Shown: positions 1-26,014 of the stretch, piece after piece | Numbering within the stretch: the stretch's first letter is position 1 | Layout of the letters: each line of letters opens with the position of its first letter | Virus record (IMG/VR): IMGVR_UViG_3300024306_000079 | Location: 1-26,014 of that record | Direction: 5' to 3' (one strand) | From: a virus | DNA: 26,014 nucleotides | Made by a program: the position numbers and the translations under genes | The notes under the pieces: model-generated | The model's database searches: none | Told to the model about the DNA's origin: nothing | What the model saw: the letters and a program-made list of their open reading frames with translations, nothing else

Positions 1-14
1 AGCAAGACGATGAG

Positions 15-1256
15 ATGGCCATGAGCAAACTGCTGGAAAAAGATCTCAAGTTTGAGTACCTGATTCCTGATCTGCTGCCTTGCCCGGGCACGGTGATGAT
101 TCACGGCGCTGGCGGTGATGGCAAATCCATGTCGGCTTGGACGATTGCCAAGCATGTGGCGCGAGGGATTCCGTTCTCGGTGCGGGGTGATCTCGTCCCA
201 GTGCAGAAAGGTCCTGTGCTGATCCTTAACGGTGACCAGAGCGAAGTGCAGGTTCAGCAGCAGCTGCGCGATCTGGAGTTTCGCGCTGATGACCCCGTGA
301 CGGTGGTGATGGGGTGGGATCTGAACTGGTATTTCCGCTTTACCAAGCTGATCGAGAAGCATCGTCCCAAGCTGGTGATTATTGACTCGATCACTGGCTG
401 CAGCCGGGGCTCGGCTTTCGACGAAAACAAGAAAGAGTTTGCGAGTCCCATCTACTGGCTCGCTAACAACAACGGCAGGACGTTCCCGGCCTGCACCATC
501 CTGCTGATCCACCACGCCAACAAGACTGGCGGGTTCCGGGGCAGCACCGCTATCCGGGATGCTGTGGACGAGGTATGGGGGCTTAAGCGACCCGATAAGA
601 AGCAACTGGAGCAGACCGGCGCCAACGCTCGTCTGATCACCGTCGAGAAGTCCAGGGCCGGACGGGACGGCAGCAAGCTCCTCATGAAGCTGGAGAACGA
701 TCTGACCTTCTCCCTGGCGGACTACGTCGAGCTGGACACAGAGAGCGCCAGCCCGGCCTCTGTGGTCGATCGGGTGCTCCAGCGCATACGGGCGGCTTAC
801 CCGCGCTCTGTGAGCCGTTCAGACCTCGCTGCGGACCCTCTGTGCGGTGGCAGCGTCGCCGGAATCAAGAAGGCGACCCAGCGCTTGGTCTCCCGAGGTC
901 TTATTTGTGTCTCAGGTCAGACGGATGGGAATAACGGCGCTCCAGCTACTCCTCTCTTCCAAGCAATTTCCTCGCGTGAAAAGCCTTTAAATGTGTGTCC
1001 CGGTAAGGTAGATCCATTGGTACGACTGGAAAGTGACCCGGGACAGGGGGTAGAGGGTGTCCCGGCCCCCCTTGACGATCTTTCAACTGGCACGACCCCC
1101 CGGGACACCGATCTGGGTTGTCCCGGCAAAGAAGCCAGCCGTATCAAGGGATCTGGTCCGGTGGGACAGCTTTTTGATGTATCCCCAAGAGAAAACGAGC
1201 GGTCTCCTGATGAGCTGGCGCGACTGCGTGCAGAAGCGGAACAGCTCTGGGGATAA
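15..1256 (+). CDS. RepA-like AAA ATPase / replicative helicase, possibly C-terminal part of a longer protein
   Basis: Probable hexameric replication ATPase of the RepA/AAA_25 (RecA-fold) type. Seen: Walker A GAGGDGKS at residues 31-38; Walker B LVIID ending at D124; a LLIHHANKTGG sensor-like stretch around 163-173; RGSTAIRD near 175-182; and a winged-helix-like stretch at about 248-300. The last 100 residues are Pro/Gly-rich, without clear fold, and their DNA carries the inverted-repeat array at 996-1168. The ATG at 15 is the first in the window, but the frame is open to the left edge (codons from position 3), so an upstream primase domain or longer N-terminus cannot be excluded. The RepA-type core normally begins only a few residues before the Walker A strand, so a free-standing ATPase is also consistent. 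No Shine-Dalgarno is visible before 15. Family assignment is from motif recognition. Confidence 0.85.
   Translation: MAMSKLLEKDLKFEYLIPDLLPCPGTVMIHGAGGDGKSMSAWTIAKHVARGIPFSVRGDLVPVQKGPVLILNGDQSEVQVQQQLRDLEFRADDPVTVVMGWDLNWYFRFTKLIEKHRPKLVIIDSITGCSRGSAFDENKKEFASPIYWLANNNGRTFPACTILLIHHANKTGGFRGSTAIRDAVDEVWGLKRPDKKQLEQTGANARLITVEKSRAGRDGSKLLMKLENDLTFSLADYVELDTESASPASVVDRVLQRIRAAYPRSVSRSDLAADPLCGGSVAGIKKATQRLVSRGLICVSGQTDGNNGAPATPLFQAISSREKPLNVCPGKVDPLVRLESDPGQGVEGVPAPLDDLSTGTTPRDTDLGCPGKEASRIKGSGPVGQLFDVSPRENERSPDELARLRAEAEQLWG
996..1168. repeat. Three phased inverted-repeat units, iteron-like; candidate origin or protein-binding array
   Basis: The 8-mer TGTCCCGG occurs at 996-1003, 1058-1065 and 1119-1126, and its reverse complement CCGGGACA at 1038-1045 and 1100-1107. 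A degenerate sixth arm, GTGGGACA, lies at 1161-1168. The left and right arm of every unit are separated by exactly 34 bases (42 bases start to start, about four helical turns), and the units repeat every 62 and 61 bases. The middle unit lies in a different codon phase from the other two, so this is conserved DNA, not a protein repeat. It sits inside the 3' end of a replication ATPase gene. An origin role is inference; it could equally be an operator array. Confidence 0.7.
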
Positions 1257-1264
1257 TCTGATAC

Positions 1265-1299
1265 AGGGGTGCTACACTTTTGCGGCACCCCTACTTTTT
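1265..1299 (+). terminator. Hairpin with T-run between the ATPase and RHH genes
   Basis: AGGGGTGC (1265-1272) and GCACCCCT (1285-1292) form a perfect 8-bp stem with a 12-base loop, followed by ACTTTTT, the form of an intrinsic terminator. The T-run directly abuts the ATG at 1300. The loop contains TGCTACACT, which resembles an extended -10 element. The structure may therefore end the upstream transcript, act as an operator for the next gene, or both. Confidence 0.55.
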
Positions 1300-1497
1300 A
1301 TGGCGACACGCAGAGTCTCGTTTTCGGTTTCACCCGAGACGATTGAGAAACTTTCCGCGCTGGCTAAGTGGAAGCACCGCACTCCAAGCCAGCAGATAGA
1401 TGCTCTGGTTTGTACAGCCACGGCGTCGTTTTACGACACCCTTACACCCGAACAACAAACTCAGTTTTCTGCTCAACTTTGCGGAGAAACTCTGTGA
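1300..1497 (+). CDS. Small ribbon-helix-helix (Arc/CopG-like) DNA-binding protein
   Basis: A 65-residue protein that begins with a short beta strand (RRVSFSVSP) followed by two predicted helices (ETIEKLSALAKWKHR and PSQQIDALVCTATASF), the layout of Arc/MetJ/CopG repressors that bind DNA as dimers. The ATG at 1300 is chosen because the longer in-frame start at 1057 lies entirely inside the ATPase gene. No Shine-Dalgarno is present; the T-run of the preceding hairpin occupies that place. The stop overlaps the GTG start of the nuclease gene (GTGA), implying coupled translation. A role as autorepressor of the pair is inferred from size, fold and position. Confidence 0.65.
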   Translation: MATRRVSFSVSPETIEKLSALAKWKHRTPSQQIDALVCTATASFYDTLTPEQQTQFSAQLCGETL

Positions 1498-2063
1498 TTA
1501 AAGCTATTGACACTCAGTACAAAGGCTACAAATTTAGAAGCCGTCTTGAGGCACGTTTTGCAGTATTTCTAGACGCTATGCGTGTTTCTTGGGATTACGA
1601 AATACAAGGTTACGATCTACCTGTTAACGGTAGGTATTTACCGGATTTTTACCTGCCCAAAGGCGGTATTGCACCGGGGTACGACCGGCCTCTTTGGGTA
1701 GAAGTAAAAGCGGGTGAACCTACTGTACCAGAAATAAACAAACTGAGAGAACTGGCGGTTGCAACTAAGACAGCCGGAGCATTTTTTCAGGGGACGTGCA
1801 GAAACGGTGACAGCACTTTTAGTAACTGGTTTAATACAGATTATGATTCTTACGGTTTGCCTGTAATAAGTAAGGTGCAGATTCCGTTAAATTTTTACGT
1901 GCCAGCAGATCAGCGTATGCCGTCCAGTTTCTGGCAAAGAGAAAACGAGTATTCGTTTGACGGTTACTTTATTCCGCTTATGGGTGAATTTCCGATACAA
2001 CAACTGCGTCGGGCTGCAAAAGCTGCACTTTCTGCCAGATTTGAGTTCGGGGAATCCGGTTAA
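1494..2063 (+). CDS. PD-(D/E)XK superfamily nuclease, AT-rich
   Basis: A 189-residue protein with the order of a PD-(D/E)XK endonuclease core: E19 in SRLEARF, D51 in LPDFYLP, and E70-x-K72 in WVEVKAG. The stretch between them reads as the beta strands of the fold. The GTG at 1494 is chosen because GGAG lies 7 bases upstream and it overlaps the preceding stop; the in-frame ATG at 1368 would overlap the RHH gene by 130 bases. Hand counts over four 60-base stretches give about 40% G+C, against about 63% in a stretch of the next gene, suggesting recent transfer. The target could be host or competitor DNA, recombination intermediates, or a homing site; the sequence does not tell which. Confidence 0.7.
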   Translation: MIKAIDTQYKGYKFRSRLEARFAVFLDAMRVSWDYEIQGYDLPVNGRYLPDFYLPKGGIAPGYDRPLWVEVKAGEPTVPEINKLRELAVATKTAGAFFQGTCRNGDSTFSNWFNTDYDSYGLPVISKVQIPLNFYVPADQRMPSSFWQRENEYSFDGYFIPLMGEFPIQQLRRAAKAALSARFEFGESG

Positions 2064-2070
2064 GCGCTTG

Positions 2071-2409
2071 ATGGTCAATCCACCTAACTTCTTCTTAGGG
2101 CTGCTCCGGGTTGCCGGGTGGCTGTTTTGGAGAGATCCCGTGGCTAAGCCGGAACCACCCCAGCCGAAGCGTCCCAGGAAGCCAACCCTGGGATACACGG
2201 TTGGGGACATCCCCTACGAGCTTCTGGCCGTGGTGCGGATCTCCTGGTACCGCAAAGGTCTGGCCTACGAGGTTGAGGAGTACCAGATCGAGGAGTCGGA
2301 TGATGCCCAAAACCAGTTCAGGTACATCGTTTCGACAGCTTTGAAGCAGGGCGCTGACGTGTGCGTTCTTACGCAGTACGAGCCAGCAGCGCTTGGTGTG
2401 CCGGAGTAG
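2071..2409 (+). CDS. Unknown small protein, possible N-terminal membrane segment
   Basis: I do not recognise a family. From the ATG at 2071 the product is 112 residues. It begins with a hydrophobic, aromatic stretch (FFLGLLRVAGWLFW) that could anchor in the membrane, followed by a Pro/Lys-rich linker and a compact alpha/beta-looking domain (YELLAVVRISWY to VCVLTQYEP). The ATG sits 7 bases after the nuclease stop but has no Shine-Dalgarno. A GTG at 2140 has GGAGAG 5 bases upstream and would give an 89-residue protein without the hydrophobic part. I list the longer form because of tight packing; the start is undecided. Confidence 0.6.
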   Translation: MVNPPNFFLGLLRVAGWLFWRDPVAKPEPPQPKRPRKPTLGYTVGDIPYELLAVVRISWYRKGLAYEVEEYQIEESDDAQNQFRYIVSTALKQGADVCVLTQYEPAALGVPE

Positions 2410-2416
2410 GTGCCCG

Positions 2417-2632
2417 GTGGCTGGTCCTCCCGAGGTGCCAGCCTCACCGCAGCCGGGCTACTGCGGACTACCCGTTCCCCTCAAAGAAAGGACGGAGCAC
2501 AAAGGTAGCGCCTCCAGCCCGCCGCTGCCACATTGCAGAGTGTTACACGACCAGCTTGACACCCTGCTGGTCATGTGTAACTCTAGGGACAGGTCAGCAA
2601 CCGCTGGCCGCTTCAATCAAGTATCACAATGA
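2417..2632 (+). CDS. Doubtful small ORF before 2629 gene
   Basis: An open frame from GTG 2417 to TGA 2632 (71 residues, Pro/Ser-rich) fills an otherwise empty stretch, and its stop overlaps the next ATG as ATGA, the junction style used elsewhere in this arm. GGAG lies 10 bases before the GTG. Against it: composition is unlike the neighbouring proteins, no domain is visible, and a strong hairpin with a promoter-like -35 box lies inside it at 2542-2581. The region may instead be an untranslated leader. Confidence 0.25.
   Translation: MAGPPEVPASPQPGYCGLPVPLKERTEHKGSASSPPLPHCRVLHDQLDTLLVMCNSRDRSATAGRFNQVSQ
2542..2581 (+). promoter_or_regulatory. Strong hairpin with consensus -35 box in its loop
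   Basis: GTTACAC-GACCAGC (2542-2555) pairs with GCTGGTC-AT-GTGTAAC (2566-2581): 14 base pairs with one two-base bulge and a ten-base loop. The loop begins with TTGACA (2556-2561), a perfect bacterial -35 hexamer. A weak -10 (TAACTC, 2578-2583) follows after 16 bases. No T-run follows, so this is not a terminator. It may be a promoter overlapped by an operator for the block starting at 2629. Confidence 0.45.
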
Positions 2633-2868
2633 ACACGCACACACCAGTAGACAACTTCAAGCTCAGCCCCTGGTACTTCGCCGTTAGCTGGGCACGACGC
2701 ATCCTCCAGGACAAGATCGTCCAGCACGAGAAGAACGGTTTCAACCCCGTCTACGACATCCACCAGCTCGAACAGCTTGACGACCTGGAACAGTTCCTCA
2801 AGATGAGCTGGGACGAGTGGATGCAGTCCCTGAATCCCAAGCAGACTGTCAGGGGGCTAGGCGAATGA
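2629..2868 (+). CDS. Unknown small protein, mostly helical
   Basis: A 79-residue acidic protein with no recognised family. Its middle (SWARRILQDKIVQHEKNG to DLEQFLKMSWDEWM) reads as two or three amphipathic helices. ATG 2629 overlaps the stop of the doubtful ORF before it; no Shine-Dalgarno is evident. The stop overlaps the next gene as ATGA. Position places it first in a chain of five small genes (2629 to 3825) that probably share one transcript. Confidence 0.6.
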   Translation: MNTHTPVDNFKLSPWYFAVSWARRILQDKIVQHEKNGFNPVYDIHQLEQLDDLEQFLKMSWDEWMQSLNPKQTVRGLGE

Positions 2869-3110
2869 TCACGGACATCTATGACTTCACGATGGATACC
2901 GATGGCCTTGTCACCGTCACTGCTGTTGTTGATGAAATGGTGCTTGTCCACCACCAAACGCAGCTCGATCCAGCGGAGTACGGACCTGCCTTGTGCCGAG
3001 GCACCTTCTACCTTTCGGATGAAGATCTGATCCCGGCCACCGATGCAGAACTTGCCCGACTCTTCTACAACCGCATCGACGACTGGGAAGTGCTTCACCC
3101 GGACGATTGA
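2865..3110 (+). CDS. Unknown small acidic protein
   Basis: An 81-residue, strongly acidic protein (many Asp and Glu, ending WEVLHPDD). The first half alternates hydrophobic and polar residues (TMDTDGLVTVTAVVDEMVLV) like a beta sheet; the second half is helical (DAELARLFYNRIDDW). ATG 2865 is chosen over an in-frame ATG at 2817 because it overlaps the preceding stop as ATGA and has AGGGGG nine bases upstream. No known family is recognised. A small acidic phage protein of this kind could be an inhibitor or DNA mimic, but nothing specific supports that. Confidence 0.65.
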   Translation: MITDIYDFTMDTDGLVTVTAVVDEMVLVHHQTQLDPAEYGPALCRGTFYLSDEDLIPATDAELARLFYNRIDDWEVLHPDD

Positions 3111-3369
3111 GTGGAGCGAGGCTCGGGAACTCCGTAATTCCAGCGACTACGACGACTGGGAGTACGGGACCGAGCCCATTCCAGGTGATACGCACTGGGT
3201 CCGGGCTCGCACTCTGACCCAGCTGTATAGACATCTGATATACGTGTTCGCCACCAGCGACACGATCTGCTCCAGCAGACTTGCCAACCTCGCCATCCAC
3301 GAGATTCTCAAACTAAGACTCACCGATCTCACTCGGTTAAAACACCAAGACCCCAATTTCTTTGCATGA
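3043..3369 (+). CDS. Unknown protein with unclear start
   Basis: The part after 3110 reads like a real protein (IEWSEAREL, then WVRARTLTQLYRHLIYVFA, then LANLAIHEILKLRLTDL), probably alpha-helical. The start is a problem. The only ATG is at 3043, 68 bases inside the preceding gene and without a Shine-Dalgarno; TTG 3052 is the next candidate. An ATT at 3106, overlapping the preceding TGA as ATTGA, would give about 87 residues and fit the usual junction style, but ATT starts are rare. Ribosomal shift from the preceding frame is another option. The stop overlaps the next ATG (ATGA at 3366). Function unknown. Confidence 0.5.
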   Translation: MQNLPDSSTTASTTGKCFTRTIEWSEARELRNSSDYDDWEYGTEPIPGDTHWVRARTLTQLYRHLIYVFATSDTICSSRLANLAIHEILKLRLTDLTRLKHQDPNFFA

Positions 3370-3551
3370 CTGACTGGTACGCCGACTACTACCGCCAATC
3401 GCGGGGCTACAACGACAATGATCTGCGTGAGCTGCGTTGCCAGCCGCGTCGTCCCAGCACCTCGGTGCCGGACTGCTTCAAGGATCGCTTTGCCACTCCA
3501 GCCGAATACGATGCTTGGGTTGAAGAGCGGCGCAAGCTGTACTTCGGCTGA
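3366..3551 (+). CDS. Unknown small protein rich in Tyr and Arg
   Basis: A 61-residue protein with many aromatic and charged residues (WYADYYRQSRGYND at the start, YDAWVEERRKLYFG at the end). The ATG overlaps the stop of the gene before as ATGA, so it is probably translated by coupling. The spacing to the next gene is 16 bases. No motif or family is recognised. Confidence 0.6.
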   Translation: MTDWYADYYRQSRGYNDNDLRELRCQPRRPSTSVPDCFKDRFATPAEYDAWVEERRKLYFG

Positions 3552-3567
3552 TCACTACTGGATTTAC

Positions 3568-3825
3568 ATGACTGAAATTTCGACGCTGCCCTTTTTCCGG
3601 TCCTACCTGTTGGGGGGCAGGTCCGTTTACCTCGATAAGCTCTCGGAGCTGGCTGACTCCGAGCTGAACCTGCTCAACATTGAGACTCTGTCTGCCCTCA
3701 ATGAGGCTCGTGCCCAGTACGACACCATTGAGAACAAGCAGAGCGAGGAAGCCGGTCACATCTACCGGCGCATCAAGGTTGCAGGTTATTTCCAGGCAGC
3801 AATCAAGCTCGAACTGGACTCCTAG
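3568..3825 (+). CDS. Unknown small helical protein
   Basis: An 85-residue protein. From residue 20 onward it is almost entirely predicted helix with heptad-like Leu spacing (LDKLSELADSELNLLNIETL), so it may form a coiled coil. The in-frame start at 3418 is rejected because it overlaps the preceding gene almost completely; ATG 3568 gives a 16-base gap but lacks a clear Shine-Dalgarno. It is the last of five short genes starting at 2629. No family recognised. Confidence 0.6.
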   Translation: MTEISTLPFFRSYLLGGRSVYLDKLSELADSELNLLNIETLSALNEARAQYDTIENKQSEEAGHIYRRIKVAGYFQAAIKLELDS

Positions 3826-3863
3826 TCGGGCCTTTCTCTACTACACTGCTCGCGTTCTTACCC

Positions 3864-4217
3864 ATGAACATGCACATCCTTTCTGATTCTCAGCACCAGG
3901 AATTGGCACACGCTCTGGCCAAAGTCCAAACCATCCTGGAAAGCTGCACCAGCGTGGTGCTTGATAGCAAGCTCGCTACCTCTACCGCCAAAGCCACTGC
4001 GAAGTCTCAAACTAAGACTCGTAAGTCCAGCGGCAAGAGGGGTGTGTCGGTGCTGAACGACGCCAAGGTCATGGAGATCAAGCGTCAGCTGGCTGCTGGT
4101 AACAAGTCCGTGGCCAAGATTGCCCGTGAGTACGGCGTTCACATCACCACCATCAACTGCATCAAGTGGGGCAAGACCTGGAAGCACGTTCAGCTCCAGC
4201 AGGAAGTTACGGCCTGA
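3864..4217 (+). CDS. HTH DNA-binding protein with basic Ser/Thr/Lys linker
   Basis: A 117-residue protein in three parts: a short helix (residues 8-30), a Lys/Ser/Thr/Ala-rich flexible linker (about 36-62), and a C-terminal helix-turn-helix (about 65-111) with VAKIAREYGVHITTINCIKWGKTW. This matches the HTH modules attached to phage homing endonucleases (NUMOD/IENR type), but no HNH or GIY-YIG catalytic part is present. The same module recurs in the protein at 5146-5343. ATG 3864 or 3870 could start it; there is no Shine-Dalgarno. TACACT at 3842-3847 may be a -10 element. TGA and the next ATG share one base (TGATG at 4215-4219). Confidence 0.65.
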   Translation: MNMHILSDSQHQELAHALAKVQTILESCTSVVLDSKLATSTAKATAKSQTKTRKSSGKRGVSVLNDAKVMEIKRQLAAGNKSVAKIAREYGVHITTINCIKWGKTWKHVQLQQEVTA

Positions 4218-4729
4218 TGTCGATCCTTCCTGATTACGAGATCTTCTGCCTGGCGCGGAAAGGTCTCGTGGAACCCTTCGATCAGGAAATGATTAACCCG
4301 GCCTCACTTGATGTGAGGCTTGGGGAAAATCTCCTGGTTGAAATTCCAACAAGCCCGGAATTTGTCCCCTATTCCATTGCGGGGCATACGAAGGAAAAAC
4401 CGTTCATGCTCCAGCCACATGAGTTCGTTCTCGCGGAGACGTTCGAGTGCTTCTCGGTGCCGAATGTTGTGGCTGGGCAGCTGGCGCTTAAGTCCAGTCG
4501 GGCTCGGGAAGGTATCGAGCACTTGATGGCTGGGTATGTCGATCCAGGTTTCAAGGGGCGGCTGACGCTGGAGCTGCAAAATGCACGCGCTATGCATGCA
4601 GTCGCTCTGTGGCCTGGGATGCGGATTGGGCAGATTGTGTTCCACAAGATGTCGCTCCTGCCGAATAAGGACTACTCAGTCACCGGGCGCTATCAGGGAG
4701 ACCTAAGAGTTCAAGCCTCTAAAGGATGA
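4217..4729 (+). CDS. dcd: dCTP deaminase (dCTP deaminase/dUTPase superfamily)
   Basis: Predicted to deaminate dCTP to dUTP, feeding dTTP synthesis; a dual deaminase-dUTPase activity is possible. Seen in the 170-residue product: INPASLDVRLG (26-36) near the start; LKSSRAREG (91-99) with S93 and R97 matching the Ser/Arg of the E. coli active site; DPGFKGRLTLELQN (109-122) with E119 in the place of the catalytic glutamate; and PGMRIGQIVF (133-142). The length is slightly under the roughly 190 residues of typical enzymes, and the C-terminal tail that closes over the nucleotide is short. The ATG overlaps the preceding TGA, and the stop overlaps the next ATG. It sits upstream of the polymerase gene, consistent with a role in phage DNA synthesis. 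Confidence 0.85.
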   Translation: MSILPDYEIFCLARKGLVEPFDQEMINPASLDVRLGENLLVEIPTSPEFVPYSIAGHTKEKPFMLQPHEFVLAETFECFSVPNVVAGQLALKSSRAREGIEHLMAGYVDPGFKGRLTLELQNARAMHAVALWPGMRIGQIVFHKMSLLPNKDYSVTGRYQGDLRVQASKG

Positions 4730-4992
4730 TGAACGAGTTCAAACTGTCGGCTGTTGATGCTGTCAATCACCCCAGTCATTACACGGCTGGGAAAACTGAA
4801 GTGATTGATGTGCTCGAAGACTGGGTGAAGGCCGCGCCCGATGCTGTAGTTGGTGGCCTTCAATGGCAGGTTATCAAGTACATCAGTCGGATGTGGTTAA
4901 AGAAGGATCCCTACGAGGATGCTCGAAAAGCCCAGTGGTACCTCAACCGTCTGGTAAATCATCTGGCGACAGAGGCTTATCAGGAAAAATGA
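4726..4992 (+). CDS. DUF3310-type phage protein
   Basis: An 88-residue protein with the hallmark pattern of the DUF3310 family: NHPSHYTAGKTEVIDVLEDW near residues 14-33, then WQVIKYISRMWLKKDPYEDARKAQWYL and a final helix. The family is widespread in phages near nucleotide-metabolism genes; its biochemical role is not settled, though nucleotide kinase-like annotations exist. Two consecutive ATGs (4726, 4729) are possible starts; AAAGG lies just upstream and the first overlaps the dcd stop. Context next to dcd supports a role linked to nucleotide supply. Confidence 0.8.
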   Translation: MMNEFKLSAVDAVNHPSHYTAGKTEVIDVLEDWVKAAPDAVVGGLQWQVIKYISRMWLKKDPYEDARKAQWYLNRLVNHLATEAYQEK

Positions 4993-5153
4993 GGTACTGG
5001 TGGCGGATTCTCGCCAAGGCCGTTGGTGAAAAGGCGCACCAGCACAGCCGGGTCGCAGATCAGGTTGCGATGGTGCGTCTCTTTATCCTTGGCGGTTACA
5101 TGATCACCAACGTTTTCATCTGCGCAGGAGTTATTCGCCACTGGAATGGGTAG
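4989..5153 (+). CDS. Small single-span membrane protein
   Basis: A 54-residue protein with a basic N-terminal part (RYWWRILAKAV, then KAHQHSR) followed by one hydrophobic segment of about 20 residues (LFILGGYMITNVFICAGVI) and a short tail. The ATG at 4989 overlaps the preceding stop (ATGA), with AGGA five bases upstream; the in-frame start at 4863 lies inside the DUF3310 gene. The stop overlaps the next gene. It probably sits in the inner membrane; no function is recognised. Confidence 0.6.
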   Translation: MRYWWRILAKAVGEKAHQHSRVADQVAMVRLFILGGYMITNVFICAGVIRHWNG

Positions 5154-5343
5154 ACGCTTCAAACGCGGTGAGCACAACCTCAACGCAATCCTCACGCCAG
5201 AACTTGTAGTGAAAATGCGGAAACTTCAGAAACAGGGCTGGAGTTACAGCCAGCTCTCGGATGAGTTCGGCGTTGATCGCAAGCACGCCTGGCGAATTTG
5301 CAACGGTCAAGCCTGGAGTTCTGTCAGTGAAGTTTTGTCCTAA
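5146..5343 (+). CDS. Small HTH DNA-binding protein
   Basis: A 65-residue protein that is nearly all one helix-turn-helix module: ILTPELVVKMRKLQKQG, then YSQLSDEFGVDRKHAWRI and NGQAWSSV. It lines up with the C-terminal half of the protein at 3864-4217 (shared pattern: Leu before the first helix, E-F/Y-G-V in the turn, G-x-x-W at the end), so the two are probably paralogues of the type fused to phage homing endonucleases. The basic N-terminus (GRRFKRGEH) may add DNA contacts. It starts 8 bases inside the membrane-protein gene and ends 17 bases inside the next one. Confidence 0.6.
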   Translation: MGRRFKRGEHNLNAILTPELVVKMRKLQKQGWSYSQLSDEFGVDRKHAWRICNGQAWSSVSEVLS

Positions 5344-5662
5344 GTGCGGGAACAAATCGTTCCGCGTCAAAGAATCCCGGACAAGGGAGGCCAATGTGCG
5401 GAGGCGCACTCCCGCAACGAGAGTCAGGCGCCAATGCGGTGTTTGCGGGCATGTCGATACGTTTTTTGAGATCGACTCCGCGCAGATGAAACACTTCGAG
5501 GCGCTCCAGCGATTGGAGGAAGCCGTGGTGTTGCACCTGCAGCTGGATGACACTGACTCCTGCTACGCCTGTATTCACTGGGATGCCAACGGGTGTTCCA
5601 TGCACCTGCCCGAAGCGGGTGGGACTTTTGCCACTGAATGTTCACTCTTCAAAAAGTCATGA
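5327..5662 (+). CDS. Zinc-ribbon protein, NrdR-like N-terminus, with C-terminal Cys module
   Basis: A 111-residue protein. Residues 1-48 resemble the N-terminal zinc ribbon of the ribonucleotide-reductase repressor NrdR: CPKCG (C4, C7), V-x-ESR, RRR, then CGVCG (C37, C40) and a Phe/Glu end. The ATP-cone that normally follows in NrdR is absent; instead there is a short helix and a second Cys cluster (C79, C82, C90, C105) around CIHW and PEAG. That second cluster is also in the next protein. GTG 5327 is chosen for GGAG eight bases upstream. Binding of DNA or RNA through zinc is likely; a link to nucleotide reduction is inference only. Confidence 0.6.
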   Translation: MKFCPKCGNKSFRVKESRTREANVRRRTPATRVRRQCGVCGHVDTFFEIDSAQMKHFEALQRLEEAVVLHLQLDDTDSCYACIHWDANGCSMHLPEAGGTFATECSLFKKS

Positions 5663-5940
5663 AGCGACTTTCACTCAACATCGACGAGCGCGTTTGCATC
5701 GCTTGCGGCGGCAACACCAGGAACCCGCTGTACTGCGCCAAGTGCTATGACCGGACACCGGCCGGACGGGCGGATAAGTGCCGGGCAACAATGCTGTCGA
5801 GATACCGCCGTGTTGCTGATGGTGGTCCATGTCGGCACTGCGTTCACTGGGAGCATCGCTGCCTGCTCGGCTTTCCAGAAGCTGGAACGCTCCACGCAGA
5901 AGGGTGCGCTGCCAGGGAAGTTGAAGGTGTGCTAGAGTAG
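5659..5940 (+). CDS. Two-cluster Cys (zinc-binding) protein
   Basis: A 93-residue protein with two likely metal sites: C13-x2-C16 and C26-x2-C29 form a zinc ribbon (CIAC and CAKC), and C58, C61, C68 and C83 form a second cluster around CVHW and FPEAG. The second cluster has nearly the same spacing as in the preceding protein, so the two share a module. ATG 5659 is chosen because it overlaps the preceding stop (ATGA); ATG 5638 would add 7 residues. The last codons (GTGCTAGAGTAG) contain a sequence resembling an extended -10 box, 24 bases before the polymerase start. Function unknown. Confidence 0.6.
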   Translation: MKRLSLNIDERVCIACGGNTRNPLYCAKCYDRTPAGRADKCRATMLSRYRRVADGGPCRHCVHWEHRCLLGFPEAGTLHAEGCAAREVEGVLE

Positions 5941-5963
5941 TACACGAACCCGCCCTACCAGGC

Positions 5964-7790
5964 ATGAAAATTCTCCAAGGCATCCAGCATCTCCACACCC
6001 TGGACGATGCCAAGCTCGTGGCGTTTGACGTTGAAACCACCGGGCTCCAGCCGAAGATCGGGGGATTGCGGTTGCTCCAGCTGGCTACGCCGGGACAAGA
6101 CCCTGTGGTGCTGGACTTTTGGGAGTTGTCCGACGAAAACCTGATTGAGCTGGAGCAGTTCTTCGAGGTGGAGCGGACCTGGGTTGCGCACAACGCGGTG
6201 TTTGATTTGGGGTGGTTGCAGGAGCACGAGCTGTATCCGCAGGGGCGCGTGCTCTGCACCATGCTCGCCAGTCGTGTACTAACCAACGGGCAGGTAAATG
6301 TAAAGCATGGCCTACAACATGTTGTGCGGCGCTATCTCAAACGCGAGATTTCGAAGGAAGAGCAGCGCAGCGATTGGTCCCAGGATCTGACGCTTAGTCA
6401 GATGGAATATGCGGCCACTGATGTGCTCGTGTTGCTGGATTTGTACCAGCAGATTGAGCAGCGGATGGCGGAAGGTATGCACTATCACGCTTGGTATCTG
6501 GAGTGCAATGCACTGCCGTCAATGGCGCAGTTGTGGCGAACTGGACTGCCATTTAACAAGCAGGATTTGGAAAAGGTAATCGAGGACCTGGATATTGAGC
6601 ACGTAGAACTTGGTGAGAAATTTATTGAGGATTTTGATGCTGCGCTGCCCGATGAGCACAAGCTCTGCCGGGGGATTGATGGGAAGCTGCTGTACCAGAC
6701 CAAGCCTGGGGCGAAGGGTAAGAAGCCGGATCCCAATGTCTTCAATCTCAATAGCCCGGTGCAGCTGCTGAAGAAGTTCACGGCGCTGCTGGGTAAGGCG
6801 CCGATGGATATGAAGTCCGAGAAGCCGAGTGCCAGTCGGTCTGCGCTCCAAGAGTATGTCGGCGATCACAAGGTGGTGGCTGACTACTTGCGGTGGAAGC
6901 GGGTGGAGAAGCGGCGGCAGATGGCCGAAACTCTGCTGAAGAATCTGGCGGATGATGGGTTTATCCGCGCCAGCTACCTGCAGATGGGGGCGGATACGGG
7001 GCGCATGAGTTGCATGAGTCCAAACCTTCAGCAGATTCCCAGGGATGTGCGGTTCCGGGCTTGTGTTCAAGCTCCAACTGGTTGGCGACTGGTAGTTGCG
7101 GACTATGGGCAGATGGAGTTGAGGTTGGCGGCGGCAGAAGCGCAGGATCCCTTAATGACCGAGGTGTTCCAGCAGGGGAAAGACCTTCATACGATTACGG
7201 CGACGCAGATTTACGGGGTCGCGGAGGATGAGGTTACGAAGGAGCAGCGGCAGGTCAGCAAGTCGGCCAACTTCGGACTTCTTTACGGGAGTGGGGCAAA
7301 AGGACTTAGGAATTACGCCGCAACAATGGGAATCCAGATGGATCTTGATGAGGCGGCGGAGGTGCGGAGGAAGTTCCACGCTGCATATAAAGGCATCGCC
7401 GAATGGCAGCAGCAAAATGCTCGCGCTGCTGATGCGGCTAAGGGGAATCCATCTATCCGCATACGCATCTCGGGCTTGCGGCGGTTTCTACCGGGTGAGA
7501 ACAACAAACTCACCACGCGCTGTAACACTCCAATCCAAGGAGCTGGTGCCGCCGTCCTCAAACTTACGCTTGGCAAACTGTGGCCGCTCCTTAGAGCCGA
7601 TGGGGAGGAGATTGTGCGCTTGGCCGGCGTGGTGCATGACGAGATCATCCTGCTCGTGAAAGAAGAACACGCCGACACTTGGGCGCTCCAGCTCCAGTCA
7701 GTTATGGAGGAAGCTGAAGCTCGTTGGTTGGATACGATTCCGCCGCTTGCCGAAGCTAAGGTCGGATTGAGCTGGGACCAGGCCAAGTGA
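5964..7790 (+). CDS. Family A DNA polymerase with 3'-5' proofreading exonuclease
   Basis: Probable replicative polymerase of the phage. The 608-residue product has a DEDDy exonuclease domain: FDVETTG with D22 and E24, HNAVFD with D81, and YAATD with Y149 and D153. The polymerase domain has motif A DYGQMELR (D380), motif B from R429 through K433 to Y441-G442 (KSANFGLLYG), and motif C HDE at 558-560. All catalytic residues are present. There is no 5' nuclease domain, as in T7-type enzymes; at 608 residues it is shorter than T7 polymerase and may lack a thioredoxin-binding loop. Motif A has Gly where most families have Ser (DYSQ). The GTG of the next gene overlaps the stop. Confidence 0.95.
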   Translation: MKILQGIQHLHTLDDAKLVAFDVETTGLQPKIGGLRLLQLATPGQDPVVLDFWELSDENLIELEQFFEVERTWVAHNAVFDLGWLQEHELYPQGRVLCTMLASRVLTNGQVNVKHGLQHVVRRYLKREISKEEQRSDWSQDLTLSQMEYAATDVLVLLDLYQQIEQRMAEGMHYHAWYLECNALPSMAQLWRTGLPFNKQDLEKVIEDLDIEHVELGEKFIEDFDAALPDEHKLCRGIDGKLLYQTKPGAKGKKPDPNVFNLNSPVQLLKKFTALLGKAPMDMKSEKPSASRSALQEYVGDHKVVADYLRWKRVEKRRQMAETLLKNLADDGFIRASYLQMGADTGRMSCMSPNLQQIPRDVRFRACVQAPTGWRLVVADYGQMELRLAAAEAQDPLMTEVFQQGKDLHTITATQIYGVAEDEVTKEQRQVSKSANFGLLYGSGAKGLRNYAATMGIQMDLDEAAEVRRKFHAAYKGIAEWQQQNARAADAAKGNPSIRIRISGLRRFLPGENNKLTTRCNTPIQGAGAAVLKLTLGKLWPLLRADGEEIVRLAGVVHDEIILLVKEEHADTWALQLQSVMEEAEARWLDTIPPLAEAKVGLSWDQAK

Positions 7791-7966
7791 TCGAGCTGGC
7801 GGAATATCTAGTAACGATGTGGCCTCGTCATGGGGCCACTCATGCTTTGTTTGTGGAAGCTCCAGATGCGTTCACGGCGCGGGAATATGCGCTGCGGATT
7901 TGCCCGGATCAGCATGTCGTCAGTATCCGCCGGACTACAGAGGCGGTCTCACCAGTAGTCTCGTGA
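7787..7966 (+). CDS. Unknown 59-residue protein after the polymerase
   Basis: A short gene found by reading the frame directly: GTG 7787 overlaps the polymerase stop (GTGA) and TGA ends at 7966. The product starts MIELAEYLVTMWPRHGATH and has a plausible alpha/beta pattern (ALFVEAPDAFTAREYALRI). The stop again overlaps the next GTG (GTGA at 7963). The chain of two GTGA junctions supports it over the longer overlapping frame from 7819. No family recognised. Confidence 0.6.
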   Translation: MIELAEYLVTMWPRHGATHALFVEAPDAFTAREYALRICPDQHVVSIRRTTEAVSPVVS

Positions 7967-8166
7967 GTCGCACCGGCAGGGAGATTGTGCTGGAGTGGTT
8001 GTATCGGGAAATTCGTGCGGCCAAAACGGCGGATTTGCAGCGTGCGGCCGCATTCCTGGAGTGGGCGCGGGGAATTAGGAAAGGATGCGCCAAGCAGCGG
8101 GGGAGTGCGCGGGTGTCCCAGTCCAATGCCTGGCGGAAAAATGTGGATGGGGATGTCCGGTGGTAG
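7963..8166 (+). CDS. Unknown small basic protein
   Basis: A 67-residue basic protein with a helical first half (REIVLEWLYREIRAAKTADL, then AAAFLEWARGIRKG) and a basic, polar tail. GTG 7963 overlaps the preceding stop; the upstream in-frame start at 7819 would run over nearly the whole neighbouring gene and gives a Cys/Gly-rich stretch unlike a real N-terminus. No family recognised; the charge suggests nucleic-acid contact but no motif proves it. Confidence 0.55.
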   Translation: MSRTGREIVLEWLYREIRAAKTADLQRAAAFLEWARGIRKGCAKQRGSARVSQSNAWRKNVDGDVRW

Positions 8167-8176
8167 GACTACTGCG

Positions 8177-8195
8177 ACACAGTATGCTATTGTGT
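8177..8195. promoter_or_regulatory. Operator-like palindrome upstream of the second RHH gene
   Basis: ACACAGTA (8177-8184), a TGC spacer, and TATTGTGT (8188-8195) form an inverted repeat that matches at 7 of 8 positions. It ends 20 bases before the ATG of the ribbon-helix-helix gene. It overlaps TGCTATTGT, which resembles an extended -10 element. The half-site ACACAGTA recurs at 8547-8554 before the next gene. Autoregulation by the RHH protein is inferred. Confidence 0.5.
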
Positions 8196-8215
8196 AGGAG
8201 AGTAGAGACAGGACT

Positions 8216-8491
8216 ATGCCGCTCCGCCACGGATCGAAAATTTATTGCCAGCTGCTGCTAGACGCCAACCGCTACAAACTGGCTGAGCAGTTGGCAGCGG
8301 CTGAGGGGAAAAAGGTGACGGGTATGTTGCGCGAAATGGTTTACGCGGCATTGGAAAAAGCCCTGCCAGCCTCCGAATACAAGGCGGCTCTTGCTGCTGA
8401 CGAAGCGGTTTGGAGAGAGTCGGTGAAAAAACGGGTTGAGGGAAGAATGCGCTCCAGGCAAGAACAAGGGGAGTCAGATAAAGACGCATAA
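8216..8491 (+). CDS. Ribbon-helix-helix-type DNA-binding protein
   Basis: A 91-residue protein whose first 50 residues fit the RHH layout: a strand (KIYCQLLLD), then helix (NRYKLAEQLAAAEG), a turn with KKVTG, and helix (MLREMVYAALEKAL). A charged helical tail follows (about 65-91), which may mediate oligomerisation. ATG 8216 lies after CAGGA. It is preceded by the palindrome at 8177-8195, the usual place for an autoregulated operator. A likely role is control of the small genes that follow; target genes are not shown by the sequence. Confidence 0.65.
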   Translation: MPLRHGSKIYCQLLLDANRYKLAEQLAAAEGKKVTGMLREMVYAALEKALPASEYKAALAADEAVWRESVKKRVEGRMRSRQEQGESDKDA

Positions 8492-8507
8492 GACTCAGTC
8501 GCACGTC

Positions 8508-8536
8508 TTCATAGTCTGGGGGAATTAAGATAAAAT
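8508..8536 (+). promoter_or_regulatory. Sigma-70-like promoter for the 8570 block
   Basis: TTCATA (8508-8513), 17 bases, TAAAAT (8531-8536). This is 4 of 6 and 5 of 6 matches to the bacterial consensus at optimal spacing, in a 78-base gap between genes. Transcription would begin near 8543, inside the dyad at 8539-8562. Confidence 0.5.
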
Positions 8537-8538
8537 CA

Positions 8539-8562
8539 TTAGGCTTACACAGTAAACACTAA
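8539..8562. promoter_or_regulatory. Dyad over the presumed transcription start
   Basis: TTAC-ACA-GTAA (8545-8555) is an exact short palindrome, flanked by TTAG (8539-8542) and CTAA (8559-8562) as an outer pair offset by one base. It contains ACACAGTA (8547-8554), the exact left half-site of the palindrome at 8177-8195. Its place just after the -10 box suggests an operator. Confidence 0.4.
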
Positions 8563-8569
8563 AAAAACG

Positions 8570-8779
8570 ATGACGCGCTACGCGATCATGGCCGGGGATC
8601 GGTGGATCACCGCCGTCTACCCCGATCAAACACTCCAAGTCACTACTCGCAAAGAAGATGCCTCCAGCTGGGGCACGCACGATCGTGCTGCTGCTGTTGC
8701 ACGTGTCGTTGCCGAATGCACCAGCAAAACCGTGGTGATTCATGCTGTTGAAGAACCTGCCTACCGAGGTGTGAAATGA
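8570..8779 (+). CDS. Unknown small protein
   Basis: A 69-residue protein with a beta-rich start (RYAIMAGDRWITAVYP, then LQVTTRKEDASSWG) and a helix plus strand near the end (AAAVARVVAECTSKTVVIHAV). This looks like a compact alpha/beta domain but I do not recognise it. It follows its own predicted promoter and dyad. The stop overlaps the next gene (ATGA at 8776). Confidence 0.55.
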   Translation: MTRYAIMAGDRWITAVYPDQTLQVTTRKEDASSWGTHDRAAAVARVVAECTSKTVVIHAVEEPAYRGVK

Positions 8780-9087
8780 ATCCGCTGCAGTGGGATCTCG
8801 ATCAGGAAGTTCAGCTCGGGGAAGGTGTATCGCGCACCAGCTCGGAGAAAGCAAAATTGTTTGAGCTGCGGATTTGGTTGCCGGGACAAGGTGCCATGCG
8901 CGATCTGGTGCGGGCGGAGTCGCTGAAGCAGGCGATCGAGTTTGCGCAGAATCGGTACCCGAAGTGCCGGGTAGAAGTGCCGGGTTCTGTTGCCGGGAAA
9001 CCTAAACTGGCGCGGTCATCCCCCGGTCCCAAAGAAAAGGCCCGGAGGCGTCTCAATCTTGTGGAGAAACAGCGTGAGCAAAACTGA
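8776..9087 (+). CDS. Unknown protein with basic C-terminal tail
   Basis: A 103-residue protein. The centre (FELRIWLPGQGAMRDLVRAESLKQAIEFA...) looks like a small alpha/beta domain with a strand, a loop and a helix; the last 30 residues are basic and Pro/Arg-rich (KPKLARSSPGPKEKARRR). The ATG overlaps the preceding stop. The next gene starts within its last codons. The basic tail may bind nucleic acid. Family not recognised. Confidence 0.55.
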   Translation: MNPLQWDLDQEVQLGEGVSRTSSEKAKLFELRIWLPGQGAMRDLVRAESLKQAIEFAQNRYPKCRVEVPGSVAGKPKLARSSPGPKEKARRRLNLVEKQREQN

Positions 9088-9247
9088 AGTGCCCCAGTGG
9101 GCAAAAGAAGCCTGGGGTCGCGTGATCGTTGACCAAAGTCGGGTTGATCTGCTGGAGCATCTTTATGCGTGGGATGGCCGGGATGACAAGTCTCATCCCT
9201 ACCATCACACCTATACCGGGCTATACGAGAAGTACAACGGCCGTTAA
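9074..9247 (+). CDS. Unknown small protein, last plus-strand gene of the left arm
   Basis: A 57-residue protein rich in Trp, Tyr and His (PQWAKEAWGRV, then HPYHHTYTGLYEKYNG). GTG 9074 is chosen for GGAG seven bases upstream; it overlaps the previous gene by 14 bases. The stop TAA (9245-9247) lies on the same TTAA as the stop of the minus-strand gene at 9244-9465. No family recognised. Confidence 0.55.
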   Translation: MSKTEVPQWAKEAWGRVIVDQSRVDLLEHLYAWDGRDDKSHPYHHTYTGLYEKYNGR

Positions 9248-9465
9248 GCCGAGTCTCGATCCAGTCCAAATTGGCTGGCTAGGTTGTCCGCTGCTTCGTG
9301 GATGGCCCAGTCGGCCTTTGTTCTTTCCAGCTGGTGCAGCGTGTTCAAGATCAACGCGGCCTCCAGCAGACCTCGATAATCGCCGGAATTGAAGCGGTCA
9401 ATCAGCCACTGGTCGGTGGCCGCTTTGTGAAAACTGGATTCGGTGGAGTGTTCGATGGGACGCAT
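9244..9465 (-). CDS. Unknown small helical protein, last gene of the minus-strand arm
   Basis: A 73-residue, largely helical protein (DQWLIDRFNSGDYRGLLEAALILNTL, then HQLERTKADWAIHEAADNLA). Size and helical content recall small cyanobacterial regulators such as NblA, but I cannot align the NblA signature, so no function is given. It starts 4 bases after the endolysin stop and probably shares its transcript. Its stop overlaps the stop of the plus-strand gene at 9074-9247. Confidence 0.55.
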   Translation of the reverse strand: MRPIEHSTESSFHKAATDQWLIDRFNSGDYRGLLEAALILNTLHQLERTKADWAIHEAADNLASQFGLDRDSA

Positions 9466-9469
9466 GGTT

Positions 9470-10594
9470 TTACGGGCGAATCTTTAAATACCAGCCTGTG
9501 TCGTTGCCGTCTACAAGCCACCTGGGCAGCCAGTTCTTACGCGAATAAGGTACTCCGGCTCCTCCTTTGTGGCTTATGTACCCACCGTGTACAAGATCCG
9601 CCTCCCCATACGGATCATTGTGTATGAAGTGAGTTGGTGTAACGCCAACTACGACACTCCAGTGACCTGTTCCTCCGGGGTTGGACACGTGATTTTTATG
9701 TAGCCAGCCCACAGGTGTTGGGTAGCCGTCAGTGATGAATTGCTCCAGCAAATCCTTGGTGCCTTCCATCTCGAAGCTGGCCTTCAGTCCCAGTGAGCGG
9801 AGGGCAGCAACTTGCGCGTTGGCATCGGTGGTGTCGCCGAAGCGGGCGCGGATTTTGTTGTACTCGTAATCGCCGGAGATCTTGCCGTAGTACCGGGCGA
9901 CCATTGCGCAGCTGGAGCTAAAGCACTGGCGGTAACCCTTGGGGCCGTCATCTGCTCCAAGCTGGTATTCGTATGGGACGCGGAGAATCTTTTCTTTGGC
10001 TTGCACTGGTGGCGTAGCTCCGGCGTGTTGATCCATCAGTTGGATTAACTTGCCGGCGTAGTTGGGATCGGTTGCGTAGCCTTCTTTGACAAGCCACTTT
10101 GCGGCTTCCTCGCGGGTGCCGGCGTTATTACATCCGCGATATTGCTTGTAGTCCTTGTACCAGCGCTCCACCAGATACATCACGCTGGAGAGCAGGTCCG
10201 GGAAGTCGATGAACTCAGCGGTGACCGTAATCCACTGGTTATTGATGAACTCTTGGGTTTTGGTGCCGGTGCCACTTCCCTTGAGGCCGAAGTAGTTGTT
10301 GCGGCCGGATACAAATTTCCCGTAGCCGGATTCGCAAGCCCACTGCGCTGCAACGAGTTCCGGGAATTTGGCACCAGCAACTCGGGCGGCTTCGAGTACG
10401 CCTTCCCAGGTATTTGGGAACTCGCTCTGCTTGCCGGCAACACTCCAGGTTTTGAACCAGCCTTGGTCGCGGCCGAGAATATGGGGATTCGCTTTGTCGA
10501 TGGCTTGCTCCAGCTCGGTGATGGCCGCAAGCTGGTGAGGTAGCGCTCTGTAGTAGCGGAAGAGATCAGCGAGGCGGATCTTGTTGGTAGCCAT
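9470..10594 (-). CDS. Two-domain endolysin: glucosaminidase plus C39-like peptidase
   Basis: Probable cell-wall lytic enzyme. Residues about 60-190 form a glucosaminidase domain: FPELVAAQWACESGYGK with E88 as the likely catalytic acid, RNNYFGLKG at 98-106, then the usual helical C-terminal half with YATDPNYAGKL at 173-183. After a linker (191-205) a papain-fold C39-like domain (206-374) shows C224 in QCFSSSCAMV, H311 in GHWSVVVG and N326/D327 in HNDPYG, the Cys-His-Asp/Asn order of that family. There is no signal peptide or membrane segment, so release would need a holin. A tail-associated lysin is an alternative, but the position after the fibre and next to a holin-like gene favours host lysis. 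Confidence 0.8.
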   Translation of the reverse strand: MATNKIRLADLFRYYRALPHQLAAITELEQAIDKANPHILGRDQGWFKTWSVAGKQSEFPNTWEGVLEAARVAGAKFPELVAAQWACESGYGKFVSGRNNYFGLKGSGTGTKTQEFINNQWITVTAEFIDFPDLLSSVMYLVERWYKDYKQYRGCNNAGTREEAAKWLVKEGYATDPNYAGKLIQLMDQHAGATPPVQAKEKILRVPYEYQLGADDGPKGYRQCFSSSCAMVARYYGKISGDYEYNKIRARFGDTTDANAQVAALRSLGLKASFEMEGTKDLLEQFITDGYPTPVGWLHKNHVSNPGGTGHWSVVVGVTPTHFIHNDPYGEADLVHGGYISHKGGAGVPYSRKNWLPRWLVDGNDTGWYLKIRP

Positions 10595-10751
10595 CGGACC
10601 AGGGAGCGTGAATACTCATGCCGCCATCAGGGAAATGTTTGATGACGGGTTCGGGAGAAGAAGGTTGCGCTTCGTGCCAGTCCTCGATGGCGCGATCCAG
10701 GCGAGGTTTCAGCGTGGCGTTGAACTTGTAGTCCTGTGCAGCTTTCTGCAC
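10566..10751 (-). CDS. Small ORF probably expressed as frameshift extension of the holin-like gene
   Basis: The frame runs from GTG 10751 (61 residues), but that GTG has no Shine-Dalgarno and the coding frame clearly continues upstream (ARFSTRDWRDDVQKAAQDYKF) to about 10805 with no ATG, GTG or TTG. At 10805-10811 the upstream gene has the heptamer A AAA AAG in the right phase; a -1 shift there leads directly into this frame and gives a 124-residue fusion. A CTG start before ARFSTRDW is another option, as is a one-base error in the A6 run. The end overlaps the endolysin start by 29 bases. Product: helical (LKPRLDRAIEDWHEA), then a Pro/Gly-rich tail. Confidence 0.5.
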   Translation of the reverse strand: MQKAAQDYKFNATLKPRLDRAIEDWHEAQPSSPEPVIKHFPDGGMSIHAPWSDGYQQDPPR

Positions 10752-10798
10752 GTCGTCGCGCCAATCCCTCGTGCTGAATCGCGCCAGCCAGGTTGTGC

Positions 10799-10939
10799 TT
10801 ACGGCTTTTTTCGGGCGACAACCTTGAGGACCATCACCAGCAGCTGGATCCAGCTGTTGCTGCGGATAGGAAGCAAAGCGATGATCTCGGAGCCGGCTGC
10901 GGCGAGGATTGCAATGACGGCAATGGTGGTCGGATCCAT
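10799..10939 (-). CDS. Small holin-like hydrophobic protein
   Basis: A 46-residue gene read directly from the sequence: ATG 10939, TAA ending at 10799. It has one clear membrane segment (TIAVIAILAAAGSEIIALL), a short polar turn with RSNS, a second hydrophobic stretch (WIQLLVMVLKVV) and a basic end (ARKKP). Size, two hydrophobic segments and place next to the endolysin fit a small holin or a lysis accessory, though it could be any small membrane protein. Its last codons contain the A AAA AAG heptamer that could fuse it to the frame at 10566-10751. Confidence 0.55.
   Translation of the reverse strand: MDPTTIAVIAILAAAGSEIIALLPIRSNSWIQLLVMVLKVVARKKP
10805..10811 (-). other. Candidate -1 ribosomal frameshift heptamer A AAA AAG
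   Basis: On the minus strand codons read CGA AAA AAG CCG TAA, so A AAA AAG is in the X XXY YYZ phase used in E. coli dnaX. AAGG lies 10 bases upstream, in the place of the stimulatory Shine-Dalgarno of dnaX. No convincing downstream stem was found by eye. Confidence 0.45.
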
Positions 10940-11036
10940 AGAAATCTGGAATCTCGCTGAAGTTTACCTGTACTAGATAAGAGTCGCCAGCTTTTAATAG
11001 TTTCTGTCGCTACCTTCTATGTAGTTACGTGCGGGT

Positions 11037-11363
11037 ATGGACCATCACATTGCGGGTGGTGAATACTTAAACAAAAAGGAAGCGAAGTTAAGATTTAGAC
11101 AAGATATCCTAAATAGCTGGGACCACAAGTGTGCTTACTGCGGAGACGATCTGGGTAGGATTGCAACTTTAGACCATGTACACCCTAAATCTAAGGGAGG
11201 ACTTACTACAAAAGGAAACCTTGTTCCGGCATGTTTTTCATGTAACATATCCAAATCCGATGTTCAGCCGTTCTCAAGCTGGTACCAACGTCAGTCCTTC
11301 TTCTGTGCGGATAAAGAACAAAAAATTTTAGCTTGGATGCGCGTCTTTACTGATGCCGCTTGA
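11037..11363 (+). CDS. HNH endonuclease, opposite strand to its neighbours
   Basis: A 108-residue HNH nuclease: CAYCG (Cys pair), LDHVHPKSKGG with the DH of the active site, NLVPAC and CNISKSD closing the zinc site. It has no extra DNA-binding module and resembles free-standing phage HNH endonucleases that act in homing. It is the only plus-strand gene within the minus-strand arm and is AT-rich (about 40% G+C in two hand-counted 60-base stretches), both signs of insertion. ATG 11037 lacks a Shine-Dalgarno. The 3' end overlaps the tiny minus-strand HTH gene by 17 bases. It could also serve packaging, as some HNH proteins do, but there is no terminase here. Confidence 0.85.
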   Translation: MDHHIAGGEYLNKKEAKLRFRQDILNSWDHKCAYCGDDLGRIATLDHVHPKSKGGLTTKGNLVPACFSCNISKSDVQPFSSWYQRQSFFCADKEQKILAWMRVFTDAA

Positions 11364-11493
11364 GATACGTTATAGCGGCTTCGTCCAGTGGGATATTGCG
11401 ATCCAGTCGATGCAACAGCGTTGTGTAGGGCAGCTTGTAGTGAGCGGCTACATCTTTGATGCTTTGGAAGCAGCGACCTTCTACCGTGTACAT
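11347..11493 (-). CDS. Tiny HTH protein facing the HNH gene
   Basis: A 48-residue gene read directly: ATG 11493, TAA ending at 11347. The product has the pattern of the DNA-binding repeat found with homing endonucleases (NUMOD/HTH type): FQSIKDVAAHYKL, then YTTLLHRLDRN and PLDEAITYL-like ending, where one helix holds the Ala-Ala and the next carries the recognition residues. A different minus-strand frame (11291-11518) is longer but gives a protein without structure. It overlaps the HNH gene tail to tail and is preceded by a perfect 5+5 palindrome at 11507-11518. It may be the specificity or control partner of the HNH gene, by inference. Confidence 0.55.
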   Translation of the reverse strand: MYTVEGRCFQSIKDVAAHYKLPYTTLLHRLDRNIPLDEAAITYLKRHQ

Positions 11494-11506
11494 AGTAAAC
11501 CTTAAA

Positions 11507-11518
11507 GTGGTCTACCAC
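11507..11518. promoter_or_regulatory. Palindrome GTGGTCTACCAC upstream of the tiny HTH gene
   Basis: GTGGT-CT-ACCAC is a perfect inverted repeat with a two-base centre, 13 bases before the ATG at 11493 (minus strand). This is the place expected for an operator of an autoregulated HTH protein. No clear -35 box was found. Confidence 0.4.
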
Positions 11519-11527
11519 GTTACCATA

Positions 11528-11698
11528 TTACGCCGTAGGGTCCCAGCCCATTCCCTCTAGGTACATGCGGGCGATGTACTCGTCTTCCGCATAACGGCAG
11601 ATGCTGTCTTTGCAGGCGCGGTAGTAGATCTCGCCGCGTTCGTTTTCCAGTTGCTCCAGGGAGAAGCCGCCTTCAAATTTGGTGGAGTGGACGATCAT
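11528..11698 (-). CDS. Unknown 56-residue protein
   Basis: A short gene read directly: ATG 11698 overlaps the preceding stop (ATGA) and TAA ends at 11528. The product (MIVHSTKFEGGFSLEQLENERG, then EIYYRACKDSICRYAEDEYIARMYLEG) has a beta-like start and a helical acidic end with two Cys. I have seen similar short proteins in cyanophage and Synechococcus contexts but know no function. Confidence 0.6.
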   Translation of the reverse strand: MIVHSTKFEGGFSLEQLENERGEIYYRACKDSICRYAEDEYIARMYLEGMGWDPTA

Positions 11699-11946
11699 TT
11701 GTTGTAGCCAACGCGCATTTCGATCTGGCGGACGCGGGTTTCGAGGTCGCTCAAGCGTTCTTTGCTGTCGTTTTTTAGTTCTTGGATGTCGGCGGCAACA
11801 GTACCAACGGATTGATCCAGCTTGGCGACTTGCATAAAAAGACCAGCCAAACCAACCACGGCTGCGGTCAGTAAGGCTGGAACAACTTGATTAAATGGAC
11901 TTTCGGGCGGTTTTGCCGTGATCAGCACCTCTTCGTGGTGTTCCAT
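11695..11946 (-). CDS. Single-span membrane protein with coiled coil, holin or accessory candidate
   Basis: From ATG 11946 the product is 83 residues: an acidic N-terminus, one hydrophobic segment (VVPALLTAAVVGLAGLFM), then a heptad-patterned helix (KLDQSVGTVAADIQELKND to LSDLETRVRQIEMRV) likely to form a coiled coil. TTG 11958 is an alternative start with AAGGG four bases before it. One membrane span plus a coiled coil resembles XhlA-type lysis proteins, in reverse order, so a role in lysis is possible. It is four genes upstream of the endolysin. Confidence 0.6.
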   Translation of the reverse strand: MEHHEEVLITAKPPESPFNQVVPALLTAAVVGLAGLFMQVAKLDQSVGTVAADIQELKNDSKERLSDLETRVRQIEMRVGYNK

Positions 11947-11976
11947 CTCAAGGTGCAACTAACCCTTTTTTGTAGG

Positions 11977-12111
11977 TTAGCGTCCCTGACCGCGTGTTTT
12001 CTTGCGGCCGTGATTCGGCAGGCTGTGTTGTCCTTGACCTTGGCGCGTGCGCTTTGGTTTGCCGGATTTGTGCTCAACACGCCCCAGTGCGGTCTTTGAC
12101 TTGACCGCCAT
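11977..12111 (-). CDS. Very basic 44-residue protein
   Basis: A gene read directly: ATG 12111 shares a base with the preceding stop (TAATG) and TAA ends at 11977. The product begins MAVKSKTALGRVEHKSG and continues with Lys/Arg/Gln/Gly (KPKRTRQGQGQHS, ending KKTRGQGR). About a third of residues are Lys, Arg or His and there is no hydrophobic core, so it is probably disordered and binds DNA or RNA. It resembles short proteins I remember from cyanophages. Packaging or head-filling is a guess. Confidence 0.6.
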   Translation of the reverse strand: MAVKSKTALGRVEHKSGKPKRTRQGQGQHSLPNHGRKKTRGQGR

Positions 12112-12422
12112 TACCAGGGCACTCCGCTGCCGGTGGTCGGGGTGCGCTGCTGGTCAATCTGTGCCTGCAAAGCGGCTTGGATTTCCTGCACCTTTTCATC
12201 GCCAAACTTGTTGGCGACCCAGCTAGCAACGGTGAACTCGTCGAGATCCGCGTAGGGAATCATCAGCGCGGGATCGGGTTCATCGAGACCGATGCTGCCG
12301 TAGGCGCTGCTGCTGTAGGTGCCGTCATGGGCGGCGACCGTGTAATGCACGGTATGGACCACCCCGTCAGCCAGGGTGCGCTCCATGCTCGCCACTTTCC
12401 AACTGAAGGTAGTGTCAGCCAT
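12111..12422 (-). CDS. Conserved cyanophage-type protein (DUF7936-like)
   Basis: A 103-residue protein. The first half is beta-rich (TFSWKVASMERTLADG, then VHTVHYTVAAHDGTYS), the second has a helical part (DEFTVASWVANKFGDEKVQEIQAALQAQID) and ends TGSGVPW. I recall this pattern from many cyanophages, annotated as DUF7936; that name is from memory and unchecked. It shares the TAATG junction with the basic protein. Function unknown. Confidence 0.6.
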   Translation of the reverse strand: MADTTFSWKVASMERTLADGVVHTVHYTVAAHDGTYSSSAYGSIGLDEPDPALMIPYADLDEFTVASWVANKFGDEKVQEIQAALQAQIDQQRTPTTGSGVPW

Positions 12423-12473
12423 TAGAAGATGATGCTCGTGTTGAGATTAGACGGTTTGCAACCAGTTGGGAAT

Positions 12474-12488
12474 GGCGGGTTGCCCGCC
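12474..12488. repeat. Short perfect hairpin GGCGGG-TTG-CCCGCC
   Basis: A 6-bp G+C stem with a three-base loop in the 78-base gap between genes. It has no T-run on either side, so it is not a standard terminator. It may protect RNA ends or pause polymerase. Confidence 0.35.
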
Positions 12489-12500
12489 TAGTGAAGGTGA

Positions 12501-12758
12501 CTACTGGGCTTCAAGCTCGTTGGCAATAAGCATTAACTGACGCAAGGCGAAGACGATGCCAGGACTGTCTTCCACATCGCCATCGCAGTACAGGTTTTCA
12601 ATCTGATCTGCAGCAGCTCGCAGGGCGGCGGCGGCAATATGGTGCAAGTCTGTGGGGTGTATGCAGTCGTCTTCAACGGCATCCAGCACCGCCTGCGCGG
12701 CGGGTGATAGGTCAGTCATCGAGCTGCTCCAGTGCGCGGCGGGTGATAGGTCAGTCAT
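12501..12758 (-). CDS. Unknown small protein with duplicated N-terminus
   Basis: From ATG 12758 the product is 85 residues; a second in-frame ATG at 12719 gives 72. The 39-base duplication at 12694-12781 created both, so the first 13 residues (MTDLSPAAHWSSS) repeat part of the real N-terminus. Before the duplication the gene probably started MTDLSPAAQAVLDAV. The body is helical (LHHIAAAALRAAADQIENLY, FALRQLMLIANELEAQ) and acidic. A further upstream start at 12797 reads back into the neighbouring gene. No family recognised. Confidence 0.55.
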   Translation of the reverse strand: MTDLSPAAHWSSSMTDLSPAAQAVLDAVEDDCIHPTDLHHIAAAALRAAADQIENLYCDGDVEDSPGIVFALRQLMLIANELEAQ

Positions 12759-12781
12759 CGAGCTGCTCCAGTGCGCGGCGG
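12694..12781. repeat. Exact 39-bp tandem duplication spanning a gene junction
   Basis: Two identical 39-base copies (12694-12732 and 12733-12771) and the first 10 bases of a third (12772-12781). The unit holds the stop of the gene at 12751-13089 and the start of the gene at 12501-12758. Its length is 13 codons, so the frame is preserved. Exact identity points to a recent event or to an assembly artefact. Confidence 0.85.
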
Positions 12782-13089
12782 ATGGTGTCTGCACCAAGTT
12801 GAGTAGAGCTGTTATTGAGAATGTGAGCTAACGCCTCTAACGCCTGCTCCTTCAAACTCGGCGGCTTGGAGCGGCGGGCGGCGCGGAGTGCATTGATGTA
12901 GTTGGTCGGCGTCTCGTCCGCCATCCATTCACAGCACGCCTTCAGCTCCTGATCTGCGCCCCATTGGGCGGCAGCTATAAGGACGCGCTGATCAAATGGG
13001 CTAATCACAGAAACTGGGCCGCCGTACAGCTCTTCCAGCCACCGCTGCACCAGCTCCGGCGGTGGGGTGATGGGGTTTTGTTGTGTCAT
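12751..13089 (-). CDS. Unknown protein of a type common in Synechococcus and its phages
   Basis: A 112-residue protein that starts NPITPPPELVQRWLEEL and has a middle with AAQWGADQELKACCEWMAD and RAARRSKPPSLKEQALEAL. I remember this pattern from many Synechococcus and cyanophage genomes as a hypothetical protein; no activity is known. Two Cys next to Trp (CCEW) are the most distinctive residues. It is mainly helical. The stop lies in the duplicated 39-bp unit. It supports, but does not prove, a cyanobacterial host. Confidence 0.6.
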   Translation of the reverse strand: MTQQNPITPPPELVQRWLEELYGGPVSVISPFDQRVLIAAAQWGADQELKACCEWMADETPTNYINALRAARRSKPPSLKEQALEALAHILNNSSTQLGADTIRRALEQLDD

Positions 13090-13108
13090 GGGTGATTAGT
13101 GGTAATGA

Positions 13109-13513
13109 CTAGCCGTTCAGACCTAAGTGATTCCGGTAAGTTCCAAGTAGATCCTGCAGTTTTTGCACCTGCTCTGGCGTCCACTGCGGCAGGTCGCTAA
13201 CGTCTAGAACTTTTGACGTTTTGGTGCTGGAGCTGGTTTGCATGATGTGTTTATGCAGTGCAGCTTCTAGCGTCTCGATCCTGGTACGAAGTTTGACCAT
13301 GCAAAAATGACTGTTCCCGTAGCGGGCTAGGACCGCTTGGGCGTATTCCACGGCAGCGGTGTTTAGTGCCACGCGGAAGATGCCGGGCTTGACTTGACCG
13401 CCGGTTGCATCAGAACAGACCTTGGCTGCGTAAGAAAACTCATCCCGCATGGTCTCGGGCATCAGTTCTAGCAGTTCTTTGTCTGTCGGAGTCGTGTAAT
13501 CTTGATCGGTCAT
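13109..13513 (-). CDS. Unknown helical protein
   Basis: A 134-residue protein from ATG 13513. The in-frame ATG at 13576 is rejected: it would add MVWWVGRRASTPCPGH..., which is translated from the hairpin region at 13536-13562 and is unlike a phage protein start. The body has helices (KELLELMPETMRDEFSYAA, LNTAAVEYAQAVLARYG, KLRTRIETLEAALHKHI), and the end reads PQWTPEQVQKLQDLLG. No family recognised. There is no Shine-Dalgarno and a strong hairpin lies 23 bases upstream. Confidence 0.55.
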   Translation of the reverse strand: MTDQDYTTPTDKELLELMPETMRDEFSYAAKVCSDATGGQVKPGIFRVALNTAAVEYAQAVLARYGNSHFCMVKLRTRIETLEAALHKHIMQTSSSTKTSKVLDVSDLPQWTPEQVQKLQDLLGTYRNHLGLNG

Positions 13514-13535
13514 GGTTTCTAGGTAACTGTGGCCA

Positions 13536-13562
13536 GGGCAGGGTGTTGACGCACGCCTGCCC
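13536..13562. promoter_or_regulatory. Strong leader hairpin before the 13109-13513 gene
   Basis: GGGCAGG-GTG (13536-13545) pairs with CAC-G-CCTGCCC (13552-13562): ten base pairs with one bulged G and a six-base loop, TTGACG. It lies in the untranslated leader of the minus-strand gene. It may control translation or RNA stability; no T-run is present. Confidence 0.4.
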
Positions 13563-13636
13563 ACCCACCATACCATGTGCTACAGTGCTGCGGCTGACCA
13601 GAAACCAGCAAAGCGGCTGGAGTGAGATCCAGTTGC

Positions 13637-13669
13637 AAAAGCGGCGGGGGTGACATCCTGCCGCTTTTT
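13637..13669. terminator. Bidirectional intrinsic terminator after the tail fibre gene
   Basis: AAAAGCGGC (13637-13645) and GCCGCTTTT (13660-13668) form a 9-bp stem with a 14-base loop. Read on the minus strand it follows the fibre stop by about 90 bases and ends in TTTT; on the plus strand it ends in TTTTT. It probably closes the structural operon. A second left arm, AAAGCGGC at 13610-13617, and a small hairpin (CTGGA-TCCAG, 13617-13632) lie beside it, so alternative folds are possible. Confidence 0.6.
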
Positions 13670-13758
13670 AATGGGAAATAGTGACCCCCAGGTTTGAGCA
13701 TCGTTGAGAGGCTTAGGGGGTATTGCTATTAGCGTACCAAGCACAGAGGAGAGTAGGA

Positions 13759-16290
13759 CTACGCGCCCTTGAGAGCTGCTACTTCAGCCTCCAAGGTTTC
13801 GATGCGGAGCTGCGCTTCCTGAAGAGCCTTGATGGCCATCCACATCATCTGCTGATCTTTAACGCCGAGTTTCGCTGGCTCGTCATCAGTGGCCTCTTGG
13901 AAGACGGTGATCACTTCCGGGCAGCTTTCAGCGACCTGCTGAGCAATGACGCCCATGTTCAGATCAGTGTCGTCGGGCTGGTCCTTGTAACGGAAGTTGA
14001 CGATTTCCCACTCCTTCAGGCAGTCCCAAGTGTCAGCAGCAGGGGCAATGTCTTTCTTTGCGTTGCGGTCGGAAAGGTTGACGTTATTGGCGCTGTAGTT
14101 AGCCAATCCACCGTTTGAACGAATAGATGCCTTGATTGAACCTGCTGCTCTGCAATGAAGAAACTGATTGCTAGTACCATCTGGGTTTGCAGAATAATCA
14201 ATAAACAAACCATAGGGTCCTGAGGCATGATTATTTGCTAAAGCTAGGGTCCAATTTGTCGCATTGGTCGTAAAAGTGTTGTAATCAGTGGTTGGTACAG
14301 TTCCTGTGTTAGAACATCCCAAAAAGCCAGCACTGGTAATCCTCATCCGCTCCGTCGGGCTGCTCGCTCCGTCGGCGGTCGTGCTCAGGACAAGCCGTGT
14401 CGGAAGATCGTTAGCGCCGGGGGTGCCATCAACAACAGCCGAAATGTATGCACCAGCAACAAGTTCGGTTCCATCGGCACCTTGGAAGCTAATTCTTCCA
14501 ATCTCATCACCGCTGCTAACAGCAGTAACGCCCCCTACGCTTGTAGCACGTGATTTACCAAGAATGAGCGACGAATAGGTGTCGTCATTGCTGTTATTGA
14601 CGACAGAGATTATTGAACTGAAAACAGAAGTGCCTTCAACTTGAAGTCTTGGATTACCCCAGGAAGCAGAGTTGAACCATCCGCTGCGGCTGCTTGAAGT
14701 CCCCACCAGCAGCCTGCCAGATGCGTCCAGGCGGGCGCGTTCGGTTGAGTTTGTGCCAAATACAAGTGGAAGGTTTTCGTAGTTCCAAAGGTAACCAAGG
14801 CTGTTATCAATGCCAACAAATAGCCCATCTGTCCCTGTAGATCCATGAGTAGAGGTAGAGATCTGAACCCCAGCCAGTCCTCCTGTGGCTTTTTGCAGGT
14901 GCAGCGTTGTAACTGGAGAGGCAACACCAACCCCAACATTCCCATCCGATGTGATGCGGAGGCGCTCAGAACCCCCAACATTAAAACGCAGACTTTCATT
15001 TGCATTAGTAGTTATCAACCAGTCGCTATTGTCGTTGGCACCATCTGCTGCTCGAATATTAAAAACAGCACCGCCTGTAGGACCAGCAACTGCTCTAATT
15101 AAAGAAATGTCGGTATTGGTATTACCTGTGCCTGCTTGTGCTTGAATAGCTCCGTCGTAGACATGAAGCGATTGGGACGGCGAATCAGTTTTAATGCCAA
15201 CCCGCCCACTACTATCAATAAACATCCGCCCAGTGCCGCCCGTGCTGATGGCAACCTGATCTGCGCCGGGGGAATACAGGCCAGAATTGACGTCGCCGCC
15301 AAAAAACAGTGACGGCGCCCCAGAACTCCCAGCAGGCAGATCAAGCGGTTCGCTACTTGTCCAAGCGTTCGTGGTGTCGCTCCAGGAAATCGTCTTGTCG
15401 GTGGTGCCCTTCAGCGTGATGCCGCCGCCATCTGCTGTGACATCCGTCGGGCTGGTGACATTACCGATAACAACGTTCTTATCTTCAACGACCAGGTTCT
15501 GAGTGTCGATCGTGGTGGTCGTGCCGTTGACCGTCAGATCGCCCTGAATCGTGACGTTGTTATCAAACGTGGCGGCGCCAGTTACATCCAGCGTGCCGGG
15601 CACATCAACGTTGTCGGTCCACTCAACGCCAGTGCCCGCTGCATCAGTCTGCAGCAGTTGACGTGCAGCACCATCGGCCAACTTGCTGACGGCAATTTCT
15701 GCAGTGGCGCTGATGTCGGCATCAACAACCACGCCGCTACCAATCGCGGTCACCCCACTGCTACTGACAGTCACATCACCAGACAATGCCGTCGCGGTAG
15801 GCACGTTGCTGGCATTGCCAATCAGCACAAAGCCCGCTGTCATGCTTGCCAACTTGCTATGGGCGATAGCGGCAGAAGCATTTACATCAGCATTAACGAT
15901 CGTGCCATCGGCAATCATCGTGCTGGTGACAGTGCCCGTGTCGCCGGTCGTGATGACCGTGCCAGTCACATTGGGCAGCGTGATCGTTCGGTCAGCAGTT
16001 GGATTGACAACAGCCAGCGTGGTCTCAAACCCATCAGCAGTGCTGCCCTCAAACGTCAGCGTGCCAGTGGTGCCGATCTCAAGGTTGCCGGTAACAACAC
16101 CGCCCGACACCACGAACGGGAAATAACCGAGGCTGTTCCATGCCGTTGTGCCATTGCCAATCTTGATCTTGTTCGTATCACGCTCAAGCCCGATCTCGGC
16201 GCTAAGCAGCGTTGGGTTGATGCTGGTCCAATTCGCTGCCGTGTCGGCACGAAGCTGCATCCGAACCTGAACGGTGGTAGGTGTGGTCAT
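13759..16290 (-). CDS. Tail fibre with self-cleaving S74 intramolecular chaperone domain
   Basis: An 843-residue receptor-binding fibre. The N-terminus (residues 5-58) carries the pattern of phage fibre attachment regions: QLRADTAANW, SAEIGLERDTNKIKIGNGTTAW. The middle is Gly/Thr/Ser/Val-rich with repeats of the type ISATAEIAVSKL and GDVTVSSSGVTAIG, then beta-solenoid-like parts (GRVGIKTDSPSQSLHV and similar). The last 104 residues are a peptidase S74 chaperone domain with the Ser-Lys pair S740 and K745 in SDRNAKKD and a final coiled coil; this family folds the trimer and then cuts itself off just before the serine. The ATG overlaps the stop of the next upstream gene (ATGA). Confidence 0.85.
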   Translation of the reverse strand: MTTPTTVQVRMQLRADTAANWTSINPTLLSAEIGLERDTNKIKIGNGTTAWNSLGYFPFVVSGGVVTGNLEIGTTGTLTFEGSTADGFETTLAVVNPTADRTITLPNVTGTVITTGDTGTVTSTMIADGTIVNADVNASAAIAHSKLASMTAGFVLIGNASNVPTATALSGDVTVSSSGVTAIGSGVVVDADISATAEIAVSKLADGAARQLLQTDAAGTGVEWTDNVDVPGTLDVTGAATFDNNVTIQGDLTVNGTTTTIDTQNLVVEDKNVVIGNVTSPTDVTADGGGITLKGTTDKTISWSDTTNAWTSSEPLDLPAGSSGAPSLFFGGDVNSGLYSPGADQVAISTGGTGRMFIDSSGRVGIKTDSPSQSLHVYDGAIQAQAGTGNTNTDISLIRAVAGPTGGAVFNIRAADGANDNSDWLITTNANESLRFNVGGSERLRITSDGNVGVGVASPVTTLHLQKATGGLAGVQISTSTHGSTGTDGLFVGIDNSLGYLWNYENLPLVFGTNSTERARLDASGRLLVGTSSSRSGWFNSASWGNPRLQVEGTSVFSSIISVVNNSNDDTYSSLILGKSRATSVGGVTAVSSGDEIGRISFQGADGTELVAGAYISAVVDGTPGANDLPTRLVLSTTADGASSPTERMRITSAGFLGCSNTGTVPTTDYNTFTTNATNWTLALANNHASGPYGLFIDYSANPDGTSNQFLHCRAAGSIKASIRSNGGLANYSANNVNLSDRNAKKDIAPAADTWDCLKEWEIVNFRYKDQPDDTDLNMGVIAQQVAESCPEVITVFQEATDDEPAKLGVKDQQMMWMAIKALQEAQLRIETLEAEVAALKGA

Positions 16291-16820
16291 CGGTCAGCGC
16301 CTTTGCCTTCAAGAATAAGCGTGGCAGCCGGGCTGTCAGGGTCCGCTGCACCTCCGTTAAGGATAAATGGGGCGTAGCCCTGAAACGCAAATGAGGTAAA
16401 AGATGTCGCCGCAATCGTTGATTGGTTCGCCCCACCACCTTGTAGGTCGTACAGCAGGTTGACACCAAAAATCACGCGGAGCGTGACTGAGACCTCATAG
16501 TGCAGCCCTGTATGGATTTCTTCTGGTGGGGCGGCGTATTTGTACAGCGAAGTTGTTGCCGCAACGTTGAGATTGCCCCAGATAGACGCCGGGACATCAA
16601 ACTCGCGGTATGTACCGTCAACTTCGTTGTAGTGATCACGCAGGGATTCAACTTGTGCTTGCGTTAAAGCGCGATATACAAGTCGCAAGTTGTAGCCGGT
16701 AGTGCGGAGCGAATGACGAAAACGAATTGGACCGCTACCCAGCAGTTGCTGCTCACTGATGTTCATTCGACCGAGGTCGAAGTCGATGCTCTGCGGAACC
16801 AGCGTTGGGTAGGTCGTCAT
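16287..16820 (-). CDS. Tail-tip-associated protein, paralogue of the next gene
   Basis: A 177-residue protein. The middle (LRLVYRALTQAQVESLRDHYNEVDGTY, then FDVPASIWG, then YKYAAPPEE and GLHYEVSVTLRVI) lines up with the protein at 16823-17191 in the order L-x-F/Y, HY, FD-PxSI, Y-A-x-P, V-S-L. It has an extra C-terminal region, Gly/Ala/Ser-rich, ending LILEGKGADR, which the shorter copy lacks. It lies between the large tail-tip gene and the fibre gene, so it probably joins the fibre to the tail tip. No specific family name is claimed. Confidence 0.65.
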   Translation of the reverse strand: MTTYPTLVPQSIDFDLGRMNISEQQLLGSGPIRFRHSLRTTGYNLRLVYRALTQAQVESLRDHYNEVDGTYREFDVPASIWGNLNVAATTSLYKYAAPPEEIHTGLHYEVSVTLRVIFGVNLLYDLQGGGANQSTIAATSFTSFAFQGYAPFILNGGAADPDSPAATLILEGKGADR

Positions 16821-16822
16821 CC

Positions 16823-17191
16823 TCAGAGCGTGTAGGAGGGAATCAGTTCCAGGCTCACCTCAACGCTAACGACGCCGGGGTTGTATGTCGTCTTCGGTGT
16901 GTCGGCGTAAATCCAAACGTAACCGGCTGGGAAGGTAATGTTCGAGCCTTCTGTGATTGAGCTTGGGATGTCAAACGATTCGAAACGACCGTGCAAGCCG
17001 TAATGGCTGACGATCTCAAAATGTTCGTCTGTTGTTAGCCCGTTAAATCGCAAGCGAAGGATATGTCCCAAGCCAGCATTACTGTGGCGCACGCCGGTCT
17101 CATCACCGTCGAGGGTCTGTAGTGCGGTGTTTGGATGCTGCCCTGGGATGTAGGTGCGTCCGTTGGGTTTTAGCGCAGGGAAGGTTGCCAT
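16823..17191 (-). CDS. Tail-tip-associated protein, shorter paralogue
   Basis: A 122-residue protein from ATG 17191. The longer in-frame start at 17266 would lie inside the tail-tip gene and gives an implausible N-terminus. It has LRLRFNGLTTDEHFEIVSHY, FDIPSSIT, YVWIYADTPK and GVVSVEVSLELIP, matching the core of the 177-residue neighbour. It starts 2 bases after the stop of the tail-tip gene and ends 2 bases before the next start, so it is one unit with them. Role in tail-tip assembly is inferred from order. Confidence 0.65.
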   Translation of the reverse strand: MATFPALKPNGRTYIPGQHPNTALQTLDGDETGVRHSNAGLGHILRLRFNGLTTDEHFEIVSHYGLHGRFESFDIPSSITEGSNITFPAGYVWIYADTPKTTYNPGVVSVEVSLELIPSYTL

Positions 17192-17193
17192 GG

Positions 17194-19377
17194 TCAAGAA
17201 GTGCAGCCGACCGAATAATTCCAAGCGGTGCCAGGAAGAGGTGCGGTTACTGTCACCGTGATCCATGCACCTGCCGAGGTTTTAGTAATCGTTGCGGAAC
17301 CGCCGCCGGAAACTGCGCCAGTGCTGAAACTTGCAGCGCCGCTAATGCTAAATGTGTCTGGGATATTAAATGCTTGCCAACTAAACGTGAAGCTGCCAAG
17401 TCCTTCGCCAACATTAACCAATCGTGAGAATGTACCTTGATTGCCTGCCGCTGATCCGCCGGGGCAGTAAATGGGTGGCACTGGGGGCTCACCAATTTCC
17501 ATCTCCTCGGATTCTTGACATTCGCTATATCCAGATGGCGAACCCGGATCTGGGCAGCACCCAACGACATAAACACGCTTGCCGGTCAAATCGGGATCAA
17601 GAATCAAATACTTAGCCGCAACCCCAGAAGAGACAAGTTGCTTATTGCCGTTTTCATCGACTAGATACCACTTGTTGTATTGCCCTTCACAGACTTCACC
17701 AGCAGAAAGCTCATCACCAGGCAACGGTTCTCCGCCATCGCCACTGCCACCTTCAATGTTCGGTTTCGGCGGTTCTTCAAACGGATCGGTCGGATTGCCC
17801 TCGCCGTCATTGCTTGAGCCTTCAGGATTTTCAAGCGTCCAAGTGATCGTTGTGCTACGCAAGAAATTATTGGCTGCCGGAAGATCTGGCAGGTTGCCGC
17901 CGACATCAGACAATGGCGTGTCATCTTCACGTCGCCCAGTATCGTCGCAGTCAAAATCTTCTCGCCCTGTTGCCAACGTATATCCAGCACCCGTTGCAGC
18001 ATTGACGGCTACCGCAACAACGCTGGCACCATTTTCATCAATCGGGAAGTGAATTAAATCAAGCTCAACTGCTCCGCTGATCGTCTTATTAATACGCTCC
18101 ACTTCATACAAATAATTGTGGTGCGAAACATCTTCTACTTCGGTTTCACGGCGCAGCAATACACGCACCAAATCGCCCAGCACCAGCGTGGTATTAAACG
18201 AGTCTGGCTTGACCGTTAAGCGCAGCGTATGCGTGATGTACTTACGCCTGGCGACATAAAACATGCCAACCTTCACGGCATGATTTTCACTGGTGCAAAA
18301 CTCGCTTAGGTCATACTGCTCGAAGGGTCCATCGGTTGCCTCACCATCAAACCCAACCAGTGCCGTGCGGATGATACCGATGTCGTTATCGGGCTGTTGC
18401 CGCCACAGCACCTCAGCCGTGATTGGCTTGCGATCTGCCAGCGGGATGTACTGGATTTCAAACCCACCAGGCAGAACGTGCTCTTCGGTGAAATCAAAGA
18501 CCCACGTTACCGCTGTGGTCTTGATGGTGTAATCCTCGTTGATCGGCAGTGCAGGACGCAGACCCTTTTTACCGTTTGCGTCACTTACCCGCAGCAAAAA
18601 CTCACGAGCTGTTCTTTGCAGCCAATCCTCAAGATTGGTCGATTTGTCAAAAATGCCGTTGTAATAGAAACGGTTGACATCAACAAAGTTTGCGGCGTTT
18701 TCAAATGCCGTCGTGTCCAACAATGCCTCTGGCAAACGGCTGCTCTCGCGGATCAAATACAGCGCCAGGTCAATCAGATTGTTGCTTGAACCGTAGGTGT
18801 CATCAAGGATGCGCGTAACCTGCATCCCCTCACGCACGAAACAGTGAACCTGTCGGTCCCAAGTTGAATCACCATCCGCATGGCTGTTTTGATAAGCCAG
18901 CGTGGTCATGTTTGCATAGGTGCCTGAGGTGCCGCAGTAATACGGGCACTGCCAGGTTTCTTTGCCCGCTACGACCGTGATGAAATTGCCAGCGGTGAAG
19001 CTGCCAGCCCTTTGGTCGTAGGTCTGCACCCAGGTCCCAACACGGCAGGCACGCTGGAAAACGTCGCGCAACTCAAGCGCAGGCAGTTCGCCCTCGCTCA
19101 GCACAAGCTCAAGGTTGACGGTTAACTCATTGGTTGTGCCGTCGTTTTCATAGCGTCCTTCAGTCGCGCCAGGGCTGACAAACACGCCGCCAATATCAAT
19201 GCCGCCGACCGTGATGCGCCGTCCGAAGACAATCGGGACTGGATCGCCAATAACAAAAGCCCGCTGACGAGAATCCAAGCTGGTCTGCCCGACAGCAGCT
19301 CGCTCCACGAGCGGTGACACCACCAAACCGCTTTGGCTTGGCAGCAGTGCCAACGGGTCGCGGATGCTGATGTTCAT
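17194..19377 (-). CDS. Large tail-tip / baseplate hub-like protein
   Basis: A 727-residue protein placed after the tape measure and one minor tail gene, where siphophages encode the tail-tip protein (gpJ or gp18-like). Residues 1-460 are mostly beta-rich with RDVFQRACRVGTWVQTYD and LGDLVRVLLRRETEVEDV; five or more Cys in 111-180 (CRVG, CPYYC, HCFVREG) may bond in pairs. Residues 516-562 are an acidic, Pro/Gly-rich linker. The end (563-727) has several Cys (CEGQ, GCCPDP, ECQE, YCPGG, VGC) and Ig-like beta strands (SFTFSWQAFNIP, AWITVTVTAP), possibly a receptor-binding module. The assignment rests on order and composition, not on a conserved catalytic motif. Confidence 0.7.
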   Translation of the reverse strand: MNISIRDPLALLPSQSGLVVSPLVERAAVGQTSLDSRQRAFVIGDPVPIVFGRRITVGGIDIGGVFVSPGATEGRYENDGTTNELTVNLELVLSEGELPALELRDVFQRACRVGTWVQTYDQRAGSFTAGNFITVVAGKETWQCPYYCGTSGTYANMTTLAYQNSHADGDSTWDRQVHCFVREGMQVTRILDDTYGSSNNLIDLALYLIRESSRLPEALLDTTAFENAANFVDVNRFYYNGIFDKSTNLEDWLQRTAREFLLRVSDANGKKGLRPALPINEDYTIKTTAVTWVFDFTEEHVLPGGFEIQYIPLADRKPITAEVLWRQQPDNDIGIIRTALVGFDGEATDGPFEQYDLSEFCTSENHAVKVGMFYVARRKYITHTLRLTVKPDSFNTTLVLGDLVRVLLRRETEVEDVSHHNYLYEVERINKTISGAVELDLIHFPIDENGASVVAVAVNAATGAGYTLATGREDFDCDDTGRREDDTPLSDVGGNLPDLPAANNFLRSTTITWTLENPEGSSNDGEGNPTDPFEEPPKPNIEGGSGDGGEPLPGDELSAGEVCEGQYNKWYLVDENGNKQLVSSGVAAKYLILDPDLTGKRVYVVGCCPDPGSPSGYSECQESEEMEIGEPPVPPIYCPGGSAAGNQGTFSRLVNVGEGLGSFTFSWQAFNIPDTFSISGAASFSTGAVSGGGSATITKTSAGAWITVTVTAPLPGTAWNYSVGCTS

Positions 19378-19838
19378 AGACGGAGTGGTGCGCCAATCAA
19401 AATTGAGTTGAACTTACGCGGTGGCGCTTGGGCACCCGTTGGTGCAAGGCTAGAACCAAGGCTCACGTTCAGCAAGCTGAAGCTACCTCTTGCGCCAATC
19501 ACCTCGCCAACATAAGTGCCGATTAAAAGCTGAGCTGCCTGCGGCACTGCATTGGAAAGCCGTGTGTCGAACTCGTAGAGCTTCAGCTCGCACAGATAAT
19601 TGTTGTTGATTGCATCATCTACGAGATCAGCCACCAAGGCTGTAGCCGGTAGATCAATGCTGACGCCAGCATCAGTGCCAGGCGTTCCGCCGATCATGCC
19701 ATTGGCAACAAACGGCTGGTATGTCCAGCTCACGCTATCGAAGGTGACTGTTTGCCCGATGTAATAGTTTTGCCAGCGATAGTACGTGGTGGCGCCGGAG
19801 TAAAAGCGCAGATACTGGGCTTGACCGCGATTAGCCAT
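19374..19838 (-). CDS. Minor tail protein between tape measure and tail tip
   Basis: A 154-residue beta-rich protein (YLRFYSGATTYYRWQNYYIG, then FDSVSWTYQPF, then LCELKLYEFDTRLSN, then SFSLLNVSLGS). It occupies the slot of the distal tail or minor tail L-type protein downstream of the tape measure. The start shares a base with the tape measure stop (TAATG), and its stop overlaps the next ATG (ATGA at 19374-19377). The exact family is not certain; tail proteins in this slot often bind the distal tube end. Confidence 0.65.
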   Translation of the reverse strand: MANRGQAQYLRFYSGATTYYRWQNYYIGQTVTFDSVSWTYQPFVANGMIGGTPGTDAGVSIDLPATALVADLVDDAINNNYLCELKLYEFDTRLSNAVPQAAQLLIGTYVGEVIGARGSFSLLNVSLGSSLAPTGAQAPPRKFNSILIGAPLRL

Positions 19839-22579
19839 TAGACCCCCTGGAAGCGACGGCCGCCGGTTGTACGTCCGTTAGTAAGCAGCGTGGCAGCAAG
19901 CGTTTGCAAGGCGTTTTCCATGTCGCCTAATGTTACATAGCGGTTGTTGTCTTGTTGTAATACTGGGCCTGTCTGTATGTTGATTGGTCCTACATAACCG
20001 CCCTCGGCCATGCGCGGGATTGCCGAATCTCCTCGCGCTCCAGTTAGATAGTTCATCGCAAAACCTGCGGCTTTAGATTCAGGAATTACATATTCGCCCT
20101 CGCCCGCCTCCCCGATCAAGGCTTTTGTGGGTCCTGTTGCATATCCGCCTTTGCCAAGAATTACCATTCCGGAAGTCTTTGCGTATGTTCTAATGGTCTC
20201 CATTCGTCCTTGTTCGTCTATACGCTCTGCGTAGTAACCGGGCTTACTAGGATCTTTTTCTTTGCTCAGTACATTCCACTCTGAAGCAGCTTTGGTTCGC
20301 TCGGTGGCAGCGGCCACACGCTCGGACGAACCAGCCATCGCTTCGGCTTGCGCCGCAGCTGCGGACATAAAGAACTTCAAGTCTGCTGCACGTATTGCAG
20401 CTTTATATATTGCCTCCGCAACACGTAATTGTGCTTCCCCAGTTTTTACTGTAAAATTATAATTATCATACGCTATTTGCAATGCTGCCTCGCCGGCATA
20501 GATGGCCTTAGCGTAGTTAGTCAGCTCGTCGCCTCTAGCAGCTGCACTTAAGTAATCAATCTCTAGGTTTTTAAGTTTGAGGGCAGCTTGTTGATAAGCA
20601 AGAGCGGCAAGACGTTCTTGACTGGCAATCTGGGCTTTTGCTGACTCCAGTGCCAGCTTCGCGTTCTCTTTTTCGAGTACACGTATTGTATTAAGTAGGC
20701 GTATTTTGAACGCCAAGTCTCGTGTACCCCGATTCAAGAACTCCAAGTAGTCAATTTGGAGATTGTTGAGAGCTATTTGTGAGTCGTTTAGTGTTTGAGT
20801 TAGTACTGTCTGTTTAGATATGAGGTTGTTTTGTACTTGTAGCTGAGCATTTTGACGCTCCAGGGCGACGGATCTTTCTGCGTCTGCTCGCTTAAGTTCG
20901 AGAATGCGGATTGCTTGAATAGCCTTAAATTCGAGCTCTATAGCTTTTGCTCGCTCCAGGCGATCCAGTTGGGTATTGTAGGCTTCTAGCTGTAGACCTG
21001 CGTATTGAACCTGAGCTTCACGGCGTTTGTTATCGTATTCATTCTGTAGTTGCATAAGCTGCTTCTGAAGATCTATCTGCTGGTTATAGATTTGTGCTGC
21101 GTAGCTGGAGCCCTCAGCGCGTTGCATCTCCAGTCCGAGCAGCTGTTCGGCTAGATCTGCCTCGCGGGTAAGGGTATCTACCGCTTTTTGTAGTTCTGCG
21201 TTTCGCTTCTCGTCCTCCTCCCGAGTTGCCGTTGTATCGTTGAGGATTCGCTCAATAATAAACTGTACGACAGGTAGTTTTAGTAGACCTTCGGCTATCT
21301 GCTTTATCCAGCCTCCGATAGTAGTAAGGATCAAGTTTGCGAATTGGAATATCTTTGTAAATGCGCCAAGCAGTATATTTAAGGCAGCGACAAAAGGTAC
21401 GCCAATAATTGCAAGTGTTCCCGAGACAGCGCCTAGGAATTTATTCCAGTTGTTGCTGAGTAGGTTGACGCCTGTTGTGATGTCATTCACAGCTGCGGGT
21501 AACATTCCGGTTTGCTCGAATGCCGCTTCGGCAAGGGCGTTTTGTGCTGCTTGAGCATCGCCGGCTTCGATCAAACGACGGACAGTTGTATCAAGTTCGG
21601 CATTTACATATACGACGCTATCGCGGAAAGCGTTCATGTTTAGTTGGTTTACTGCATTACCGATCTCTGTAATACGTCGCTGGGCATCTTCAAGAATTTG
21701 TCCGATTGCTGCTCCAAGGATTTGACCTCCAAAGCCTGTTCCTACAAAGGAACCCAGTAGACCGCCAGCAACTTGGCCCGCCCCACCTCCGAACAGCAGG
21801 GGGAAGCCGGCACCAAGCATCAGATTTTCCTGCATAGCTGCGCGAGCTGCAGGACTGCCCGCCATGCCTGGCGCACCGCCGACTGGTGAACTCAGTCCTC
21901 CTCTGCCCGCGTTGCCTCGCATTGAAGGCGGCAGTGCAGGTCCTTGAACAGGACCTGCTCCCTGCATAATGTCCATCTGGTTATTAACTCGTGCGATCTC
22001 AGCCTGTAGCGTGCGGAAATCGATACTGCCTGCTTCAACTAAATCAAAAACACGACTTAATTCAGCTTGATAAGTGCGCAGTCCGGAAATACTAGCAGGT
22101 AACTGCTTCCCGAGCTCCAGTACGGATTTGGTTAGTCCGGATGGACCTTGGCTTTCGGCGCTTAGCCCGCCTACGGGCTGTCTGGTATATAGATCTTTAA
22201 GTGTACTTAGTCGTGTTAGTTCAGCACTTATTAGCTTGTTGGAAGCGACTTCGGCTGCTTTTAGAGCGTTTGTAAATTGGTCGGTGCCGGTTTTAGCATT
22301 AGCGGCAACAGTGCGAAAGGTGTTCAGCTGGTTGCTGAGACCTGCTATTGAAGTAGAAAACTTAGCGACACGGGTATTACCATCGGCGTAGGCTTTTACG
22401 AGATCAGATAGCTGGTTTTTTGCTGTTTTTAGTTCGGCATTTTGAGATGTACTAAATAGTGTAGGAACAGGTTTTAAGTTCTTTACTAAGTTAGTAATGG
22501 AGGTAAGGTTATCTTTTACGGTACGCAGACCCGCAATGCCATCGACGCGGAGGTCAATTACTGCGGAGTAACCTGCCAC
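19838..22579 (-). CDS. Tape measure protein
   Basis: A 913-residue protein with typical layout: a helical N-terminus (residues 1-200), two hydrophobic, Gly-rich or helical membrane-active segments (about 252-295 with GAGFPLLFGGG and GQILGAAIGQ; about 380-425 with VSGTLAIIGVPFVAALNILLG), a long coiled coil (about 455-720), and a C-terminus with ALIGEAGEGEYVIPESKA, a pattern common at the end of tape measure proteins. By the usual rule of about 0.15 nm per residue the tail would be near 137 nm. The start is GTG 22579, after the terminator at 22617-22642, with only a weak AGG-type signal. Parts are AT-rich compared with neighbours (one 60-base count is 35% G+C). It may also help DNA cross the envelope. 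Confidence 0.9.
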   Translation of the reverse strand: MAGYSAVIDLRVDGIAGLRTVKDNLTSITNLVKNLKPVPTLFSTSQNAELKTAKNQLSDLVKAYADGNTRVAKFSTSIAGLSNQLNTFRTVAANAKTGTDQFTNALKAAEVASNKLISAELTRLSTLKDLYTRQPVGGLSAESQGPSGLTKSVLELGKQLPASISGLRTYQAELSRVFDLVEAGSIDFRTLQAEIARVNNQMDIMQGAGPVQGPALPPSMRGNAGRGGLSSPVGGAPGMAGSPAARAAMQENLMLGAGFPLLFGGGAGQVAGGLLGSFVGTGFGGQILGAAIGQILEDAQRRITEIGNAVNQLNMNAFRDSVVYVNAELDTTVRRLIEAGDAQAAQNALAEAAFEQTGMLPAAVNDITTGVNLLSNNWNKFLGAVSGTLAIIGVPFVAALNILLGAFTKIFQFANLILTTIGGWIKQIAEGLLKLPVVQFIIERILNDTTATREEDEKRNAELQKAVDTLTREADLAEQLLGLEMQRAEGSSYAAQIYNQQIDLQKQLMQLQNEYDNKRREAQVQYAGLQLEAYNTQLDRLERAKAIELEFKAIQAIRILELKRADAERSVALERQNAQLQVQNNLISKQTVLTQTLNDSQIALNNLQIDYLEFLNRGTRDLAFKIRLLNTIRVLEKENAKLALESAKAQIASQERLAALAYQQAALKLKNLEIDYLSAAARGDELTNYAKAIYAGEAALQIAYDNYNFTVKTGEAQLRVAEAIYKAAIRAADLKFFMSAAAAQAEAMAGSSERVAAATERTKAASEWNVLSKEKDPSKPGYYAERIDEQGRMETIRTYAKTSGMVILGKGGYATGPTKALIGEAGEGEYVIPESKAAGFAMNYLTGARGDSAIPRMAEGGYVGPINIQTGPVLQQDNNRYVTLGDMENALQTLAATLLTNGRTTGGRRFQGV

Positions 22580-22616
22580 GGTCCGGTCTACCTAGTCTGT
22601 TGGGAGTCTAACTCGC

Positions 22617-22642
22617 AAAAAAGCCGCCGGTTAGCGGCGGCG
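22617..22642 (-). terminator. Intrinsic terminator between chaperone and tape measure genes
   Basis: On the minus strand GCCGCCG-CTAAC-CGGCGGC is followed by TTTTTT. The stem is 7 G+C pairs, and the A-run on the other side lets it work in both directions. The TAA stop of the chaperone extension lies in the loop. It would reduce transcription into the tape measure unless anti-termination or a second promoter acts. Confidence 0.75.
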
Positions 22643-22822
22643 TTTTGCCTTCTCGTATGCCTTCTGCTCTTCATCGGCTCGAAGGCTGAAGTAGGCGTGC
22701 CAGCCGAGCAACTCCTCAGGTGTCATCTGAGTTCTGAGCTGACTTAGGGTCATGCCCAGCTCTTTCGCTACATAAAACTGCAGCTGCAGGTAGTTGCTCT
22801 TTTTGAGCTGGGTCTCAAGGGC
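22631..22822 (-). CDS. Tail assembly chaperone extension (T part), made by +1 frameshift
   Basis: The frame between GCC 22822 and TAA 22633-22631 has no stop and gives 63 residues: ALETQLKKSNYLQLQFYV, AKELGMTLSQLRTQMTPEELLGWHAYFSL, ending EEQKAYEKAKRRR. The MTPEELLGW part is typical of the second half of gpGT-type chaperones. It has no good start of its own except ATG 22753 (40 residues). It joins the 116-residue upstream gene if ribosomes shift by +1 (or -2) at AAAA (22826-22823): 114 + 63 = 177 residues. The gpG and gpGT forms would be made from one transcript. A separate small protein from 22753 cannot be ruled out. Confidence 0.6.
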   Translation of the reverse strand, partial: ALETQLKKSNYLQLQFYVAKELGMTLSQLRTQMTPEELLGWHAYFSLRADEEQKAYEKAKRRR

Positions 22823-23165
22823 TTTTGGTGTCTAGTTCCTCCGAATCATCGGTCAGAAGTGCCAGCATCAGAGCTTGCAGGTCCTTGTCCTTGACTTCGT
22901 TTTTGAGGATGTCGAGTTCGCCGGCCTTGAACAACTTTTGTCCGTGCTCGTCGCAGGCTTTTGATAGCAGCAGCTGCATAGCAAATGCACCAGCGTCGTC
23001 CGACTTGGCTTGTTTTTGAGCACGTTCGCGCTCGGCCATCGTCAGTGGCGTTACCCACATTTCAAAAATGGAACCGTCACTGAGTTCGACTTCCTTTTTT
23101 GCGGGCTCCAGGTTGGCTGCCTTACGCAGACGCTCCAGAGCGCTTAGTTGACCTGTGGCAGGCAT
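22815..23165 (-). CDS. Tail assembly chaperone (G part)
   Basis: A 116-residue acidic and Lys-rich protein located between the major tail protein and the tape measure, the conserved site of the tail assembly chaperone. Seen: VELSDGSIFEMWVTPLTMAERERA, then AFAMQLLLSKACDEHG and LFKAGELDIL, a pattern of phage TAC proteins (substrate-like strand, ER pair, CDE). The last codons read ACC AAA AGC CCT TGA; the AAAA run allows a shift into the frame of the extension at 22631-22822. It likely coats the tape measure during assembly. The ATG at 23165 follows the hairpin at 23181-23199. Confidence 0.75.
   Translation of the reverse strand: MPATGQLSALERLRKAANLEPAKKEVELSDGSIFEMWVTPLTMAERERAQKQAKSDDAGAFAMQLLLSKACDEHGQKLFKAGELDILKNEVKDKDLQALMLALLTDDSEELDTKSP
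22821..22826 (-). other. Candidate +1 (or -2) frameshift site AAAAGC
   Basis: On the minus strand the zero frame is ACC AAA AGC CCT TGA. Lys-tRNA on AAA (22826-22824) can re-pair with AAA one base downstream (22825-22823), and reading goes on as GCC CTT GAG in the extension frame. The shift must occur before TGA 22817-22815 and after the TAG at 22834-22832. Confidence 0.45.
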
Positions 23166-23180
23166 ACAATCAATCTCTGA

Positions 23181-23199
23181 TCCGCTCTAGTGTAGCGGA
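23181..23199. promoter_or_regulatory. Small hairpin with TACACT in its loop before the chaperone gene
   Basis: TCCGCT (23181-23186) and AGCGGA (23194-23199) form a 6-bp stem with a seven-base loop. On the minus strand GCTACACT (23196-23189), similar to the motif at 1271-1278, could be a -10 element just after the terminator at 23203-23237. No -35 box was found. Confidence 0.3.
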
Positions 23200-23202
23200 G
23201 TA

Positions 23203-23237
23203 CAAATAAAAAGGACCCCCGCAGAGTGCGGGAGTCC
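23203..23237 (-). terminator. Intrinsic terminator after the major tail protein
   Basis: On the minus strand GGACTCCCGC-ACTCT-GCGGGGGTCC is followed by TTTTTATTT: a 10-bp stem with one wobble pair and a five-base loop. It lies 22 bases after the stop of the major tail gene. It would make the abundant tail-tube message end here, with partial read-through into the chaperone and tape measure. Confidence 0.8.
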
Positions 23238-23259
23238 GTAGGTCAGATACCTGGGTAGA

Positions 23260-24027
23260 TCAGGACTTCGACAGGTCGAAGGTTGGGGTTGCGCTGGGAC
23301 GGAAGGCGATTTCCACGCTCTGGCCGTCATCAGGGTTCACAGTCAGGCTGGCCGAAGTCAGAATGACAGGAACAGTGATGGAGCGGCTGAGAGTATCGTC
23401 CACAGAACCGCCACTCACGACGCGGTCGATGTAGAGCTTCATGGTTGCACCAGTCTGTTGGCGCTGGATCACGTCCTCCACCATTCGGTTGGACAGGTTG
23501 GTGTCGTCGTCGGTGGTGTAGACGGTTGCAGAGCCCGAACCATCGGCGAAGCCGGTGATGTAGCTGCGGAAAGGGGCGTACTGACCAAGGGTTTGACCGA
23601 TGGTCGTAACGTCGATTTCCGAGCGGGTAATTTCAAAGCTCCACTCGCGGACAGATCCGACTACTGCCGGTGCTGCGTAGGCGACTTGGAAGGCATTGGG
23701 GCTGACGGCTGTGCCGTCATCAGTGATGGCGATGGTCGCGCCGCCGGAAGTTGCGGAGACCTGGAGTACCCCGGTGCTGGCGGTATAAGCGATCACGTAG
23801 TACGTGGTACCTGCAGTAATACCTGCAGGCAGAGTGCCGGAACCGGCGGCGCCGGTTTCGGTATTGATCACGCTGAATTTGACGGGATCGCCAACCTGGA
23901 AATTCAGGTAAGTGGCAACAGTGATTTCGTCATTTGCAACATCTACGGCGCTTTCGCCGAAGGTGCCAGTGGTTCCAGCAGGGGAGTAGTACAGGGCGCC
24001 GGAGGTGCCCGACAGAACGGTGGCCAT
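23260..24027 (-). CDS. Major tail (tube) protein with an inserted beta domain
   Basis: A 255-residue beta-rich protein that forms the tail tube. The tube-like core is visible at the start (MATVLSGTSGALYYSPAG) and from residue 125 on (VREWSFEITRSEIDVTTIGQ, then GFADGSGSATVYTTDD and a C-terminus with SLTVNPDDGQSVEIAFRPSA). Between about 28 and 118 is a separate Gly/Thr-rich beta module with TLPAGITAGTTYYVIAYT, of the type found in phage surface proteins and adhesins, that would stick out from the tube. It is followed by a strong terminator. Order (between tail terminator and chaperone genes) supports the call. Confidence 0.8.
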   Translation of the reverse strand: MATVLSGTSGALYYSPAGTTGTFGESAVDVANDEITVATYLNFQVGDPVKFSVINTETGAAGSGTLPAGITAGTTYYVIAYTASTGVLQVSATSGGATIAITDDGTAVSPNAFQVAYAAPAVVGSVREWSFEITRSEIDVTTIGQTLGQYAPFRSYITGFADGSGSATVYTTDDDTNLSNRMVEDVIQRQQTGATMKLYIDRVVSGGSVDDTLSRSITVPVILTSASLTVNPDDGQSVEIAFRPSATPTFDLSKS

Positions 24028-24070
24028 CGGTGGTTACCTATGGGGGACGGTGACGCGGGCACAGCCCGAC

Positions 24071-24106
24071 TTAATACAGGTTAGCTCCAGCGGCCTGGAG
24101 TATTAA
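24071..24106. repeat. Nested inverted repeat between tail terminator and major tail genes
   Basis: TTAATAC (24071-24077) pairs with GTATTAA (24100-24106), and inside it CTCCAG (24085-24090) pairs with CTGGAG (24095-24100) with a four-base loop. The two structures share the G at 24100. The TAA stop of the tail terminator gene lies in the right outer arm. No T-run follows. It may be an RNA processing or translation signal for the highly expressed tail gene. Confidence 0.4.
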
Positions 24107-24570
24107 GAGATCACCTGTGCTTGGAATCCTGCTTCAATTCGAGACATAAAAGAGGGTGTAAATGCCCGGCGAGATTGTTGATCGGGAGTAGTGCCCCCAA
24201 ACGTAGGACTAAAAGATGGGCCGTTAATCGAGCCGATGCGGACGTAGGTTCCGCTGGCAGGTTTAGCTGTGGTGTTTAGCGTTCGTAATACAGTAAAAGC
24301 AGTGTTCATTAGGGATTGGTTGCGAGCTGCGCCCTTGCCCTTGGGGGTGTGGATGCGGATCACAACTACTCCTCGGATGTAATCGAAATCCGATGACAGC
24401 GTGGGCTCGTTAGTCAGGCTGAACTGGAGATTGACGTGAACAAATTCGTCTGCTGATGTTTCGTCGTAGTTGATTACATTGTCGAAGTACACAGGTATGG
24501 CCGGGTCGAGCGTATTGAAAGCGCTTACGAGCGGTCCCTCGATCGTTTTGCGGACAGCTTGGTAGTTCAT
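24103..24570 (-). CDS. Tail terminator-like protein
   Basis: A 155-residue protein placed directly before the major tail gene in the transcript, the site of the tail terminator (gpU/DUF4128-like). Seen: IEGPLVSAFNTLDPAIPVYFDN, strands FVHVNLQFSLTNE and RGVVVIRIHTPKGKGAARNQSL, helix MNTAFTVLRTLN, and a beta-rich end. This alpha-beta sandwich pattern fits the family that caps the tube. ATG 24570 overlaps the stop of the gene before (ATGA). The family name is from memory. Confidence 0.65.
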   Translation of the reverse strand: MNYQAVRKTIEGPLVSAFNTLDPAIPVYFDNVINYDETSADEFVHVNLQFSLTNEPTLSSDFDYIRGVVVIRIHTPKGKGAARNQSLMNTAFTVLRTLNTTAKPASGTYVRIGSINGPSFSPTFGGTTPDQQSRRAFTPSFMSRIEAGFQAQVIS

Positions 24571-25079
24571 TGCTTAGGTGTGGCAAGTTTTATGCCACGG
24601 GCAAGGGCCTTCTTCATTTTGCCGCCTTCTGCGTACATAACGTACCAGTCGAGGGGTGCGGTGCTGGTGGCGTTGCCGGAACCACTTACATCACCACGCT
24701 TGCCCTTGTCTGGACGTGAACCCCTGCTAACTACATCGCCTTTTGGAGGCGTTCCAGGGTACTTAAACTCTTGACGCGGTACGTCTACGAGGTCCAGTGC
24801 TATCGGAGCGTGATCGGCGATATTTTCGATTACAAATTTTGTTTTTCGTTGTGCTTCGCGGAATGTTGTGGGTAGTTCAGGTATATCGGATAGTGAATAC
24901 GGATAGGCACCAGAGCCTGTTCCGCCGGCACCTGCGTGAGCGACCCAGCTGTCCTTAAACTCTCCGGTCCACTCAGGACCTGCTTCCGCAAGTCCGTTCA
25001 TTATTTCTTTTGCTGCATTACGGGCTGTGTTGTTTAGCCAGCGGTAAGCGTCTTTTTCAAGGTCTCTTAGTGTGCCCAT
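24567..25079 (-). CDS. HK97 gp10-like head-tail or tail completion protein
   Basis: A 170-residue protein. Its first half has the gp10-family pattern: helical start (YRWLNNTARNAAKEIMNGL), then GPEWTGEFKDSW, then a strand and ADHAPIALDLV. The middle is Lys/Gly/Ser-rich and flexible (about 110-140). It ends with PLDWYVMYAEGGKMKKALARGI. In the standard order it links head and tail after the stopper protein. The start shares a base with the preceding stop (TAATG at 25079). Coding is moderately AT-rich. Confidence 0.7.
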   Translation of the reverse strand: MGTLRDLEKDAYRWLNNTARNAAKEIMNGLAEAGPEWTGEFKDSWVAHAGAGGTGSGAYPYSLSDIPELPTTFREAQRKTKFVIENIADHAPIALDLVDVPRQEFKYPGTPPKGDVVSRGSRPDKGKRGDVSGSGNATSTAPLDWYVMYAEGGKMKKALARGIKLATPKQ

Positions 25080-25453
25080 TATTGTGGCCTCACCAGCAAA
25101 GTATGCAGTACAGGTTTGTCGCCTCGGAGTAACTGTACTCGAATAATCCGCGCTTCTTTTGTGGTGCCTGCTTGGTTGTAGCGGATGCGATCACGGATAC
25201 TCGGATAATAGTCTCCGAGTTCCGCTGCACCGATAATTATTTTGATGTCGTCTGTTTGGTAAAAACCCTCAAACTCTTCTGGGGTAGCTTGTGTTATCAC
25301 ACCTCGTACAGTCGTAGTTGTCTCTGTGGAGGTTATTTGGCCGGTTTCGGTGTTGTACGACTCCACGCCGGCGCGTACATACGTCAAATCCTGGCCCCAG
25401 TCGGCAAGGATTGGGGCAGGAATACCGCCAAATACTGTGTCGATAAGACTCAT
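25079..25453 (-). CDS. Head-tail stopper-like protein
   Basis: A 124-residue, beta-rich protein: DLTYVRAGVESYNTETGQIT, TTTTVRGVITQATPEEF, IKIIIGAAELG, and a C-terminal strand set RIIRVQLLRGDKPVLHTLLVRP. The pattern fits small beta-barrel head-tail joining (stopper) proteins, and it sits between the adaptor and gp10-like genes. The ATG at 25453 starts one base after the adaptor stop. Assignment rests on order and fold-like pattern. Confidence 0.6.
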   Translation of the reverse strand: MSLIDTVFGGIPAPILADWGQDLTYVRAGVESYNTETGQITSTETTTTVRGVITQATPEEFEGFYQTDDIKIIIGAAELGDYYPSIRDRIRYNQAGTTKEARIIRVQLLRGDKPVLHTLLVRPQ

Positions 25454-25454
25454 G

Positions 25455-25985
25455 TCAACCCCTCACGACGCGGACTTGGTAGCCGCCGCTGCCACCAAGG
25501 CAGTAGGCGCCCAAATAAGACTGGAGCCAAGGATATACGTCGAAAATGTTGTTGATCGTTCCAACGGCTTGAGAGGTTTGGCTGTACTTGACTTGGAGGT
25601 CGCCCAGTTTGACTTCGTCGTAGAGGCCGGTGGTGCCGGTGTTGCCCGTGACGGCGTCGGTGTCGTTGGCTAATGCACGTGCCAGCTCATAGGTGGCGTA
25701 TTTGATGTCGGCGGGGATGACGCTGCAGACGAGCTCCACCTGATCGACGTGGTAGTTGTTGCGTGGCCACTTCAGGGCTTGGTCGTTGTCGCAACGGTCG
25801 CCGTAAAAGTTCAGGCTGTCGATCCAGCGGGTGGCGGAAATCAGTGCGCGATTCTTTGCGTCGTCTGATTTGTCATCCCAGGTAGTGGAACTTGGGACTG
25901 TTTCGAAGTACGTGTTTGCCTCGGCCAGCGTCACATAGCTGTTAGCGGAGGCGCTACTCAATGTGGCGTTGATCGTGGCGGCCAC
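25455..25985 (-). CDS. Head-tail adaptor-like protein (DnaT-like/gp6-like)
   Basis: A 176-residue protein with the pattern of phage head-tail connector or adaptor proteins: SYVTLAEANTYFETVPSSTTWD, then KNRALISATRWIDSLNFYGD and ALKWPRN, then IKYATYELARALA. Some databases call this family DnaT-like ssDNA-binding protein, although its role in phages is head-tail joining. The GTG at 25985 gives MAATINATLSSASANSY, a typical N-terminus; the frame is open to the right edge, so a start beyond the window is not excluded. Capsid and portal genes would lie to the right of the window. Confidence 0.7.
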   Translation of the reverse strand: MAATINATLSSASANSYVTLAEANTYFETVPSSTTWDDKSDDAKNRALISATRWIDSLNFYGDRCDNDQALKWPRNNYHVDQVELVCSVIPADIKYATYELARALANDTDAVTGNTGTTGLYDEVKLGDLQVKYSQTSQAVGTINNIFDVYPWLQSYLGAYCLGGSGGYQVRVVRG

Positions 25986-26014
25986 AACTACTACACATAC
26001 TTTCTCGCAGTGTA

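Follow-up and report, generated by a model that had tools for sequence, protein, structure and literature searches.

A mirror-symmetric half-site array inside a phage replication gene: probable binding site, and candidate replication origin, of the encoded protein

This analysis interprets an array of short half-sites, which lies inside the gene for an initiator-like phage replication protein, as the binding site of that same protein and most likely as its origin of replication (probability roughly 0.75). The array was found in a 26 014-nt stretch of viral DNA, the window (IMG/VR record IMGVR_UViG_3300024306_000079, positions 1 to 26 014). An origin is thought most likely since the encoded chain is of the Prim-Pol/helicase type and has its winged helix on the C-terminal side, and since lambda O/ori, pSK41 and pPR9 provide precedents. 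Sites and DNA-binding domain covary among related phages, and the two have evidently been exchanged together between otherwise near-identical genes.

Results

The array in the window

The 8-mer TGTCCCGG occurs as exact copies on the + strand at positions 996, 1058 and 1119 of the window, and its complement CCGGGACA at 1038 and 1100, with a degenerate copy, GTGGGACA, at 1161. Positions 996–1168 hold six half-sites in alternating orientation, five with exact TGTCCCGG and one degenerate; in each of the three pairs the arms are separated by exactly 34 bp, and the units start 62 and 61 bp apart. Copies, orientations and spacings reproduce those given in an initial sequence-only reading of the window, as do the codon phase of the middle unit, which differs from that of the other units, and the single exact copies of the 8-mer outside the array, at 6090, 8881 and 16589. 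The same reading described three inverted repeats in the 3' end of the gene. That pattern is present, but the relatives are better described by a mirror-symmetric array of six to eight half-sites of about 10 bp, and while the position within the gene is correct, the contig starts inside the gene and the window holds its C-terminal half only (Table 1). The suggestion that bound proteins would be phased on one helical face fares poorly, since 44 bp correspond to ~4.2 turns but the 17–18-bp junctions to ~1.7 turns.

Allowing one mismatch, 19 copies of the 8-mer were observed in the whole window against 20.4 expected by chance; the unusual feature is clustering alone, not the number of copies. When the window gene was shuffled among synonymous codons, only 1 of 3000 shuffles gave any 8-mer five times within 180 bp, a test that leaves spacing and alternation uncounted, and the cluster is therefore unlikely to be due to chance even without counting these. 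There was no marked AT-rich unwinding element, the AT content of the array being only slightly above that of its flanks. GC skew, which had been proposed as a check on origin position, showed no turn at the array and mostly tracks gene direction. An Rfam scan of positions 1–3000 and a tRNA scan returned no matches.

Table 1. Positions of the replication gene, its domains and the half-site array in the window
Feature	Position	Strand	Details
Initiator-like replication protein, C-terminal 417 aa	3..1256	+	5' half off contig
AAA_25 RecA-like ATPase domain (PF13481)	54..530	+	E 6e-19, residues 18-176
Region matching exchanged cassette (winged helix + array)	722..1202	+	L051 vs L018, gene nt ~720-1200 projected
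Predicted winged-helix DNA-binding domain, residues ~251-322	753..968	+	AlphaFold model + structural matches
Recognition helix, residues 285-297	855..893	+	residue 289 follows half-site type
Wing region, residues 299-322	897..968	+	residues 314, 316, 317 follow half-site type best
Whole mirror-symmetric half-site array	996..1168	.	173 bp, length as in most relatives
Left 50-bp composite unit	996..1045	.	half-site, ~22-bp core (AGATCCATTGGTACGACTGG...), inverted half-site
Half-site 1	996..1005	+	TGTCCCGGTA
Half-site 2	1036..1045	-	TGTCCCGGGT on - strand
Middle 50-bp unit	1058..1107	.	two inverted half-sites
Half-site 3	1058..1067	+	TGTCCCGGCC
Half-site 4	1098..1107	-	TGTCCCGGGG on - strand
Right 50-bp composite unit	1119..1168	.	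inverted copy of left unit, core included; last half-site degenerate (GTGGGACA)
Half-site 5	1119..1128	+	TGTCCCGGCA
Half-site 6, degenerate	1159..1168	-	TGTCCCACCG on - strand

Conservation among related phages

Five scans of the viral collection yielded 80 distinct homologous gene sequences from uncultivated phages. The array is kept in these 80 genes, and this conservation, judged from the sequences, is the decisive evidence that it is real. Outer pairs of the form TGTCC-40 bases-GGACA (the 50-bp geometry) were retained in 79 of the 80. The TGTCC core is constant across the half-sites of the relatives, partly by construction, since TGTCC served to find them. The array measures 173 bp in 45 of the genes and 161 bp in another 30, and a single centre of symmetry pairs most half-sites with a mirror partner (90–100% in the six larger types). 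The centre itself is variable, with six half-sites in window-like genes and seven or eight in others; in the latter the central half-sites stand at a direct spacing of 10–12 bp, and the middle zone in many relatives holds up to four half-sites so spaced. The outer 50-bp units have in common, as inverted copies, a core of ~22 bp (consensus AGATCCATTGGTATGACTGG), and their inner 30 bp are 52% identical, as against 15–30% when slid relative to one another.

The motif TGTCC N40 GGACA was present in 18 of 18 long contigs, with matches at the array except for one extra place in contig G015; read backwards, it gave no matches in the 18 contigs. Four of six long relative genomes have no site outside the array with a score as good as those of the array sites, and a fifth has one. 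No chromosomal relatives were found in a scan of the genome collection. The nearest named relatives of the large terminase are from Vibrio phages, at ~45% identity, which is insufficient to settle the host.

Selection on DNA rather than peptide

Among the half-sites, each of the three frames is used for translation. The first half-site was located through the Cys-Pro residues that it encodes rather than through its DNA; its Cys codon is TGT in 79 of 79 genes, whereas Cys elsewhere in these genes is encoded by TGC in 84% of cases. Half-sites likewise use GGA and ACA, codons that are rare in other places (7% and 4%). On this codon evidence the array is conserved at the DNA level, as the sequence-only reading had argued. 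Its broader proposal, that a DNA-level element (an origin or a multi-site operator) is embedded in the gene, is upheld by conservation and codon usage alike, and in the alignment of homologues arms and spacing persist while the protein drifts.

The encoded protein

Full-length relatives (for example L245:13310-15736) are ~803–820 aa long and comprise Prim-Pol, PriCT-2, AAA_25 and winged-helix domains. In the Pfam scan the N-terminal Prim-Pol match (PF09250) was weak, just above the curated cutoff, and PriCT_2 and AAA_25 were above cutoff; primase, helicase-type ATPase and C-terminal winged helix are accordingly assigned to one chain, the winged helix by model. An AlphaFold model of this last domain alone (pLDDT 73) has three helices and a two-stranded wing in the order helix-helix-helix-wing. 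Most of the structural matches of this model are to DNA-binding proteins of the winged-helix class, among them repressors whose structures were determined on operator DNA. The array starts shortly past the wing. The model of the whole C-terminal half (pLDDT 51) is too weak for its fold matches to be other than suggestive; among them, the ATPase half matches the hexameric helicase RepA of RSF1010. RepA of RSF1010 is a separate protein without a winged helix, and RepC binds the origin.

No RepA_N domain was among the Pfam matches of the protein, and no Toprim-type primase was found, the N-terminal match being to Prim-Pol. The DUF3854 N-terminal domain was missing in the same scan, and membership of the cyanobacterial CyRepA initiator family (defined in PMC10079941) was rejected on this ground and on that of differing domains. 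Genes for a dCTP deaminase (4166–4729) and a family A DNA polymerase with a 3'-5' exonuclease domain (5964–7790) follow the initiator gene in the window, and the same set recurs in one relative (G003).

Half-site types and the reader domain

Bases 6–10 of the half-sites vary between phages but change jointly within a phage, giving about eleven half-site types (TGTCCCGG, TGTCCCACCT, TGTCCCACTG, TGTCCAACTG, TGTCCCCC, a T-rich type and others), with one type per phage at all half-sites, if only loosely in the T-rich group. For each main type the recognition helix carries a distinctive motif or small motif set, e.g. AGIKKAT, TAIRKAL or AAIGKAL. Half-site distance between phages correlated with wing distance (r 0.81, or 0.79 with the effect of the ATPase removed) and with recognition-helix distance (r 0.72 and 0.69, respectively). 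For the ATPase r was 0.30 and fell to -0.09 given the winged helix, i.e. no residual correlation, and for the C-tail just beyond the array it was 0.34, or 0.21 with the ATPase effect removed. Similarly, 26 changes of type are needed on the ATPase tree and 24 on the C-tail tree, against 10 on the winged-helix tree, which is the minimum for 11 types. The most type-informative columns outside the array are wing residues 317, 314 and 316 together with helix residue 289, whereas helices 1–2 of the winged helix and the ATPase carry type information near background.

Since the C-tail lies about as near to the array, on its other side, closeness alone does not explain the match between wing and half-sites. 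The winged helix and the array are adjacent nonetheless, and linkage adds to the association; the C-tail control limits this contribution but does not remove it. Binding of the half-sites by the encoded winged helix is strongly supported by this covariation.

Cassette exchange

Two relatives, L018 and L051, which have half-site types TGTCCCACCT and TGTCCTTTTT, encode ATPase domains that are identical over 240 residues. Before gene nt ~720 their DNA differs by a few per cent, and just past ~1200 by ~1%, but over most of nt 720–1200 the difference is 13–47% (from nt 781 on). The same block is replaced between L056 and L224, and further pairs differ in the same winged-helix and array block over a higher background divergence. 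From these comparisons, winged helix and array have evidently been exchanged jointly, as a cassette of ~480 bp, between genes that are nearly identical in other respects.

Discussion

Origin activity of the array is something that we infer, from the domain make-up of the protein and from precedents, and for these same reasons an origin is preferred over an operator. The C-terminal winged helix of the Prim-Pol/AAA_25 protein would bind the half-sites, reading TGTCC and five specificity bases, with several protomers assembling along the mirror-symmetric array. A helicase ring may then be formed by the RecA-like ATPase domain and open the DNA at the array, where the Prim-Pol domain would subsequently prime. 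Mirror symmetry suggests two opposed assemblies, and hence bidirectional initiation.

Covariation speaks to binding and not to its purpose, and the protein could instead bind the array mainly for control of transcription or copy number, as an operator or silencer, with initiation elsewhere; transcriptional control might take the form of a roadblock in its own gene or act on downstream genes. Arrays of initiator sites commonly serve control too, as in iteron plasmids. However, the array is at the 3' end of the gene and not at a promoter, most of the long relative genomes have no second cluster that could be a separate origin, and six to eight mirror-symmetric sites would be elaborate for a repressor site, all of which makes this alternative rather unlikely.

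The array might also be an origin of another kind, a long hairpin or cruciform recognised by shape, such as has been proposed for pRN1 and for some phages with Prim-Pol/helicase/winged-helix proteins. Arrays of all types do fold better than shuffles, and in pRN1 a stem-loop lies 3' of a primase-helicase-winged-helix gene (PMC4234260). The inverted sites by themselves nevertheless account for such fold scores. Complementarity between paired arms at the five variable bases is only 37% in the largest type, and the left and right cores each keep their own sequence, matching at 9–13 of 22 positions in most types. Direct repeats at 10–12 bp and covariation with the winged helix moreover require recognition of sequence, and shape recognition is judged very unlikely. 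A conserved stem-loop of the pRN1 type downstream of the gene was similarly rejected as a description: the array is intragenic, and pairing between its arms is unconserved in the largest type, though the region folds well.

Short-repeat arrays are also known as parS and pac sites, and some of the relatives have a tyrosine integrase, yet a partition, packaging or integration site for another phage protein is more improbable still, since half-site type follows the DNA-contact residues of the replication protein itself and, in a relative genome, the large terminase gene is several kb off. That the repeats merely encode a conserved peptide linker can practically be dismissed, for despite some conserved residues (Cys-Pro, Gly-Gln) the three frames give different peptides, rare codons are chosen, one synonymous codon is used consistently at half-sites, and the left and right units, though inverted copies of each other, translate differently.

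Comparison with known systems

Sites clustered inside the initiator's own gene and covariation of sites with the DNA-binding domain are traits of lambda O and of RepA_N-kind initiators, and both are seen here. Origins of lambdoid phages show type-specificity, and lambda O is a stand-alone initiator that recruits the host helicase. In the phage protein described here, by contrast, the initiator shares one chain with primase and helicase-type domains, and the array differs from that of lambda in being mirror-symmetric, 3' of a C-terminal winged helix and without a clear AT-rich tract. The likeness is that the lambda origin lies within the coding sequence of O, a phage initiator with its binding sites inside its own gene (PMC7466680). 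Among plasmids, pSK41 has Rep boxes inside rep, a winged-HTH initiator and an origin-encoded linker, and in the chimeric rep of pPR9 a stretch of ~500 bp with binding domain and origin has been replaced naturally (PMC5703833). These RepA_N initiators resemble the present system in sites within the gene, a winged-HTH-type reader and block replacement, but here there is no RepA_N domain, the binding domain is C-terminal, primase and ATPase are in the same chain, and many exchanges are seen within one phage family.

The alpha protein of P4 has a bacterial-type (Toprim) primase, an ATPase of another class, and repeats outside its gene. Like the present chain, it combines primase, helicase and an origin-repeat-binding winged helix in one polypeptide (PMC4234260). 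ORF904 of pRN1, with an archaeo-eukaryotic-type primase, a helicase and a C-terminal winged helix, and with its origin 3' of the gene (PMC4234260), is alike in this domain order and in the placing of the origin toward the gene's 3' side; its helicase is of SF3 type, however, and its origin is a downstream stem-loop, as opposed to a half-site array inside the gene.

Arrays in other AAA_25 genes

Repeat arrays inside the gene, just past the winged-helix region, were also found in some plasmid AAA_25 genes. In Anabaena cylindrica pANACY.03 (L265:4416-4637), eight TTGGACAA copies in both orientations lie past a winged-helix-like region. These repeats have the TGTCC core as in the phages, despite ~30% protein identity. 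Plasmids of Nostoc HK-01 and Nostoc C057 have AAA_25 genes with arrays at the same place; these (AGTCAACA and CTAACAC; L268:4428-4692 and L272 gene nt 2129-2405) comprise 6–8 copies, and the 12-bp direct spacing recurs in them. The array of a Synechocystis B12 plasmid is weaker and not above shuffles. In Caldicellulosiruptor bescii pATHE01, an array lies in a gene with Prim-Pol, AAA_25 and winged-helix domains. Past the winged helix on this 8.3-kb plasmid, a TTCACTC repeat occurs eleven times, in both orientations (L274:1738-1910), and encodes SIHSIHS and SERSER peptides. Papers on C. bescii shuttle vectors were set aside as evidence, since they concern the 3.7-kb pBAS2 and not the array-bearing plasmid.

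No such array was found in the AAA_25 genes of Mycobacterium, Gordonia, Lactococcus and Microbacterium phages or of S-CBS4, nor in those of Gloeothece and Tsukamurella plasmids; with several families lacking it, the array is not a universal feature of AAA_25 genes. Other repeats were encountered along the way. CTGTCAC repeats occur across or near the 3' end of an AAA_25 gene in an Enterococcus plasmid record (L275:4434-4557) and a Streptococcus suis mobile element (L276:3924-4071), and seven CGCGGAAA copies just upstream of the repA-like gene of a Manatee Spring podovirus (L266:3057-3326) are possibly another origin. TGTTGAA repeats with an 11-bp period lie ~470 bp downstream of the Gloeothece plasmid AAA_25 gene that has no internal array (L267:5337-5402), and GTTGGGA recurs in alternating orientation at 48–54-bp steps in a gene annotated as a TPR repeat protein (L268:6215-6527).

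Because arrays of this sort are also present in certain plasmid genes of cyanobacteria and Caldicellulosiruptor, the data suggest that, besides lambda O and RepA_N, a family of primase-helicase initiators came to have its origin within the initiator gene. No published account of such arrays was found in the open-access literature searched.

Significance

The analysis locates a probable origin for an uncultivated phage family found in many samples. It also provides about eleven naturally matched combinations of half-site and winged-helix reader, with clean swaps in gene backgrounds that are otherwise nearly the same, on which the recognition code of this domain is directly testable. Placing the origin inside the initiator gene means that both are inherited together, and with the specificity of the initiator and its probable origin confined to one ~480-bp block, recombination could replace the two at once; a phage would thereby acquire a changed replication specificity in which reader and origin still match. 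A tentative and on the whole doubtful extension is that the gene is a self-sufficient origin module, in which one chain serves as reader, helicase and primase, the cassette is repeatedly exchanged, and the array loads two opposed rings without a host loader. The exchange would then perhaps have its reason in interference between phages of the same half-site type during replication.
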